DNA of 64,000 bases, from assembly GCA_913774715.1 (NCBI GenBank), contig CAJYHS010000204.1, positions 62,001 through 126,000 of the forward strand, in the 5' to 3' direction. Made by a program: the position numbers and the translations under genes. Source of the DNA: an uncultured Siphonobacter sp. (GTDB lineage Bacteria; Bacteroidota; Bacteroidia; Cytophagales; Spirosomataceae). The notes beneath the pieces were generated by a model. The model had not been told where the DNA came from and did not search any database. It saw nothing but the letters and a program-made list of their open reading frames with translations. Shown here in pieces: positions 1 through 64,000 of this stretch. How positions within the stretch are numbered: position 1 is the stretch's first letter; each line of letters opens with the position of its first letter.

Positions 1-2144
1 CAGTTTTTACTGTCCACCAAGGTCAGAATCACATTGGTATTATTAGTGAACGGAGCGAAAGTAGGGTTAGCCTCGCTGTATGCTTGCGTACCTGGAAAGG
101 TGTCCCAGTAATAGGTATAAGTGGGTGTCCCACCCGAAGCCGTTTTAATATTCAGCTTTTTCAAATCATACACCTCCGTTCCGGTCAAGGTAGCCCCGGG
201 GCCAGCATTGGCAGTGGGAGAAGGGAAAATTTCGGTTTTTACGGAAGGAGAAACGGCCTTACAGCCATTGCTGTTAGAAGCTTCGAACGTATATTCCGCT
301 ACATCTTTAACATAAATAGGAGCATTGGTCTTGCTAATTTCCTTTCCATCCCGCTTCCAGACGAAGTTCTCTGCTTTGAAATTAGGAGCCGTGAAAATGC
401 GGATCTGAATACTGTCTTTGTCAGCAGAACATAGCCAGTTTCTTTGACTGGAAGTGTAAGCAGGCGTAATGTACACAATGGGTTTGATAATGGTCACAGG
501 TATACTTTGAACCGCGGAAACGCATCCATTGACATCCCTGGCCGTAACGCTATAGGTGCCGGAGGTTTTTACAGCTAAAGAGGCTGAAGTAGCTCCCACG
601 GAATCTACTCCGTTTCTTTTCCACTGGTAGGTATAGGATGAGCCCGAACCGCCCGAGGCTAAGGTTGCCAGCGTTATGGTGGTTCCTTCGCAAATTTCGT
701 CCTTATTGCCCGTAATGGCCGTTAAGGTTGGCAGAGCGGTTAAGGTGATCGTTAGTTCATTCGAAGTAGTTGAACAACCTCCCTGCGTGATCATCACCGA
801 ATATTTACCAGCCTGATTAGCCGTGAATTCGGGCGAATTGGTACCTACATTCACGCCATCTTTTTTCCATTGATAGGTATAAGCCGTTGTAGCGGTACTG
901 GTAGGCTTGGCCGTTAGTTTCAAACTTGATCCGGTACAAATCGCCGTTGAAGAGGGGGCGGTTATGATGGCGGTTAACGAACAATCCACTCCCAGCTTAT
1001 AAAGCTCGGGCAGGTAATAATCCGTCTGAGTTGAGGTAGCCTTACCTTTAAGTTTATTAACTGTATAGTAAACCCCCCCATCGTTAGCCGCTACGATTGA
1101 GCCAGCATAACCCACTGCCTTTGTCCACTTTAAAGCTCCTCCCGTTTCGTATTTTTTCAGGTCAAAACTTTCAGCACTATTCTTTATCAAGGCCACCATT
1201 TCATTACTCGTGGTCAGTATAAACTGCTCTGCTTTTTGAGTAATTGTAAAAAGTGATTTACCCGTAGCATCCAGCTTCACGATAGATGTTCCCGTACGAA
1301 TCCACAGGCTACCGTCGCTTTGCAACAGGCCTTCTACGGCTCCTGTTACACTGGTTTTCCAAACCTGATTTCCGCTACTATTTACTTTCGTGATTGTACT
1401 GCCATCGTTCACGTATATGAAGGAATCATAACTAACCAGGAAACTACCGGAATAGCCTGTTTTAGTCCAGCTTAATTTACCGGTAGCATCATATTTCCTC
1501 AATCCATCTTTTGCGATCAACACAAATCCCCCGTCGGCAGTAGTCGATAAGGCTGAAATCGTTGGAGCTCCAGAAACGGCTTCGGTTAAAACAGCGGTAA
1601 TAACCCCCGACTTGATTTGATAAACCGTCTGCTTATTTGAAACCAGATTGGTATAATAAAAATAAAAGACATCAGTTGAAGCCTGATAAATAACGGGCAA
1701 GGCATTAGCAACTTTAGCATCCTGGGGAGTGGCTACTTTCCATTGTACTCCATGTGAATCACTGTATCGTTTAATGGAATCCTGATTACTCAGAAGAATA
1801 CCATTTTCTTTGATTGCAGTGATTGCATTATATGACGAGATACAGGGAATCCCTGAACCAGGCGTTCGGGAACAGCTCTGTAACGTACTGGTCAGTTTAG
1901 TATTCGCGGCATTAAAAGAAGCTAGTTCCTCTAACCCAAACGAAGAGGCAGGCCCGGTATTCGTAGCCCGAGCTAAAGCAAAGACTTTGGTTTTTCCCGC
2001 CACTATTGACAACCCATAGGAAGGAGCATACGTGGCCATAGCAGGATCCAGGCTATAGCTAAATTCTTCTTTCGGAGGTGTCGACTGAGCCCAGTTGCAA
2101 ATACTTTGAAGCAGTATAAAAAAGAGAAGTACATAATTTTTCAT
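1..2144 (-). CDS. Large secreted protein with propeller-like region and Ig/PKD-like repeats (3' end outside window)
   Basis: An open frame starts at ATG 2144 and runs without a stop to the left edge (714 codons seen). A signal peptide is visible (MKNYVLLFFILLQSICNWAQ, cleavage after the AQ). Residues ~60-380 are rich in short WK/YDATGK-type strands, as in a beta-propeller. From ~385 on there are at least three Ig-like repeats with recurring pairs such as CTGSSL, CEGTTI, YTYQWKKDG and YTYQWKRNG, spaced about 80 residues. The last visible segment (~630-714) has a GGTPTYTYYWDT motif like PKD or SprB repeats. This architecture is common in cell-surface proteins exported by the type IX secretion system, whose C-terminal sorting domain would lie outside the window. 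The export route and function are inferred, not shown. Confidence 0.85.
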   Translation of the reverse strand, partial: MKNYVLLFFILLQSICNWAQSTPPKEEFSYSLDPAMATYAPSYGLSIVAGKTKVFALARATNTGPASSFGLEELASFNAANTKLTSTLQSCSRTPGSGIPCISSYNAITAIKENGILLSNQDSIKRYSDSHGVQWKVATPQDAKVANALPVIYQASTDVFYFYYTNLVSNKQTVYQIKSGVITAVLTEAVSGAPTISALSTTADGGFVLIAKDGLRKYDATGKLSWTKTGYSGSFLVSYDSFIYVNDGSTITKVNSSGNQVWKTSVTGAVEGLLQSDGSLWIRTGTSIVKLDATGKSLFTITQKAEQFILTTSNEMVALIKNSAESFDLKKYETGGALKWTKAVGYAGSIVAANDGGVYYTVNKLKGKATSTQTDYYLPELYKLGVDCSLTAIITAPSSTAICTGSSLKLTAKPTSTATTAYTYQWKKDGVNVGTNSPEFTANQAGKYSVMITQGGCSTTSNELTITLTALPTLTAITGNKDEICEGTTITLATLASGGSGSSYTYQWKRNGVDSVGATSASLAVKTSGTYSVTARDVNGCVSAVQSIPVTIIKPIVYITPAYTSSQRNWLCSADKDSIQIRIFTAPNFKAENFVWKRDGKEISKTNAPIYVKDVAEYTFEASNSNGCKAVSPSVKTEIFPSPTANAGPGATLTGTEVYDLKKLNIKTASGGTPTYTYYWDTFPGTQAYSEANPTFAPFTNNTNVILTLVDSKN

Positions 2145-2207
2145 AGCATTATTCTTTGGGTTGATGAGTTCGCCACGGTTCCGTTTCTATAAAGTTATAG
2201 TACGTAC

Positions 2208-2258
2208 AAAAAAAGGAAATTCCCCGCAGAAGTTTTTAACCTTCTACGGGGAATTTCC
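2208..2258 (-). terminator. Rho-independent terminator of the aminotransferase gene
   Basis: Arms 2215-2232 and 2241-2258 form an 18-bp stem with one mismatch and an 8-base loop. On the minus strand the stem is followed by seven T (2214-2208). It lies 13 bases after the stop of the gene ending at 2272. Confidence 0.85.
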
Positions 2259-2271
2259 AGATAAAAAGCAG

Positions 2272-3597
2272 CTATTTATTTCCGGCTTTTGCCAGTTTTT
2301 CCGAGTTTTCTTTCGCTAAGATAGTCAGAGCATTCACTAACCAATCCAGATCTGACGGAAGAATATACACGTGAGGCGTTACCCGAACACCCTTTACATT
2401 CTCCTTATCAATAGGTGTGGTATGGATCTTGAACCGACTCAATAACTGACTTTCCAGCTCAGCAGGTTTTAATCCCTCTACGCCTACCACAGCCAGAGCA
2501 CCTCCATATCCTTTTTTCAGGGACGTATACAACTGAATACCAGGTACATTTTTTACTTTTTCGGCCCAGTAATTCTTGAGGTAAAACAGCCGCTCGTACT
2601 TCCGGGCAGCACCGATGGAGTTGTTAAACTGAATAGCCTGACTAATGGCCTGTTCAATAAAAAAGGGTCGCGTACCCAGGTTTTCAAATTTGCGAATGTT
2701 ATCCGACTGAGGCTGTTCATTGGGCACGAGCGGGAATATTTTCGAAATCTTCTCTTTTTTCACCCATAACATGCCCGTTCCAATGGGAGCACTGAGCCAT
2801 TTGTGCAAGCTCGTACCGAAGTAATCACAGCCCAGCTCAGGCACTTTATAATCCAGATGTACAAAACTATGAGCTCCGTCTACCAATACCTCAATACCGC
2901 GTTTATGAGCCTCATCCGCAATTTTACGAACGGGCAATACCTGTCCTGACCAGTTAATCACATGCGTCAGGTGCACTACCTTCGTTTTAGGCGTCATTTG
3001 CTCGACGAATAGTTTTACCAGCAGGCTTTCGTCTTCGCAAGGCATGGGTAGTTTCACGTAATTCAGCTTCAGCCCGTCGCGTAACTCCCGTTGTCGCCAG
3101 GCACTCATCATGTTCGGATAATCGAAGTTCGAAACCACCACTTCATCTCCCTTTTGCAAAGGCAATCCCAGGATTACCGTGTCGAGAGCTTCGGTTGCAT
3201 TCCGATTGATGGCAATTTCTTCGGGCGAAGTGCCCGCTAGCTGAGCCAGTTGTTCCCGTAAAGGCTCACGCCCCTGATCCAGCACTCGCCACATGTAATA
3301 GCTCGGAGCTTCGTTGGAATACCTGAAGTACCGCTCTACGGCTTCCTGCACCAAGGTTGGAGCCGGACTCACCCCACCGTTATTCAGGTTCAAAATAGTA
3401 GGTGAAACGGTATATGCCCGCTGAATCATTGACCAGAAATCTTCGTCTGACGCCAGAGCTTCGGCACTTTTAGAAGTCTGATACCGTTTAATTTCGGTGA
3501 AGTAAGATTCCGTAAGCGGTTTAAGGGAAGGAAACAGGGCTCCGCTGGATAGAGCAACACGGGCCGACTGCCGAAAAAAGGAACGACGAGATGGCAT
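2272..3597 (-). CDS. Class V-fold PLP-dependent aminotransferase with Tat signal
   Basis: A PLP enzyme of the aminotransferase class V superfamily, in the isopenicillin-N-epimerase/cysteine-desulfurase-like branch. The motif GTSLHKW contains the likely Schiff-base lysine (Lys266), and an upstream DGAHSF motif has the Asp expected to contact the pyridine nitrogen. The N-terminus reads MPSRRSFFRQ, a twin-arginine signal followed by a hydrophobic stretch, so export to the periplasm through Tat is likely. I chose ATG 3597 because the twin-arginine motif then sits at the N-terminus; ATG 3600 is an adjacent alternative, and a longer frame to 3681 would bury the signal. The substrate cannot be read from the sequence. 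It is transcribed alone and divergently from the rhomboid gene. Confidence 0.88.
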   Translation of the reverse strand: MPSRRSFFRQSARVALSSGALFPSLKPLTESYFTEIKRYQTSKSAEALASDEDFWSMIQRAYTVSPTILNLNNGGVSPAPTLVQEAVERYFRYSNEAPSYYMWRVLDQGREPLREQLAQLAGTSPEEIAINRNATEALDTVILGLPLQKGDEVVVSNFDYPNMMSAWRQRELRDGLKLNYVKLPMPCEDESLLVKLFVEQMTPKTKVVHLTHVINWSGQVLPVRKIADEAHKRGIEVLVDGAHSFVHLDYKVPELGCDYFGTSLHKWLSAPIGTGMLWVKKEKISKIFPLVPNEQPQSDNIRKFENLGTRPFFIEQAISQAIQFNNSIGAARKYERLFYLKNYWAEKVKNVPGIQLYTSLKKGYGGALAVVGVEGLKPAELESQLLSRFKIHTTPIDKENVKGVRVTPHVYILPSDLDWLVNALTILAKENSEKLAKAGNK

Positions 3598-3822
3598 CAT
3601 AACCAATGACGTTGTTAGGGTGAACAGGATTGCGGCCCGTAGGTAAATTAGTAGAAATTTCTCAAAACCGCTACCGCCCAACGAAAAGAGCTATTTTTAC
3701 GCGTCAAATTCCCGTTATCTTTCGACTCAAAGATTCATTGCTTCCGGATAAACGATTTCACAACGCTGATTATTCACCTGGTTCATCCACGTAACCTGAA
3801 GCAAATCATACGTTTATATTAT

Positions 3823-4437
3823 ATGGATATTACGCTGACTACCGTATTTGTCATCCTGGCCGTTGGGGCCAGTTTATATGCCTGGAATAATGAATCCATC
3901 ATGCGTCAGTGGATTCTCAACCCTTATCAGGTGCATCGGAAAAAAGAATACTGGCGATTTTTGACCTCGGGCTTCATTCACGCCGACATAGGTCACCTGG
4001 CCTTCAATATGATTTCGCTGTATTCCTTTGGTAATCTGGTGGAATACATCTTCTCGCAAGTTTCGCCTCTGGGCAGCTGGTTATTTGTAGCCCTTTACAT
4101 CGGCGGGATCATTATCTCGGACATTCCAACTTTCCTCAAACATAAAAACGATCCCGGGTATAATTCGCTTGGAGCTTCGGGTGGAGTTTCATCAGTGATT
4201 TTCGCGGGGATTATGTTTGCCCCTACCACACCCCTTCGTTTATTTTTCATTCCCATCGACATTCCCGGCTGGATTTTCGGTGGTCTCTATCTGGCTTATA
4301 CCTATTGGGAAGCTCAGCGGGGCATGGGCCGCATTAACCATTCGGCTCACTTGTGGGGTGCCTTGTTCGGGATTGCTTTTGCCATCGCCATCTATCCACC
4401 CGTCATCCAGTTGTTTATCAACCAGATTTTGGGATAA
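3823..4437 (+). CDS. Rhomboid family intramembrane serine protease
   Basis: A 204-residue polytopic membrane protein. The catalytic motif GASGG places the nucleophile at Ser119; the partner histidine is His176 in HSAHLWGALFG. The HADIGHLAFN segment (His53, His58, Asn62) matches the conserved HxxxxHxxxN of the second transmembrane segment. Six hydrophobic segments fit the minimal bacterial rhomboid fold. Rhomboids cut single transmembrane helices inside the inner membrane; the substrate is unknown. The next gene starts 39 bases downstream on the same strand, so the two may be co-transcribed. Confidence 0.92.
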   Translation: MDITLTTVFVILAVGASLYAWNNESIMRQWILNPYQVHRKKEYWRFLTSGFIHADIGHLAFNMISLYSFGNLVEYIFSQVSPLGSWLFVALYIGGIIISDIPTFLKHKNDPGYNSLGASGGVSSVIFAGIMFAPTTPLRLFFIPIDIPGWIFGGLYLAYTYWEAQRGMGRINHSAHLWGALFGIAFAIAIYPPVIQLFINQILG

Positions 4438-4476
4438 TTTTTCAGTTATTTATTTTATTTCGGCTTATCAATTTTC

Positions 4477-5325
4477 ATGTTTCGGCTGTTATCACAACCA
4501 CATCCGATTGTCGAACGCTCCCGTTCTACCTTTTTGCTCTGTGCGGGAGCGGGCCTGTTTGTGGGCTTATTTCTAATGATTTTTCAGCCCTTCGGAAGTT
4601 ATAATATTCAGTCGCCAGACAAGTGGGTTATGCCCTGGATTTATGGCCTCATTACGGGCGGCGTTTTATTCACTCATTACTTCATTTACCCTCGGCTATT
4701 CCCTCGATTTTTTGCCGAAGAAAACTGGACTGTTGGTCGAAACATCATTCTCGTTCTAGGTCATTTTCTAGCCATTGGGACTCTAAATTACCTGTATTAT
4801 TCCCTGCGTTTTGAGGATTCTTTTCAATTCTCTCATCTGCTTACCATGATGGGTTTTACGCTAGTGGTTGGCGTTTTCCCAACGACAGCTTTTACTTTGA
4901 CTGAATACGTCAGAAAACTCAAACGCTACAGTAACCCACCCCAACCCGAACCGCTCAGCACACAGGAAGTTATTTCGGATACCTTTCATACCATTCAGTT
5001 GACGGCTGACAATGAGAAGGACACGCTCACACTTCCCGTTACCGATTTGCTTTACATTGAATCCGCGGACAATTATTCGGAGATTGTTTTTCGGGAAGGT
5101 AATGCCCTTCGCAGGGAATTAATCCGCAGCAGCCTTAGCAGACTGGAAACACAGATTCCCTACGAATTCATTACGCGTTGCCATCGCTCTTTTATTGTTA
5201 ACCTGCATCAGGTTGAACACGTCACGGGTAATGCTCAGGGGTATAAATTACATTTGAAACAAGGCGAAAAGCCGATTTCGGTGGCTCGAAAGTATTCGTC
5301 TCTGGTGGTAGAACACTTCAGATAA
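4477..5325 (+). CDS. Membrane-anchored LytTR-type transcriptional regulator
   Basis: 282 residues. The first ~150 contain four hydrophobic segments. Residues ~185-282 form a LytTR DNA-binding domain, with the typical YIESADNYSEI, CHRSFIVNL and ISVARKY blocks. There is no receiver domain, so DNA binding appears joined directly to a membrane sensor rather than to a phosphorelay. Two 17-base direct repeats lie immediately after the stop codon and upstream of the next gene, which makes the DUF2306 gene a natural target. The membrane signal is unknown. Confidence 0.9.
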   Translation: MFRLLSQPHPIVERSRSTFLLCAGAGLFVGLFLMIFQPFGSYNIQSPDKWVMPWIYGLITGGVLFTHYFIYPRLFPRFFAEENWTVGRNIILVLGHFLAIGTLNYLYYSLRFEDSFQFSHLLTMMGFTLVVGVFPTTAFTLTEYVRKLKRYSNPPQPEPLSTQEVISDTFHTIQLTADNEKDTLTLPVTDLLYIESADNYSEIVFREGNALRRELIRSSLSRLETQIPYEFITRCHRSFIVNLHQVEHVTGNAQGYKLHLKQGEKPISVARKYSSLVVEHFR

Positions 5326-5326
5326 G

Positions 5327-5383
5327 TTTGTCAAACATCCCAGCCGCCTTAAATGTACCCCAGGGCTTTGTCAAACGTCCCAG
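5327..5383. promoter_or_regulatory. Tandem direct repeats, candidate LytTR operator
   Basis: TTTGTCAAACATCCCAG (5327-5343) and TTTGTCAAACGTCCCAG (5367-5383) differ at one base and are exactly 40 bp apart, close to four helical turns. LytTR proteins bind direct repeats on one DNA face. The pair lies between the LytTR gene and the predicted promoter of the next gene. Confidence 0.55.
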
Positions 5384-5406
5384 AACCCTGACAGACAGCC
5401 CTTTCA

Positions 5407-5438
5407 ATTGCACGCTTTCTTATTGTCGATTACGTTTG
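5407..5438 (+). promoter_or_regulatory. Candidate Bacteroidota-type promoter for the DUF2306 gene
   Basis: ATTG at 5407-5410, 20 bases, then TACGTTTG at 5431-5438. This matches the Bacteroidota sigma consensus TTTG/TAnnTTTG with one mismatch in the upstream box. The predicted start near 5445 gives a ~20-base leader to ATG 5465. Confidence 0.45.
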
Positions 5439-5464
5439 TCCTATTCTTTCAAACGACGAACGTA

Positions 5465-6169
5465 ATGAAAACGCTTCACACTATCTTTCTGGTTATCCAC
5501 ATTATTAGCGGTTTTACGGCTCTGATTACCGGTATTATTCCCATGATCACTCGTAAAGGCGGTAACTCTCATAACTTCTGGGGACGGATCTATTACGGGG
5601 CCATGTTCGGAGTTTTCCTAACTACGGTAGGGCTCTTTATACTGGATCCCCTTTCGCTAAAAATGCAGTTTTTCCTGCCCGTAGGCGTGGGTAGTTTTTA
5701 CCAGACTTTTACCGGGAAGCGAATTCTATTACGTAAAAAAATAAACAGTCAACCTGCCCGTCTGGACTGGGCCGCCATGTATGCCGTTAGCTTTTTTGGC
5801 CTGGTTACTCTGGCCTGGGCCGTCCAGCGATTCAATGCAGGCGATACTTTTCTGGGTATCTTATTTATAGGATTTACGATTTTGTGTCTGGGAAGTGGGC
5901 TAGCCGATTACCGGAGTTTCTCAGGCCGCGTTTCACTGGAAAAGATGCACTGGTTTTTTACTCACCTTGCCCGAATGCTAGCTTCGTACGCCGCCACATT
6001 AACGGCCTTTTTAGTAACCGTGCTGCCTAAGATTTTACCCGCCCAAACGCCTTCCTACGTTTCACTATTAACCTGGATTTTACCCGGCGTTAGTGTAGGC
6101 ATTATTATCGGTCGGTTAGTGAAGTATTATAAAAAGAAAATGGTGGTTCCTACAGCTACCGTAGCCTAA
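5465..6169 (+). CDS. DUF2306-like multi-pass membrane protein
   Basis: 234 residues with about six to seven hydrophobic segments. The N-terminal IHIISGFTALITG segment and the KGGNSHNFWGRIYY loop resemble DUF2306 membrane proteins of Bacteroidota; biochemical function is unknown. I chose ATG 5465 over an in-frame ATG at 5408 because the predicted promoter box (5431-5438) lies between them. The gene follows the LytTR gene and its direct repeats, so it is the best candidate target of that regulator. A strong terminator follows it. Confidence 0.78.
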   Translation: MKTLHTIFLVIHIISGFTALITGIIPMITRKGGNSHNFWGRIYYGAMFGVFLTTVGLFILDPLSLKMQFFLPVGVGSFYQTFTGKRILLRKKINSQPARLDWAAMYAVSFFGLVTLAWAVQRFNAGDTFLGILFIGFTILCLGSGLADYRSFSGRVSLEKMHWFFTHLARMLASYAATLTAFLVTVLPKILPAQTPSYVSLLTWILPGVSVGIIIGRLVKYYKKKMVVPTATVA

Positions 6170-6206
6170 CTCATTACTGCTCGCCGTTTCCTTTACCATA
6201 GACCAG

Positions 6207-6243
6207 AAAAAAAGCCCTGACCTTGGTAGGCCAGGGCTTTTTT
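6207..6243. terminator. Bidirectional terminator between convergent genes
   Basis: Arms 6207-6222 and 6229-6243 (core AAAAGCCCTG/CAGGGCTTTT) with a short loop and A/T runs on both sides. It serves the DUF2306 gene (+) and the TPR gene (-). Confidence 0.88.
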
Positions 6244-6262
6244 ATGAAGCTTAGTACGCTGA

Positions 6263-7030
6263 TTACTCTTTTCCTTTATTAAATATTCCGTGCGGATCAG
6301 ACTTTTGAGCAACCAGCTGTTCAATGAAATTAAAGTCAAGCACCTGCACGTCAACCTGACGGCATTTGTGCAAATACTCCCAGGATTTATCGAAATCATT
6401 TCGCAGGTATTCTGCCAGAGCTAATTTCATAAATGTAGTTCCGTTGCTAGTATCAATATTCGCCGAACGATTCAAAAGAGTAAAGGCCTGATGCAGGTCT
6501 TCACTGTCATTGGTCTGTTGATACTGCCCAATATAAAGTGTAGCCAGGTCATCTAATAAAACAGAATTACTAGAATCACAGTGAACGCCTTTCGAAAGCA
6601 TCCGAATCGCTTCGCGTCCGTTTCCTTTCTGGTGGCAAACCACTCCCAGGCCCCAATACGCATCACTGTTGTTTTTATCCAGCAACTGAGCCAGATTGAA
6701 GCGATAACAAGCAGTATCCAGTTCACCTTCTGCGATGTACTCCCAGCCTCGTTCAGCAAAAAAACGACTCGCCTCATTTCGGCTTGCAAAACTCTGATCA
6801 CAAGCATTTAAAAAGGCTACATCTTCTTTTTTCTGCTGAGTAGTCTTAGCTTTTTCACCCCACAATGGTACGCAATGCAGCGTAGCGAGATCACTATCTT
6901 TTGCTACAGTGGAAGAAGTACTGGTATTGTTTTGGGTTAGGGAACGGGTTTGACTGACGAATTGTGAGGCTTGTCCGAATACTTGCGGGAACACCCCTAC
7001 GATTGTCCATACTATTAAAATGGCTCTCAT
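6263..7030 (-). CDS. Secreted or periplasmic TPR-repeat protein
   Basis: 255 residues from ATG 7030, which directly precedes a signal peptide (MRAILIVWTIVGVFPQVFGQ). An upstream in-frame ATG at 7048 only adds six residues before the signal. From residue ~85 on there are tetratricopeptide-like helices, with motifs such as AYWGLGVVCHQKGNGREAIRML and TTFMKLALAEYLRNDFDKSWEY-type repeats. TPR arrays mediate protein contacts; no catalytic motif is seen. No partner is evident from the neighbours. Confidence 0.75.
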   Translation of the reverse strand: MRAILIVWTIVGVFPQVFGQASQFVSQTRSLTQNNTSTSSTVAKDSDLATLHCVPLWGEKAKTTQQKKEDVAFLNACDQSFASRNEASRFFAERGWEYIAEGELDTACYRFNLAQLLDKNNSDAYWGLGVVCHQKGNGREAIRMLSKGVHCDSSNSVLLDDLATLYIGQYQQTNDSEDLHQAFTLLNRSANIDTSNGTTFMKLALAEYLRNDFDKSWEYLHKCRQVDVQVLDFNFIEQLVAQKSDPHGIFNKGKE

Positions 7031-7219
7031 CGAATTCACTCTCTCCAAATTGGTTTTGAATTTAAACGCTTCGGATCAAGAATAAGTGTCTTTTAAATCA
7101 GTTTTAACGTAATTTCCCTGAGATTAACCGAAGTAATCAGGGCCTTCGTCGCTATAAAAAGCTGAATACTAGTCTTTTCTTACCGTAAAAGCGAAAGTAC
7201 ACTAAACCACTAATTCTAC

Positions 7220-7263
7220 AAAAAATTAGCTTCCTGTAAGCTGAGCCTTTTTATAAAAGGGCT
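7220..7263 (-). terminator. Probable terminator of the MFS gene (two small hairpins)
   Basis: Two stems follow the MFS stop on the minus strand. 7263-7244 is an AGCC...GGCT hairpin. 7242-7228 has AGCTT/AAGCT arms followed by AATTTTTT. Both stems are short, so the call is tentative. Confidence 0.4.
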
Positions 7264-7268
7264 GATTT

Positions 7269-8510
7269 TCAGGGTTCCTGACGAAGAGTTAAACGAAAAA
7301 AGAAAACAGAAATTACGACGGCCATACCAATAATTCCAGCTGTCAGGAACAAGGGTTGCTGGTAAGATCCGGATTTTTCAGACAGCCAGCCCATTACCCA
7401 GGGCCCCGTTAAAGAGCCAAAATTTTCGAAGAGGCTAATCGTTCCGTTGATTTTTCCGGCAGCTTTCAACCCAAAACTCCGTACAATTAATACGTTGTAC
7501 ATGGTAAAAACACCACCCCAACTCAAGGCAGCAATAGCCACCGAGGGTAAAATTAACTCTCTCGAAAAACTCGCCAGTCCCAAAGCTCCCAGCATTAACC
7601 CCACGAGACAAGCAGTAAAAAGCGGATAAACCGAAACGTAGTCAGAAAGAAATGAGACGATGAATTTACCGATTAAGGCTATTCCAAAGTAAAGCGATAA
7701 AGTCCAGGCTGCTTCAGGAGAGCCGTAACCCATATTTCTCAGGTGTAAAAAAAGATTAGATACAATCCCAACGATCCCTAAGAAAGTAAGAAACCCGCAA
7801 AGAGAAATCAGCCAGAACAAGGGCATTCGCAAAGCTTCCGCGTAGGTTTTCCCCTGCTTGACCAATGCTTTTTCGGGGAAAAGTCTGCCGTATGGTTCCA
7901 TGCCTGCTTTTTCGGGCGTGCTGTGCACCGTTAAGGCCGTATAAATCAGAAGAAGCAGAGGAATTAAAGCCAGCCAGTGAAAAGCCTGTCGCCAGCCCTG
8001 CGTTTGAATTAAATGGGTAAGCAGAGGGGGAAAAATAGCACTTCCCAGACTCGTTCCGGCCAAGGTAATACCTAAGGCTAACCCCCGTTTTTCCTGAAAC
8101 CAGGCGGATACCAGAATCACTACCGCTACAGAACCAGCACAGACATACGCCAGACCCAGTAACACGTGCATGACATACAAACTCACCAGCGACTGAGCGT
8201 AGCCATACCCCGCCAGAGCTAGTGCCATAAAGCTTAAGCCCGTCAGTAATAACTTCTTCACCCCTATTCGGTCAATCAGTATGCCAGAAAACAGAATGAA
8301 TGTGGCAGAAATGGCATAAGTAACGGTTTCTCTGGATTTGAGTAAACTCCGGCTAAGGTTAAATTCCTTTTGAAGCACTTCGTCAAAAACGGAAAGTGAA
8401 GAGGTAGTCAAGCCGTTAATCGTGACTAAAATCAATAACCCGGAACCTGCCATAAGCCAGGGATAGTAACGGGAAGTATACGTTTGGGTTAGGGTAGATG
8501 TCTGCTCCAT
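7269..8510 (-). CDS. MFS transporter (oxalate/formate or monocarboxylate carrier-like)
   Basis: 413 residues from ATG 8510 (MEQTSTLTQ), with twelve hydrophobic segments. The loop DRIGVKK after the second segment matches the MFS motif A region, and two bundles are separated by a hydrophilic loop around residue 195-210. It resembles OFA/monocarboxylate porter families, but the substrate cannot be told. A longer frame to 8561 would add a non-hydrophobic, Cys-containing stretch and is less likely. It stands alone, divergent from the TonB receptor gene. Confidence 0.82.
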   Translation of the reverse strand: MEQTSTLTQTYTSRYYPWLMAGSGLLILVTINGLTTSSLSVFDEVLQKEFNLSRSLLKSRETVTYAISATFILFSGILIDRIGVKKLLLTGLSFMALALAGYGYAQSLVSLYVMHVLLGLAYVCAGSVAVVILVSAWFQEKRGLALGITLAGTSLGSAIFPPLLTHLIQTQGWRQAFHWLALIPLLLLIYTALTVHSTPEKAGMEPYGRLFPEKALVKQGKTYAEALRMPLFWLISLCGFLTFLGIVGIVSNLFLHLRNMGYGSPEAAWTLSLYFGIALIGKFIVSFLSDYVSVYPLFTACLVGLMLGALGLASFSRELILPSVAIAALSWGGVFTMYNVLIVRSFGLKAAGKINGTISLFENFGSLTGPWVMGWLSEKSGSYQQPLFLTAGIIGMAVVISVFFFRLTLRQEP

Positions 8511-8626
8511 ACAGCGGGCGGGAATACATGCAAAAGAACGCTCGTAGGGGTTAAACAGCAAGAATTTCAGATGGTTCCAGATGGACTATCCACGATGTAA
8601 AAACTTTAAACAAAGCGTTACACCCT

Positions 8627-8654
8627 TTCGTTATATTTACAAAAACATAACGAA
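8627..8654. promoter_or_regulatory. Inverted repeat at the TonB-receptor start, candidate operator
   Basis: TTCGTTAT (8627-8634) and ATAACGAA (8647-8654) are a perfect 8-bp inverted repeat with a 12-base spacer, ending 6 bases before the predicted start codon. The left arm overlaps TATATTTA (8633-8640), a possible -7 box. A metal- or ligand-responsive repressor here would block the promoter; the regulator is unknown. Confidence 0.4.
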
Positions 8655-8660
8655 TGCCTT

Positions 8661-10637
8661 TTGGACTTTTCTACGTTACGCTACTTGCTTTTAGGCTTAC
8701 TACCCACCCTGGCGACGGCTCAGGCTCCTGCGGACTCTATGCATCAGCAACGCATTTTCAAACTCGGTGAAGTAACCGTTTACGGAAAGAATGACTCGAC
8801 CAATGCCGCCTCCCGGCTCCGCATTGAGGCTTATAACCGCATGGATGTGGGTCAGGCTCTTAACCTCTTGCCCGGGGTTACGCTTTCGGCGGTGGGGCCT
8901 CGCAACGAGTCAACGGTTTATGTACGGGGCTTTGACCTTCGGCAAGTTCCTGTCTTCATTGACGGGGTACCCGTTTACGTACCTTACGATGGCTACGTAG
9001 ATTTAGGACGCTTTACTACGTTCGATCTGGCGGAAATCAATGTTTCCAAAGGCTTTACCTCCGTTGTGTATGGTCCCAATACCCTCGGTGGAGCCATTAA
9101 CCTGGTTTCCAGAAAGCCGACTAAATCCTTTGACTTTGATGGGAGAGCTGGAATTATGAATGGTGAAGGGCACCGTTTGAATCTGAATGCAGGCTCAAAG
9201 ATTGGCAAGTTTTACATCCAGGCTTCGGCTTCGCGGTTAAAACAAAACACCTATCCTCTGTCTAAACAATTTGAAACCAAACCCCTTCAGGAAACACTTA
9301 ACCGGGACAATGCTTATCGGGATGATACGAAATACAGTGCAAAAGTAGGCTTCACCCCCAACGCCACCGATGAATACGCCATTAGTTACGTTAATCAACA
9401 GGGATCAAAAGGTACGCCTCCCTATATCGGCACGGATACGCGGCAAACAGCCCGTTTCTGGCAGTGGCCTTACTGGAATAAAGAAAGCATTTACTTCATT
9501 TCTAAAACGGCTCTTTCCCAAACCAGTTACCTGAAAGCCCGATTGTATTACGATACATTCACCAACCTGCTAAGTGCTTTTGATAACAATACGTATTCAT
9601 CGCAAACGCGGGGGTCTTCGTTCAATAGTTATTACAACGATGATACGTACGGTGGCTCCCTGGAGTTAGGAAAACAACTAGCGAAAAACCATCAACTAAA
9701 AGCTTCTGCTCATTTCAAGCAGGATCATCACCGGGAAAACAATGCGAGTGAACCCGTTCGTCATGTCATTGATCAAACCTTGTCGATTGGCGTGGAAGAT
9801 TTCTATACCGTCAATTCCAAATGGCTGTTTGTTCCGGGCCTTAGTTTGAATAATCATCGAAGTCTTCAGGCGGATAATTATAGTTCAACTACGAAAGAAA
9901 TTACGCCTTTTCCGGCTAATCATAGTCAGGCCTTGAATGCTCAGGCAGGTCTATTCTTCACCCCAACCAACTTGGAACAATGGAGTCTGACGGCGGCCAA
10001 ACAAACGCGTTTTGCGACCATTAAGGATCGTTATTCATACCGTATGGGTTCAGCCATTCCTAATCCTGACCTAAAGGCAGAATCGGCTCTGCACCTGGAA
10101 GCCGCTTATCGTAACCAGATTACCTCACGTGTGAAGGCTCAGGGAAGTTTGTTTTATAGCCGAATTCAGGATGTCATTCAACAGGTCAATAATGTACAAC
10201 CTAATGTTTACCAGCTTCAAAATGCAGGTAAAGCAGTCTTCTACGGAGCTGAAGCAAATCTGGATGTAACGATTACGAAAGACCTTCAGGCAGGAGTTCA
10301 GTATACGTATTTGCATCGTCAGAACCTGAGTAATCCCAATTTGAAATTTATTGACGTTCCTGACCATAAGGTATTTATCTATGCTCAGGCTCAGATTCTT
10401 AAGCGAATCAGTTGGGTCATTAGTTATGAACAGAATTCAGCCCGGTACAGCACGAGTTATGGCGTTCGGGCGGGAGCATTTGGCGTAGCGAATACAAAAG
10501 CCATGGTGAACGTAGTAAAATACGTAAAAATTGAAGGTGGGGTAAATAACCTCTTCGACGCGAATTATACTCTCGCGGAAGGCTTCCCACAACCCGGCCG
10601 AAATTTCTTCGTGAATCTGGTATTAACGAATGTATAG
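8661..10637 (+). CDS. TonB-dependent outer membrane receptor
   Basis: 658 residues. A signal peptide (LLLGLLPTLATAQA) precedes a plug domain (~45-160) with VGQALNLLPGVTLS, STVYVRGFDLRQVPVFIDGVP and VVYGPNTLGGAINLVSRKP, then a long beta-barrel ending in NFFVNLVLTNV. There is no N-terminal carboxypeptidase-like or signalling domain, so it resembles siderophore/cofactor receptors rather than SusC. The start is a TTG at 8661: the nearby ATG at 8654 is out of frame and soon closed, and the TTG gives a complete signal peptide. The next two genes encode a sulfite-oxidase-fold protein and a di-haem peroxidase. Substrate unknown. Confidence 0.9.
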   Translation: MDFSTLRYLLLGLLPTLATAQAPADSMHQQRIFKLGEVTVYGKNDSTNAASRLRIEAYNRMDVGQALNLLPGVTLSAVGPRNESTVYVRGFDLRQVPVFIDGVPVYVPYDGYVDLGRFTTFDLAEINVSKGFTSVVYGPNTLGGAINLVSRKPTKSFDFDGRAGIMNGEGHRLNLNAGSKIGKFYIQASASRLKQNTYPLSKQFETKPLQETLNRDNAYRDDTKYSAKVGFTPNATDEYAISYVNQQGSKGTPPYIGTDTRQTARFWQWPYWNKESIYFISKTALSQTSYLKARLYYDTFTNLLSAFDNNTYSSQTRGSSFNSYYNDDTYGGSLELGKQLAKNHQLKASAHFKQDHHRENNASEPVRHVIDQTLSIGVEDFYTVNSKWLFVPGLSLNNHRSLQADNYSSTTKEITPFPANHSQALNAQAGLFFTPTNLEQWSLTAAKQTRFATIKDRYSYRMGSAIPNPDLKAESALHLEAAYRNQITSRVKAQGSLFYSRIQDVIQQVNNVQPNVYQLQNAGKAVFYGAEANLDVTITKDLQAGVQYTYLHRQNLSNPNLKFIDVPDHKVFIYAQAQILKRISWVISYEQNSARYSTSYGVRAGAFGVANTKAMVNVVKYVKIEGGVNNLFDANYTLAEGFPQPGRNFFVNLVLTNV

Positions 10638-10743
10638 CACACCCATATCTGCCCACGATTTTCAATGGCTTATCCCTCACTTAATGATAGTAAGCCCTAA
10701 CAGGTCAATCAGGGTTACCTCTATTGGCCTGTCAACCTTTACG

Positions 10744-10768
10744 GGTTTTCACTTTCAAACTGAAAACC
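10744..10768. repeat. Intercistronic hairpin
   Basis: GGTTTTCA (10744-10751) pairs with TGAAAACC (10761-10768) across a 9-base loop, 8 bases before ATG 10777. There is no T-run, so it is not a classical terminator. Confidence 0.45.
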
Positions 10769-10776
10769 GAAAACTG

Positions 10777-11247
10777 ATGAAATACCTGCTCCTAAGTTTC
10801 TTCTTCATTTCATCCGTTTCAGCTCAGACGGTTCTCAAAATCAGTGGAGAAGTAACTCAACCACTCAATCTCCAGGCGAACGATTTAAAAGCCCTCCCAC
10901 ACGTCGAAGTAAAAGCAAAGGATCGGGATGGGAAAGAGCATCGTTATTCCGGTGTGCCGGTAATTGAACTACTTAAGAAAGCGGGAGTTACCGTCGGTGC
11001 ACAATTACGGGGCGAAAATCTGGTGAAATATGCTCTCGTTCGGGCCGCCGATGGGTATGAAGTATTATTCGCATTACCTGAGCTAGACCCTGAGTTTTCT
11101 ACCCGGACCATTATTCTGGCGGAATCGGTGGATGGAACCAGTCTACCTTCCGGTACTGGCCCCTATCGCATCGTCGTACCGGAAGAAAAGAAACCTGCCC
11201 GTTGGATTCGGGAAGTTCGTGAAATTGAGATTCGTTTTGTTAAGTAA
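10777..11247 (+). CDS. Small exported protein with sulfite-oxidase-like (molybdopterin-binding) fold
   Basis: 156 residues from ATG 10777, with signal peptide MKYLLLSFFFISSVSAQ. An upstream in-frame ATG (10630) overlaps the receptor gene and adds no recognisable sequence. The rest (LKISGEVTQPLNLQANDLKAL, YSGVPVIELLKKAGV, GYEVLFALPELD, GPYRIVVPEEKKPARWIREV) matches the oxidoreductase molybdopterin-binding fold family in its short form. It has no cysteine after the signal, so the molybdenum-ligating Cys of true sulfite oxidases is missing and cofactor binding is uncertain. It follows the TonB receptor by 139 bases and may act in handling the same ligand. Confidence 0.75.
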   Translation: MKYLLLSFFFISSVSAQTVLKISGEVTQPLNLQANDLKALPHVEVKAKDRDGKEHRYSGVPVIELLKKAGVTVGAQLRGENLVKYALVRAADGYEVLFALPELDPEFSTRTIILAESVDGTSLPSGTGPYRIVVPEEKKPARWIREVREIEIRFVK

Positions 11248-11303
11248 TTATTAATCAGTTTTGTATCTTTATCCATCTTCCCAAAACTGTATTTATAACA
11301 CTT

Positions 11304-12350
11304 ATGATTCGTTCGCTGCTCCTTTTACTGAGCCTGGTATTAGTAGGGATAGCTTTTGCGTTCACGACCAATCCTCCTTATCCACTTCAGATTCCGAATT
11401 CGTTTGGTCATCGCTATACGATTCCATTGGATAACCTCTTAACTGTCGAAGGCGTGGCTCTGGGCCGTTACTTATTCTACGATTCATTACTTTCGAAGAA
11501 TAATACGATCTCATGTAGTAGCTGTCACCAGCAGTCTCTGGCTTTCACGGATGGCTTTACCCTCAGCATTGGCGTAAGCGGACGACCCACATTTCGGAAC
11601 TCCATGTCACTGGCGAATCTGCTTTGGGTACGGGATTTCTTCTGGGATGGACACTCGAAAACGCTCGAAGCCCAGGCTTTAATTCCGATGGATCACCCCG
11701 ATGAAATGGGCCTGGCTCCCGAAAAATCCGCTCAAAAGCTTCAGCAAACAAAATTTTATCCGGAACGCTTTCAAAAAGCATTTGGTACGGATCAAATTAC
11801 CCCGGAACTGATGGCTAAAGCATTGGCTCAGTTCGAGCGAACGCTGATTTCTGCCAACTCCTCTTACGATCAGTATTTACAGGGAAAATATCCTTTAACG
11901 CCTGCCGAAAAACGGGGCATGGAGTTATTCATGCGGGGAACGAGTAGAGATCAGAATATTCGGGGAGCTAACTGTGCTCATTGCCACGGCGGTGCTCAGT
12001 TTTTCCAGAATCGTTTTCATAATAATGGACTGGATGCCTCTCCACTCGACCCCGGTCGGCAGGAGGTAACGGGTTTTGAAGATGATTTTGCCCGTTTTCG
12101 CGTTCCCACGCTTCGCAATATTGCCTTAACTGCTCCTTACATGCACGATGGGCGGTTCAAGACCCTGGAAGAAGTCGTTGATCATTACAGCGATCACATT
12201 GCTCAAAGCCGTACACTCAGTGCTGATTTACAGGGTATGATTTCATTAACTTCCAGTGAAAAGAAAGATCTGATCGCTTTTCTTCACACCCTTACTGATC
12301 AGGAATTCATTCGGAATCCGGCTTTCAGTAACCCTTTCCTAAGACCATAA
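11304..12350 (+). CDS. Di-haem cytochrome c peroxidase (CcpA/MauG family)
   Basis: 348 residues with an N-terminal signal or anchor (LLLLLSLVLVGIAFAF). Two haem-binding motifs are present: CSSCH (71-75) and CAHCH (224-228). Met280 in TAPYMHDGRFKTLEE is the usual axial ligand of the electron-transfer haem. The length fits bacterial di-haem peroxidases, which reduce hydrogen peroxide in the periplasm, but MauG-like oxidases share the fold, so the substrate is not certain. It closes the receptor cluster and is followed by a strong terminator. Confidence 0.9.
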   Translation: MIRSLLLLLSLVLVGIAFAFTTNPPYPLQIPNSFGHRYTIPLDNLLTVEGVALGRYLFYDSLLSKNNTISCSSCHQQSLAFTDGFTLSIGVSGRPTFRNSMSLANLLWVRDFFWDGHSKTLEAQALIPMDHPDEMGLAPEKSAQKLQQTKFYPERFQKAFGTDQITPELMAKALAQFERTLISANSSYDQYLQGKYPLTPAEKRGMELFMRGTSRDQNIRGANCAHCHGGAQFFQNRFHNNGLDASPLDPGRQEVTGFEDDFARFRVPTLRNIALTAPYMHDGRFKTLEEVVDHYSDHIAQSRTLSADLQGMISLTSSEKKDLIAFLHTLTDQEFIRNPAFSNPFLRP

Positions 12351-12385
12351 AAAAGCCTCACTGTTCGGAACAGTGAGGCTTTTTC
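12351..12385. terminator. Bidirectional terminator
   Basis: A perfect 15-bp stem (12351-12365 with 12369-12383), 3-base loop, A-run on the left and T-run on the right. It lies between the peroxidase (+) and the OmpH gene (-). Confidence 0.92.
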
Positions 12386-12401
12386 AAAAAAGATCAATTT
12401 C

Positions 12402-13016
12402 TTATTTTTTCTCTTCTTTCTTCTCTTCAACCTTAGGCTGAGCAGACTTGTATTCTTTATTCAGACCATCGATGATTTTCTGAGTAACATCCAGTTTAGA
12501 ATCAGCGAACAGAATACCGCCTCCTTTCTGGAAGCCTAATACGTACTCATATTTGTTTTCGCTGTTGTATTTCTTGATGTAATCGAAGATGTTATCGTAC
12601 AGTTTTTCCGTTTGCGTAGAACGCTCTACTGCCAGATCATTGGCAGCTTTCTGACGGTAGTTCTCAAAATCAGAAGCTCTCTTTTGTAACTCCAATTGCT
12701 TCGCCTGAGCCTCAGCAGCCAACATACCACCGGCACGCTGTTGGAAAATCTGAATTTCACGTTGGATCGCTCCACCTTTCTGATTCAGTTCAATATCAAG
12801 TTGAGTACCTTTTTGCTCGAAAGCTTTCTGGGTATCCTTGAAGAAATCGTAGTTGCTAAGTAAAGAATCCGCATTTACGTATACAATAGGTTTGCCCGCT
12901 ACTGACCCCATAGAAGAGCTCGTCGAAGAAGTGCTTTCTCCTTTGAAATGCAGGTAATACAGAACAGCCACCGCCACGACCAACACGGCATTAAGGGCTA
13001 ACGAAAGGTTTTTCAC
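12402..13016 (-). CDS. OmpH/Skp-family periplasmic chaperone
   Basis: 204 residues. An N-terminal signal anchor (LNAVLVVAVAVLYYLHF) is followed by a Ser-rich linker. Then come the family start IVYVNADSLLSNYDFFKD and a long charged coiled coil (~65-150, rich in Q, E, K, A), ending in VLGFQKGGGILFADSKLDVTQKII. Skp-type proteins hold unfolded outer-membrane proteins in the periplasm. The C-terminal tail is Lys/Glu rich (KVEEKKEEKK). The usual bamA neighbour is absent. Confidence 0.88.
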   Translation of the reverse strand: MKNLSLALNAVLVVAVAVLYYLHFKGESTSSTSSSMGSVAGKPIVYVNADSLLSNYDFFKDTQKAFEQKGTQLDIELNQKGGAIQREIQIFQQRAGGMLAAEAQAKQLELQKRASDFENYRQKAANDLAVERSTQTEKLYDNIFDYIKKYNSENKYEYVLGFQKGGGILFADSKLDVTQKIIDGLNKEYKSAQPKVEEKKEEKK

Positions 13017-13051
13017 TGAGTTAAAAAGGGTTTGTTATACGATTAGGTCGG

Positions 13052-13082
13052 CAAAAATAGCCATTTGCCCCGAAGAGACAAG
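13052..13082 (-). promoter_or_regulatory. Candidate promoter of the OmpH gene
   Basis: On the minus strand: CTTG (13082-13079), 19 bases, TATTTTTG (13059-13052). The -7 box is a full match to TAnnTTTG and the spacing is canonical. The leader to ATG 13016 is about 30 bases. Confidence 0.5.
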
Positions 13083-13119
13083 GCCGGTTTCATACAGTAT
13101 TTCAGGATTTTACGAAGTT

Positions 13120-13494
13120 TCACCAATAATCTTTCGCTTTTTCACTATCGGTTTTCACTTTCGGAAAAATACTCTGCCGAACAAAATGCCCGCTCATCGA
13201 AGCAAATCCCCCCAGTAATGCCCCGCTCCAGGTAGTAAGCGTCAGCAGACCAATGGTTCCGATGTTTTGAAAAGTTTCACTCATTCGGTTCGTCAGGATC
13301 CCGCTGGACCGAAGGTGTTCGTAATAGGCCATTCCAAACCAGAGTAAGGCCGTAGAAAGAAATCCGTTCCAAAAAGCACCGCTACCACTCTTTCCCTTCC
13401 AGGCCGAAATGACAAATGGGATTATAATTACCGACCACCAGGGCAGAAAATACTGCACTAGAGCAGACAACAAAATCATTAATATAAACTGCAT
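13120..13494 (-). CDS. Small integral membrane protein of unknown function
   Basis: 124 residues with about four hydrophobic segments (MQFILMILLSALVQYFL, WWSVIIIPFVISAW, FLSTALLWFGMAYY, GTIGLLTLTTWSGALLGG) and a basic C-terminal tail. No family is recognised with confidence. It lies 67 bases downstream of the penicillin-acylase-family gene on the same strand and could share its transcript. Confidence 0.65.
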   Translation of the reverse strand: MQFILMILLSALVQYFLPWWSVIIIPFVISAWKGKSGSGAFWNGFLSTALLWFGMAYYEHLRSSGILTNRMSETFQNIGTIGLLTLTTWSGALLGGFASMSGHFVRQSIFPKVKTDSEKAKDYW

Positions 13495-13561
13495 AAGGCT
13501 TCCGACTGGAGTTAGGCTTGTATTCGTGTTAGGTAAAGGTTCGTGTCTCTGCGGTATATTA

Positions 13562-15994
13562 CTATTCTTTGGTGATTTTCAGGGTACTGAGCACCTTTCC
13601 ACTATTTTCTTCCAGCGATTTCAGGTATAGTAACTCCTTTAGTTCACCTCTTGACCAGGCATTTACCATGTTATCATAATACGGACTTCCCGGGTTACCC
13701 GACTGACCACCAGGATAAATGCCGTAAGCCGTTGGCCCTTCCTTACCTAAAGCTACCACCATTCGCCAGGAAGGTCCCCACTTACCCCGGTAAGCATTAG
13801 GAACGTCAGCTCCGCCACCAGCTCTCACATCCACTCTTCCGAAGGCTTTTAAGGGAGGAATTAAATGGCTAATAGTTGAGCCTTTCACATTTCCCCAGGC
13901 CCAATTTTTGGAAGAATACGACCCGTACTGTTTATACAGCGAATCTACGGTAGCTTTAAAGCTCATCCGCACAATATCTCCTTTCGTTTCTTTCTCTTCA
14001 GGGGTAGACTCCAGATCAAACCATTTCGATTCGGGCTTTTTTAGAATCAGATGCCATAACTGATCGTCTTGCGGTAACTGCATAGGCTTTTTAGGATCAG
14101 ATTTGAGCTCATCCCACACGAAAGAAGGTAGATTATCAATCCATTTTTCAAAAATCGTAGCTCCCACCGATGGCAGATTGTTCTCATAATCCCACTGTCT
14201 TAGTGCGATGTAAGCAGAATACTGGCTTGCATTCAGATCACCAAATTTAATATCTTCCAGCAAATGCGGTAATAGATCGCGAGCCAGCACATTATAGGTA
14301 TCATTCTGCAAGGCCCGCATGCTGTCGGGTGTGGCCTGTTCCATGGCCTGAAGCCGCTCATTAATACGAATGCCCCGGTTAGCTGCCGCAAATCGCCAAT
14401 TCAGATAATAAGGATACGATTCATCCGTCGGAGACTGATTAGCTGAACTCACAAAGCCCCGGTTAGGATTTTTCACATGAGGATTCTGCTCGTGCGGTAT
14501 CCAGCCCTGCCAGTCGTATTCAGGTTTGGTACCGTCCATTAAGTATTTACCCTGCTCATTCCACTTTAATGGAAACTTGCCGTTCACCCAAATAGCAATG
14601 TCATTCTCATTACTCGCAAAAACGAAATTCTGAGCGGGGCCCACGTAATGGCTCAGCGACCGCACGTAATCGTCGTAATTGCGAGAACGGTTCAGCATGT
14701 AGAAAGTCTTGATGGGGTTACTCGGCTCGTGAGCAATCCATTTTAGGGCCAGACTTGGTTTTTTATCTTCCGGGAGACGATTTAAGGCTACTGGTCCGTG
14801 ATGGGTATACACTACGGTATCTATAACACTGGGTTTTCCTTTGACTTTGATTTCTTCAATCCGAAAAGTCGTTTTATTCCATAAGTCATTATACCAGTAT
14901 TCCTGACGCGAGGCATCTTTAAACCGAATGGAATAGAGGTCTGAGACATCAGCGGCTACATTCGTAACACTCCAGGCCACATCGTGATTGAAGCCGATAA
15001 TCACGCAGGGGGCTCCGGGTAAGGATACCCCATAAGAATTACTTTCAGGAGAAGACAACTGAATCTGATACCAGATGGAAGGAAGGGTAAGCCCCAGGTG
15101 GGGGTCTCCCGCCAGAATCGGTAGGCCTGTAGCAGATTTCTTTCCGGAAATAGCCCAGTTATTTGACCCAATTCCTTCCACTCGCTGCGGCCAGGAAGTA
15201 GGTTCTGCAACGGAGGCCGTCAGTTCATTGAACCCTTTGGGCTGACGGGGAATCTTTTCTTTGCGAAAGTTCCAGGGAGTTCCTTTGGGAATAATAGGAC
15301 TTTCGCGATTCGCATAATCCGGGTATAAATCCTGAAGCACTTCTGCCCCAAACTTTTGCAGCAGGTTAGTCATCGCGGCATCCCCATCCCTTGGACTAGC
15401 CAGAGTATGAGTCATTTCCACCATTAATAACATTGACTTTTCGGGAGTCCAGGCTTCGGGTTCGAAGCCCAGCATTTTATACTCTACGGGATAATCCGCG
15501 GGACGAAGCTTTTTAAGGTACGCATTGACCCCATCGCTATACGCCTCCATGACCGAGCGAATTTTCTCGTCCTGCTGAACAAACCGCCAGGAATCTTCGG
15601 CAGCTTTCAGCGAGCCTGTCCGACGTTTATACAAATCCAAAGGCAAGGCCTGCTCCCCCACCACTTCACTCAGTCGCCCGGAAGCGGAACGAATGGTAAG
15701 GTCCATTTGAAAGAGACGATCCCGAGCCGTTACATAACCCTGGGCATAATACAGGTCATGATCGTTGATCGCAAAAATATGGGGTACTCGATTATCATCG
15801 TAACGAACGAAAATATCGCCCTGTACACCGGGCAGGCGTATCTCTGAGTCCAGTAACTGAACTCGGCGTTCGTTACTCCAAAAACCCGAGAAAGGGCTTA
15901 AAAAAGCACCTAAAGCAGGTATTGGGCTAAAGGAGGTACCCAGGGCCCACAGTAATCCGGCGGTGAGGGCGACGCTAAGAACCGCTTTTTTCAT
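13562..15994 (-). CDS. Penicillin acylase family Ntn-hydrolase
   Basis: 810 residues. A signal peptide is followed by an alpha-subunit-like region (RYDDNRVPHIFAINDHDLYYAQGYVTARDRLFQMDL), a spacer, and the autoprocessing site at GSNNWAISG, where Ser277 becomes the N-terminal nucleophile of the beta chain. Further family blocks are AGDPHLGLTLPSIWYQIQL and VSLPGAPCVIIGFN. The C-terminal part has HLIPPLKAFGRVDVRAGGGADVPNA and GGQSGNPGSPYYDN. Such enzymes cut amides (beta-lactam side chains, acyl-homoserine lactones) in the periplasm; the real substrate cannot be read from sequence. Confidence 0.92.
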   Translation of the reverse strand: MKKAVLSVALTAGLLWALGTSFSPIPALGAFLSPFSGFWSNERRVQLLDSEIRLPGVQGDIFVRYDDNRVPHIFAINDHDLYYAQGYVTARDRLFQMDLTIRSASGRLSEVVGEQALPLDLYKRRTGSLKAAEDSWRFVQQDEKIRSVMEAYSDGVNAYLKKLRPADYPVEYKMLGFEPEAWTPEKSMLLMVEMTHTLASPRDGDAAMTNLLQKFGAEVLQDLYPDYANRESPIIPKGTPWNFRKEKIPRQPKGFNELTASVAEPTSWPQRVEGIGSNNWAISGKKSATGLPILAGDPHLGLTLPSIWYQIQLSSPESNSYGVSLPGAPCVIIGFNHDVAWSVTNVAADVSDLYSIRFKDASRQEYWYNDLWNKTTFRIEEIKVKGKPSVIDTVVYTHHGPVALNRLPEDKKPSLALKWIAHEPSNPIKTFYMLNRSRNYDDYVRSLSHYVGPAQNFVFASNENDIAIWVNGKFPLKWNEQGKYLMDGTKPEYDWQGWIPHEQNPHVKNPNRGFVSSANQSPTDESYPYYLNWRFAAANRGIRINERLQAMEQATPDSMRALQNDTYNVLARDLLPHLLEDIKFGDLNASQYSAYIALRQWDYENNLPSVGATIFEKWIDNLPSFVWDELKSDPKKPMQLPQDDQLWHLILKKPESKWFDLESTPEEKETKGDIVRMSFKATVDSLYKQYGSYSSKNWAWGNVKGSTISHLIPPLKAFGRVDVRAGGGADVPNAYRGKWGPSWRMVVALGKEGPTAYGIYPGGQSGNPGSPYYDNMVNAWSRGELKELLYLKSLEENSGKVLSTLKITKE

Positions 15995-16388
15995 GCGTTT
16001 GTACTTCTTTGAATAGAACGACTAAATTATCAACCTCACTCGTCAGAGAAATAGATAATTAGTAGGTATCTAAGCCTAATTCTAGAAACAGATACGCTAC
16101 GAAATTTAAAAATAGATAATTATTTAAGCACTTTACCTGTTTGACAAGGGAAGAAAGGCGTAATTTTTCAAATAGTTGATTCCTAACTGAGATTCAAAGA
16201 AGCTTTATACGCACCTAATACATTATTAATCAGAACAATGTACTGTTCTAAATGAAAACAAATCTGCCTCTATTAAACTAAGTCAGGTAGGATACTAGTA
16301 GTAAATCAAGCATATCTTCTTATTTTCCAATTCTTTTCTACTAATGATATATACTTAAGTTACCCTGGTTATTGTAAAGCATCTACCT
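15995..16388. other. Intergenic region, AT-rich, no gene seen
   Basis: Between the acylase start and the glycosyltransferase stop, both minus. It holds two copies of AATAGATAATTA (16050-16061, 16111-16122) and an inverted repeat AGAACA-N6-TGTTCT (16232-16249). No frame with a protein-like translation and no clear terminator was seen. Confidence 0.6.
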
Positions 16389-17456
16389 TCAAAATAAGGA
16401 TTCATAGACTTCCAGGTACTGCTTTGCACTTTTTTCCCGGCTGAAATAATCAGCTCTTTTTCGGAGTTCCAGCTCCAGCTGGCTGTTGTTATATTGGTGC
16501 ATTCCTTGCTTAAAAACCCGTTGCATGGCTTCCGCTTCAAAGCTGTTGAAATAGAATGCAACATCGCCCCCTACTTCCGGTAAAGAGGTGCGGTCGGACA
16601 GGAATACAGGCTTACCAAAAGACATGGCTTCCACTACGGGCAAGCCGAAGCCCTCGGCCAGTGAAGGATGTAAGAAAGCCTTACAATTTTTGAGATACCA
16701 GCCCTTTTCCTCTTCCGATACTGGCCCAGGCAGATGCAGACGATCCTGTACGCCCAGTTGTTCAGCCATTGCCTTCATTTGGGCTACGTAATCGGGTTCG
16801 TCGAAATGACCCGCAATAATCATTTCTACATCCGGATTATCCAGAAGTAATGGTATCAATACCTGGTAATTTTTTTTTGCATTCAGATAACCCAGACCAA
16901 AAAGAAACGGTCGGCTGGGCTTGTAGGACCAAGCATTCAGGCCGGGAGCCTCCACCTGATGGACCCCGTTATGAATGACGTACACGGGCTTGTTACCCAC
17001 TTCGCAGTTTTGAAGCAAATCATTTTTCGTAAACTCCGAAATACATACAATTGCATCACTTCTATCCAGCAACGCCTGCGTATGAGCCAGACTTTTCAGT
17101 TGCTCTTCCCGGGGCTTTCCTTCGTGTAAAACGTTCAGATCGTGTACCGTTAATAACACATTGGTACTCCTGTTCCGATCTCGTCCGGGAATGATCCGAC
17201 CCGATTGAAAGGGAGCATGCCATACCCGGCAACCTTCCAGAAAAGGTTTCCAGAGTCTATGCCACTTTCTTTCAATAATATGATGATGCTCCGGTGGTTG
17301 CAGCAAATACTTATGCCGGGGTAAATACATCCGCAACGGAGGTTGCTGCTTTTTTTGTAGTAACTTATTTACCTCAATACCCATGTTCAGGCAATAGTAA
17401 TACAAACCTGAATTGGGGAATTTCATTAACCCGCAATCTAAAATTATCGAGGACAT
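16389..17456 (-). CDS. Glycosyltransferase family 4-like protein
   Basis: 355 residues with a GT-B fold. The acceptor half contains VWHAPFQSGR and LLTVHDLNVLHEGKP. The donor half has the GT4 block FLFGLGYLNAKKNYQVLI, then HPSLAEGFGLPVVEAMSFGKPV, which holds the EX7E motif (Glu of AEGFGLP and Glu of VEAMS) that contacts the nucleotide sugar. It probably adds a sugar to a surface polysaccharide or lipid-linked glycan at the cytoplasmic membrane. It is divergent from the ABC exporter; a second GT-like gene lies on the far side. Confidence 0.88.
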   Translation of the reverse strand: MSSIILDCGLMKFPNSGLYYYCLNMGIEVNKLLQKKQQPPLRMYLPRHKYLLQPPEHHHIIERKWHRLWKPFLEGCRVWHAPFQSGRIIPGRDRNRSTNVLLTVHDLNVLHEGKPREEQLKSLAHTQALLDRSDAIVCISEFTKNDLLQNCEVGNKPVYVIHNGVHQVEAPGLNAWSYKPSRPFLFGLGYLNAKKNYQVLIPLLLDNPDVEMIIAGHFDEPDYVAQMKAMAEQLGVQDRLHLPGPVSEEEKGWYLKNCKAFLHPSLAEGFGLPVVEAMSFGKPVFLSDRTSLPEVGGDVAFYFNSFEAEAMQRVFKQGMHQYNNSQLELELRKRADYFSREKSAKQYLEVYESLF

Positions 17457-18169
17457 AAATGTCTTTGATTTATCAAGAAATACTACTCCTACGCTTAAGC
17501 ATTGCTAGTTATCCCAGGCTTAGGGTGCTTATTCGTACCTGATAATAAAGCCGAAAAATCATTCGACCCTATATGAAGGAATGGATTATTCTATCAATGA
17601 TTAACAATCAATCGTACCTTTTAATGACACTACTTAGCTGGATATGGGTTGGAATGATCCGTATCCACCATTCAAAAGAGCGTATGCGAATCAGGCATTG
17701 CGAATAACAACTATTCAAAAAGGATTACGTTGGTTTAATGATTAAGATTTCTTTACCCTTTCAGAGTAATGGGCAGTTGCCTTCTCCTTTCTCACCGCCT
17801 GAAGCTAATACTTTGAAACATATTGAAATGTTTCGTAAACTTTTCCAGGCTTTTTAGTGTCCCTATAGGTACCCGGATTACCAATGACTTTAAAACACAT
17901 TAGTCTCAGTATTTCAGCTTATTACGTCCTATAATAGTTTGATCATTTTTAAGTAAATCAATCATTTGGACAGGATTGGATATCTGAAAAATGACAGAAG
18001 ACGTACCTGGCTTCACGCGAAGGCCGTATTTTTGTCCCTCAACTCACAGAAAAATACATTAATACTAACTAAGATTCGTTTATAGTATCCGAAGAACCGT
18101 ATGCATTCGCTGCGTTTGATCGATGAGGTAGAGGTTCTTCACTTCCCAATTTCACGTAACACCAAGTAA
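17457..18169. other. Long intergenic region between divergent genes
   Basis: 713 bases without a convincing gene. Two short frames exist (17573-17707, 44 codons; 17738-17857, 39 codons) but have no recognised family. A hairpin GAAACAT/ATGTTTC lies at 17815-17834. TATTTTTG at 18027-18034 is a possible -7 box for the ABC gene. GAAGAACC (18091-18098) and GGTTCTTC (18133-18140) would form an 8-bp hairpin in that leader. Confidence 0.5.
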
Positions 18170-20005
18170 ATGGAAATTTACAGTCGACTTTTGGGGTATA
18201 TAAAGCCGTATCGGAAATTTGTAATACCCTTCTTTCTCTTTACTCTTGCTGGGGTTTTCTTTAGCATTTTTCAATTTGCATTGATTATTCCCCTCCTGAA
18301 TTTCCTTTTCGATTCGTCACACATTGCTGACGAAGCTCAGAAGTATGCGGCTCAGCCAGAGTTTTCTTTCAACCCTACTTACTTTAAAGATTACTTCTAT
18401 TACGTGATTTACCGATTCAAGGTAGGGAATCCCATGTATGCTCTTTATTTCCTGGCCGGGACCATTGTAGCTTCGGTTTTGCTAGCTAACCTTTTCCGCT
18501 ACCTGGCTCAGCAATGTCTGCTCAACGCCCGAACCATGCTGGTGAAACGATTACGAGAAGCCTTATTTGAGAAGATTAATCATTTACACCTGGGTTACTT
18601 CACAAAGGAGCATAAGGGAGATTTACTTTCCCGACTTAACGGTGATGTATACGCCATTGAAAGTGTAGCATCTAGCTCGCTGGAAGTAGTTTTCAAAGAA
18701 CCTTATACCCTGATCGGTTACTTCATCGCTCTCTTTGCGATTTCTGGTAAACTAACCCTATTCACGCTGATCATTATTCCCATTTCAGCGGTAGGGATTG
18801 CGGCGGTAAACAAGCGATTGAAGCGGGAAGCTCAGAACGTACAGGCTTCGATGGGCCGCTTATTAACGATGATGGACGAAACCCTGATGGGCATGCGAAT
18901 CATCCGTTCGTTTAATGCGACACCCTTTATTGTCAAGCGTTTCAGCCAGGAAAATGACTTTTATCGACAGGCTAGTATCCAGGGTTTCAGAAGACGAGAG
19001 CTGGCTCCGGCTTTCTCCGAAGCTTCGGGGGTTTTTGTAGTAGCCTGTATTTTAGTGTACGGAGGTAGCTTGGTTTTAAGCCAGGAAGGTGGATTACAGG
19101 CCAGTTCTTTTATTGCGTTTATTGCCATTTTCTCGCAGGTGTTGCGTCCCGCCAAAGGTATCGTTTTAGCCCTTACCAACATTCAGCAGGGCCGGGCGGC
19201 TGGCGAACGGATCGTAGAAATTCTGGATAAACCCATCGAAGTAATGGATCGCCCCGGAGCGATTGATATGCCTGCTTTCCAGCATTGCATTGAGTTTAAG
19301 AATGTTTCTTTCCAATACGGCGAAAAACCCGTACTTCAGAATATGACGTTTTCGGTTGAGAAAGGAAAGAAAATTGCTTTGGTAGGCCCATCGGGTGTGG
19401 GTAAATCCACGATAGCCGATTTGATTCCTCGTTTTTATGACGTGACGGATGGACAGGTTCTGATCGATGGTGTGGATGTTCGGGATTATAAATCAGAGTC
19501 CTTACGCAGCCACATGAGTTTCGTTTCTCAGGAGATTATTCTCTTCAATGACTCTATTTTTAATAACATCGCTCTTGGCCGTCCCGATGCCACGCTGGAA
19601 GAAGTCATGCACGCCGCGAAAGTAGCCAATGCTCACGACTTCATTATGAATACCGAAAATGGCTATGAAACCAACATTGGTGATCGCGGTATCCGTTTAT
19701 CGGGAGGACAACGCCAGCGTTTGAGTATTGCCCGGGCGGTTTTCAAGAACTCATCCATTCTTATTCTGGATGAAGCCACCTCGGCTTTGGATACCGAATC
19801 CGAAAAGTCAGTTCAGGAAGCTCTGGATAATCTGATGCAGGATAAAACGACCATTGTGATTGCTCACCGCTTAAGTACCATTAAGGAAGCCGATGAAATC
19901 ATCATTCTCCAAAATGGTCAGATTATTGAACGCGGTAGTCACGATGAACTGGTTGAGGTAGAAGAAGGCCTTTACCGACGCCTGACGATGCTACAACACG
20001 TGTAA
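18170..20005 (+). CDS. MsbA-like ABC exporter, fused permease and ATPase
   Basis: 611 residues. Residues 1-~340 form a six-helix ABC type-1 exporter domain, followed by an ATPase: Walker A GPSGVGKST (Lys412), signature LSGGQRQR (from 510), Walker B ILILDEATSALD (Asp534, catalytic Glu next to it) and switch AHRLST. A half-transporter working as a homodimer is expected. MsbA-type proteins flip lipid A core or other lipid-linked glycans across the inner membrane. The flanking glycosyltransferase-type genes fit an envelope-glycan role, but multidrug export cannot be excluded. Confidence 0.92.
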   Translation: MEIYSRLLGYIKPYRKFVIPFFLFTLAGVFFSIFQFALIIPLLNFLFDSSHIADEAQKYAAQPEFSFNPTYFKDYFYYVIYRFKVGNPMYALYFLAGTIVASVLLANLFRYLAQQCLLNARTMLVKRLREALFEKINHLHLGYFTKEHKGDLLSRLNGDVYAIESVASSSLEVVFKEPYTLIGYFIALFAISGKLTLFTLIIIPISAVGIAAVNKRLKREAQNVQASMGRLLTMMDETLMGMRIIRSFNATPFIVKRFSQENDFYRQASIQGFRRRELAPAFSEASGVFVVACILVYGGSLVLSQEGGLQASSFIAFIAIFSQVLRPAKGIVLALTNIQQGRAAGERIVEILDKPIEVMDRPGAIDMPAFQHCIEFKNVSFQYGEKPVLQNMTFSVEKGKKIALVGPSGVGKSTIADLIPRFYDVTDGQVLIDGVDVRDYKSESLRSHMSFVSQEIILFNDSIFNNIALGRPDATLEEVMHAAKVANAHDFIMNTENGYETNIGDRGIRLSGGQRQRLSIARAVFKNSSILILDEATSALDTESEKSVQEALDNLMQDKTTIVIAHRLSTIKEADEIIILQNGQIIERGSHDELVEVEEGLYRRLTMLQHV

Positions 20006-20010
20006 TATCT

Positions 20011-20068
20011 GTTTTTAAAAAGAAAGAGCCTCCCTGAATCTTCAGGGAGGCTCTTTCTTTTTAAAAAC
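20011..20068. terminator. Very long bidirectional terminator
   Basis: A perfect 27-bp stem (20011-20037 with 20042-20068) and a 4-base loop, GC-rich inside and A/T-rich outside, between convergent genes. Confidence 0.92.
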
Positions 20069-20070
20069 TA

Positions 20071-21150
20071 TCAATTCAATACAGCAGTATCATCCGTCTT
20101 CACAAAATCGTAAAAGCGAATGGACATCCGCTCCATGTCATTGAAAATACTTTCCTGATAAGCATCCTGAATGGCTGGGTCATTGAAATTCTGATAGTAT
20201 AGATGCAGAATGATTTCTGCCAGTTCTTCCATAGTATCGTAGTAATGGCTAAAGCAGGATAAGTCCTTATTAGACTCATATTTTCGGTTCAGTAGAAATG
20301 GCTTTTTATAGCCCAGACCTAAGTTAAATGTACCAGAAATACGCGTATTGCCATAGAAACCATTGGCTTCACTATTAATGAGCGGCAACATCAGATCGGA
20401 TTGCTGGATGTAGGAATGAAACTCATTGTATTCCAGCTGATAGTCAAAAGTTTTAATCTGAGAGTGCCATACCCCCGAATCCGCCAGAGCAGTCACTAAA
20501 TCTTCGCGTTCATTGAATTTTCCCAAAAAGATAAACTTAATATTTTCCGGGAATGTGTGCTTTGAGATATAATGTACCAGTGACAGGTAATCCCGCCGTT
20601 CCAGATTCACAATTCCTGGAATCGTAATCCAGTACTCATCCGCTGATTTCAACGGAGAGAGTATCTCCACCTTTGGAAAATAAATGGGGTAAAACGAAGA
20701 CACGTTGTACTTCGGCAAGGGGTCAATTTCCGTGAGGAGATAATCGCTTAGCACCAGATACTTCTTGATTTTACGGTACAATATCTTCGAAAATGTGGAG
20801 CTATTCTTAAGTTTCTGGGCGTTATGTACCAAGCCAATGGTATTCTTTCTGGGTAAAACCAGACTCAGATTTCGCACCACTTTTATTTCAGTGGTGTTGA
20901 TAATAATGGTATCAATCCGATGATCAGAAATGTACTTTCTAATCTGAATAAAGGATTGAATCTGTCGGAAGAAATTTAGGTGATTGGGTAAGTCCAAGAT
21001 GCCGCTCAGCTGCAAACTTTCAGGTAAAAAACGTACCAATGATTCGTTACAGGCTACATGTACTTCACAGTGGTTATGTTTCAGGAAATGAACCGTTGAA
21101 TAAATGCATTCGGCATGCGATCCCCCCAATTCTATGATTAATACATTCAT
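20071..21150 (-). CDS. Glycosyltransferase-like protein, GT-B type
   Basis: 359 residues from ATG 21150 (MNVLIIELGGSHAECIYS); an in-frame ATG six codons upstream is less likely. The N-terminal Rossmann-like strand with a GGSH turn, the middle block YWITIPGIVNLERRDYLSLV, the KFIFLGKF strand and the late block LMLPLINSEANGFYGNTRISGTF-type segment suggest a GT-B glycosyltransferase, but the classical EX7E motif is absent, so the family is uncertain. It is convergent with the ABC exporter and likely belongs to the same envelope-glycan neighbourhood. Confidence 0.65.
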   Translation of the reverse strand: MNVLIIELGGSHAECIYSTVHFLKHNHCEVHVACNESLVRFLPESLQLSGILDLPNHLNFFRQIQSFIQIRKYISDHRIDTIIINTTEIKVVRNLSLVLPRKNTIGLVHNAQKLKNSSTFSKILYRKIKKYLVLSDYLLTEIDPLPKYNVSSFYPIYFPKVEILSPLKSADEYWITIPGIVNLERRDYLSLVHYISKHTFPENIKFIFLGKFNEREDLVTALADSGVWHSQIKTFDYQLEYNEFHSYIQQSDLMLPLINSEANGFYGNTRISGTFNLGLGYKKPFLLNRKYESNKDLSCFSHYYDTMEELAEIILHLYYQNFNDPAIQDAYQESIFNDMERMSIRFYDFVKTDDTAVLN

Positions 21151-21533
21151 TGATCCACTAATTTTCAACTAATCCTACCAACATTTTCAGGTATTCCAGG
21201 ATCGAATCCTATTGTCTCAGACCAGAAATTACGCTCCACATGAGGTTTTCAAGTCCTGATGTTTCCCGCATAGACTAGGTGGAAAATAACGGGCCACGAA
21301 TGCATCCCAACAAACTTTTTTCACAGAAGGGTATAAAAGAAAATAGAGTTTTCTTCATAATAGAGCAGTGTAGAGGTTTAAAACAACAATTTAGTTGATG
21401 CTCAATAAATTAACAAATAGACGTATAACAATTTTAGAAGTCCTGTCAGGTCCCGTTACGTTCGAAAAGTAAGTAATTTTTCAGGATCTATTCCTGCATC
21501 GAAATAGGATTAACATTTCCTTAATACCATTCC
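21151..21533. other. Intergenic region, no gene seen
   Basis: AT-rich stretch between the S9 peptidase terminator and the GT-like start. It presumably holds the promoter of the GT-like gene, but no box was clear enough to call. Confidence 0.5.
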
Positions 21534-21569
21534 ATAAAAAACGGGAGCCTCATTGCCGAGACTCCCGTT
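21534..21569 (-). terminator. Terminator of the S9 peptidase gene
   Basis: Arms 21540-21551 and 21558-21569 form a 12-bp stem with one mismatch and a 6-base loop. On the minus strand it is followed by a T-run (21541-21536). Confidence 0.88.
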
Positions 21570-21589
21570 CAGGTAACTAATAAGAAAAG

Positions 21590-23959
21590 CTACTTTTTAA
21601 GCTTTTCTTCGAATAACTTCAAAATTCGCTTGTACTCATCCATCCAGCTCGTAGGCTCCACAAACCCGTGGTCCTCCATGGGATAAGCGGCCAGCTCCCA
21701 ATTTTCTTTCCGAAGCTCGATTAATCGCTGCGAAAGCCGCACGGCATCCTGGAAATGTACGTTTACATCCACCATCCCGTGACAAATCAGCAGATTATCC
21801 TTTAAGCCCGCCGCATGGTAAATGGGCGAACTCCTTCGGTAAGCCAGCGAATCGTTCTGGGGTTCGTTAAGAATATTAGCCGTGTACCCGTGGTTATACG
21901 CGGCCCAATCCGTTACGGGTCGCAGGGCTGCTCCGGCGTGGAACGTGCCGGGTTGGGTAAACAAGGCCATCAAGGTCATAAATCCACCGTAGCTCCCACC
22001 GTACATGCCGATACGTTTGGCATTAATACCTACTTTCTGAGTCAGGTATTTAGCTCCGTCTACGTGATCATCCAGATCTTTACCTCCCATGAAGCGATAG
22101 ATTCCCGTCCGCCAGTCACGGCCATATCCAGCGGATCCGCGATAATCCATATCCAGAACGGTATACCCTTTTTCCAGCAACAGGTTATGGAACATGTATT
22201 CCCGGAAGTAATTGCTCCACCATTTATGGGCATTTTGCAGGTAACCCGCTCCGTGTACGAAAACCACGGCTGCTCCATTTTTCTTTTTAGGAACGTATAA
22301 CCGAGCGTAAATATCCTGCCCGTCGCTGGCTTTGATGGTAATAACCTGCGGAGCTTTCCAGTCGTAAGACTTGAATTCTTCGGTTAGCGAATTAGTAATC
22401 TTCTCTGCTTTCGCGGCGGCCTGATTGTCCTGAAGGTATAACTCCCAGGGTTGCGTCGTGCTTGAATAACGAATTAATAACTTCGATTCATCGGGCGATA
22501 AAGTCACGTCATTGGCTCCTACCATCGAGGTTAATTTCGTGCGTTCTCCTCCCGTAGTTGCCATCTTATACCAGTGCTGTTCGCCGGGATGCACTTCATT
22601 CGACTGGAAGTATATCGTCTTTTTATCCTTGGAAAGATAGGTTTGCTGCACTTCAAATTTTCCGCTGGTCAACTGCTTCTTCTCGTTGGTGCGGAGGTTA
22701 ATGCTGTACAGGTGCGAGTAACCCGTCGCTTCGGACTGATACAATAAAGTTTCTTTATCCAGCCAGGTTAGGGAATACGACCCGGGACCACCCACCCAGG
22801 CTTCATCCCGCAGACGATCCAGTACTTTCAGTTGAGCTTTGGCCGGATCAATCTGAGCAATCCAGCGATCTTTATTATCCTGCGAACGAACAATGACTAC
22901 CCCATAATCGCCCTCTTCCGACCAGCTTGTTCCGTAAAACTGCACGGTTCGGGCTTTATGCTTCGTGCTTTTAGAAGTGGTATCCGCTTTTTTCTTGGCG
23001 TATTCAGCCAGGTAAGCCGGTTGTTCGTCAATACCCGTCAGTTCTTTCGTGCTTACTTCGCGAATGGTATCTTTTTCAATGTCATAAATGAAAAGCTGAT
23101 GAGCCGCCATGGGTGCCCCTACTTTTGAACGACCCGAAATGTCTTCCGTAAAACCTGATTCAGTGACGTAATTAGGGACGATGGTATTCTTCACGCCAGT
23201 CGCCGATTTCATTAACTGAAATGTGACAAATTTACCGTTCGGGGCGTAGGTTGGAGCCATCAGATTTCGCTCTTCCAGGTAAAACTCCTTCGGACGTTTG
23301 GGCTGATTGGCTTTCGTGATTTTCTCGGCTGCTTTCTTTTTATCGGCCCGTTCTTTCAAGACTTCAAACATCGCCAGTTGGTCGCCTTTCAGCCACTTTT
23401 CTTCTTCGCTACCCTTCACCTCGGCTTTTTTACTACCGGATAAAAAGTTCGTTACTTGCGTTACCTCGCCCGAAGCCAGGTTCATCGTAAACAGGTTCAT
23501 TCCCCGACGAAACGTTACCTGCCGCTCGTCGCTGCTAAAGCTGGGATTACTCTCCGTCTCAACCGTGTTGGTTAACTGACGAATCTGTTTGGTAGCCAGA
23601 TCGAGGTAGAATAAATCGCCACTCTTCTCGTAAATCTTGACCGTTTTAGCTCGGTTATAAAGCCCCGACTGGCTCGGCATTCGCATCCGATCCTGTGGAC
23701 TTACTTTACTGATTTTCTTGGTACTTAATTCATAAGCATATAAGGAGTCACCAAGGGCTTTTTCGGGGTTCCAGGAAAAATAGATTTTGGAACCATCTTC
23801 AGCCCAATACGGATCACTGGGAGCCACGCCCATCCACTTGGGATCACGCATGATTTTTTCGACCGTCAGGGAGCCCAGTTTCTGGGCGAAGGACGAAGCC
23901 ACGGGCAAACTCAGCAGAAAACCCGCTGCTAACACCCGCCGGAAAGACAGAATAGACAT
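21590..23959 (-). CDS. S9 family prolyl oligopeptidase (DPP IV-like)
   Basis: 789 residues from ATG 23959, which starts a signal peptide (MSILSFRRVLAAGFLLSLPV...SSFAQ). Residues ~30-520 form a WD40-like beta-propeller with repeated SPDE/SSDE turns. The alpha/beta-hydrolase domain has GMYGGSYGGFM with nucleophile Ser656; Asp731 (MVDVNVHF) and His764 (EDHGF) complete the triad. Such enzymes remove N-terminal dipeptides or cut oligopeptides in the periplasm. A KK-rich insertion around residue 200 (KERADKKKAAEKITKANQ) is notable. Confidence 0.92.
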   Translation of the reverse strand: MSILSFRRVLAAGFLLSLPVASSFAQKLGSLTVEKIMRDPKWMGVAPSDPYWAEDGSKIYFSWNPEKALGDSLYAYELSTKKISKVSPQDRMRMPSQSGLYNRAKTVKIYEKSGDLFYLDLATKQIRQLTNTVETESNPSFSSDERQVTFRRGMNLFTMNLASGEVTQVTNFLSGSKKAEVKGSEEEKWLKGDQLAMFEVLKERADKKKAAEKITKANQPKRPKEFYLEERNLMAPTYAPNGKFVTFQLMKSATGVKNTIVPNYVTESGFTEDISGRSKVGAPMAAHQLFIYDIEKDTIREVSTKELTGIDEQPAYLAEYAKKKADTTSKSTKHKARTVQFYGTSWSEEGDYGVVIVRSQDNKDRWIAQIDPAKAQLKVLDRLRDEAWVGGPGSYSLTWLDKETLLYQSEATGYSHLYSINLRTNEKKQLTSGKFEVQQTYLSKDKKTIYFQSNEVHPGEQHWYKMATTGGERTKLTSMVGANDVTLSPDESKLLIRYSSTTQPWELYLQDNQAAAKAEKITNSLTEEFKSYDWKAPQVITIKASDGQDIYARLYVPKKKNGAAVVFVHGAGYLQNAHKWWSNYFREYMFHNLLLEKGYTVLDMDYRGSAGYGRDWRTGIYRFMGGKDLDDHVDGAKYLTQKVGINAKRIGMYGGSYGGFMTLMALFTQPGTFHAGAALRPVTDWAAYNHGYTANILNEPQNDSLAYRRSSPIYHAAGLKDNLLICHGMVDVNVHFQDAVRLSQRLIELRKENWELAAYPMEDHGFVEPTSWMDEYKRILKLFEEKLKK

Positions 23960-24182
23960 AATTTTGTTGATGGGAGTACCGTACAAATCGCTTAAAAATA
24001 GCAGATTACCCTTAGCTTCATTGCCATTCCTCGACTAAATCTGGTTTTTCTTTGTCGATAATGGCTTTTTATAAAACGTACTTACTCGCTTCGATTTACA
24101 CCGAAGGCCTTGTTTTTCAGGATTACTACTGGATACCAAGGCTTTTTGCGACCTTTGTATTTCGTTTGGAAAGAAAAAGAAG

Positions 24183-25562
24183 ATGACTTTCGAAGATTTT
24201 AACCTGAACCGGCAGTTACTGAACGCCATTGAAGACGCAGGCTATCAGCAACCTACGGAGATCCAGCAGCAGGCTATCCCCATTGTTCTGGCGGGTCACG
24301 ACCTGCTCGGTATTGCTCAGACCGGCACGGGTAAAACGGCAGCGTTTGTATTACCCATTCTCTATAAAATCAAGTACGCTCAGGGCACGGCTCCGCGGGC
24401 GTTGATCCTTGCTCCTACCCGGGAGTTAGTCATGCAGATTGGCGATGCCATCGAGCAACTCAGTACATATACTGATTTACGAACCCTCTGTATTTATGGA
24501 GGCTTAGGACCAAAAACGCAGATTGAAGCACTGAATGCCGGAGTGGATATTCTCGTAAGTACGCCCGGTCGGTTTATGGACTTATACCTTCGCGGTGATA
24601 TCATTACGAAGGAATTGAAAGTGATGGTGCTTGACGAAGCCGATAAGATGATGGACATGGGGTTCATGCCTCAGATTCGCCGGATTCTGGAAATCATTCC
24701 CCGTAAGCGTCAGAATTTATTGTTCTCGGCTACTTTTCCGGAAAAAGTGGAGAAGTTCTCCTTTGAGTTTCTCGAATTTCCGACCCGCGTGGAAGTAACC
24801 CCACAAGCTACCACGGCCTCGACAGTAGAGCAGATCATTTATTCCGTTCCGAACCTGCATACGAAGATTAACTTGCTGGGTTACTTGCTGAAGGATCCAG
24901 CATTCCAGAAAGTTATGATTTTCGTGCGTTCCAAAGAGGTAGCGGATAACATTCATAAATTCATTTCCCGCAAGATTTTCTCTGAAGACGAGGTTCGGGT
25001 GATTCACGCCAACAAAGGCCAGAATACCCGTATTAACGCAATGCAGGCTTTTCGGGACAATCAAATCAAGGTATTAGTAGCTACGGATGTGGCTTCCCGA
25101 GGCATTGATGTGCAGGAAGTAACGCACGTGATTAACTTCGACGTGCCCCTGATTTACGAAGACTATGTGCACCGCATTGGTCGGACGGGACGAGCTTTTC
25201 ACACAGGTAATGCCATTACGTTTGTAACGGAAGCCGAAGAGTTCCACGTTGAAAAGATTGAGAAAATCATCGGTCAGGAAATTCCGGTGGAGTTTCTTCC
25301 GGAAGAAGTGGAGGTAACGAATACGCCCTTTACCGAACGTCAGGATATGCTTCGGGAAATGGACGACCAGCGGAAAAAAGCCGATCCGACGTTTAAGGGA
25401 GCTTTCCACGAAAAGAAAGTACAACCCTGGCAGAAAGCAAAGTCTGCCGGACGAGGCGGAAACGCCAAATCTGGTCCACCCAAACCTTCGGGCGGACGAC
25501 CCTCGGGTAAATCTACGGGTGGCAAAAAATCCAGCTCCGGTCCCAAGCGGGGACGGCGGTAG
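24183..25562 (+). CDS. DEAD-box RNA helicase (RhlE-like)
   Basis: 459 residues. Motifs in order: Q-motif with upstream Phe (FEDFNLNRQLL...PTEIQQQAIP), AQTGTGKT, PTRELVMQ, DEAD, SAT, then HRIGRTGR in the second RecA domain. The last ~75 residues are a basic Gly/Ser/Lys-rich tail (AKSAGRGGNAKSGPPKPSGG), as in RhlE-type helicases that use such tails to bind RNA. Likely role: RNA unwinding in ribosome assembly or RNA decay, often in cold adaptation. Confidence 0.93.
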   Translation: MTFEDFNLNRQLLNAIEDAGYQQPTEIQQQAIPIVLAGHDLLGIAQTGTGKTAAFVLPILYKIKYAQGTAPRALILAPTRELVMQIGDAIEQLSTYTDLRTLCIYGGLGPKTQIEALNAGVDILVSTPGRFMDLYLRGDIITKELKVMVLDEADKMMDMGFMPQIRRILEIIPRKRQNLLFSATFPEKVEKFSFEFLEFPTRVEVTPQATTASTVEQIIYSVPNLHTKINLLGYLLKDPAFQKVMIFVRSKEVADNIHKFISRKIFSEDEVRVIHANKGQNTRINAMQAFRDNQIKVLVATDVASRGIDVQEVTHVINFDVPLIYEDYVHRIGRTGRAFHTGNAITFVTEAEEFHVEKIEKIIGQEIPVEFLPEEVEVTNTPFTERQDMLREMDDQRKKADPTFKGAFHEKKVQPWQKAKSAGRGGNAKSGPPKPSGGRPSGKSTGGKKSSSGPKRGRR

Positions 25563-25592
25563 GGTCTTAATTAAGTATTGTTGGTAGCTTTT

Positions 25593-25622
25593 AGCCCTAG
25601 GTAATTACCTAGGGCTTTCTGT
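25593..25622. terminator. Terminator with a 24-bp perfect palindrome
   Basis: 25593-25616 is a perfect palindrome (half AGCCCTAGGTAA), with CTTTCTGTTTTC after it. It lies 31 bases past the helicase stop. The centre must open to form the loop. Confidence 0.65.
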
Positions 25623-25709
25623 TTTCTATTATTCAGTAAATCCAGCTAAGGCCCTTATCTTCACTCAAAACGGCTTTTACATCTGGGTTGGTTTTCATTT
25701 TTCCAAACC

Positions 25710-26207
25710 TCAAAACAGTTGTATTTCCATTTTCTGCCCCGGCCAAACCCCAAACACCTCTTCTGCTTTTTTATACCGATACGAGAAAATCTCCCGCAGT
25801 TTTGATTTGACGAGAATGGCATACGCCAGATCACCAATGATCCAGAAGGGAATGCGAATGTGAACAATATCCGTCATTTCTACGCCACCTGCAATTTCCC
25901 GAAAGTGGTGCTGATGATGCCATAGACTATACGGTCCAAAACGCTGCTCATCCACAAAATACCTCTGCTCTTCTACGTGCGTAATTTCCGTCATCCAGTA
26001 CAACGGGATACCTAGCAACGGCGTTACGGTATACTCAATAATCTGACCGGCATACATCCGTTCGCCGTGGTGGTGACTTTGAATGTCAAAACCCATGCTG
26101 GACGGCGTAATATCTTTCAGATTGGCGGGTTTACTAAAAAAATCCCAGGCTTGCTCCAGCGTAACGGGTAACTTCTGGGTCGTTTTGAGTGAGTATGTTT
26201 TCGACAT
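25710..26207 (-). CDS. SRPBCC-family protein
   Basis: 165 residues of the START/Bet v1-like (polyketide cyclase/dehydrase) fold. The start KTTQKLPVTLEQAWDFFSKPANLKDITP is typical of the group; TEITHVEEQRYFVDEQ and MTDIVHIRIPFW are the expected antiparallel strands. These proteins bind hydrophobic ligands; no catalytic residue can be assigned. Bacteroidota have many such cell-division-inhibitor-like SRPBCC proteins of unknown role. The neighbours do not suggest a pathway. Confidence 0.8.
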   Translation of the reverse strand: MSKTYSLKTTQKLPVTLEQAWDFFSKPANLKDITPSSMGFDIQSHHHGERMYAGQIIEYTVTPLLGIPLYWMTEITHVEEQRYFVDEQRFGPYSLWHHQHHFREIAGGVEMTDIVHIRIPFWIIGDLAYAILVKSKLREIFSYRYKKAEEVFGVWPGQKMEIQLF

Positions 26208-26337
26208 AAAGAAGGCTATAGCTTACGAACAAATTACTAAATCAAAAGTTATTCCAGACCAACCTTCCATTTTGAACTTTTCGCTAAAAAGGGAGCTTTG
26301 TCTACTTTAGTCTGTTCATTTAAAAGTTTTATTCATT

Positions 26338-26739
26338 ATGACTGCTCTGGAAATCGTTCAACAATATTACACGTACTTCAATCAACAAAACTGGGAAGGC
26401 ATGCTGAGCCTCGTGGCTGAGGATATTCGTCACGAAGCCAATCAGGGTGACGTTCGCATCGGGATTGAGAAGTTTACGGAGTTTCTTCAGCACATGGATA
26501 CCAGTTACGAAGAAACCCTGACGGATATGGTGTTTCTGAGCGAACCCTCAAACACTCGCGTGGCTGCTGAATTTATAGTGAACGGTATTTATAAACAAGG
26601 TGAAGAAGGCCTACCCGAAGCTCACGGTCAGGCATACGTATTACCCGCCGGTGCTTTTCTTGAAGTAAAAGAGGGCAAAATTTCACGAGTAACAACCTAT
26701 TATAACCTGCCCCTCTGGATTAAACTCGTTTCTGAATAG
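26338..26739 (+). CDS. SnoaL/NTF2-like protein (ketosteroid-isomerase-related)
   Basis: 133 residues with the NTF2 fold: an N-terminal helix pair (ALEIVQQYYTYFNQQNWEGML), strand DIRHEANQGDVRIGIEKFTEFL, and final curved strands (KEGKISRVTTYYNLPLWI). It is likely a small-molecule isomerase, or a protein that only binds a ligand. Its TAG stop shares a base with the GTG start of the next gene, so the two are translationally coupled and probably act together. Confidence 0.82.
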   Translation: MTALEIVQQYYTYFNQQNWEGMLSLVAEDIRHEANQGDVRIGIEKFTEFLQHMDTSYEETLTDMVFLSEPSNTRVAAEFIVNGIYKQGEEGLPEAHGQAYVLPAGAFLEVKEGKISRVTTYYNLPLWIKLVSE

Positions 26740-27335
26740 TGCAATACCTTACTAAAACAGGCCAGGCCATCGAGCAGGTGTTCGATGACCTGGCCCAGCT
26801 TCGTATTCGGGTGTTTCGGGATTTCCCTTACCTCTACGAAGGATCTATTGCTTATGAAAAAGAATACCTGAACACTTATACGCGGGCCGAACGTTCTTTT
26901 CTGTTCGCAGTGTACGATCAGGATCAAATGATTGGAGCAACGACCTGTATTCCTCTCGAAGACGAAATGCCGGAAGTTCGGGAGCCTTTTGAAAAAGCCG
27001 GTATGGACGTAAGCCGGATTTTTTATTTCGGTGAAAGTATTCTATTACCCGAGTATCGGGGTCTTGGCCTGGGTCATCGTTTTTTTGATGAACGTGAAGC
27101 TCATGCTCAAAGCTTCGGAACGTTTGAAATGACCTGTTTCTGTTCCGTCGTAAGACCGGAAGATCACCCGGCTCGTCCGGCGGATTACCGACCGCACGAT
27201 GTGTTCTGGACCAAAAGGGGGTATCATCAGGAACCTGCCTTGCAAAGTCACATGGTATGGCCTGACTTAGGAGAAACTAAATCAACGGCTAAATCCATGA
27301 TTTACTGGATTAAACCCATTACCACCCACCTCTAA
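26739..27335 (+). CDS. GNAT-family N-acetyltransferase
   Basis: 198 residues. The acetyl-CoA-binding motif appears as ILLPEYRGLGLGHRFFDER, after the central strand RIFYFGESI. The GTG start at 26739 overlaps the previous stop by one base. The next gene is a nitrilase-family amidase 13 bases downstream. GNAT and nitrilase domains are fused in one polypeptide in some bacteria, so these two genes likely work on one substrate, with acetyl transfer and amide hydrolysis in one route. The substrate is unknown. Confidence 0.85.
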   Translation: MQYLTKTGQAIEQVFDDLAQLRIRVFRDFPYLYEGSIAYEKEYLNTYTRAERSFLFAVYDQDQMIGATTCIPLEDEMPEVREPFEKAGMDVSRIFYFGESILLPEYRGLGLGHRFFDEREAHAQSFGTFEMTCFCSVVRPEDHPARPADYRPHDVFWTKRGYHQEPALQSHMVWPDLGETKSTAKSMIYWIKPITTHL

Positions 27336-27347
27336 ATTAATACAACC

Positions 27348-28247
27348 TTGAACGTTAGGATTGCCGCCGCTCAGTACCCGATTACCGAACATAAAAGCTG
27401 GTCCGACTGGCAGGCTCATACCGAAGGCTGGGTAAGCCGGGCGGCTCAGCAACAGGCTCAGTTACTGGTCTTTCCCGAATACGGTTCGATGGAGCTGGTC
27501 AGTCTGTTTTCTGAAGAAATCCGGCAGGACATTCGTCGGCAGGTGCGGGAAATGCATGCTCTGAAAGCAGCCTTTTGTCAGACATTCGCGGACTTAGCTC
27601 ACCAGTATAAAGTCGTAATCGTCGCTCCCAGTTTCCCTGAACTGGTGGGGAAAGAACTATATAACCGAGCTTACGTTTTCTCGCCCAAAGGTCTGATTGG
27701 CTATCAGGACAAGTTTTTCATGACCCGTTTTGAGAACGAGGAATGGGGTATTGCGAGTGCTCCCAAGTACCTGAGTCTGTTTGAAGCCGATTGGGGTACT
27801 TTCGGTATTCAAATCTGTTATGATTCTGAATTTTCCATCAGCTCGCGGTTACTCTCCTCCCTGGGAGCTTCGGTCATTGTAGCTCCGAGTTGTACCGAGA
27901 CCATTCGCGGAGCCACGCGGGTACACGTCGGTTGCCGGGCCAGAGCCTTGGAAAATCAGTGCTATACCGTTGTTTCTCAAACTGTTGGCACTGCTCTTTG
28001 GTCGCCAGCAGTAGATGTTAACTATGGCTTTGCGGCATTTTACAGTACGCCTGATAAAGGATTCCCCGAAGAAGGCATCATCGCTACGCATACGCCACAG
28101 GCCGAAGAATGGTTGATTCAGACGCTGGATATTTCAAAAATTCAGGAAGTCCGTACCGACGGGCACGTTTTCAATTTCAAAGACCATAAGCAATTGCACA
28201 TGGGCTTTATGGAAGATCAGGTGAAGATTCAGCGGTATACGTTATAA
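27348..28247 (+). CDS. Carbon-nitrogen hydrolase (nitrilase superfamily)
   Basis: 299 residues. The Glu-Lys-Cys triad is visible: Glu44 in VFPEYGSMEL, Lys122 in GYQDKFFMTRFE, and Cys157 in GIQICYDSEF. It hydrolyses an amide or nitrile in the cytoplasm. The start is TTG 27348, chosen because NVRIAAAQYPITEHKSW is the family's first strand; no in-frame ATG precedes it within the gap. It is the last gene of the SnoaL-GNAT-nitrilase operon, and its end overlaps the convergent hypothetical gene by six bases. Confidence 0.9.
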   Translation: MNVRIAAAQYPITEHKSWSDWQAHTEGWVSRAAQQQAQLLVFPEYGSMELVSLFSEEIRQDIRRQVREMHALKAAFCQTFADLAHQYKVVIVAPSFPELVGKELYNRAYVFSPKGLIGYQDKFFMTRFENEEWGIASAPKYLSLFEADWGTFGIQICYDSEFSISSRLLSSLGASVIVAPSCTETIRGATRVHVGCRARALENQCYTVVSQTVGTALWSPAVDVNYGFAAFYSTPDKGFPEEGIIATHTPQAEEWLIQTLDISKIQEVRTDGHVFNFKDHKQLHMGFMEDQVKIQRYTL

Positions 28248-28571
28248 AAGCGTAACCCCCGTCGCCTTTTCAATAGCATCCCAGATGACCTTTACGGCGG
28301 CATTCCAGGCTTTTTCGATGGTTATTTCAAGAATCCCCCGGAGCGTCTTTAGAAAGTTAAGCACCATATCTTCGAGCCCATCCAGGAAAAATTCGCGGGT
28401 TTCTGGCGTAATATCTCCCGTCAGAATACCCGTCGACACTAACGCCGACTGCTGGGCAATGGCCTTAAGCTGGCGTTCCTGAAAACCCCGAATCGTCGTC
28501 AGATCTTTACCTACAATTTCTGAAATGGCCGTTTTCAAATCGGCTATGAGTTGAGTAAGGTCGAGGGCCAT
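28242..28571 (-). CDS. Hypothetical helical protein
   Basis: 109 residues, mostly amphipathic helix (ALDLTQLIADLKTAISEIVG, ETREFFLDGLEDMVLNFLKT), with no signal peptide or cysteine. No family is recognised. Its ATG overlaps the stop of the upstream lipoprotein gene by one base, so the two are translated together and probably interact. Its 3' end overlaps the nitrilase gene on the other strand by six bases. Confidence 0.6.
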   Translation of the reverse strand: MALDLTQLIADLKTAISEIVGKDLTTIRGFQERQLKAIAQQSALVSTGILTGDITPETREFFLDGLEDMVLNFLKTLRGILEITIEKAWNAAVKVIWDAIEKATGVTLL

Positions 28572-29077
28572 TAGCGTTCCAGAGCGTTTTCGTAAGTTAA
28601 TGCCTGATCCATGTAGATTTTTATCTGGCCTTTAAAAGCCTGTACTTCCGTAAAGGTTACCCCCTGTTTCTGATCAGTCTCCCGCATTTTTACCAGCGTA
28701 GTATAGATCCGCTCCAGAGCCGTTGCACTCGGAATTTCTCCTTCTTCCAGCACCGGAATTCCTTTCTTCTTCAACGCTTCATTTGCTTTCTGACGAATTT
28801 TATTACGAGGTGTAAACCGGGCGTTGGCCTGCGTTACCAACGCATCAAAACCGCCGATCAGTTGAATGTAATATGGTTCCCGATTGGCATAGGTGCTGTT
28901 TTTCGTGCCGAGTGCAACCATCGCAAAAAATTCCATAGTAGCCTTATTCTGAGCGGTAATTCCCGTTACCAGCTCCTGGTTGTAACTCGGAGCTAGTTGG
29001 ACGGTACAGCTCGAAAAGCTGACTAAAAATAATAAAAACAGGCCGCAGACTCGGGCTGATTGAAGCAGGAATTTCAT
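28571..29077 (-). CDS. Hypothetical lipoprotein
   Basis: 168 residues. A type II signal ends at SFSSC (Cys24), so the protein is probably lipid-anchored in the envelope. The rest is helical, with a TPRNKIRQKANEALKKKG basic stretch and no recognised domain. It is coupled by a one-base stop-start overlap to the hypothetical helical protein downstream. The pair sits between convergent and divergent neighbours and so forms its own small operon. Confidence 0.65.
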   Translation of the reverse strand: MKFLLQSARVCGLFLLFLVSFSSCTVQLAPSYNQELVTGITAQNKATMEFFAMVALGTKNSTYANREPYYIQLIGGFDALVTQANARFTPRNKIRQKANEALKKKGIPVLEEGEIPSATALERIYTTLVKMRETDQKQGVTFTEVQAFKGQIKIYMDQALTYENALER

Positions 29078-29211
29078 GGCAAGGTAACGTCAGGTCTGTA
29101 GCCAAAGTAAGCTCGTTTTTAGCAAAATACCTTCACATTTACTTCGCCAAATTCCAGCCATTCCCAAATATCTCCTAACTTTCGAGCCTCTAAATCGTTT
29201 TTGATTTAATT

Positions 29212-30789
29212 ATGACGCACCAATACGACTTCCTTGTGATTGGTTCGGGTATTGCCGGACTAAGTTATGCTACCAAATTGGCCCGTTACTTCGAAAGCCG
29301 ACAGGAACCCGTTTCCATTGCGGTGATCACCAAAGTGCAGGCCGATGAGACGAATACGAAATACGCTCAGGGCGGTATTGCTGCCGTTTGGTCAAAGGAA
29401 GATTCTTTTGATAAACACATCGACGATACCATGGATGCCGGAGACGGTATCAGCAATCGTAAGATTGTAGAGATCGTCGTTACGGAAGCTCCCGCCCGCA
29501 TTCAGGAGTTAATTGACTACGGCACCCGCTTTGATCGCCACGGAGAAGAGTACGATCTGGCCCGGGAAGGCGGTCACTCTGACCACCGGATTCTGCATTT
29601 CAAAGACATCACCGGAGCCGAAATTGAGCGGGCTTTGCTGGAGGAAGTGCAGCGGCACAACAGCATTACCATCTTCACGCATTATTACGCCGTTGAGCTA
29701 ATCACCCAGCACCATCTGGGCGAAACCGTGTACCGCTACCGACAGGATATTAAATGTTTCGGAGCATACGTGTTGAATACCCAAACGGGCGAAGTCGATA
29801 AGTTTCTGGCGAAAACGACCATGCTGGCTACGGGCGGCATCGGTAATATTTATCAAAGCACCACTAACCCTACCATTGCCACCGGCGACGGCATCGCGAT
29901 GGCGTATCGGGCGAAGGGCGTTTGTGATAACATGGAGTTCATTCAGTTTCACCCGACCAGCTTATATCAGCCCAGCAAGAAACCTTCTTTTCTGATTTCG
30001 GAAGCCGTTCGAGGCTTCGGCGGCGTGCTGAAAAATGCGGACGGATCGACTTTCATGGAAAATTACGATCCGCGATTATCACTGGCTCCCCGCGACATCA
30101 CGGCTCGGGCCATTGACTCCGAAATGAAGCGAAACGGTACCGATCATGTCTACCTGGATGTTCGGGATACGGATTATGAAAAATTCCTTGAACACTTCCC
30201 CAACATTACTCAACACTGTCTGGATTTAGGCATTGACGTTCGCACGGACCTGATCCCCGTGGTTCCGGCTCAGCATTACCTCTGCGGTGGCGTACGGGTA
30301 AACGAGCACGGTCAGACCAATATTGAATTTCTTTATGCGGCGGGCGAATGCTCCTGCACGGGTTTGCACGGAGCAAATCGTCTGGCCTCCAATTCTTTAC
30401 TCGAAGCCGTCGTTTTTGGTCACCGGGCTTTTTTAAGTACCATTGAGCATTTATACGAAGCTGTTATTCCTACCGATGTCCCTGACTGGGATGATTCCGG
30501 TACAACTCATCCCGAAGAACAGGTTCTGGTAACCGAAATGACGCGAGAATTGAATAGTATCATGGCGAATTACGTCGGCATTGTTCGAACCAATCGCCGT
30601 TTACGCCGGGCTTACGAACGCGTCGAGTTACTCTATCGCGAACATGAACAATTATACCGCGAATCGAAAGTTTCCGTTCCTATCTGTGAATTACGAAACA
30701 TGATTAACGTTTCGTATCTTGTGATAAAAATGGCCATGTCCCGCCGAGAAAATGTGGGACTGCATTATAATTTGGATAATATCAAGTGA
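29212..30789 (+). CDS. nadB: L-aspartate oxidase
   Basis: 525 residues of the succinate dehydrogenase/fumarate reductase flavoprotein family. FAD binding: VIGSGIAGLSYATKLA at the N-terminus and TGLHGANRLASNSLLEAVVFGHRA near 380. The substrate-binding region TKYAQGGIAAVW and the EGGHSDHRILHFKD block are typical of NadB. The enzyme oxidises L-aspartate to iminoaspartate, the first step of de novo NAD synthesis. The partner genes nadA and nadC are not in this window. The ~75 residues after the FAD domain form the helical C-terminal domain. Confidence 0.95.
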   Translation: MTHQYDFLVIGSGIAGLSYATKLARYFESRQEPVSIAVITKVQADETNTKYAQGGIAAVWSKEDSFDKHIDDTMDAGDGISNRKIVEIVVTEAPARIQELIDYGTRFDRHGEEYDLAREGGHSDHRILHFKDITGAEIERALLEEVQRHNSITIFTHYYAVELITQHHLGETVYRYRQDIKCFGAYVLNTQTGEVDKFLAKTTMLATGGIGNIYQSTTNPTIATGDGIAMAYRAKGVCDNMEFIQFHPTSLYQPSKKPSFLISEAVRGFGGVLKNADGSTFMENYDPRLSLAPRDITARAIDSEMKRNGTDHVYLDVRDTDYEKFLEHFPNITQHCLDLGIDVRTDLIPVVPAQHYLCGGVRVNEHGQTNIEFLYAAGECSCTGLHGANRLASNSLLEAVVFGHRAFLSTIEHLYEAVIPTDVPDWDDSGTTHPEEQVLVTEMTRELNSIMANYVGIVRTNRRLRRAYERVELLYREHEQLYRESKVSVPICELRNMINVSYLVIKMAMSRRENVGLHYNLDNIK

Positions 30790-30875
30790 GTTTTGAGTTT
30801 AGGGTTTTGAGCTGTGCTGACGTTGATACATCTCAACAAGGGCACTTCTGTGACTCCCAACCCTAAACTCAAAAC
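30790..30875. repeat. Long inverted repeat after nadB
   Basis: GTTTTGAGTTTAGGGTT (30790-30806) and its exact complement at 30859-30875, 17 bp, with a 52-base loop. No T-run follows. It fills nearly all of the spacer before the next gene. Confidence 0.7.
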
Positions 30876-30914
30876 CCCAAACTTTCCTCGTACTAGTATC
30901 TAAAAACGTATCTC

Positions 30915-31631
30915 ATGCTTTCTTTAATCAAATTCAGAATCTTCGCGGGGCTTGGCTGGCTTTTGAGCCTTTCGGCTTTTGCCCAGACGAACCTGGATGT
31001 CAACGCTTTTGAAGGGAAACTGAACAGCACACCGCAGGTGCTTGACGTTCGGACGGCTTCTGAGTACGAGCGGGGTTATTTACCCAATGCCAAAAATATC
31101 GACTGGAAAAAACAGGATGCTTTCGCTGAACAGGTTTCCAAGCTGGATAAGAACAAGCCAGTTCTGGTTTATTGTTATTCCGGCGGACGTAGCGGACAAG
31201 CAGCCGAATACCTTGCCAAGGTAGGGTTTAAGGAAGTTTATAATCTCGACGGCGGTTACCTGAAGTGGACGAACGCCAACAAATCCGTGATTGCTCCTAC
31301 TGAACGTCCGGCGATGATGCCTGCTCCGAAAGGCAAAGACGTATTAGCTCAGACGCTGAAGGACAACAAAGTTGTATTAGTTGATTTTTACGCCGTCTGG
31401 TGTGCCCCCTGCAAACAACAAGCCCCAATTCTGGAAAAACTAAAGCATGACTGGGCAGGTAAAGTAAGCATTCTGAAAATTGACGCGGATCGTGATCCTG
31501 ATTTAGTAAAGCAGTATAAAGTGGATGCTATTCCTACCCTTATCCTTTTTAAAGACGGTAAACCCGTAGATCGAATGATAGGTTTTCAGGATGAAGCCAG
31601 CCTTAGAAAAGACGTAGAAAAAACCCTGTAA
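30915..31631 (+). CDS. Exported rhodanese-thioredoxin fusion protein
   Basis: 238 residues with an N-terminal signal (LGWLLSLSAFAQ). Residues ~27-118 are a rhodanese domain with active-site loop CYSGGRSG. Residues ~135-238 are a thioredoxin domain with the redox pair WCAPC and a cis-Pro (DAIPTLILFKDG). The joining of a sulfur-carrying cysteine to a dithiol reductase in one periplasmic protein suggests a role in sulfane-sulfur or thiol-redox handling. This is inferred from the domains; the substrate is not shown. Confidence 0.9.
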   Translation: MLSLIKFRIFAGLGWLLSLSAFAQTNLDVNAFEGKLNSTPQVLDVRTASEYERGYLPNAKNIDWKKQDAFAEQVSKLDKNKPVLVYCYSGGRSGQAAEYLAKVGFKEVYNLDGGYLKWTNANKSVIAPTERPAMMPAPKGKDVLAQTLKDNKVVLVDFYAVWCAPCKQQAPILEKLKHDWAGKVSILKIDADRDPDLVKQYKVDAIPTLILFKDGKPVDRMIGFQDEASLRKDVEKTL

Positions 31632-31636
31632 TACCT

Positions 31637-31674
31637 AAGCCGATTCGTTCCTTACCCCTTCGAGTCGGCTTTTC
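31637..31674 (+). terminator. Terminator of the rhodanese-thioredoxin gene
   Basis: Arms 31637-31647 and 31661-31671 form an 11-bp stem with one mismatch, followed by TTTT. It lies 6 bases after the stop. Confidence 0.75.
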
Positions 31675-31694
31675 GGTGAACGAGCGGTACGGCT

Positions 31695-31724
31695 CTTGCA
31701 GATTGCATTATTACTTTAACTTTG
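31695..31724 (+). promoter_or_regulatory. Candidate promoter of kup
   Basis: CTTG (31695-31698), 18 bases, TAACTTTG (31717-31724), a full match to TAnnTTTG. The leader to ATG 31747 would be about 16 bases. Confidence 0.5.
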
Positions 31725-31746
31725 CGACTCTTTAGTCAACTTCCAC

Positions 31747-33690
31747 ATGGATCATAAACACCTGGATAAGGTGAGTGCCGCCGGGCTTCTTATTGCTCTC
31801 GGCATCATTTACGGAGATATTGGTACTTCTCCACTGTATGTAATGCAGGCGATTATGGGCGACAAGCCCATTTCTGAACGTCTGGTTTTAGGAGCAGTCT
31901 CCTGCGTTCTTTGGACCCTTACCTTATTAACCACTGTCAAATACGTAGTCTTGATTTTACGGGCGGATAACCGTGGGGAAGGGGGCGTTTTTGCTTTATA
32001 CACCTTGGTTCGGAAACACGCCCGTTGGTTAACCATTCCTGCAATTATTGGAGGAGCGGCCTTGCTGGCCGATGGTATCATTACTCCACCCATGTCGGTG
32101 GCGTCAGCTGTAGAGGGTCTGGAAATGCGATATCCTGACCTGGATCATTACATTATCTACATCATTCTGGCTATCATCACGGTTCTATTCCTGATTCAGG
32201 CCCTAGGCACGCAGCTAGTAGGACGCTCGTTCGGTCCGATGATGTTCATCTGGTTCAGCATGCTGGCCTTTTTCGGGATTATCTGGATTGCTCAGGACTG
32301 GACCATTCTTCGGGCGATTAATCCTTATTATGCTTATGATATGCTCGTTAACGAGCCTTCCGGCTTCTGGCTGTTAGGTTCGGTATTCCTTTGTTCTACC
32401 GGGGCGGAAGCTTTGTATTCGGACATGGGCCACTGCGGCCGAGGAAACATCCGCGTCTCCTGGGTTTTTGTGAAGGCCTGTCTGATGCTGCAATATTTCG
32501 GACAAGGAGCCTGGTTAATGGCTCATAATGGTGAATTCCTCCGGGGTCGAAAACCCATTTACGAAATGATGCCTGACTGGTTTTTACTACCGGGTATTAC
32601 CATCGCCACGATGGCTGCTATTATCGCCAGTCAAGCCTTGATTACGGGTTCATTTACGCTTATTTCCGAAGCCATTCGTCTAAATTTCTGGCCTAAAGTG
32701 AAGCTGCGTTACCCCTCTAATGAGAAAGGTCAGTTGTATGTTCCCAGCGTTAACTGGTTACTTTGGGCGGGTTGTATGGGCGTGGTTTTATACTTCCGCG
32801 AGTCTACCAACATGGAAGCGGCTTACGGTTTGGCCATTACCTTAACCATGTTAATGACGACCATGCTAATGGCGTATTACCTGTACACGCATCGCTTCAT
32901 GTTTTACGGGGTAATTCTGTTTCTGGTCGTTTACCTAAGTATTGAATCTTCGTTCCTGATTGCGAACCTGCTGAAATTCACACACGGTGGCTGGGTATCT
33001 CTGCTGATTGGTTCTACCATCGCCATGGTCATGATTATCTGGCTACGGGCTTTCAATATCAAAGCTCGGTTAACCGAATATGTCAAGCTTTCCGATTACA
33101 TCGATCCGCTGAAAGAACTCAGTCGGGATATGTCCATTCCGAAATACGCTACGCACCTGATTTTCATGTCCAACGCATCGCGAGTGAGTGAAATCGAGTC
33201 GAAAGTGATTTATTCCATTTTCCAGAAACGACCCAAGCGAGCAGATATTTACTGGTTTGTCCACGTCGACACCGTGGATGATCCGTATACCATGGAATAT
33301 AAGGTGAATGTCATCGCTCCCGATGATGTTATCAAAGTAACCTTTCGGTTGGGCTTCCGTGTCGAACAACGGATTAACCTTTACTTCCGCCGGGTCATCC
33401 AGGATATGGTGAAAAACAAAGAAGTGGATATCACCAGCCGTTATGAATCATTAAGCAAACAAAACGTAATTGGCGATTTCCGTTTCGTCGTACTGGAAAA
33501 ATTCCTGTCCTTCGAAAACGATCTCCCCTTCTGGGAACGAATGACCATGAAGGCCTACTTCTACATCAAGACCTTTACTACTTCCGAAGATCGCTGGTTT
33601 GGTCTGGATAGTTCGGCGGTTAAAATTGAGAAAGTACCCCTCATCATCCGTCCGGCTCAGACTTTTAACCTGAAACGTGTTACTGATTAA
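31747..33690 (+). CDS. kup: KUP-family potassium uptake transporter
   Basis: 647 residues. The N-terminal block GIIYGDIGTSPLYVMQAIMG is the KUP signature, and GGVFALYTLV, GGAALLADGIITPPMSVASAVEGLE and SDMGHCGRGNIRVSW follow. About twelve transmembrane segments occupy residues 1-~440; a cytoplasmic domain of ~200 residues follows. It takes up K+ with protons across the inner membrane. It has its own promoter-like element and an intercistronic hairpin before the next gene. Confidence 0.94.
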   Translation: MDHKHLDKVSAAGLLIALGIIYGDIGTSPLYVMQAIMGDKPISERLVLGAVSCVLWTLTLLTTVKYVVLILRADNRGEGGVFALYTLVRKHARWLTIPAIIGGAALLADGIITPPMSVASAVEGLEMRYPDLDHYIIYIILAIITVLFLIQALGTQLVGRSFGPMMFIWFSMLAFFGIIWIAQDWTILRAINPYYAYDMLVNEPSGFWLLGSVFLCSTGAEALYSDMGHCGRGNIRVSWVFVKACLMLQYFGQGAWLMAHNGEFLRGRKPIYEMMPDWFLLPGITIATMAAIIASQALITGSFTLISEAIRLNFWPKVKLRYPSNEKGQLYVPSVNWLLWAGCMGVVLYFRESTNMEAAYGLAITLTMLMTTMLMAYYLYTHRFMFYGVILFLVVYLSIESSFLIANLLKFTHGGWVSLLIGSTIAMVMIIWLRAFNIKARLTEYVKLSDYIDPLKELSRDMSIPKYATHLIFMSNASRVSEIESKVIYSIFQKRPKRADIYWFVHVDTVDDPYTMEYKVNVIAPDDVIKVTFRLGFRVEQRINLYFRRVIQDMVKNKEVDITSRYESLSKQNVIGDFRFVVLEKFLSFENDLPFWERMTMKAYFYIKTFTTSEDRWFGLDSSAVKIEKVPLIIRPAQTFNLKRVTD

Positions 33691-33741
33691 TAACCATCCC
33701 TATACAACTGCCGAAGGTACTTTTCTTCCTTTGGCTCATCT

Positions 33742-33763
33742 TATCAAGTGTAAAAACTTGATA
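33742..33763. repeat. Hairpin after kup
   Basis: TATCAAGT (33742-33749) and ACTTGATA (33756-33763) with a 6-base loop, followed by CTTTCTTACC. A weak terminator or an intercistronic hairpin, 14 bases before the next ATG. Confidence 0.5.
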
Positions 33764-33777
33764 CTTTCTTACCGCTT

Positions 33778-34839
33778 ATGAAGATTTTAATCACCGGAGG
33801 AGCTGGCTTTGTGGGTTCCTCTCTGGCCCTCAGCCTTAAGAAGAATTACCCTTCTTATGAAATTTATGCTCTCGACAATCTGAAAAGAAGAGGCTCTGAG
33901 CTGAACATTAATCGCTTAAAATCAGCAGGTATTGAATTCGTGCACGGCGACATTCGTTCCAAAGAAGATTTCGACGTTATTCCCGCCGTGGATGCCGTCA
34001 TTGAAGCTTCAGCCGAACCCTCTGTTTTAGCGGGCCTGAATGGTTCTCCAGATTATCTAATCAACACCAATCTCGTTGGAACGATTAACTGTCTGAACTT
34101 TGCATTAAAACATAAAGCTACCTTTGTTTTCCTGTCTACCAGCCGGATTTACCCAATTAAGCCACTGGAAAAACTGACCTATCAGGAAGAAGAAACCCGC
34201 TTTGCCTTAACCGAAGAGCAACCTCTTCCCGGAGCTAATGCAAAAGGGATCAGCGAATATTTTCCTTTGGATGGAGCCCGCTCTTTATACGGAGCAACCA
34301 AACTGGCTTCTGAATTAATGATTCACGAGTACAATGAGTTCTATGGTTTAAAAACCGTTATTAATCGTTGTGGCGTTCTGACGGGTCCCTGGCAAATGGG
34401 TAAGGCCGATCAGGGAGTTATGGTACTTTGGGTTGCTAAACACTTCTACGAACAACAGCTCGCCTATATTGGCTTTAATGGCACGGGTAAACAAACCCGC
34501 GATATGCTTCACGTAGCTGATTTATACCGTTTGGTGGACTGGCAATTACACAACATTGATCAGGTTAATGGCGAGATTTTAAATGTAGGAGGTGGCGTTG
34601 AAGTCAGTACTTCCCTCGTAGAATTAACCAAAGTTTGTCAGGAAGTAACGGGCAAAACGATTCCTATCAAACCCATTACCGAAGGACGCACGGCAGACAT
34701 TCCTCTGTATATTACGGACAACACTAAAGTAACTGAACTGACGGGTTGGAAGCCTGAAATTTCCATTCGTCAAATTGTTGAAGAAGTCCACGAGTGGTTA
34801 CAGGAAAATGCGGAGCAGTTGAGCTACGTATTAAAGTAA
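33778..34839 (+). CDS. NAD-dependent sugar-nucleotide epimerase (CDP-paratose 2-epimerase-like)
   Basis: 353 residues of the extended SDR family. NAD binding: ITGGAGFVGSSLA at the N-terminus. Active site: Tyr-x-x-x-Lys in SLYGATKLASE (~res 172). The DNLKRRGSELNINRLKSAG block after the first strand is typical of CDP-paratose/tyvelose epimerases, though other nucleotide sugars cannot be excluded. It may supply a sugar for a surface glycan; the GT genes at 16-21 kb are too far to call an operon. Confidence 0.85.
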   Translation: MKILITGGAGFVGSSLALSLKKNYPSYEIYALDNLKRRGSELNINRLKSAGIEFVHGDIRSKEDFDVIPAVDAVIEASAEPSVLAGLNGSPDYLINTNLVGTINCLNFALKHKATFVFLSTSRIYPIKPLEKLTYQEEETRFALTEEQPLPGANAKGISEYFPLDGARSLYGATKLASELMIHEYNEFYGLKTVINRCGVLTGPWQMGKADQGVMVLWVAKHFYEQQLAYIGFNGTGKQTRDMLHVADLYRLVDWQLHNIDQVNGEILNVGGGVEVSTSLVELTKVCQEVTGKTIPIKPITEGRTADIPLYITDNTKVTELTGWKPEISIRQIVEEVHEWLQENAEQLSYVLK

Positions 34840-34845
34840 AAAGTA

Positions 34846-34942
34846 AACGGTTCTGAAACCGTTATTAATACTCAGGAGAATGGATAATTTTTGAATGGAA
34901 ATCGTTTTTTTTCTGTTCATTTAATTTCCATTCTCCTTTTTA
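34846..34942 (+). terminator. Spacer with nested hairpins, probable terminator
   Basis: AACGGTT-CTGA-AACCGTT at 34846-34863. Then the arm at 34924-34937 can pair either with 34874-34884 (11 bp) or with 34893-34902 (10 bp), followed by TTTTTAATT. The two pairings exclude each other. Confidence 0.5.
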
Positions 34943-34952
34943 ATTCTCAGTC

Positions 34953-35498
34953 ATGAAAAAATTGCTTATCAGTCTTCTTCTTATCAATACCGCCTGCCAG
35001 AATGATACGCAACAGGCGAGCCATCAACCCCAGACTTATTTCGATTTAAAAGGTTTCATTGAAACGCAGATTACTACTTTGAAAAAGACAGATCCGATTG
35101 TCCGGAAAGAAGTAATCGTCAATGAAGAATCGGAAACGCTGGTTACTCCAAACATTGACTGGGCGAAAGAACTAGAGTTATTTATTCAGGCAGATTTAAA
35201 TAAACCAGCTTATACTCAGAGTTATTTTACAGATACGCTTTCAGCAAATACTGTTTCCTACCGGCTGCGTCAGGATGAACGTTTACCCGTCCAGTTTCTC
35301 GAAATAATCCGGGACGAACAGAATCGTCCTGCCAAGATTAAGGCTACCCTTTTAGAGAAGAATTACCTCTTCGAATCTGAAAAAATCCTGACCTTGGAAA
35401 GTAAAAATGGCCGCCTTAGCTCTTATCAAATAGAGGGCTTCCAACAACTATTTATTGGAGATCCTAAGCCATTCAAAATAAGTACTCTTGTACAATAA
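34953..35498 (+). CDS. Hypothetical lipoprotein
   Basis: 181 residues with a short hydrophobic signal ending at a likely lipidated cysteine (LLLINTAC, Cys15). The body is mixed alpha/beta (SYRLRQDERLPVQFLEIIRD, RPAKIKATLLEKNYLFESEK), with no cysteine or catalytic motif. No family is recognised. It lies between the epimerase and the Crp/Fnr regulator, each with its own spacer signals, so it is probably a single-gene transcript. Confidence 0.65.
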   Translation: MKKLLISLLLINTACQNDTQQASHQPQTYFDLKGFIETQITTLKKTDPIVRKEVIVNEESETLVTPNIDWAKELELFIQADLNKPAYTQSYFTDTLSANTVSYRLRQDERLPVQFLEIIRDEQNRPAKIKATLLEKNYLFESEKILTLESKNGRLSSYQIEGFQQLFIGDPKPFKISTLVQ

Positions 35499-35505
35499 TA
35501 TCCCA

Positions 35506-35535
35506 TTTATATGCTAGATTATCAAGATATCTTTG
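35506..35535 (+). promoter_or_regulatory. Candidate promoter of the Crp/Fnr gene
   Basis: TTTA (35506-35509), 18 bases, TATCTTTG (35528-35535). The 11-base string TTTGTAACATT here recurs at the second predicted promoter near 36242. Confidence 0.45.
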
Positions 35536-35563
35536 TAACATTGGAGAATCGTACGAATAACAC

Positions 35564-36157
35564 ATGTTATCCAATCCCGAAAAATCCAGTCCATTAGCAG
35601 AGGCTTTAACTCAATTATATCCTATTTCGGATATAACAAAAGAAGCAATACTTCAGGCTCTTAAACCCTGTATTTATTCCAAAGGTTTGTTAGTATTAAC
35701 TCCTGGTCAGCGGAGTGAATATCTTTATTTCATTGAAAAGGGATTAATGCGGGGTTATTACATGGAAGAAGGGAAAGAAATAACTACCTGGATTGTAGCC
35801 GAAGGAGGCGTAGGAATGGCGACGGAAAGTTTTTATCGACAAACGCCTTCCGATTTATACATTGAAGTTTTAGAAGATAGTACGGTCTATCGCCTCCATT
35901 ACCAGGATTTTTTAGGTCTTCGTTTAAAATACCCGGATTACGCTCAGTTTATACTTCGATTTACGGAGGAATACCTCATCTTTAATAACATTCGGCTTCG
36001 ATTACTGTGCACTCGCTCCCCCTTAGAACGCTACAAATTGTTTGATTCTAAACATGCCAATCTTCGGGGAAGGCTTTCTCAGAGTGTGCTAGCTAGTTAT
36101 CTGAATATGAGTTATTATCAAATTAGTCGGATCAGAACGCAACTTTCTAAAATATAG
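35564..36157 (+). CDS. Crp/Fnr-family transcriptional regulator
   Basis: 197 residues. An N-terminal cyclic-nucleotide-binding-like beta-barrel (~30-130; SKGLLVLTPGQRSEYLYFIEKGLMRGYYMEEGKEITTW) is followed by a dimerisation helix (AQFILRFTEEYLIFNNIRLRLLCTRSPLERYK) and a C-terminal winged-helix (LSQSVLASYLNMSYYQISRIRTQLSKI). There is no FNR-type four-cysteine cluster, so it is not an oxygen sensor of that kind; its effector is unknown. Two Fnr-type palindromes start 22 bases after its stop, so it may control the element there. Confidence 0.85.
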   Translation: MLSNPEKSSPLAEALTQLYPISDITKEAILQALKPCIYSKGLLVLTPGQRSEYLYFIEKGLMRGYYMEEGKEITTWIVAEGGVGMATESFYRQTPSDLYIEVLEDSTVYRLHYQDFLGLRLKYPDYAQFILRFTEEYLIFNNIRLRLLCTRSPLERYKLFDSKHANLRGRLSQSVLASYLNMSYYQISRIRTQLSKI

Positions 36158-36178
36158 AATTCCGTGTAACAACATTTG

Positions 36179-36214
36179 TTGCGAAAACGCAACTCCTTTT
36201 TTGCGTTTTCGCAA
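36179..36214. promoter_or_regulatory. Two tandem Fnr-type palindromes
   Basis: TTGCGAAAACGCAA (36179-36192) and TTGCGTTTTCGCAA (36201-36214), each 5-4-5 as in Fnr sites (TTGAT-N4-ATCAA). Centres are 22 bp apart, two helical turns. Together they also form a perfect 14-bp inverted repeat with an 8-base loop, so a hairpin role is possible; no T-run follows. Confidence 0.65.
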
Positions 36215-36237
36215 ACTCCCTATAATTCTTATGTCAC

Positions 36238-36245
36238 TACTTTTG
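36238..36245 (+). promoter_or_regulatory. Candidate activator-dependent promoter (-7 box)
   Basis: TACTTTTG fits TAnnTTTG, followed by TAACATT as at the Crp/Fnr promoter. No TTTG box lies upstream, as expected for an activated promoter. The predicted start near 36250 places the two palindromes at about -42 and -64. Confidence 0.45.
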
Positions 36246-36249
36246 TAAC

Positions 36250-36408
36250 ATTCAAGGAAGCTTGATGTGCTGCTTACTGAAAAGACTTCTGCGTTCAACC
36301 CTCCACCTTTCCTATAATTTCTTATAGGGCGGCTTTATTCACCAACCCACTTATTAGTAATTTTTCTATTCAGGCTACAGTCCCAGACGGTAGCCTGAAT
36401 GCTTTTTA
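36250..36408 (+). ncRNA. Candidate small RNA (or micropeptide mRNA) under Crp/Fnr control
   Basis: A ~159-base stretch without a large frame lies between a promoter-like box (36238-36245) and a hairpin terminator (arms 36368-36378 and 36390-36400, perfect 11 bp, then GCTTTTTA). An internal hairpin CCTATAA-TTTC-TTATAGG is at 36311-36328, and a pyrimidine-rich loop CCCTCCACCTTTCC precedes it. A 20-codon frame (36265-36327) could encode a basic peptide. The call rests on the arrangement only; no expression evidence exists. Confidence 0.4.
36368..36408 (+). terminator. Free-standing rho-independent terminator
   Basis: Perfect 11-bp stem (ATTCAGGCTAC/GTAGCCTGAAT), 11-base loop, then GCTTTTTA. It lies 210 bases past the Crp/Fnr stop and 150 bases before the next gene, so it most simply ends a short transcript that starts in between. 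Confidence 0.75.
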
Positions 36409-36559
36409 TCTTCTATTTTTTTCGTGGAATCTTCGATTTTCAATTTAAATCCTATCTTTCCTTTCCTTGAAAGTCAATATTTTATAACAAGTTTGTGACA
36501 CAAGCGTTTTAGTTTAGGTTGCGACACCTACTCGTATTGCCTCGCCCACTTCATTGTCT

Positions 36560-38917
36560 ATGAGAGTAACGTTTACCTTGTTTTTACTACTACTTACCTT
36601 CATTTCTCAAGCTCAGTCGGGGCGGGTAACGATTAGTGGTTATGTTCGTGAAAGTGGCTCGGGCGAATCCTTACCCGGCGTTACCATTTTGGTACCTACG
36701 CTTCAGAAAGGCACTACGACCAATACGTATGGATTTTACTCACTCACCCTACCCGCTAGTGATAGTCTGGAAGTAGTGGTATCCAGCATTGGCTTTCAAA
36801 GCCAATCGCAGGACTTAAGTCTAACTAAAGATCTTGAACTCAACTGGCAACTTCTCGCGAGTAATGCAGAGTTAAAAGAAGTTGTAGTGGCGGGAAGTTA
36901 TCAGGCTCGCGAATCACAAAAGGTTCAGATGTCTACCATTTCGGTCCCCGTTGAGCAGATGAAAGATGTCCCGGCTCTACTCGGAGAAAAGGATATGCTT
37001 AAGGTGCTTCAACTTTTACCAGGCGTTCAGAAAGGTTCTGAAGGTAACTCTGGACTATACATTCGCGGCGGCGGACCTGATCAGAACTTATTGATCCTCG
37101 ACGATGCTCCTATTTACAATGCCTTTCATTTGTTTGGCTTCTTTTCCATCTTCAATGGCGATGCCTTGAAATCAGTAGAGCTTGTAAAAGGAGGCTTTCC
37201 AGCTCGTTACGGAGGTCGGCTTTCTTCGGTTATCGAAATGCAGATGAAGGAAGGTCATAAGGAAGAATTTCACGGAGAAGGTGGTATTGGACTGATTTCC
37301 AGTCGACTCGTATTGGAAGGTCCCATTCAGAAAAACAAATCGTCTTTCATCATTTCAGGCCGTCGCACCTACGCGGATGTTTTTTTGAAACCGTTATTAC
37401 CCGCCGAAAATCAGGGTAGTTATTATTTCTATGACGTAAATGCGAAACTGAACTATGACTTCGGACGCCGCGATAAACTTTACCTGAGTGGGTACCTGGG
37501 GCAGGATCGCTTTTCGTTCCTGTCCAAGATTGATGATAACCAGCAAGGGGGTGGTTTGGACTGGGGTAATAAAACGGCGAGTCTTCGCTGGAATCACTTA
37601 TTCAGTAACCGATTATTTGCCAATACGACGTTACTCTTCAGTCATTATGCTTTTCAGGTAAATGCTCAAAGTTTTCAGACATTCAACAACCTGACGAGCC
37701 AGTTCAATCTTCAGAATTCTTCTACGATTCGGGATTTTACTTTTAAGACCGATTTTGACTGGTCTCCTATTCCACAACATAGTTTAAAAACGGGAATATC
37801 CTTAACCTCTCATCGTTTTCTTCCGAATACGATTACGCTGGAGAACACGGTCATTTCTCAAAATATCGACCAAATTCAGCCTTTGGATAGTTACGAGGGA
37901 GGTATTTACCTGGAAGATACTTATCATCCCTTTTCAGCTCTTCGTGTGAATGCGGGCCTCCGCATGAGTTACTTTTCCACCGATGGCCAAACGTATAACC
38001 GACTGGAACCTCGGCTAGCTTTGTCTTATACTTTTCCTCGAAACTGGGCTTTAAAAGCTTCCTATGCAACGATGAATCAGTATATCCATTTGCTTTCTAA
38101 CTCTAGCGTGGGCTTACCCACCGATTTATGGGTACCCACCACCCGAAACGTAGCTCCGCAACAATCGCAGCAGGTTGCTCTGGGTGTTGCCAAGGACTAT
38201 TCGCGGTTTTCAGTGACGGTTGAAGGGTTTTACAAGAAAATGGATAACATCCTATCCTATAAAGAAGGCTCCAGTTTCTTAGCTAGTACCGGGCTTGAAT
38301 CCATTACGGAAACGTCAGGAACCCGTTCCTGGGAACAGCAAATTACAGCCGGGCAGGGCTGGAGTTACGGCAGTGAGTTTTTTGTTCAGAAAAAGACGGG
38401 TCGCTTTACGGGCTGGGTCGGCTATACCCTTTCCTGGATTCAAAATCAGTTTGATGAGCTCAATGGTGGCCAGAAATTCTGGGCCCGATATGACCGCCGA
38501 CACGATATTTCAGTAGTAGGAATCTATCACTTGAAACCTAGCATTACCCTTTCTTCTACCTGGGTATATGGCACTGGCCAGGCTATTTCTTTACCTCAAA
38601 GTACCTTTGAAATTAGCGGGCCCTCTCAGGCCGGGGGAGCTCCCTTATTTCCAACCCGGATTTCAGATTACGGCCAGCGAAACAGTTTTCGTTCTGCTCC
38701 CTATCATAGGCTGGATGTAAGTATTCAGTTTCATAAGAAGAAAAAGCGATTCAGCCGAACCTGGGAAGTTAGCTTCTACAATGCCTACAGCCGGAAAAAT
38801 CCATTTTTCTATTATATCGACGACTCTGAAAGTACCGAAACACGCAGCAATCGTACGTTAACGCAAGTTTCGCTGTTTCCTATCATTCCCAGTGTATCCT
38901 ACAGTTTCAAGTTTTAA
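36560..38917 (+). CDS. TonB-dependent receptor with carboxypeptidase-like domain
   Basis: 785 residues from ATG 36560 (a TTG two codons upstream is not needed). Signal peptide MRVTFTLFLLLLTFISQAQ, then a carboxypeptidase D regulatory-like domain (~20-110; ISGYVRESGSGESLPGVTI, TNTYGFYSL), a plug (VLQLLPGVQKGSEGNSGLYIRGGGPDQNLLILDDAPIYNAFH) and a beta-barrel ending in VSYSFKF. This type of receptor is regularly followed by a DUF4249 lipoprotein, as here (3-base gap). Substrate unknown. Confidence 0.92.
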   Translation: MRVTFTLFLLLLTFISQAQSGRVTISGYVRESGSGESLPGVTILVPTLQKGTTTNTYGFYSLTLPASDSLEVVVSSIGFQSQSQDLSLTKDLELNWQLLASNAELKEVVVAGSYQARESQKVQMSTISVPVEQMKDVPALLGEKDMLKVLQLLPGVQKGSEGNSGLYIRGGGPDQNLLILDDAPIYNAFHLFGFFSIFNGDALKSVELVKGGFPARYGGRLSSVIEMQMKEGHKEEFHGEGGIGLISSRLVLEGPIQKNKSSFIISGRRTYADVFLKPLLPAENQGSYYFYDVNAKLNYDFGRRDKLYLSGYLGQDRFSFLSKIDDNQQGGGLDWGNKTASLRWNHLFSNRLFANTTLLFSHYAFQVNAQSFQTFNNLTSQFNLQNSSTIRDFTFKTDFDWSPIPQHSLKTGISLTSHRFLPNTITLENTVISQNIDQIQPLDSYEGGIYLEDTYHPFSALRVNAGLRMSYFSTDGQTYNRLEPRLALSYTFPRNWALKASYATMNQYIHLLSNSSVGLPTDLWVPTTRNVAPQQSQQVALGVAKDYSRFSVTVEGFYKKMDNILSYKEGSSFLASTGLESITETSGTRSWEQQITAGQGWSYGSEFFVQKKTGRFTGWVGYTLSWIQNQFDELNGGQKFWARYDRRHDISVVGIYHLKPSITLSSTWVYGTGQAISLPQSTFEISGPSQAGGAPLFPTRISDYGQRNSFRSAPYHRLDVSIQFHKKKKRFSRTWEVSFYNAYSRKNPFFYYIDDSESTETRSNRTLTQVSLFPIIPSVSYSFKF

Positions 38918-38920
38918 ACC

Positions 38921-39796
38921 ATGACGAAGCTAATCACTATTATACTTCTGAGCTGCCTGGGAGCCTTACTAGCCTGTCAGGAACCCGTTGATTCCATCTT
39001 GATTCCTTATAACTCTAAAATAGTAGTCGAGTGTTACCTAAATCCAACGGAGGCTACGATCCGGGTTGCTTTGCGAACTAATCAACCGATGGTAGGTTCT
39101 TCAGAAGCGAATCTCATCACTAACGCAACCGTAACCATAACCGACGGACAGCAGACGGTGACTTTACCTTTTCAGGGAGATGCTTACTGGATAGGCGTGT
39201 TAGGCAATTCACGTCTGCGTTTGCGAGCCGGAACTACGTATACGCTGAAAGCCTCCGCTCCGGGTTACGAGTCCGTTGAAGCGACCTGTACCATTCCTGC
39301 CAGAGTAAATGATTTACGCTGGCGAGTGGACGGGGTTCAATACATTCAGGATTCCAGAAGTTATCGGGTTTATAATAACTACCTGCTCGTATGGGGCAGC
39401 ACTATTCCTGCGGAAAGACAATACTTTGCTCTGGGTCGGCAATGGGCGTATGCAGATACCATTCAGACCAACTCCGGACGCGATTCTGTTTTCAATGGTA
39501 TCCAGACCGTCTGGGATCATTTCGTCACGGATGAGGCCATTCGTAATGATCGCTTATTTGTGAGAGCGTTCACGGGACGAGTTACCGAGCGGGATTCTGT
39601 TTTAAGAAACCCGCGTAGCACCGATTTATTACTGCTACAATTTGACGTAAACGCCTATAATTTTTTGAAAGCTTCGCAACTTCAGAAACAAAACGGAAGT
39701 AATCCCTTTGCAGAGCCTTCACTCGTCCCCTCCAACATTAAAAATGGTTTAGGCATATTTGGGGCGATTTACCAGCGAAGGCAAACCGTTCCCTGA
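38921..39796 (+). CDS. DUF4249 domain lipoprotein
   Basis: 291 residues. A type II signal ends at LGALLAC (Cys19). The N-terminal part (IVVECYLNPTEATIRVALRTNQP, TNATVTITDGQQTVTL, YTLKASAPGYESVEATCTIPA) is an Ig-like beta-sandwich typical of DUF4249. It is translated with the TonB receptor 3 bases upstream. By analogy with SusD it could be a surface lipoprotein that caps the receptor and helps substrate capture; this is inferred. A strong terminator follows. Confidence 0.85.
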   Translation: MTKLITIILLSCLGALLACQEPVDSILIPYNSKIVVECYLNPTEATIRVALRTNQPMVGSSEANLITNATVTITDGQQTVTLPFQGDAYWIGVLGNSRLRLRAGTTYTLKASAPGYESVEATCTIPARVNDLRWRVDGVQYIQDSRSYRVYNNYLLVWGSTIPAERQYFALGRQWAYADTIQTNSGRDSVFNGIQTVWDHFVTDEAIRNDRLFVRAFTGRVTERDSVLRNPRSTDLLLLQFDVNAYNFLKASQLQKQNGSNPFAEPSLVPSNIKNGLGIFGAIYQRRQTVP

Positions 39797-39802
39797 TTTA
39801 AC

Positions 39803-39838
39803 AAAAAGAGCCGATTCGTTTATGAATCGGCTCTTTTT
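39803..39838. terminator. Bidirectional terminator
   Basis: Perfect 15-bp stem (AAAAAGAGCCGATTC and its complement), 6-base loop, with A/T runs on both sides, between the DUF4249 gene (+) and carA (-). Confidence 0.93.
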
Positions 39839-39861
39839 ATTTATGAGTTCAAGAAGCTCAA

Positions 39862-40971
39862 TTATGCTTCTACCTGGGATAACATTCCCACGAACTGATC
39901 GAACAGGTAACGTGAATCGTGAGGACCAGGAGCCGCTTCAGGGTGATACTGTACCGAGAACGCAGGTTTATCCGTCCGGCGAATTCCTTCAATCGTCTTG
40001 TCATTCAGGTTCACGTGCGTTACTTCTACATTCGGATGGCTTTTTACCTCTTCTGCATTAACGGCAAAACCGTGGTTCTGCGAAGTAATTTCACATAGAC
40101 CCGTAATCAGGTTCTGAACGGGGTGGTTCAGTCCACGGTGGCCATGGTGCATTTTATACGTAGAAATACCACTCGCTTCCGCCAGCAACTGGTGACCTAA
40201 ACAGATCCCGAACAAAGGCTTACCGGTGTCAATTAATTCTTTAACCGTATCAACGGCATACTCCATGGCCGCTGGATCACCGGGGCCATTAGAGATAAAG
40301 AACCCATCGGGATTCCAAGCTAATACTTCTTCTACAGGCGTTTTCGCGGGGAAAACTTTACTGTAACAATCACGGGTGGCGAAGTTGTTCAGAATGCTTT
40401 TCTTCGTACCGTAATCCATTACCGCTACGCGATATTTCGCATTTTCATCACCTACGAAATAAGGCTCTTTTGTACTTACTACAGAAGAAAGCTCCAGACC
40501 TTCCATCGAAGGTAGCTTTTTCAATTCAGTCATCAGCTCCTCAGCATCCAGAATTTCGGAAGAAATGATGCAGTTCATCGCTCCACGCTCGCGGATGATA
40601 CGTACTAACTGACGCGTATCCACATCGCTGATTCCTACGATTCCAGCCTTTTCAAAATACTCCTGCAAAGACGAATCGGCTACGTTACGAGAATGAATGG
40701 GTGAAAAAGAGTTACAGATCATACCTGAAATCTTCACACTATTCGACTCCTCTTCCGTATTTAGCAATACGCCGTAATTTCCGATATGTGCATTGGTATT
40801 GACAACCACCTGACCGAAATAGGATGGATCGGTGTAGATCTCCTGATAGCCGGTCATGCCCGTGTTAAAGCAAATTTCGCCACCGTGCGTGCCGATTTTG
40901 CCTAATGCGGTACCACGAAAAGTCGTGCCGTCTTCTAATAAAAGGAGGGCTTCCTTGGTTTGATTGCTCAT
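39862..40971 (-). CDS. carA: Carbamoyl-phosphate synthase small (glutaminase) subunit
   Basis: 369 residues. The N-terminal CPSase domain (LLEDGTTFRGTALG, GEICFNTGMTGYQEIYTDPSY) is followed by a class I glutaminase with FGICLGHQLLA (nucleophile Cys257) and QYHPEAAPGPHDS (His343, Glu345). It releases ammonia from glutamine for the large subunit, feeding pyrimidine and arginine synthesis. carB is not in the window. A promoter and a leader hairpin lie upstream. Confidence 0.95.
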   Translation of the reverse strand: MSNQTKEALLLLEDGTTFRGTALGKIGTHGGEICFNTGMTGYQEIYTDPSYFGQVVVNTNAHIGNYGVLLNTEEESNSVKISGMICNSFSPIHSRNVADSSLQEYFEKAGIVGISDVDTRQLVRIIRERGAMNCIISSEILDAEELMTELKKLPSMEGLELSSVVSTKEPYFVGDENAKYRVAVMDYGTKKSILNNFATRDCYSKVFPAKTPVEEVLAWNPDGFFISNGPGDPAAMEYAVDTVKELIDTGKPLFGICLGHQLLAEASGISTYKMHHGHRGLNHPVQNLITGLCEITSQNHGFAVNAEEVKSHPNVEVTHVNLNDKTIEGIRRTDKPAFSVQYHPEAAPGPHDSRYLFDQFVGMLSQVEA

Positions 40972-40988
40972 GCCTGGTTCGTAAAGAA

Positions 40989-41019
40989 GCCCTTGCGAGC
41001 CGAAAAGACTGACAAGGGC
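40989..41019 (-). promoter_or_regulatory. Hairpin in the carA leader
   Basis: GCCCTTG (41019-41013) and CAAGGGC (40995-40989) form a perfect 7-bp stem in the leader RNA, followed by TTCTTTACG. It could act as an attenuator; the T-run is imperfect. Confidence 0.45.
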
Positions 41020-41055
41020 ATTATGTGCGATTAGTTATTTACTCCACAAATTGGA

Positions 41056-41088
41056 CAAAGATACTTCTTCTAGCGGAAAAGCTTCAAA
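41056..41088 (-). promoter_or_regulatory. Candidate promoter of carA
   Basis: On the minus strand: TTTG (41088-41085), 21 bases, TATCTTTG (41063-41056). Both boxes are full matches. The leader to ATG 40971 would be about 80 bases and contains the hairpin above. Confidence 0.55.
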
Positions 41089-41243
41089 ACTAAGCTCCTT
41101 AAAAAAGGAACTTTTGTAAAAATTAGTTCAGTTCTCTTCGATTAATCTCCGGAATACCACTATTCAAATACAGAATTGCAGAAAACCCTCAAAAAACAGA
41201 ATAAAACAAATAATATTTTACTTTTCATCTAAAAACAGTATCA

Positions 41244-41271
41244 TAAGTTTGTTTTTTGAATATATTCAAAA
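41244..41271 (+). promoter_or_regulatory. Candidate SusC promoter with an 18-bp palindrome at the start site
   Basis: TAAGTTTG (41244-41251) fits the -7 box. A perfect palindrome TTTTGAATATATTCAAAA (41254-41271) begins at about the transcription start and lies 27 bases before ATG 41299, where a repressor would block initiation. The rest of the gap 40972-41298 is AT-rich without a gene. Confidence 0.5.
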
Positions 41272-41298
41272 CTTTAATAACCAAAACTTGATACATAC

Positions 41299-44200
41299 AT
41301 GAGAATTATTCTACTCCTGGGTTTTTACCTAGGCTTGCTTACCATGGTAGAAGCTCAAACCCGAAAGATTACGGGTGTAGTAACCACTACCGAAGATGGA
41401 TCCTCTCTACCAGGCGTTTCGGTTATGGTTAAAGGAACGGCGATTGGGGCTGTTACCGATGCCAAAGGCTCTTATTCCATTAATGTTCCTTCAACGAGTA
41501 CAACCCTTATCTTTTCATTTGTAGGTTTTCAAACCTCAGAAGTAGAACTTTCCAATAGCTTATCTGTCATTGATGTTGTTCTTAAAACTGATGCCCGACA
41601 GTTAACGGAAGTCGTGGTAACGGGAGTTGGTGTCGCCACGGATAAACGCAAACTAGGCATTGCCGTCGAAGCAATCGACACCAAGCAGTTACCCCAAACG
41701 CCCTCGGCTTCGGTAGATCAGGCTTTGATTGGTAAAATTCCCGGAGCTCAAATCACGAGCAAAGGTGGTACGCCCGGCGGCGACGTGAATATTCTGCTTC
41801 GTGGTATCAACACCCTGAATCGCGGCACTTCACCTATGATTATGATCGACGGAGTTCAGTTGGGAGCTTCCAGCTTTCAAACCATCGATCCTGCTGCTAT
41901 TGAACGGATTGAGGTAGTGCAGGGAGCGGCTTCAGCAACCATTTACGGAGCTCAGGGTGCTAACGGCGTAATTCAGCTTTTCTCGAAAAAAGGCAAGAAG
42001 GGTAAGGTAAACGTAGACGTCTCTTCCAGCATCGCTAACAATACTTACCTGAACGTCGGGGGCTTAAGCAAAGCCGATCATCACGCGTTCGCGACGGATG
42101 CGATGAATAACATCATTGGTTCTTCAGGAAAGCCTATTACCTACGATGCAGCGAATGGTATCTACACGGAAAACGTACAATACAATTCCACTGATCCGAA
42201 TGCGACAAATAGCAAGGCTTACGATGCCAACTTGCAGTATATCGATCATTTCAAGTTTTTCTTCCGTCCGGCTAATACGTATAATAATAGCGTGAGTGTT
42301 TCGGGCGGTACAGAAAAGTCAGACTTCGCCGTTTCGGCGTCAAATAGTGTGCAGGAAAGTAATGTCATTCAAAACGGCGACTGGCGACGGACGAACCTGG
42401 CTTTTAATATGGGGACAGAAATAGCCCGTGGCCTGAGTTTCCGCTCGACAACGCACTTGATTTATACCAAAAGTACCTTGAAAACCGATGATCGAACGAT
42501 CATCTACGGCTTACTGAATGCCTATCCTTTCGCGGATTTCAGTCTGAAAACTACTGATGGTTCCATTCCTTTCAACATGAACCAGACCATCGGGATTAAT
42601 GCTTCTAATCCCCTGTATCGCCAGTATTATACCGATAATAATGATAACAAAATTGACGTCATGCAGACGTTCAATCTGAATTATAAATTCCCCAAATACG
42701 TAGACGTAGACCTGAAGTACGGATTGAATTATCAGACGCAGAACCGTGATCTGGAATATGCCAATCAGTCGAATAATGCGAACATCAAATATTGGCTTAC
42801 CCAAAGCACGACCCGCTACATCAGTAGTTATAACACGACGACCACGGGTGATCTAACCAAGTTTGCCAATTCCAGAGCTTTCCAGAACTTCCTGGCCACC
42901 ACTTCTTTCAAATTCGATTTTCGCGAAGATTTTGGCTGGAATCTCCCCATCAAATCCGTAACTCTGGCAGCATTTGACTGGCGTAAATCCGTAGTGAAAG
43001 AATACACCAGTTCTGCTATTGGTCTTCCTTCTTCGTATGAGCCTTATAATGCGGCGAATACTACCTCCTGGCGGATTTACCGGGATTATGCCGAACCCTT
43101 CATTACCTACGGCTATCTGGTCAATCAGCGTTTTGAAGTAGGCGATTACTTCGGTATCTCCGGCGGATTCCGCAGCGATTATTCTTCCGCTTTTGGTCAA
43201 GGTTCCAAGCCCTTTACTTTTCCCCGTGGAGACGCTTACTTCCGATTGTCAGGACTTGAATTCTGGCAAAATAGTAACGTAGCAAATTTCCTGCCCGAAG
43301 TGAAAATCCGGGCGGCTTACGGTCAGGCCGGTATTCAACCAAAGCCCTTTGATCGGTACGTAACAATTACGCCTACGACCGTAGGCACCGGCACGTCTTT
43401 CTATTATTCCAATGCTCAGAGTAATCCGGCTTTGGGCGTAGAGGTTTCCAAGGAATTTGAAATAGGCTCTGATCTGATTTTCAGTCTTTTTAAAAATACA
43501 CCCTGGTTAAATGACGCAGGCTTTGCGATGACCTACTGGAGTCGTAAAACAGAAGATGCCATTTACTCCGTAGATGTGGCTCCTTCCATTGGTTTGGGCA
43601 CGCTGATTGATAATGCGTTTTCGCTGGGCTCAAGCGGTTTCCAGTTTGCCCTGAATACCAAGCTTTACAGCGGCAGTAATTTTAAATGGAATTCTTCCAT
43701 AAACTTCGGTAAGCAATCATCGAAAATCCTTTCCATTCGTGGCGACCAGCCCGTAATCATGACTTCCAGTGCAGGCAGTACCAACTACGTGTTGAAAGCA
43801 GGTGATAAAATTGGTCAGTTGTACGGTTATAAAATGTTACATAGCCTTACGGATCGCGATCCGAGTGGTAACCTTTATTTATCGGAAGCAGAACAGGCTA
43901 ATTATACGGTGGCCAGTAATGGTTACGTCGTGAGCAAAACCACCAAACAGCCCTACATGACTCCTGGCAAATACAGCTTTGGTGATCCAAACCCGAAGTT
44001 TAATATGTCGTTCATTAATGATTTATCTTTCAAAAACCTGATTACCTTTTCTTTCCAGATCGACTGGTTACATGGCAACCACCTTTACAACCAGACGAAA
44101 GAATGGATGTATCGGGATGGTGTTCACAGCGACTATACCAAACCCTTCACTATTGATGGACAAACGGGAGCCTGGACGGCTTTCTACCGCGGTGTGTATG

Positions 44201-44487
44201 CTCAGCGGACGGCAAACGGAACGAAAGATTATTTCTATGAAGACGCCTCCTACGTTCGTCTGAGAAACATTGCCGTAGGTATTGAATTAACTAAGATCCT
44301 TCATATTCCCATTCGTAGGCTTCAACTCCAACTTTCGGGAAGAAACCTGGTTACGCTGACCAAATACACGGGCTTTGATCCCGAGATCAGCTCCGGCTCT
44401 TCTAACTCAGCCTGGGATCGCGGTACCGATCACAGCACGATGCCTAACTTCAAATCTTATCAGGCTTCTCTGAACATTGGTTTTTAA
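41299..44487 (+). CDS. SusC/RagA-family TonB-linked outer membrane protein
   Basis: 1062 residues. Signal peptide (ILLLGFYLGLLTMVEAQ), carboxypeptidase-like domain (~20-100; ITGVVTTTEDGSSLPGVSVMVKGT, GAVTDAKGSYSINVP), the plug block LTEVVVTGVGVATDKRKLG and VDQALIGKIPGAQITSKGGTPGG, then a 22-stranded barrel ending in YQASLNIGF. Together with the SusD that follows (18-base gap) it makes a nutrient importer of the outer membrane. The next two genes are M20 amidohydrolases, so the cargo may be a peptide or N-acyl compound. No sigma/anti-sigma pair is nearby. Confidence 0.95.
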   Translation: MRIILLLGFYLGLLTMVEAQTRKITGVVTTTEDGSSLPGVSVMVKGTAIGAVTDAKGSYSINVPSTSTTLIFSFVGFQTSEVELSNSLSVIDVVLKTDARQLTEVVVTGVGVATDKRKLGIAVEAIDTKQLPQTPSASVDQALIGKIPGAQITSKGGTPGGDVNILLRGINTLNRGTSPMIMIDGVQLGASSFQTIDPAAIERIEVVQGAASATIYGAQGANGVIQLFSKKGKKGKVNVDVSSSIANNTYLNVGGLSKADHHAFATDAMNNIIGSSGKPITYDAANGIYTENVQYNSTDPNATNSKAYDANLQYIDHFKFFFRPANTYNNSVSVSGGTEKSDFAVSASNSVQESNVIQNGDWRRTNLAFNMGTEIARGLSFRSTTHLIYTKSTLKTDDRTIIYGLLNAYPFADFSLKTTDGSIPFNMNQTIGINASNPLYRQYYTDNNDNKIDVMQTFNLNYKFPKYVDVDLKYGLNYQTQNRDLEYANQSNNANIKYWLTQSTTRYISSYNTTTTGDLTKFANSRAFQNFLATTSFKFDFREDFGWNLPIKSVTLAAFDWRKSVVKEYTSSAIGLPSSYEPYNAANTTSWRIYRDYAEPFITYGYLVNQRFEVGDYFGISGGFRSDYSSAFGQGSKPFTFPRGDAYFRLSGLEFWQNSNVANFLPEVKIRAAYGQAGIQPKPFDRYVTITPTTVGTGTSFYYSNAQSNPALGVEVSKEFEIGSDLIFSLFKNTPWLNDAGFAMTYWSRKTEDAIYSVDVAPSIGLGTLIDNAFSLGSSGFQFALNTKLYSGSNFKWNSSINFGKQSSKILSIRGDQPVIMTSSAGSTNYVLKAGDKIGQLYGYKMLHSLTDRDPSGNLYLSEAEQANYTVASNGYVVSKTTKQPYMTPGKYSFGDPNPKFNMSFINDLSFKNLITFSFQIDWLHGNHLYNQTKEWMYRDGVHSDYTKPFTIDGQTGAWTAFYRGVYAQRTANGTKDYFYEDASYVRLRNIAVGIELTKILHIPIRRLQLQLSGRNLVTLTKYTGFDPEISSGSSNSAWDRGTDHSTMPNFKSYQASLNIGF

Positions 44488-44505
44488 CAGCACCCCGAAA
44501 ACGAC

Positions 44506-46173
44506 ATGAATATGAACAAGCTAAAGATATTTTCGATTACGCTCACCCTCTTTTCACTCCTTACTTCCTGCAAAGAACAGCTGGATGTAGAAAACCCTAA
44601 CCAGCCCTCTTCTGCTGCTTTGAAGACTGAATCGGGTATTATTTCGTTTGGTCAGGGCATTTACATCACGGGGTTCAAAGACCTGAAGTATTACGACGGC
44701 GTGCCGGGTTACTTCTGGTCGGGAGCTATTGGTTTTCATGAATTAATGGGTGACGTCATCGGTACGGACATTGCTAACGTTTTTATTAACCAAATCGGCT
44801 GTCCCGATCAGATCACCTTGGATAACGGCACTGTATTAGCTAACCCTAATTCTCCCAATACCCAGCTGAATTTTCTACGAATTACGGCCAATGTGAATTC
44901 GACAGGTTATCAAAACACTACGTATTACGAATGGGCGTATATGTACAACCTGAATAATGCCTGCAATACGATTCTGGCAAATGTGGATAACATCACTTTC
45001 ACGGGTGACGCCGAGACCAAGAAGAACACGATCAAAGCTTGGGCTTACTGGTGGAAAGGATATGCGTATTCACGTATTGGCTCGATGTATTACGCCGGAG
45101 TTATCAATGATCTGGCGAACGGCGAAGTATTAAACGGAACGAATGGTAACTACGTAACCAAAGAGGCGATGATTATAGCGGCAAATTCCAACTTTGATCA
45201 GGCCGCAACGATTCTGGGTTCCATTACTTCAACGAGCGATTACAATAGCGTGTTAACTGGACTTATTCCCAGTTTCAACCTGACGGGAAAAGGTGGTTTA
45301 TTAACCCCTGCGATGTGGATTCGGAATATTAATACCATGAAAGCCCGTAACCTTCTGGTGAACACAAAAGTAGCTAATATGACTACGGCTCAATGGGCGG
45401 AATTACTTTCACTAACCCAAAAAGGTATTACAGCAACCGATTATGTATTTACGGGACGTTCGAACGTCAATGGCGATTTTCTGGCCCCAACAACCGGAAC
45501 AGTTTCGGCAAAAACGACGGGTCCAACCAACACCTACAAAATTACCGAGCGACTCATTCAGGATTTCAAGACGGGTGATAAGCGTTTTACCAATAACTTT
45601 TCGCAACGCTCTTCGGCTTATATCGGCGAAGTTTCACGGGGTAACTCCTTCTTTACTCGCTGGCAACTAGTGGATCGCAGAACAGCCGCTGGCGATGCCA
45701 GCGTGATTGCCTTTAGTAATACCAATGCCGGAGCTTATGAATTATTCCTGGCCGGTAGTTATGAGGAAAATGCACTGATGCAGGCCGAGGCTTCCATTTA
45801 TTCAGGAAATATCGAAAGCGGTCTGGCTTTGATTGATGCCGTTCGTAGTGCTCAGGGAGCTGGCCTGGCTGCTGTGGCAGGTACAAACTTAACCTTGGCT
45901 GAAGCGAAAGAAGAACTCCGTCGCGAACGTCGTGTTGGGCTTTTATTCCGGGCTCTGGCCTTTTATGATGCTCGTCGCTGGGGTGTCATTGATCCTGTAA
46001 CTAGTGGCGGCGGCCGCAAAGGTGCTGTCGCCTTAAGTACTGCCGGAGCCGTAAGTACGAATGCGACGATTAACTATAACTACCTGGATTACTGGGATGT
46101 CCCCGATAATGAATTAGTATACAATCAGCCTGCTACCGGGAGTGCTGTAACCAAAAATCCCCGAGGTTTATAA
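44506..46173 (+). CDS. SusD/RagB-family nutrient-binding lipoprotein
   Basis: 555 residues. A type II signal ends at FSLLTSC (Cys22). The family opens with LDVENPNQPSSAALKTESGI and carries TPR-like helices (AYMYNLNNACNTILANV, KKNTIKAWAYWWKGYAY); the C-terminal block LTLAEAKEELRRERRVGLLFRALAFYDARRWG is typical. It closes the SusC barrel as a lid and binds substrate on the cell surface. ATG 44506 and 44512 are both possible starts. Confidence 0.94.
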   Translation: MNMNKLKIFSITLTLFSLLTSCKEQLDVENPNQPSSAALKTESGIISFGQGIYITGFKDLKYYDGVPGYFWSGAIGFHELMGDVIGTDIANVFINQIGCPDQITLDNGTVLANPNSPNTQLNFLRITANVNSTGYQNTTYYEWAYMYNLNNACNTILANVDNITFTGDAETKKNTIKAWAYWWKGYAYSRIGSMYYAGVINDLANGEVLNGTNGNYVTKEAMIIAANSNFDQAATILGSITSTSDYNSVLTGLIPSFNLTGKGGLLTPAMWIRNINTMKARNLLVNTKVANMTTAQWAELLSLTQKGITATDYVFTGRSNVNGDFLAPTTGTVSAKTTGPTNTYKITERLIQDFKTGDKRFTNNFSQRSSAYIGEVSRGNSFFTRWQLVDRRTAAGDASVIAFSNTNAGAYELFLAGSYEENALMQAEASIYSGNIESGLALIDAVRSAQGAGLAAVAGTNLTLAEAKEELRRERRVGLLFRALAFYDARRWGVIDPVTSGGGRKGAVALSTAGAVSTNATINYNYLDYWDVPDNELVYNQPATGSAVTKNPRGL

Positions 46174-46258
46174 TCCTTTCTTTCATACTTTCCGGCTGAT
46201 GAAGTGCTCTTCATTAGCCGGACCCTTTTTTATTAATTACCTAATATTTTTATTTCTT

Positions 46259-47704
46259 ATGAAGAAGCGAACCGCCCTCAGTATTGGCATGCTCGCCCTG
46301 TCCATCAGTTTTTCTCAGGCTCAATCCGACAAACAAAAGGTCATTTCAACCTTGCAGGGAAAAACGGATTATTACGGAGCTATCTCCAAAAAAATATGGG
46401 ATTATGCCGAAGTAGGTTATCAGGAAACAAAAAGCTCTGCTCTCCTGCAGGATGAGTTAAAGAAAGCAGGGTTTAGCATTCAATCGGGCGTAGCAGGTAT
46501 TCCTACGGCTTTTATCGCAACTTATGGTAGTGGAAAACCCGTCATTAGCATTCTGGCTGAATACGATGCCTTACCTGGCTTAGCTCAGGAAGCTACCCCC
46601 GAACGAAAGATAATTGAAGGTCAAAGGGCGGGTCATGCCTGCGGTCATCATTTATTTGGAACGGGTTCATCGGCGGCAGCTATTGCGGTAAAAGACTGGC
46701 TTAAGCAATCTGGCAAAACAGGAACGATTAAGCTCATCGGTACACCGGCGGAAGAAGGGGGGTCAGGTAAGGTATACATGGTTCGGGATGGCATTTTCAA
46801 TGACACGGACGTAGTATTACACTGGCATCCCGGTGATGCGAATGCGGCCAACCCTTCTTCTTCATTAGCTAACATTTCGGGTAAATTCAGATTCAAAGGG
46901 ATCTCTGCCCATGCCGCTGCTGCCCCCGAACGCGGTCGTTCCGCCCTCGACGGCGTAGAAGCCATGAATGACATGGTGAATATGATGCGGGAACATATTC
47001 CGCAGGATACTCGAATTCACTATATCATTACCAAGGGCGGTGAAGCTCCCAACGTAGTGCCCGACTTTGCTGAAGTCTATTATTATGCCCGTCATAAAGA
47101 CCGGAGCATTTTACAAAACGTTTGGAAACGCATTACCAAAGCTGCTGAAGGAGCCGCTCTGGGCACAGAAACCCAAATGGAGCTGGAAGTAATCGGTGGG
47201 GTTTATAACCTACTTTCCGTAGACGCTTTATCCAGTATCATGCATAAAAATCTGGAAACCGTTGGGGGCTTTACTTACACCCCTACCGAACAGCAATTTG
47301 CTGATAAGATTTCAGAAACGTTCGGAGCTTCTTTTGGCTCCCTACCCAAACGCGGCACGGCTCAGCAAATTGCTCCTTACTCCGCCGCCAGTTTATTAGG
47401 CTCTGCTTCTACCGATGTCGGGGATGTCAGCTGGGTGGTTCCCACCGTAGGGTTAACAACCGCTACTTGGGTTCCGGGAACAGCGGCTCATAGCTGGCAG
47501 GCAGTAGCCGCTGGTGGTACCAGCATCGGTGTAAAAGGTATGATGGTAGCGGCAAAGACCATTGCCCTGACTGCAATTGACCTCTACAATGATCCTTCTC
47601 TAGTTAAAAAAGCAAAAGAGGAATGGCAGGAACTGCGGGGGGAAAATTTCAAATATGAAGCATTACTCGGCAATCGTAAGCCTGCTCTTGATTATCGAAA
47701 ATGA
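46259..47704 (+). CDS. M20-family amidohydrolase, AbgB-like (copy 1)
   Basis: 481 residues from ATG 46259, which begins a signal peptide (MKKRTALSIGMLALSISFSQAQ); an earlier in-frame ATG (46199) would bury it. Metal-site motifs: His126 and Cys128 in GHACGHHLFG, Glu165-Glu166 in TPAEEGGSG, His190 in LHWHPGDANAA. A peptidase dimerisation domain follows (~200-310). It resembles AbgB, which cleaves p-aminobenzoyl-glutamate, and related N-acyl-amino-acid amidases. It is probably periplasmic and works on what SusCD imports. Confidence 0.9.
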   Translation: MKKRTALSIGMLALSISFSQAQSDKQKVISTLQGKTDYYGAISKKIWDYAEVGYQETKSSALLQDELKKAGFSIQSGVAGIPTAFIATYGSGKPVISILAEYDALPGLAQEATPERKIIEGQRAGHACGHHLFGTGSSAAAIAVKDWLKQSGKTGTIKLIGTPAEEGGSGKVYMVRDGIFNDTDVVLHWHPGDANAANPSSSLANISGKFRFKGISAHAAAAPERGRSALDGVEAMNDMVNMMREHIPQDTRIHYIITKGGEAPNVVPDFAEVYYYARHKDRSILQNVWKRITKAAEGAALGTETQMELEVIGGVYNLLSVDALSSIMHKNLETVGGFTYTPTEQQFADKISETFGASFGSLPKRGTAQQIAPYSAASLLGSASTDVGDVSWVVPTVGLTTATWVPGTAAHSWQAVAAGGTSIGVKGMMVAAKTIALTAIDLYNDPSLVKKAKEEWQELRGENFKYEALLGNRKPALDYRK

Positions 47705-47747
47705 TCATTTCAAATAAATACTTTTCTATCCTTAACCCTTTCATTGC

Positions 47748-49184
47748 ATGAAAAAGTATTTCTATCTCGCCGTACTGCTGCTAGGAAGCTGGTCAGCACA
47801 TGCTCAAAAAGATAACCATCAGCAGTACATTCTGAATCAGATCGACAAGAAGTATCAAGATTACTGTCAGGTAGCCCGACAAATATGGACTTTTGCCGAG
47901 CTGGGTTATCAGGAATCAAAAAGTTCTACTTTATTAAAAGAAACCTTAAAGAAATCAGGATTTGAGATTCAGTCCAATGCGGCTGATATTCCTACAGCTT
48001 TTGTGGCTTCTTACGGGAGTGGTAAACCGATCATCGGCATTTTAGCTGAATACGATGCTTTACCAGGCTTGTCTCAGGATTCCGTACCCGTTCAGAAGCC
48101 CTTGAAAGAAGGAGATTCAGGACACGGTTGCGGCCATAATTTATTCGGGACGGCCTCGGTAGCAGCGGCTATAGCTTTGAAAGACTGGATGATTCAGACC
48201 AAACAGGCTGGCACGATTCGCTTATACGGGACACCGGCTGAAGAAGGGGGTGGAGGAAAGGTATTCATGGCCCGCAGTGGACTTTTTGATGACGTAGATG
48301 CAATCTTACACTGGCATCCGGGTACCAGTAATAATGCCTCGGCTTCTACTTGTCTGGCCGTGAAATCAGGGATTTTTCGCTTTTATGGAAAAACGGCTCA
48401 CGCTGCAGCAGCTCCCGACCGGGGTCGTTCAGCTCTGGATGGTGTAGAGGCAATGAACTATATGGTGAATCTGATGCGGGAGCACGTTCCCGAAAAATCA
48501 CGGATTCATTATGTCATTACTAAAGGTGGTTTAGCCGCTAACGTCGTTCCCGATTATGCAGAAGTAGAATACGTGGTTCGCCATCCTGACGTAGAAGAAA
48601 CAGAAAAAATCTGGGATCGTGTGGTGGAAGCCGCTAAAGGAGCAGCTCAGGGAACCGGGACTCGAATGGAAGTAGAAGTACAATCAGGACTCTTCAATTT
48701 GTTACCCAACGAAACGCTGGCCAAGGTAATGGATGCCAACTTGCAGAAAGTTGGTGGAGTAATCTATACCCCTGCTGAAATGGAATTTGCCACCAAGCTT
48801 CGGGAATCTTTCGAAGGAAAAGTTGCTCCCCTTTCCGAAGCAGCTTCGGTTCAACCCTTTAAAATGGGTTACTTTCCTGCCTCTACCGACGTTGGAGACG
48901 TTAGCTGGCTAGTACCAACCGCAGGGTTATCAACGGCCACCTGGGTACCGGGAACGGCTGCTCATACCTGGCAGGCTACTGCTGCTGATGGGATGAGTAT
49001 TGGCTTTAAAGGAATGAGTAATGCTGCTAAAATTATTGCCTTGTCAGGAGCTCAACTGTTCAATAACCCTGCTATTATTAAACAGGCGAAAGAAGAACTA
49101 GTCAAACGCCGGGGGGCAGAATTTCAGTATAAACCTATGATTGGAGACCGTAAGCCTCCATTCGATTATCGAAAAGCATTATAA
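47748..49184 (+). CDS. M20-family amidohydrolase, AbgB-like (copy 2)
   Basis: 478 residues with signal peptide (FYLAVLLLGSWSAHAQ). The metal motifs sit at the same positions as in copy 1: His126, Cys128 and His130 in GHGCGHNLFG, then TPAEEGGGGK and LHWHPGTSNNAS. Large blocks are shared with copy 1 (AAAAPDRGRSALDGVEAMN, STDVGDVSWLVPT, TATWVPGTAAHTWQA), so the two arose by tandem duplication. Divergent stretches in the lid may mean different acyl or peptide preferences. It is the last gene of the operon. Confidence 0.9.
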   Translation: MKKYFYLAVLLLGSWSAHAQKDNHQQYILNQIDKKYQDYCQVARQIWTFAELGYQESKSSTLLKETLKKSGFEIQSNAADIPTAFVASYGSGKPIIGILAEYDALPGLSQDSVPVQKPLKEGDSGHGCGHNLFGTASVAAAIALKDWMIQTKQAGTIRLYGTPAEEGGGGKVFMARSGLFDDVDAILHWHPGTSNNASASTCLAVKSGIFRFYGKTAHAAAAPDRGRSALDGVEAMNYMVNLMREHVPEKSRIHYVITKGGLAANVVPDYAEVEYVVRHPDVEETEKIWDRVVEAAKGAAQGTGTRMEVEVQSGLFNLLPNETLAKVMDANLQKVGGVIYTPAEMEFATKLRESFEGKVAPLSEAASVQPFKMGYFPASTDVGDVSWLVPTAGLSTATWVPGTAAHTWQATAADGMSIGFKGMSNAAKIIALSGAQLFNNPAIIKQAKEELVKRRGAEFQYKPMIGDRKPPFDYRKAL

Positions 49185-49187
49185 ACA

Positions 49188-49217
49188 AAAAAGGTAGAGA
49201 GCAATCTCTACCTTTTT
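49188..49217. terminator. Bidirectional terminator
   Basis: Perfect 13-bp stem (AAAAAGGTAGAGA and its complement), loop GCAA, with A/T runs on both sides, between the amidohydrolase (+) and rplQ (-). Confidence 0.93.
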
Positions 49218-49235
49218 ATTACTTGAAAATGAAGA

Positions 49236-49802
49236 CTACTCTTCGTTTTTCTTTTCTTCTTCTGAAGCAGGAGCCTCAGGAGCTTGCTCTTCCGTAGCAG
49301 GAGCTTCTTCAGCAGCAGCTGCAACTGGGATTGTTTCTACTACTTCAGCAGAAGGCGTATCTTCAGTTGTTTTTTTAGCACCAGCACCACGACGGCTACG
49401 ACGAGTTGTTTTCTTCTCTTCAACTTCTTTCACGCTGTAGATTTCGTTGAAATCAACCAGCTCGATTAAAGCTACTTCGGCGTTATCACCTAAACGGTTA
49501 CCCAACTTGATGATACGCGTGTATCCACCGGGACGATCCGCTACTTTCTCAGCAACGGCACTGAACAGTTCTTTAACGGCTTCTTTGCTTTGAAGATAGC
49601 TAAATACCGTACGACGGTTGTGCGTAGTATCTTCTTTAGCACGGTTGATCAGAGGCTCAGCATATTTACGAAGTTCTTTCGCTTTAGCTAAAGTAGTCTC
49701 GATACGTTTGTGAAGAATTAAAGAAATAGTCAGGTTAGCTAATAAAGAGCTACGATGCGAAGCCTGACGGCCTAAGTGGTTAAATTTTTTCCCGTGTCTC
49801 AT
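49236..49802 (-). CDS. rplQ: 50S ribosomal protein L17
   Basis: 188 residues. The core ([64 protein letters not shown]) fills the first ~125; bacterial L17 is usually ~120 long. The extra ~60 residues are a basic patch ([13 protein letters not shown]) followed by an acidic Ala/Glu/Pro-rich tail ([18 protein letters not shown]). It is the last gene of the alpha-operon part of the cluster. Confidence 0.96.
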
Positions 49803-49910
49803 GGGAGTCGTAAGTTGCGGTCAGGACACTAGTTTGCAGCGATCTACTGCCCCACCTATTACGAATTGATTAAAAAACTATCGAGTGCTGCCCGTTCGAT
49901 GTTTATAAAT

Positions 49911-49953
49911 ATTGGTTAGAAATGGTTAGCTCACGCCAGCACTCCTAACCAAT
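49911..49953 (-). repeat. Hairpin in the rpoA-rplQ spacer
   Basis: ATTGGTTAG (49911-49919) pairs with CTAACCAAT (49945-49953), 9 bp, 25-base loop. No T-run. Confidence 0.5.
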
Positions 49954-49963
49954 TGTAAATCTA

Positions 49964-50953
49964 CTATTCTTCTTCCAGACGGTATTTAGCTACGTCCATT
50001 CCGAAGTGAAGATTTTTATCTGCTACCAGTTGTTCCAACTCCGTAAGAGATTTCTTACCAAAGTTACGGAACTTCATCATATCAGAAATTTCCAGTTTTA
50101 CCAGATCACCTAGAGAACGAACGTCAGCTGATTTCAGACAGTTGTACGCACGAACGGAAAGATCCAGATCCTGCAGAGGAGTTTTAAGTAATTTCCGCAT
50201 GTGCAGGAATTCCTCATCCACTACATTTTCCTCTTCTGGTTTAACGGTTTCGAAAGTCATCGTTTGATCGCTGAACAACATAAAGTGTTGGATCAGGATG
50301 TAAGCGGCACCTTTCAATGCGTCTTCCGGGTGGATCGAGCCATCAGTCATTACTTCAATGATCAATTTTTCATAATCCGTCCGTTGTTCAACGCGGAAGT
50401 TTTCGATGCTATATTTTACGTTTTTGATAGGCGTATAAATAGCATCAATAGCAATATGACCGAAAGATAATTCCGTGGTACGAGGCTCGTCCGCAGGAAC
50501 ATATCCACGACCTTTTTCCAGGATCAATTCAATGTCTAATTCCTTAGACTCGTCGATATGGAGAAGTTCTAATTCGGGATTAAGAATGGTGAAGTAAGGA
50601 GTGAACTTCTGGATGTCTCCGGCAGTCAGAACCTTTTGGTTTTTCACCTTCACGTTAATCTTATTATCCAGTACTTCAGAGGCCGCTTTGAAACGAACCT
50701 GCTTCAGATTCAGAATAATGTCAGTTACATCTTCCATTACACCTTCAATGGAAGAGAACTCATGCAGCACCCCTGAGAACTTTACGCTTGTGATGGCGTA
50801 ACCTTCCAGAGAGGAGAGCAGGATCCGACGGAGGGCATTGCCAATCGTGACACCGTAGCCCTTTTCCAAAGGCTTAAACTCAAATACACCGTGAAAGTCG
50901 TTGGCTTTTTCCATTACGACTTTGTCGGGCATTTGGAACGCGAGTATTGACAT
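49964..50953 (-). CDS. rpoA: RNA polymerase alpha subunit
   Basis: 329 residues. The N-terminal domain ([29 protein letters not shown]) drives dimerisation and core assembly. The C-terminal domain (~245-329; [45 protein letters not shown]) contacts promoter DNA and activators. Length and order (rpsD-rpoA-rplQ) are standard for the alpha operon. Confidence 0.97.
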
Positions 50954-51005
50954 ACGGATTGGGTTTTTAGCGTAATACTTGGATGGTTAACCTTGACGAC
51001 GCAAA

Positions 51006-51039
51006 GGATTGAAAGATGGACCAATCCATCTTCCAATCC
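51006..51039 (-). repeat. Hairpin in the rpsD-rpoA spacer
   Basis: GGATTGAAAGATGG (51006-51019) and CCATCTTCCAATCC (51026-51039), 14 bp with one mismatch that becomes a G-U pair in the minus-strand RNA; 6-base loop. Confidence 0.65.
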
Positions 51040-51095
51040 TCCATGGTCGATAACAAGGCTCTGGAGAATTCCAGAGGAAATATATTCGACCCTAA

Positions 51096-51704
51096 TTACT
51101 TCGAGTACAATTCGACGATTGCCTGCTCGTTGAAGCTCTCAGGAATCTGGTCGCGTTCTGGGTAAGTTACAAACTTACCTTGTAATTCAGAATTTTCCCA
51201 CTCTAACCAGTTGTAACGTTTTGTATTACGGCCAGCTAAGCTATTCTGAACTGCTTCAAGAGATTTTGATTTCTCACGTACAGCGATCAATTGACCGGGA
51301 CGCAGAGAATAAGAAGGTACGTTTACAATTTCACCGTCAACAACGATGTGTTTGTGAACTACTAACTGACGGGCAGCACGACGCGTAGGAGCAATACCTA
51401 AACGATAAACCGTGTTGTCCAGACGAGCTTCGCATAATTTCAGCAGGTTTTCACCTGTGATACCTTCACGTACGGCTGCTTTATGGAAAAGATTTTCGAA
51501 TTGTCTTTCCAGGATACCGTAAGTATATTTCACCTTTTGCTTTTCTTGCAATTGGAGAGAGTATTCGGACTTTTTACCCCGCTTGCCCTTGCCATGTTGG
51601 CCGGGACCATAGTTCTTGCGAGAAACAGCTTTACCTCCACCGAGAACGGCTGCATCGCCGAAACGACGAGAAATTTTTGCCTTGGGACCTGTGTAACGTG
51701 CCAT
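51096..51704 (-). CDS. rpsD: 30S ribosomal protein S4
   Basis: 202 residues. The N-terminus ([19 protein letters not shown]) lacks the CxxC zinc pairs of the longer S4 type. The S4 RNA-binding domain is at ~94-155 ([41 protein letters not shown]). A primary 16S rRNA binder that starts 30S assembly; in E. coli it also represses the alpha operon. Confidence 0.97.
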
Positions 51705-51875
51705 GAAAATGTGTTGGATCGGATATTTCTGAAGTTAAACTCCTGGAATCTATCCTATTTCCTGTATCTTTTGAGTTGTCAAAAAGACAAGGTGATTGTT
51801 TGATTAATTGTTCGGTCCAATACTGATAATCACCAACCAGTGGAACCTAAATAGAGTAAGCGTACTCGTCGTTAA

Positions 51876-52271
51876 TTAAACGCGACGACGCTTAGGAGGA
51901 CGACAGCCGTTGTGTGGCAGGGGAGTAATGTCTTTAATCAACGTTACCTCAATACCAGAACCTTGGATCGTACGGATTGCTGATTCACGTCCTGAACCGG
52001 GTCCTTTTACGAAAACCTCAGCTTTACGCATACCAGCTTCATGAGCAACCTGAGCACAGTTAGCAGCAGCAACCTGAGCCGCATAAGGAGTGTTCTTTTT
52101 AGAACCCTTGAAGCCCATTTTACCAGCCGAAGCCCATGAAATTACCTGACCTTGGTTGTTGGTAATTGAAATGATAATGTTGTTAAACGTAGCTCTGATG
52201 TGAACCTGTCCAACAGGTTCTACCACTACGACCCGCTTTTTGGCTTTGTCTTTCCGTTTTGCCTGAGCCAT
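51876..52271 (-). CDS. rpsK: 30S ribosomal protein S11
   Basis: 131 residues of standard length. It contains [42 protein letters not shown], and the conserved end [18 protein letters not shown]. It forms part of the 30S platform near the mRNA exit. Confidence 0.97.
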
Positions 52272-52292
52272 TTCTGATGGTGTTGTTTGAGT

Positions 52293-52332
52293 TTTAAGCT
52301 TAAAGCCTGATCACTCAAGCTTTAAACTTAAA
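52293..52332 (-). repeat. Hairpin in the rpsM-rpsK spacer
   Basis: TTTAAGCTTAAAGC (52293-52306) and GCTTTAAACTTAAA (52319-52332), 14 bp with one mismatch that is a U-G pair in the sense RNA; 12-base loop. Confidence 0.6.
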
Positions 52333-52336
52333 CTAA

Positions 52337-52714
52337 TTATTTCGTTGCTTTCTTCTTGTTAGCAACCGTCTTACGCTTACCTTTCCGAGTACGAGAGTTG
52401 TTCTTCGTTTTCTGACCACGGAGTGGTAATCCTTTACGGTGACGAAGACCACGGTAACATCCGATATCCATTAAACGTTTGATGTTTAATTGGATTTCTG
52501 AACGCAAAGGACCTTCAGTCTTGTATTCAGAACTGATGACGTTACGAATCGCGGTTGATTCTTCATCATTCCATTCGCCAGCTTTTTTATCAACGCTAAC
52601 GCCAGCTTTAGCTAAAATAGTGCGAGACAAGCTACGGCCGATGCCGAAGATGTACGTGAGAGCGATTTCTCCTCGCTTTTTGTCGGGAATGTCTACCCCT
52701 GCAATACGAGCCAT
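52337..52714 (-). CDS. rpsM: 30S ribosomal protein S13
   Basis: 125 residues. It starts [20 protein letters not shown] and ends in a basic tail after [24 protein letters not shown]-type sequence, with extra lysines ([13 protein letters not shown]). It sits in the 30S head and contacts P-site tRNA through the tail. Confidence 0.97.
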
Positions 52715-52754
52715 ATTTGGTCGGATAAGTTTGTACGCTCAAAATCGAGCGGAA

Positions 52755-52871
52755 TTAACCTTGACGTTGTTTGAACTTAGGGTTTTTCTTGTTGATCACG
52801 AAGAGCTTTCCTTTGCGACGAATTACTTTGCAATCAGCACTACGCTTTTTGATCGAAGCTTTAACTTTCAT
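52755..52871 (-). CDS. rpmJ: 50S ribosomal protein L36
   Basis: 38 residues from ATG 52871, stop TAA at 52757-52755. It starts [20 protein letters not shown] and ends KFKQRQG, the L36 hallmark. Only one cysteine is left of the zinc set (normally three Cys and one His), so this is the zinc-independent form known in Bacteroidota. It lies between infA and rpsM, as expected. Confidence 0.95.
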
Positions 52872-52881
52872 TTTATTCAAG

Positions 52882-52918
52882 TTTTTCAGCTTTCAGATTT
52901 CAGCTATTCACTGAAAAA
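52882..52918 (-). repeat. Hairpin in the infA-rpmJ spacer
   Basis: TTTTTCAG (52882-52889) and CTGAAAAA (52911-52918), 8 bp, 21-base loop. The loop contains further TTTCAG repeats. Confidence 0.45.
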
Positions 52919-52933
52919 TGGAAACCAATTTGA

Positions 52934-53152
52934 TTACTTGTAACGGTAGGTAATACGAGCTTTAGACAAATCATAAGGAGACATTTCCAATCTCACTTTA
53001 TCGCCAGGAAGAATTTTGATGTAGTGCATCCGCATCTTTCCAGAAATGTGAGCAATTACTTCGTGCTTATTTTCAAGTTGAACTCGAAACATAGCATTGG
53101 ATAATGCTTCTAAAATGATTCCGTCAGTAGTGATAGAGCTTTGCTTTGCCAT
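52934..53152 (-). CDS. infA: Translation initiation factor IF-1
   Basis: 72 residues with the single OB fold of IF-1 ([55 protein letters not shown]). It occupies the ribosomal A site during initiation. Order map-infA-rpmJ. Confidence 0.97.
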
Positions 53153-53161
53153 ATTTGTGGC

Positions 53162-53209
53162 TTAGGATAGGGATATTTCATTTATTAAGAAGTAATCGCC
53201 CTATCCTAA
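53162..53209 (-). repeat. Hairpin in the map-infA spacer
   Basis: TTAGGATAGGG (53162-53172) and CCCTATCCTAA (53199-53209), perfect 11 bp, 26-base loop. The right arm abuts the map stop codon. Confidence 0.6.
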
Positions 53210-53212
53210 TGT

Positions 53213-54004
53213 TTATGCGATGGCCATACTTCTTTCAGCCAGTACTTGCTCAATGTATTCGAACGTAGTAAGGATTTCTGCTTTTCCTTTTCGAATAGCA
53301 ACGGTATGCTCAAAATGAGCAGCTTGCATTCGATCAGAAGTGCGAATGGTCCAGCCATCTTTTTCCTGAACTACACTTCGTTTACCCAGCGTAATCATAG
53401 GTTCAATTGCTAAGGTCATCCCTTCTTTCAATTGAGGCCCCTGACCCCGTCTTCCGTAATTAGGAACTTCTGGGCCTTCATGAAGAAACTTGCCTACTCC
53501 ATGTCCGACTAACTCCCGGACTACTCCGTAACCAAATTGCTCCACATAACTCTGTACTGCAAAACCGATGTCACCAATCCGATTACCAGCAACGGCTTTG
53601 TCAATTCCTGCAAAAAGGGACTCATAAGTTCGCTTAAGCAAGTCTTTGACTTCAGGCTTAATTTCTCCTACTGGATAGGTATAAGCACTATCAGAATGGT
53701 AATTATTCAGGAAAACACCACAATCCACCGAAATGATATCACCTTCTTTTAATCGATAACCACTGGGAAACCCGTGCACAACCACTTCATTAACTGAAAT
53801 GCACAAAGCAGCGGGAAATCCATTATAACCTTTAAAAGAAGGAGAACCCTTATGATCGCGAATAAATTCCTCAGCAACCTTATCGAGTTCTTTTGTAGTA
53901 ACTCCTGGACTAATCAGTTTAGCTACTTCAGCGTGAGCCTTACCCAAAACCTGAGCACTGATTTTGATCAATTCAATCTCTTCGTCAGTTTTGAGATAAA
54001 TCAT
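53213..54004 (-). CDS. map: Methionine aminopeptidase, type I
   Basis: 263 residues of the M24 pita-bread fold. Blocks: GFPAALCISVNEVVVHGFPS, GDIISVDCGVFLNNYHSDSAYT (two metal-binding Asp), GHGVGKFLHEGPEVPN (His ligand), and MTLAIEPMITLG (Glu ligand). It removes the initiator methionine from nascent proteins. It lies 11 bases after secY, probably co-transcribed. Confidence 0.96.
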   Translation of the reverse strand: MIYLKTDEEIELIKISAQVLGKAHAEVAKLISPGVTTKELDKVAEEFIRDHKGSPSFKGYNGFPAALCISVNEVVVHGFPSGYRLKEGDIISVDCGVFLNNYHSDSAYTYPVGEIKPEVKDLLKRTYESLFAGIDKAVAGNRIGDIGFAVQSYVEQFGYGVVRELVGHGVGKFLHEGPEVPNYGRRGQGPQLKEGMTLAIEPMITLGKRSVVQEKDGWTIRTSDRMQAAHFEHTVAIRKGKAEILTTFEYIEQVLAERSMAIA

Positions 54005-54015
54005 CTTCTAAAGAA

Positions 54016-55338
54016 TTAAATAGTCGATACGCTTTCGGTAGTTCTACCTTGAACGCGACCTGATTTCATTAATCCCTCATAGCGACGCATGAGAAGATAA
54101 CTTTCAATTTGCTGCAATGTATCTAATACTACACCTACCAGAATCAGTAAAGATGTACCACCGAAGAATTGAGCAAACCCTTGAGATATACCGAATAGAC
54201 GAGCGATAGATGGCATCACTGCCACTAAGGCCAGCATAATAGCTCCGGGGAGGGTAATACGGTCTAGGATCTGTCCGATAAATTCTGACGTTTCAAAACC
54301 AGGTTTCACACCAGGAATAAAACCTCCACTTCTCTTCATATCATCCGCAATCTGTTGAGGATTCACGGAAATAGCTGTATAGAAGTAGGTAAATACAATA
54401 ATCAGAAAGCCGAACAGAACATTATACTGCCAGTGGTCATAGCTATTGAATGCCTGAGCAATCGATTGAGCTGTATCACTTTTTTCAGCAAAATAACCGG
54501 CTACTAAACCTGGAACGAACATCAAAGCCTGAGCAAAAATGATAGGCATTACACCTGCTGCATTCAGCTTTAAAGGAATGTATTGACGCTGTCCACCTAC
54601 TACTTTATTACCTACTACCTGCTTGGCATATTGTACGGGAATTCTACGGGTAGCCTGAGTGATTAGAACGGCACCCATTACTACGAAGTAAAGAGCCACT
54701 AATTCAATCACGAAAATCAGAGCACCGCCGCCCCCTCTTGACGCACCTTCCTGAAACAATGCTACAGGGAAGCGAGCTACAATACCAATCATAATCAGTA
54801 GTGAGATACCATTACCAATACCTTTATCAGTGATACGCTCGCCCATCCACATACAGAAGATAGTGCCGGAAATCAGGATAATGGTTGAATAGATAGTAAA
54901 CCAACTACGCTCAATCATCAGAGCTTCCGCAGGAATCTGCGACTGAGTATAAGCAATTGCTTGGGCAGTAGTTACGAAAATGGTTAAAACCCGGGTAATC
55001 TGGTTAAGCTTACGCCGACCGGATTCTCCGTCCTTTTGCATTTTCTGGAAATAAGGTAATGCAATGGTCAACAGCTGAATTGCAATAGACGCCGAGATAT
55101 AGGGCATAATCCCTAAAGCGAAAATCGAAGCGTTTTGAAAAGCACCTCCAGAAAAGGTATTAATCAAATCGAGCAATCCATTTCCCTGACCTTTAGGTAG
55201 TCGAGCTGGATCAATACCAGGCAAGACAATAATTGACCCTATACGATAAACAGTAATGAACAACAGAGTGTTGAGGATCCGGGTCCGGAGTTCCTCAATG
55301 GACCAAATGTTCTTGAGTGTAGTTATAAACTTGTTCAT
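54016..55338 (-). CDS. secY: Protein translocase subunit SecY
   Basis: 440 residues with ten transmembrane segments. Blocks include YRIGSIIVLPGIDPARLPKG, NTFSGGAFQNASIFALGIMPYISASI and GIGNGISLLIMIGIVARFP. It forms the channel for protein export and membrane insertion. Standard place between rplO and map. Confidence 0.97.
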   Translation of the reverse strand: MNKFITTLKNIWSIEELRTRILNTLLFITVYRIGSIIVLPGIDPARLPKGQGNGLLDLINTFSGGAFQNASIFALGIMPYISASIAIQLLTIALPYFQKMQKDGESGRRKLNQITRVLTIFVTTAQAIAYTQSQIPAEALMIERSWFTIYSTIILISGTIFCMWMGERITDKGIGNGISLLIMIGIVARFPVALFQEGASRGGGGALIFVIELVALYFVVMGAVLITQATRRIPVQYAKQVVGNKVVGGQRQYIPLKLNAAGVMPIIFAQALMFVPGLVAGYFAEKSDTAQSIAQAFNSYDHWQYNVLFGFLIIVFTYFYTAISVNPQQIADDMKRSGGFIPGVKPGFETSEFIGQILDRITLPGAIMLALVAVMPSIARLFGISQGFAQFFGGTSLLILVGVVLDTLQQIESYLLMRRYEGLMKSGRVQGRTTESVSTI

Positions 55339-55378
55339 TCCAGCGAGGATTCAAATTCACCTGTCGTTCTACCGGATA

Positions 55379-55825
55379 CTAAACCGTAACGGCTTTACCA
55401 CCTGCTTTTTCGATAGCTTCAGCAGCAGTTTTAGAGAAAGCGTGAGCCTTAATTTCTAAAGCTGACTTCACTTCTCCACGGCTCAAAACTTTAACGAGGT
55501 CGTTCTTGCCAACCAAACCGTTATTGTAGAGCAGTTCGAGATCAACAATCGTGGCGTTTGTTTTTTCAACCAGTGATTGAATAGCATCCAGGTTAATACC
55601 TTTATATTCAACACGATTCAGGTTGTTAAAACCAAACTTAGGTACACGACGTTGTAAAGGCATTTGACCACCTTCGAAACCTCTTTTACGGCTGTAGCCA
55701 GAACGAGACTGAGCTCCTTTGTGACCGCGAGCAGCAGTAGCTCCTTTACCAGAGCCTTGTCCACGACCCACACGCTTTCCTACTTTCGTAGAACCGGGGG
55801 CTGGTTTCAAATTGCTAAGATTCAT
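55379..55825 (-). CDS. rplO: 50S ribosomal protein L15
   Basis: 148 residues. The Gly-rich basic N-terminus ([20 protein letters not shown]) and [25 protein letters not shown] block are typical. It binds 23S rRNA late in assembly. Confidence 0.97.
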
Positions 55826-55872
55826 TTTAGTATTGATTCAAAGAGTAAAACAGTTGTTTACCCACTGAGTTC

Positions 55873-56052
55873 TTAGATTTCTTCTACTTGAATGAGGTGA
55901 CTCACCTTACGAATCATACCTGCAATGGCATCATTCAGCTCGACTTCCACACTCCGATTGATTTTGCCCAAACCCAGGGCTTTGATAGTACGCTTTTGGT
56001 TTTCAGGACGTTCAATCGTGCTGCGAACCTGAGTAAGTTTAACCTTTGCCAT
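55873..56052 (-). CDS. rpmD: 50S ribosomal protein L30
   Basis: 59 residues from ATG 56052, stop at 55875-55873. MAKVKLTQVRSTIERPENQK is the L30 start (usual: K-I-T-L-v-rS-IgrpekqrrTv), followed by ALGLGKIN and DAIAGMIRKVSHLI. It lies between rpsE and rplO, as expected. Confidence 0.95.
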   Translation of the reverse strand: MAKVKLTQVRSTIERPENQKRTIKALGLGKINRSVEVELNDAIAGMIRKVSHLIQVEEI

Positions 56053-56060
56053 TTCTTTAA

Positions 56061-56120
56061 AGTTCTTTGTCTTTAATTCTTTATCCCTAAAAATTTATCA
56101 GAGATAAAGAACTAAGAACT
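56061..56120 (-). repeat. Two-part hairpin in the rpsE-rpmD spacer
   Basis: AGTTCTT (56061-56067) pairs with AAGAACT (56114-56120), and inside it TTCTTTATC (56077-56085) pairs with GATAAAGAA (56103-56111). Confidence 0.55.
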
Positions 56121-56127
56121 CTATGAC

Positions 56128-56640
56128 TTATCCATTAAATACTGTTGTTAACTTCACTCCACGTTGACGAGCAACCTCATGAGGTGCACGCATTTTGAGT
56201 AAAGCATCTACCGTAGCTTTTACTACGTTGTGAGGATTCGAAGATCCCTTTGATTTCGCTAATACGTCGCGAATACCAGCACTTTCCAGTACGGCACGCA
56301 TAGCACCACCAGCGATAACACCTGTACCAGGGGCTGCAGGCTTCAGGAGTACGAAACCACCTGAAAACTTACCTTCCATATCGTGAGGTACTGTATGCTT
56401 CAACAGGGGAACTTGTACGATATTTTTCTTAGCGTCCTCGATTCCTTTTGCGATTGCGTCTGTTACTTCATTAGCTTTACCTAAGCCGTAACCAACCACG
56501 CCCTTGCCATCACCAACAACTACGATAGCAGAGAAGCTAAAGCGACGACCGCCTTTTACTACTTTGGCTACACGGTTGATAGCAACAACACGTTCCTTCA
56601 ACTCTGACTCGTTATACTTAGTAGGTCTGTTCGTTTGCAT
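56128..56640 (-). CDS. rpsE: 30S ribosomal protein S5
   Basis: 170 residues. The N-terminal dsRNA-binding-like part ([43 protein letters not shown]) and the C-terminal half ([20 protein letters not shown]) are standard. It helps keep decoding accurate at the mRNA entry tunnel. Confidence 0.97.
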
Positions 56641-56652
56641 GATTCTTTGAAA

Positions 56653-57000
56653 TTAGAATTGAAGTCCTCCTTCACGGGCTCCATCAGCTACTGCTTTAAC
56701 TTTCCCGTGATACAGGTAACCGTTCCGGTCAAAGATTACAGCTTCAATACCTGCAGCTTTTGCTTTTTCGGCTACTTTCAAGCCTACTTGCTTTGCCGCT
56801 TCAACATTATTTCCCTGAACACCTAATTCAAAAGAAGAGAAAGCAGCGATTGTCTTGCCAGCTTCGTCATCAATGATCTGAGCATAAACACCTTTATTAG
56901 AACGGAATACCGTTAAACGTGGACGCTCAGGTGTACCAGCTATTTTACTACGGATGCTACGCTTAATCCGTAACCGCCGAGAGTCTTTAGTAGTTGCCAT
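56653..57000 (-). CDS. rplR: 50S ribosomal protein L18
   Basis: 115 residues. [20 protein letters not shown] and [20 protein letters not shown] are typical, ending [20 protein letters not shown]. It binds 5S rRNA with L5. Confidence 0.97.
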
Positions 57001-57041
57001 TTTTTACTTTGATTTTGTGGATTACCGACCCACTACGTTGA

Positions 57042-57088
57042 AATAAAAAGCTTTAAATACTTCTAGGAAGCGTTTAAAGCTTTTTATT
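57042..57088 (-). repeat. Long hairpin in the rplF-rplR spacer
   Basis: AATAAAAAGCTTTAAA (57042-57057) and its exact complement (57073-57088), 16 bp. The 15-base loop itself holds CTTC/GAAG, so the stem can extend inwards. Confidence 0.7.
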
Positions 57089-57094
57089 AATAAT

Positions 57095-57649
57095 TTATTT
57101 TTTACCAGCCGCTTTACCAGCTTTACGACGCACGAATTCACCAGTGAAGCGAATACCTTTGCCTTTGTAAGGCTCAACTTTACGCAGAGACTTAATTTTG
57201 GCAGCGACCTGGCCGATCAGTTGCTTATCAATACCTTCCAAAACCACTTTTGGGTTTTGACCTTTTTCCATTGCTGTAGTAACCTTCAATTCAGAAGGAA
57301 TAGCAACGAAAATGCTGTGAGAGTAGCCTAAAGCTAATTCAAGGATATTACCTTGGTTAGAAGCTTTATAACCAACCCCAACGATTTCCATTTCCGTACG
57401 GTAACCGGTGCTAACACCTACTACCATGTTGTTAATCAGGGCACGGTACAGACCGTGAAGTGCCTTGTGGCGTTTTTGCTCGGTAGGGCGAACCACTTGT
57501 AACTCGCTTCCTTCGATTTCTACCGTGATATCTGGGTCGATAGCTTGTGACAGTTCCCCTTTAGGTCCTTTAACAGTAACCAGGCTTTTGTCAACGTTTA
57601 CCGTTACGCCAGCAGGCAGAGTGATGATTTTTTTACCAATGCGTGACAT
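57095..57649 (-). CDS. rplF: 50S ribosomal protein L6
   Basis: 184 residues made of two repeated alpha/beta domains. MSRIGKKIITLPAGVTVNVD and the end RKVEPYKGKGIRFTGEFVRR-K are the family marks. It lies near the GTPase-associated centre. Confidence 0.97.
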   Translation of the reverse strand: MSRIGKKIITLPAGVTVNVDKSLVTVKGPKGELSQAIDPDITVEIEGSELQVVRPTEQKRHKALHGLYRALINNMVVGVSTGYRTEMEIVGVGYKASNQGNILELALGYSHSIFVAIPSELKVTTAMEKGQNPKVVLEGIDKQLIGQVAAKIKSLRKVEPYKGKGIRFTGEFVRRKAGKAAGKK

Positions 57650-57670
57650 GGTATCTTCTTTTAAAATGAA

Positions 57671-57709
57671 TTAGCGGAGGTTTTCAGTGGTAAGATTACC
57701 CTCCGCTAA
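57671..57709 (-). repeat. Hairpin in the rpsH-rplF spacer
   Basis: TTAGCGGAGG (57671-57680) and CCTCCGCTAA (57700-57709), perfect 10 bp, 19-base loop. Confidence 0.6.
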
Positions 57710-57721
57710 CTCAAATGTTAA

Positions 57722-58117
57722 TTAATAAACGTAGCAAAGTACTTCGCCGCCCACATTCAGGGTACGAGCTTCTTTGTCCGTCATAACTCCTTTCGACGTT
57801 GAAAGAATAGCGATGCCTAAACCATTCAACACCCGAGGAAGTTCTTTAGAACCAGTGTACTTGCGAAGACCGGGCTTACTGATCCGGGTTAACTTCACAA
57901 TAGCCGACTGTTTCGTCAGGGGATTGTATTTTAAGGCAACTTTGATGGTTCCTTGTACGGAAGCCTCATCGTCGAATTTGTAACTTTGAATATAGCCTTT
58001 CTCAAAAAGAACTTTTGTAATCTCTTTCTTGAGATTGGAAGCCGGGATCTCGACGATTCTGTGGCGAGCCTTGATGGCATTCCTCAGACGGGTCAAGTAA
58101 TCTGCAATCGGATCCAT
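57722..58117 (-). CDS. rpsH: 30S ribosomal protein S8
   Basis: 131 residues. DPIADYLTRLRNAIKARHRI at the start and GIAILSTSKGVMTDKEARTL near the end are typical. A primary binder of the 16S central domain; in E. coli S8 represses the spc operon. Confidence 0.97.
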   Translation of the reverse strand: MDPIADYLTRLRNAIKARHRIVEIPASNLKKEITKVLFEKGYIQSYKFDDEASVQGTIKVALKYNPLTKQSAIVKLTRISKPGLRKYTGSKELPRVLNGLGIAILSTSKGVMTDKEARTLNVGGEVLCYVY

Positions 58118-58192
58118 GAAAGAATATGATTTTGCTACGGGCCGCTCAAACGGCTCGCAAAATTAGAGAATCAAAATGGATACACCAAAAAA

Positions 58193-58462
58193 TTACCAGC
58201 TGGATTTTGTTACGCCCGGAATTTTTCCATCAGAAGCCATTTGACGGAACGTAACACGGCTGATACCAAACTTCCGCATGTAACCTCTTGGACGACCGGT
58301 CAGTTTGCAACGATTATGCAAACGTACGGGGGAAGCGTTACGGGGAAGTTTATCGAGACCTTCGTAATCGCCGGCCTCCTTAAGAGCTTTGCGTTTAGCT
58401 GCATACTTAGCTACCAGACGCTCGCGTTTCCGCTCTCTTGCTTTGACTGATTCTTTTGCCAT
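58193..58462 (-). CDS. rpsN: 30S ribosomal protein S14
   Basis: 89 residues, the long zinc-free form: no CxxC pairs in [20 protein letters not shown]. The end [20 protein letters not shown] is conserved. It completes the 30S head. Confidence 0.97.
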
Positions 58463-58476
58463 TTTGTTTGCTTATA

Positions 58477-58520
58477 ATTGGTCCCCGTCCTTTTCAGAAT
58501 TGAAGTAACGGGGGATCAAT
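58477..58520 (-). repeat. Hairpin in the rplE-rpsN spacer
   Basis: ATTGGTCCCCGT (58477-58488) against ACGGGGGATCAAT (58508-58520), about 11 pairs with one bulge. Confidence 0.45.
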
Positions 58521-58522
58521 AA

Positions 58523-59077
58523 TTACTTTTTTTGTCCAGCAAAGGGCATTCCTAAAGCTTTCAGCAGTTCTAAGCTTTCAGCATCAGAGTTAGCTGTAGT
58601 AACGAACGTAATATCCATACCTGAGATTTTCTGAACCTTATCGATTGAGATTTCAGGGAAGATGATTTGTTCTTTCACACCTAAAGTGTAGTTACCACGA
58701 CCATCAAAACCTTTGTCGCTAATTCCTTTGAAGTCACGAACGCGAGGCAGAGCGATTGCGGTCAGACGATCCAGGAATTCGTACATTTTTTCACCACGAA
58801 GCGTAACTTTCGCTCCGATAGGCATGTTCTCGCGAAGCTTGAAGTTAGAAATTGCTTTCTTAGAGATCGTTGCTACGGCTTTTTGACCAGAGATAATCGT
58901 AAGCTCTTCTACGCCTACGTCTACTAGTTTCTTATCAGCAACAGCGGCACCAATACCTTTATTGATCACAATTTTTTCCAGTTTCGGTACTTGCATCACC
59001 GATTGGTACTGGAACTTCTCCTTCAACGCAGGAACTACTTCGTCAAAGTACTTTTCTTTTAATCTGGGAGTTGCCAT
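58523..59077 (-). CDS. rplE: 50S ribosomal protein L5
   Basis: 184 residues. [38 protein letters not shown] and [20 protein letters not shown] are family blocks. It binds 5S rRNA with L18 and forms an inter-subunit bridge. Confidence 0.97.
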
Positions 59078-59124
59078 TGATGCGAATGGTTTGTGGATTT
59101 CCGACCCACGATTTGAAATGGAAA

Positions 59125-59152
59125 CTAAAAACCGGGTGAATCCGATTTTTAG
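59125..59152 (-). repeat. Hairpin in the rplX-rplE spacer
   Basis: CTAAAAACCGG (59125-59135) and CCGATTTTTAG (59142-59152), 11 bp with one mismatch that is a U-G pair in the sense RNA; 6-base loop. Confidence 0.6.
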
Positions 59153-59156
59153 CTAA

Positions 59157-59489
59157 TTAAATGAGGTTTCCGCTTTTCTTGCTGTAACGTTGGGACTTGC
59201 CCTTTTCGTTCTGCTTGCGGCCCGTGCGGGAAGCTTGTCCGGTTTTCGTGTCTACCACTTGCAGATTGCTAACGTGGATAGGACTTTCGATTTCCTTGAT
59301 TTCTCCCTGAGGGTTAGTCGCTGAAGGTTTTACGTGTTTTTTAACCAAGTTAACACCTTCAATGATAGCCCGTTGCTTTTCGCGGTCTACAGATTTGATA
59401 ACGCCTTGTTTTCCTTTGGCGTCACCGGCGATTACTAAAACAGTATCACCACTGCGGACGTGAAGCTTCACTTGCTTTTGCTTTTCCAT
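59157..59489 (-). CDS. rplX: 50S ribosomal protein L24
   Basis: 110 residues. The KOW motif is seen in HVRSGDTVLVIAGDAKGKQG. GVNLVKKHVKPSATNPQGEI and SPIHVSNLQVVDTKTGQASR are family blocks. An early 23S assembly starter. Confidence 0.96.
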   Translation of the reverse strand: MEKQKQVKLHVRSGDTVLVIAGDAKGKQGVIKSVDREKQRAIIEGVNLVKKHVKPSATNPQGEIKEIESPIHVSNLQVVDTKTGQASRTGRKQNEKGKSQRYSKKSGNLI

Positions 59490-59519
59490 TGTTTGATTTC
59501 GTACGATTATCCTGAGTGA

Positions 59520-59888
59520 TTAGAGCACTTCAGGAGCCAGCGAAACAATTTTCATGAATTGCTTTTCACGCAATTCGCGAGCAACCGGTCCGAAGATCCG
59601 GGTACCCCGAGGTTCGTCCTGGTTATTCAGAAGTACGACGGCATTATCTTCAAAACGGATATAGGATCCATCTTTCCGGCGTATTTCTTTTTTCGTACGA
59701 ACCACAACGGCTTTAGACACCGTTCCCTTTTTCATGTTTGAAGAAGAGAGGGCTTGCTTTACGGTCACCACGACTTTATCGCCGATGGATGCATACCGCT
59801 TGCCCGTACCGCCCAACACACGGATTACTAGTACCTCTTTGGCACCACTATTGTCCGCTACGCTACATCTAGATTCTTGCTGAAGCAT
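59520..59888 (-). CDS. rplN: 50S ribosomal protein L14
   Basis: 122 residues of standard length. [20 protein letters not shown] and [20 protein letters not shown] are typical. It lies at the subunit interface. Confidence 0.97.
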
Positions 59889-59904
59889 GTCTTTGCTGAG
59901 ATTT

Positions 59905-59963
59905 CAGTTTTTCAGTTTCCAGTTAAGATTTGTAACAATCCAGGCCTGTAAACTGAAAAACTG
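59905..59963 (-). repeat. Hairpin in the rpsQ-rplN spacer
   Basis: CAGTTTTTCAGTTT (59905-59918) and AAACTGAAAAACTG (59950-59963), perfect 14 bp, 31-base loop. Confidence 0.65.
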
Positions 59964-59968
59964 CCTGA

Positions 59969-60229
59969 TTACTTGGCTTTTTCGATGATTTCAACCAAAC
60001 GCCACCGTTTGTTTTTAGACAAGGGACGGGTTTCCATCACTTTAATAGTATCGCCGACGCCACAATCATTGTTTTCGTCGTGTACCATCAATTTGGTCGT
60101 TTTCTTTTGGAATTTACCGTAGATGGGGTGCTTCACTTTCCGCTCGACGGTAATTACAACCGACTTATCCATGCTGCTGGATACCACCCGACCAAATCTG
60201 ACTTTTCTGAGCTTACGTTCTACTTCCAT
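59969..60229 (-). CDS. rpsQ: 30S ribosomal protein S17
   Basis: 86 residues with an OB fold. [20 protein letters not shown] and [20 protein letters not shown] are diagnostic. A primary 16S rRNA binder. Confidence 0.97.
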
Positions 60230-60263
60230 TGTGGAATTTGCTTTATGCCTGGTAAAGGCAGTT

Positions 60264-60446
60264 CTAGCGAGCGTTTAGTTCGGTCGTCATCCGGGCGATA
60301 AGCTTACGGGAAGTCCGAATACGCATCGGGTTTTCGATTGGAGAAATAGCATGAGCGAATTGTAAGCGGCTCAGTGCTTCTTTTTCCTGGGCGATTTGTT
60401 GACGGAGATCCTCCGTACTTAACGCCCGAATGTCTTGAATTTTCAT
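60264..60446 (-). CDS. rpmC: 50S ribosomal protein L29
   Basis: 60 residues, two long helices. [20 protein letters not shown] and [15 protein letters not shown] fit the family. It lies at the exit of the peptide tunnel. Confidence 0.96.
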
Positions 60447-60518
60447 TGTCTTAATGCAATTACGTTATCAGTTATCTACTGGGCTGTTTTCCATATGTTG
60501 GATAACAGTAACGAATCA

Positions 60519-60947
60519 CTAGTTAGCTGCTTCTTGGTAATCCCGACGAACTACGAATTTCGTGCGAAGGGGTAACTTTTGTGCTGCTAACCGGAGAGCT
60601 TCCTGAGCCAATTCCAAGGGAACACCGGTAGATTCAAAAAGAATGGTTCCGGGTTTTACGTTAGCTACCCAATACTCGGGAGCTCCTTTCCCTTTACCCA
60701 TCCGAACCTCTGCAGGTTTCTTAGTGATTGGTTTATCGGGGAAAATACGAATCCATACTTGGCCTTCCCGTTTCATTGCACGGGTAACGGCGATACGAGC
60801 CGCTTCAATCTGGCGAGCCGTGATACGGCCAGGTTCCAGAGATTTGATTGCAAACGAACCGAAAGAAATTTCATGGCCCCGCGTTGCAAGACCCTTAATC
60901 CGACCTTTCTGCTGTTTGCGGAATTTGGTTCTTCTAGGTTGTAACAT
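60519..60947 (-). CDS. rplP: 50S ribosomal protein L16
   Basis: 142 residues. [40 protein letters not shown] and [20 protein letters not shown] are family blocks. It helps shape the peptidyl-transferase centre. Confidence 0.97.
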
Positions 60948-60971
60948 GATCGTTAAGTTCTTTAGAGTCTG

Positions 60972-60992
60972 AAGTCATAATTGCTATGACTT
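60972..60992 (-). repeat. Hairpin in the rpsC-rplP spacer
   Basis: AAGTCATA (60972-60979) and TATGACTT (60985-60992), perfect 8 bp, 5-base loop. Confidence 0.5.
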
Positions 60993-61001
60993 ACAACCTA
61001 A

Positions 61002-61886
61002 TTAGCGACGTCCTCCCTGGCCACCGCCACGGTTTCCACCACCCTGGCCACCGCGATTGTTTCCACCGCGATTGTTGTTGTTACCGCCACGGTTGTTGTT
61101 ACCGCGTCCACGGTCGCCACCACCTTCACCACGACCGCGACGATTTCCACCATCACGATCATCACCACCGCGTCCGCCACGACGATCACCACGATCAGAA
61201 CCTCCACGAGCTTCAGCACCACCAGCGTTTAAGCCCGCGTTAACTACTGAAAGATCACGTTTGCCGTATACTTCTCCTTTGAAGACCCAGATCTTGATAC
61301 CGATCTTTCCGTATACAGTTTGAGCTTCTGAAATAGCGTAGTCGATGTCAGCACGTAATGTATGCAGAGGGACACGTCCTTCTTTATACTCTTCCGTACG
61401 AGCCATTTCAGCTCCACCTAAACGGCCTGACAAGCGAACTTTGATACCTTGTGCTCCTACCCGCATGGCTGAAGCAATAGCTTGCTTCATGGCACGACGG
61501 AAAGAGATACGAGCTTCTAACTGCTGGGCGATAGTCTCACCTACCAGTTTCGCATCGACTTCAGGACGCTTGATCTCAAAGATATTGATCTGAACATCTT
61601 TGCCAGTCAATTTCTTGAGCTCTTCTTTAATTTTATCGACTTCATTACCGCCTTTACCGATAACAACACCTGGACGAGCCGTGTTGATCGTTAAAGTTAC
61701 CCGCTTCAGCGTACGCTCGATGATTACTTTCGAGATCGCACCTTTAGGAATACGAGCAGCAATGTATTTACGAATCGTTTCGTCTTCTACCAGCTTTTCA
61801 GCGAAGTTCTTTCCACCGTACCAGTTGGATTCCCAACCACGTACAATACCCAGACGAAGACCTACAGGGTTTACCTTTTGTCCCAT
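61002..61886 (-). CDS. rpsC: 30S ribosomal protein S3 with RGG-rich C-terminal tail
   Basis: 294 residues; the usual length is ~210-240. The core has [20 protein letters not shown], the KH domain with [14 protein letters not shown], and the C-terminal domain [20 protein letters not shown]. From ~222 on, 73 residues are almost only Gly, Arg, Asn, Asp and Gln with many RGG/NRGG units ([24 protein letters not shown]). Such tails are disordered and bind RNA in other proteins; on S3 it would lie at the mRNA entry side. The tail is part of the frame and ends at the normal stop. Confidence 0.96.
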
Positions 61887-61892
61887 GGTGTG

Positions 61893-62276
61893 TTACGCTT
61901 CCGTGTTTTCGGTTTTAGTTTCTTCTGCCTTGGCTTTACTAGCTACTACAAGCGTTACGTGATTGGAACGCTTACGTACCCGATATGCACGACCTTGTGG
62001 AGCCGGACGAAGACGTTTCAGGAATGCACCACCATCTACGAAAATAGTTTTTACGTAGAGATCAGCATCTTCCAGCTTTACTTCTTCGCCGAATTTCTCC
62101 TGCCAGTTTGCAATTGCCGACAGCAGCAACTTTTCCAGACGCGGAGAGCCCGACTTAGGCTGATATTTTAAAATCGCCAACGCTTTGTTTACTTTCTGGC
62201 CACGAATCAAATCGGCAACCAGACGCATTTTCTGAGGCGACGTCGGGACGTTATTAAGTTTTGCGATTGCTTCCAT
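61893..62276 (-). CDS. rplV: 50S ribosomal protein L22
   Basis: 127 residues. [40 protein letters not shown] and [16 protein letters not shown] (beta-hairpin lining the exit tunnel) are typical. Short acidic tail. It lies 6 bases before rpsC. Confidence 0.97.
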
Positions 62277-62362
62277 TACTTAGTTGTCAGTTTTTGGTTC
62301 TTAGTTTTCAGTAACCAGTGATTAAGCATCCGTCAACTGAAGACTGCCAACTGTAAACTGGT

Positions 62363-62641
62363 TTATCGTTTTCCTTTGTCCTTTTTAGCGACGTGGCCAC
62401 GGAAATTACGAGTCGGAGCGAATTCGCCCAGTTTATGACCCACCATGTTTTCCGTCACGTACACAGGGATAAACTTGTTACCGTTATGCACGGCGAAAGT
62501 GTGACCCACGAAGTCAGGAGAAATCATCGAACGACGCGACCAGGTTTTGATAACCGATTTCTTTCCTGCTTCATTCATTACCTCCACTTTGTTGGAGAGG
62601 CGAAAATCAATATAGGGGCCTTTTTTAAGTGAACGTGCCAT
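62363..62641 (-). CDS. rpsS: 30S ribosomal protein S19
   Basis: 92 residues. [20 protein letters not shown] and [19 protein letters not shown] are diagnostic. Its ATG overlaps the rplB stop by one base, so the two are translationally coupled. Confidence 0.97.
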
Positions 62642-63465
62642 TATTTCTTCCGCTTGCTAATGATTAACTTGTTGGATGCCTTCTTCTTGTCGCGAGTTTT
62701 CTTACCTTTCGCTAAGAGACCCGTACGTGAACGAGGGTGACCTCCTGAGGCCCGGCCTTCACCACCACCCATGGGGTGATCAACTGGGTTCATTGCTACA
62801 CCACGTACACGCGGACGACGACCTAACCAACGCTTACGACCCGCTTTACCCAGGCTTTCGTTCATGTGATCAGCGTTGGATACTGAACCTACGGTTGCAA
62901 TACCATTGCCTAATACCATGCGAGTTTCGCCGGATGGCAGTCGCAGAATTACATATTTTCCGTCACGACCTACAATCTGAGCGTAAGTTCCGGCACTACG
63001 GGCCAATTGGCCACCTTTACCAGGCTTTAACTCAATGTTGTGAACAATCGTACCGATAGGTAATGCAGAAAGTACTGATGCATTTCCTACTTCGGGAGCA
63101 ACACCTTCTCCAGACAAGATCGTCTGACCTACGGTCAAACCTTGAGGAGCAATGATATAGCGTTTTTCTCCGTCTGTATATTGAACTAAAGCGATACGAG
63201 CTGAACGGTTTGGATCATACTCGATTGTCTTTACTTCTGCGGCTACACCTTGTTTATCGCGTTTGAAATCGATAATACGGTATTTACGCTTGTGGCCACC
63301 ACCGATGTAACGCATGGCTCGGCGACCCTGATCATTACGACCACCTGATTTTTTCAGAGGCTCTAAGAGACTCTTCTCAGGTTTGCTAGCCGTAATCTCA
63401 TTGAACGTCGGGGCCGAACGAAAACGGGTTCCCGGCGTAACAGGCTTCAACTTCTTGATTGCCAT
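62641..63465 (-). CDS. rplB: 50S ribosomal protein L2
   Basis: 274 residues. It contains [20 protein letters not shown], the [20 protein letters not shown] signature and a basic tail. It is essential for subunit joining and peptidyl transfer. Order rplW-rplB-rpsS is standard. Confidence 0.97.
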
Positions 63466-63549
63466 TGGGATTATTTGCTACGGTCAGGCTATGTCCTCCT
63501 ATGCCAGCCTAACCTGTTCAAAACGCATCCTGGAGGATGGGGATGTTTA

Positions 63550-63837
63550 TTAAATACCTTGATAGAAATCGATTACTTCACCTTCGGCAACAGTAATGAT
63601 CGCTCTCTTGATGGTGGAAGTTTGACCAGTCGTGATACGAGTACGCGTGCTGCGGGATTTTTTCTTCCCAATCTGACGGACTGTGTTCACTGACTCAACT
63701 TTCACACCATACATCTTTTCGATGGCTTTCTTGATTTCGACCTTATTGGCCTTAAGAGCCACTTCGAAGCCATACTTACCTTGCTCGTTCTGAGCCGTAG
63801 ACTTTTCAGTCAGCAAGGGGCGAATGATGATGCTCAT
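63550..63837 (-). CDS. rplW: 50S ribosomal protein L23
   Basis: 95 residues. IIRPLLTEKSTAQNEQGKYG, VALKANKVEIKKAIEKMYGV and KVESVNTVRQIGKKK match the family. It docks trigger factor and SRP at the tunnel exit. Confidence 0.96.
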   Translation of the reverse strand: MSIIIRPLLTEKSTAQNEQGKYGFEVALKANKVEIKKAIEKMYGVKVESVNTVRQIGKKKSRSTRTRITTGQTSTIKRAIITVAEGEVIDFYQGI

Positions 63838-63880
63838 AATGTTTTGTCGTCAATCGTTAGGTACCTTTCGGACCAACGGA

Positions 63881-64000
63881 TTAGTTCAATAATGCTTCGA
63901 TTTTTTCTACTGCACCTTCAGCGATGATCACACGATCAGCATTCAGTAATGCGTAGGTTGTCAACTGATCTGCTGGAAGCACATTAGCTTTAGGCAGGTT
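63881..64000 (-). CDS. rplD: 50S ribosomal protein L4 (C-terminal end; start outside window)
   Basis: The last 39 codons are visible, reading NLPKANVLPADQLTTYALLN and ending EGAVEKIEALLN before TAA (63883-63881). This is the usual L4 end (naLtvyDLLnhdklviteaAvekieevla), and the position upstream of rplW fits. Confidence 0.9.
   Translation of the reverse strand, partial: NLPKANVLPADQLTTYALLNADRVIIAEGAVEKIEALLN

Follow-up and report, generated by a model that had tools for sequence, protein, structure and literature searches.

The window, a stretch of 64,000 nucleotides from an uncultured Siphonobacter sp., contains a gene for a Crp/Fnr-type regulator whose stop codon is read at positions 36155-36157. 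Another 21 nt separate the gene end from the first of two palindromes, TTGCG-AAAA-CGCAA and TTGCG-TTTT-CGCAA, which lie 8 nt apart and have their centres 22 bp from each other (Table 1). A spacer of 23 nt leads from the second palindrome to the -7 box TACTTTTG, on the 3′ side of which follow an ORF-poor, partly conserved stretch and then an intrinsic terminator, whose 11-bp stem (arms 36368-36378 and 36390-36400) runs out into GCTTTTTAT. Downstream of the terminator are found a gene for a TonB-dependent receptor and then a DUF4249 gene. A preliminary description of this DNA had named both palindromes, with their positions and 22-bp centre spacing, and these prove exact to the base; the box and the 11-bp terminator are likewise present as it described them. 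The internal hairpin that it also mentioned does exist in the window, but its region shows little conservation, two Siphonobacter sub-clades being 36% identical at 36310-36338.

Table 1. Features of the regulator locus, in positions of the window, and the basis on which each was assigned.
Feature	Position	Strand	Basis
Crp/Fnr-type regulator, 197 aa	35564..36157	+	PF00027, E 1.1e-9; match to 3dn7
Palindrome-like element TGTAACAACA, upstream of the pair	36165..36174	.	Alignment with congeners
Predicted distal operator, TTGCG-AAAA-CGCAA (TTGCGAAAACGCAA), centre about -64.5	36179..36192	.	Sequence, genome comparison
Predicted proximal operator, TTGCG-TTTT-CGCAA (TTGCGTTTTCGCAA), centre about -42.5	36201..36214	.	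Sequence, box distance, order sample
-7 box TACTTTTG (TAnnTTTG type)	36238..36245	+	30-31 nt from palindrome in 6/6 genomes
Predicted RNA, about 159 nt	36250..36408	+	Inferred: start from box geometry, end from terminator
Most conserved RNA block, contains TGTGCTGCTT	36265..36309	+	64% identical between sub-clades; 27 columns invariant
Second conserved RNA stretch, CCAACCCAC	36342..36350	+	Alignment of Siphonobacter loci
Intrinsic terminator, 11-bp stem and T run	36368..36408	+	Sequence, genome comparison, folding

At the place of TGTAACAACA, the alignable congeners G002-G005 carry TGTACGTACA (three genomes) or TGTACATACA (one genome). In the Siphonobacter loci with ORFs listed, a short lipoprotein-like gene (34953-35498 in the window), for which no Pfam or NCBIfam family match was obtained, stands directly upstream of the regulator gene. 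Ahead of the TonB receptor gene, a stretch with TATAACAAGTTTG (36471-36540) shows 49% identity versus 29% just upstream, and is probably the receptor gene's own promoter.

In a profile search, the N-terminal part of the regulator was recognised as a cNMP-binding-like beta roll (PF00027, 38.5 bits against a cut-off of 27.5), while HTH_Crp_2 (PF13545) reached only 14.1 bits, below its 27-bit cut-off; the latter profile was matched in five of six family members, all below cut-off. The nearest solved chain is 3dn7 (residues 9-193, E 6e-15), and Crp folds were also the best matches of a structure model that, being of low confidence (pLDDT 60.6), was used for the fold only. The recognition helix ends in ...SYYQISRIR, with Y at the position equivalent to E209. 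FNR proper holds its cluster with four cysteines. An identity as Fe-S FNR was rejected, as only two cysteines occur in the 197 residues, and the operator and residue expected of FNR proper are not met either, given the TTGCG half-sites and Y instead of E209. The protein has 23 matches within its own genome at E <= 0.001; to our knowledge, most of the many Crp/Fnr-type paralogues in genomes of this group have no known signal, site or target.

The palindrome pair is found without mismatch once in each of the six Siphonobacter genomes and in none of the 216 other genomes of the family (222 scanned). With one or two mismatches it was detected in five further family genomes, the backwards control giving matches in three; in one of those five, G011, the degenerate pair immediately follows a Crp/Fnr-type gene of that genome. 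Counted from the second palindrome, TTTTG ends after 30 nt in four Siphonobacter genomes and after 31 nt in two, including the window, and not one of the 23 spacer columns is invariant among the five alignable genomes. The spacing of pair and box, which the preliminary description had proposed to compare in relatives, is kept in all six. Single TTGCG-N4-CGCAA sites are not enriched (five in the genome, two of which form the pair, versus 11 in the backwards-read control). A regulon elsewhere in the genome, sought through such sites, was rejected on the basis of two of the three further sites: neither L001 nor L002 has a TTTG on either strand at a distance of up to 60 nt (the third site, on contig C265, did not enter this check).

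Crp/Fnr-type genes of other genera are followed by this layout as well. A first set of 76 loci, reduced to 64 genes after removal of ten without a recognised gene and two duplicates, contained ten genes with a pair exactly 22 bp apart and a TTTG box, six of them from Siphonobacter; no gene was obtained in 60 shuffling rounds, and none or one at other spacings between 15 and 39. Genus, family and order searches then gave an order sample of 163 loci, or 149 genes once nine in which the helix was not located and five duplicates had been dropped. In 84 of these 149, a palindrome at the 3′ end is followed by a TTTG that ends 30 or 31 nt later (30 nt in 66 genes and 31 nt in 21, some showing both), versus zero to six genes at the other distances from 12 to 49; at 30 and 31 nt, the reverse complement gave five and two genes and gene bodies two and four. 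The 30/31-nt test found no such site in the remaining 65, and four of the 84 (L126, L163, L171 and L185) are probably chance matches. Since it was the first loci that drew attention to the 30-nt distance, the later sets of 79 and 27 genes are the fairer test. Of the 79, which were fetched with this distance already known, 40 have the 30/31-nt site, with at most four at any other distance; among 27 genes from other orders of the same class, the distance is 30 nt in 13 and 31 nt in three (15 genes altogether), with no more than two elsewhere. The helix was mis-placed for L185 in the order sample and for L265 and L271 in the class sample. A gene-blind scan of 391 genomes for two TTG-N8-CAA motifs and TTTG returned 21 matches versus one for the control; 11 of the 21, two of them in Siphonobacter, begin close to the end of a Crp/Fnr-type gene, from 4 nt ahead of it to 18 nt past it, and with at most two palindrome mismatches this holds for 11 of 15. 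Within a literature search of partial coverage, no title or beginning of an abstract pointed to Bacteroidota operators that occupy a fixed position downstream of Crp/Fnr genes.

According to the portion available of a study on F. psychrophilum, the TAnnTTTG box lies at -12 to -5 (PMC9723704), so that with 30 nt in between the palindrome is centred at -41.5, which is the class II position, and the second site, 22 bp upstream, at -63.5. The window, with its 31 nt, would have centres at -42.5 and -64.5 if transcription starts at the predicted position 36250, in agreement with the earlier estimate of about -42 and -64. Given the box at -12 to -5, centres of -41.5/-42.5 meet the class II expectation of a site near -41.5. 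In 11 of the 84 genes the proximal palindrome starts ahead of the gene end, for instance at an offset of -4 (e.g., L065, L068, L069, L117, L141 and L167), and the operator then extends over the last bases of the regulator gene; where this happens, the TGA stop codon can form part of a TTGAY half-site.

For comparing regulators with their sites, we used the residue at what we take to be the FNR-E209/CRP-E181 position of the recognition helix. Of the 46 genes with E at this position (order and class samples), 43 show TTGA in both halves; those with Y, F or H (Siphonobacter, genus g17 and G011) have TTGC in both halves in 11 of 11, and TTAAC occurs in at least one half for all nine genes with Q and for 12 of the 13 with V. 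When the residue labels are placed on a tree of the 149 proteins, E requires 17 changes, V 9 and aromatic 5, and the starred branches force 10, 4 and 2 of them, respectively; because of these repeated changes, the match between residue and half-site cannot be put down to a single inherited accident for E and V. In the case of the aromatic class, a single origin is not excluded by the sequences: the best tree separates Siphonobacter from genus g17, yet a test on 46 of the 149 rows does not reject a tree that joins them (p-AU 0.105), and two separate origins of the RNA arrangement are not claimed for this reason. As far as the source could be consulted, Rodionov et al. (2005; PMC1274295) described a correlation between position 181 and this half-site base, as well as a Q181 regulator that reads TTAAC; the present predicted sites agree with that correlation and extend it. 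The same study, which in its available part covers nitrogen-oxide regulons and describes Fnr-like regulator genes co-localised with a target, resembles our case in that the residue at the E181 position of HcpR and related regulators tracks the fourth base of the half-site. It differs in that the rule proposed here is a fixed operator position behind the gene, and TTGCG with Y, F or H was not found in what was accessible of that article. It is mainly because the half-site follows the recognition-helix residue of the neighbour that the product of 35564-36157 is inferred to bind the pair. The reading of the palindromes as an activator's operator, put forward in the preliminary description, is thereby strongly supported by the spacing in congeners, by the placement in the order sample and by the match of half-site and helix.

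What this promoter would drive differs between regulators. In 68 of the 84 operator-bearing genes, an ATG frame of at least 80 aa begins no more than 60 nt from the predicted start, and there is no frame of at least 80 aa within 150 nt for 10 of the 11 Y/F/H regulators versus 3 of the 73 others; behind Y/F/H regulators of two genera, an RNA-like unit takes the place of the protein frame. Between the Siphonobacter sub-clades, the block at 36265-36309 approaches the conservation of the coding 3′ end of the regulator gene (70% identity), compared with 25% for the spacer and 29% after the terminator. The terminal stem is present in each Siphonobacter genome folded, with a changed sequence (22% identity); G002 and G004, however, have at the terminator place a G+C-rich hairpin without a clear T run. 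S. aquaeclarae (G001) has a short RNA body that does not resemble that of the other Siphonobacter. The predicted 159-nt RNA folds better than most of its shuffled versions (z -2.47, 4 of 200 as good), to which the terminator contributes, and, in a consensus fold computed from five genomes, the covariation term is unfavourable (+2.84), with two-sided changes in 9 of 23 pairs and many pairs broken. Own promoter, terminator and absence of a conserved frame, as required of a regulatory small RNA, are met by the sequence, apart from the unclear T run of G002 and G004.

A parallel exists in genus g17: in six of its nine genomes, a Crp/Fnr-type gene is followed by palindrome and box and then by a conserved candidate RNA of about 110 nt with a terminator; the strict operator test is passed by four of these six loci, L075 having ATTG for TTTG and L106 a variant palindrome. 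In two g17 loci with ORFs listed, the next long ORF lies on the opposite strand. A strict terminator search placed a terminator before the next frame in at least four of the 84 genes, all from g17, and missed the window's own, the loop of which is too long. Searches for a known family or a target were negative. Rfam gave no gathering-level match in the window or in ten related loci (five hits had E 0.31-3.4, far below the gathering scores), nor was a match obtained for the g17 candidate in the two loci tested (L073 and L107). Pairing of the RNA with the 5′ ends of four neighbouring genes was no better than with 100 shuffles, and the complement of the 10-mer TGTGCTGCTT occurs 9, 10 and 13 times in three genomes, its own locus counted, versus 13, 13 and 15 in the backwards control. 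A site shared by two close relatives 29 nt upstream of a 149-aa gene was considered as a candidate target and rejected, as it gave no convincing duplex. The small-RNA output suggested beforehand is favoured by the conserved block, the lack of a nearby protein frame and the parallel in g17, all of this being sequence evidence, but a transcript has not been shown. As a separate observation, the g17 loci (L073, L075 and L106-L109) combine a helix with RFT, TTGCT sites, this second candidate RNA of about 110 nt and a conserved terminator.

The alternative that retains most weight holds that the RNA is the leader of a TonB-receptor/DUF4249 operon, which the regulator would activate, the terminator being a conditional attenuator. 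The receptor gene does follow on the same strand in the window and, judged by its start sequence, in four alignable congeners, and in S. aquaeclarae a second Crp/Fnr-type gene and then the receptor are downstream; moreover, the usual arrangement of a protein frame directly behind the promoter (the 68 of 84 genes above) and the missing clear T run of G002 and G004 would suit a leader. Against this, the receptor has its own conserved stretch past the terminator (36471-36540, with identity well above that just before it), and in the two g17 loci with ORFs listed, the similar terminated unit is followed by a long ORF of opposite orientation. We regard this explanation as unlikely, weaker than the regulatory RNA and nevertheless alive.

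It could further be argued that the pair merely forms a hairpin, an alternative raised by the preliminary description itself, or terminates the regulator's mRNA, the -7 box being there by chance, since the two sites together make one perfect 14-bp hairpin in five of the six Siphonobacter genomes and the first palindrome with TCCTTTTTT scores terminator-like. The sixth genome, that of S. aquaeclarae, separates the two ideas: its sites, TTGCG-CAAA-CGCAA and TTGCG-TTCG-CGCAA, are each a perfect 5-4-5 palindrome, with the 8-nt gap and the box distance kept, while the long hairpin has gained a mismatch and the T run is gone. A hairpin needs neither a fixed box distance nor a match to the neighbour's helix and fails to explain them. 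The pair thus looks like an operator and not only a hairpin, although an extra role of the hairpin is not excluded, and the hairpin taken alone seems to us very improbable. We attach just as little credence to the idea that the regulator at the pair mainly blocks transcription at the end of its own gene, as negative feedback with the RNA as a by-product: the proximal palindrome starts at or before +20 of the gene end in 59 of the 84 genes, as a roadblock would have it, but such a roadblock requires neither the fixed distance to the -7 box nor a conserved RNA block. That the output is a small peptide is the least credible proposal. The 20-codon ATG frame at 36265-36327 does stay open in G002 and G004, with GTG in place of the ATG, and a 16-codon GTG frame is open in G000, G002 and G004. 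As a reading frame, however, the 20-codon frame is not conserved among Siphonobacter: it stops after six codons in G005 and after five in G003, neither of which has an ATG frame of at least eight codons at this place, an insertion of 4 nt puts the GTG frame out of register in G005, in G003 that frame overruns its stop, and no similar frame is listed for G001.

Our preferred explanation is that the Crp/Fnr-type protein encoded by 35564-36157 would bind both palindromes behind its own gene as two dimers, placed on the same face of the DNA by the 22 bp, or two turns, between them. The proximal dimer near -42 would act as class II activator of a promoter that has a -7 box and lacks a -33 box, and the distal dimer near -64 may add class I-type help. 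Activation would yield the terminated RNA of about 159 nt without a conserved reading frame, which could serve as the regulatory RNA arm of the regulator; no target has been identified. For this explanation as a whole, a regulator that activates a class II promoter behind its own gene and so gives rise to a regulatory RNA, we estimate a probability of roughly 0.65. Its parts are not equally firm. Operator and class II promoter are highly probable; the production of the RNA as a separate unit, inferred in the absence of transcript data, is likely; and its action as a regulatory RNA, equally an inference, could be decided either way. At the level of sequence alone, the operator pair, the promoter geometry, the match of half-site and helix, the terminator of the window and a partial conservation of the RNA can be considered established, whereas activation rather than repression is inferred from position, and the signal sensed by the regulator, the existence of the RNA and its regulatory role likewise remain inferences. 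Since the RNA lies on the same strand and behind the regulator gene, it may also be the 3′ end of the regulator's mRNA, i.e., a 3′-UTR-type sRNA with its own promoter that is controlled by the protein of the same mRNA. With somewhat more reserve than the explanation of the locus itself, we favour the wider view that about half of the Crp/Fnr regulators of the class label their own binding code through a 3′-end operator at the class II position, and that lineages with an aromatic helix residue (Siphonobacter and one further genus) drive a stand-alone regulatory RNA with no neighbouring protein gene.

Class II promoters activated by Crp/Fnr proteins are well known, for instance those with FNR sites TTGAT-N4-ATCAA near -41.5. 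The present locus shares with them the 5-4-5 palindrome, the proximal centre at -41.5/-42.5 and an upstream promoter element that is weak or missing; it departs from class II FNR sites in the TTGCG half-site, in the Bacteroidota -7 box that replaces the -10 element, in the position of the operator behind the regulator's own gene and in the second site exactly 22 bp upstream. Small RNAs encoded beside their regulator are also familiar (SgrS/SgrR, GcvB/GcvA and OxyS/OxyR), and FnrS is an Fnr-activated RNA. The predicted module resembles the former three in having regulator and small RNA side by side, and FnrS in having a Crp/Fnr protein as activator of an sRNA; unlike all four, it is co-directional and behind the regulator's own gene, belongs to another phylum and has no Rfam match. 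The nearest reported case that we found in the phylum is SnoA of Bacteroides thetaiotaomicron, beside hcpR, which, according to the available part of its description, lies opposite to and inside the hcp promoter at a level independent of HcpR (PMC13370916). SnoA too is a non-coding RNA locus directly downstream of a Crp/Fnr-type gene, whereas the RNA predicted here is co-directional with the regulator and starts behind the neighbour's predicted operator. An identity with SnoA, as far as that description can be followed, was rejected: the RNA is not antisense to a target promoter, and its neighbours are the TonB receptor and DUF4249 genes, not hcp. The parts of the predicted arrangement are thus known, and the arrangement itself was not found in the literature searched, the coverage of which was partial. 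If the operator is fixed behind the gene, the binding code and a first target of many such regulators could be read from sequence, and the residue-to-base recognition code would become testable; the Siphonobacter locus, if the explanation is true, would be a regulator-plus-RNA module in which the switch of the RNA sits at the end of the regulator's own gene.

We also would like to point out two further arrangements at Crp/Fnr-type genes. In S. aquaeclarae (L044 and L010), two such genes follow one another in tandem, separated by the operator pair and two terminator-like hairpins, and the second gene runs almost directly into the TonB receptor gene. In genus g47 (L074, L124 and L127), the palindrome region behind other Crp/Fnr-type genes is followed by a near-identical hairpin, AAAAAGCCCCGC...GACCGAGCGG, after which comes a lipoprotein-like ORF on the same strand.
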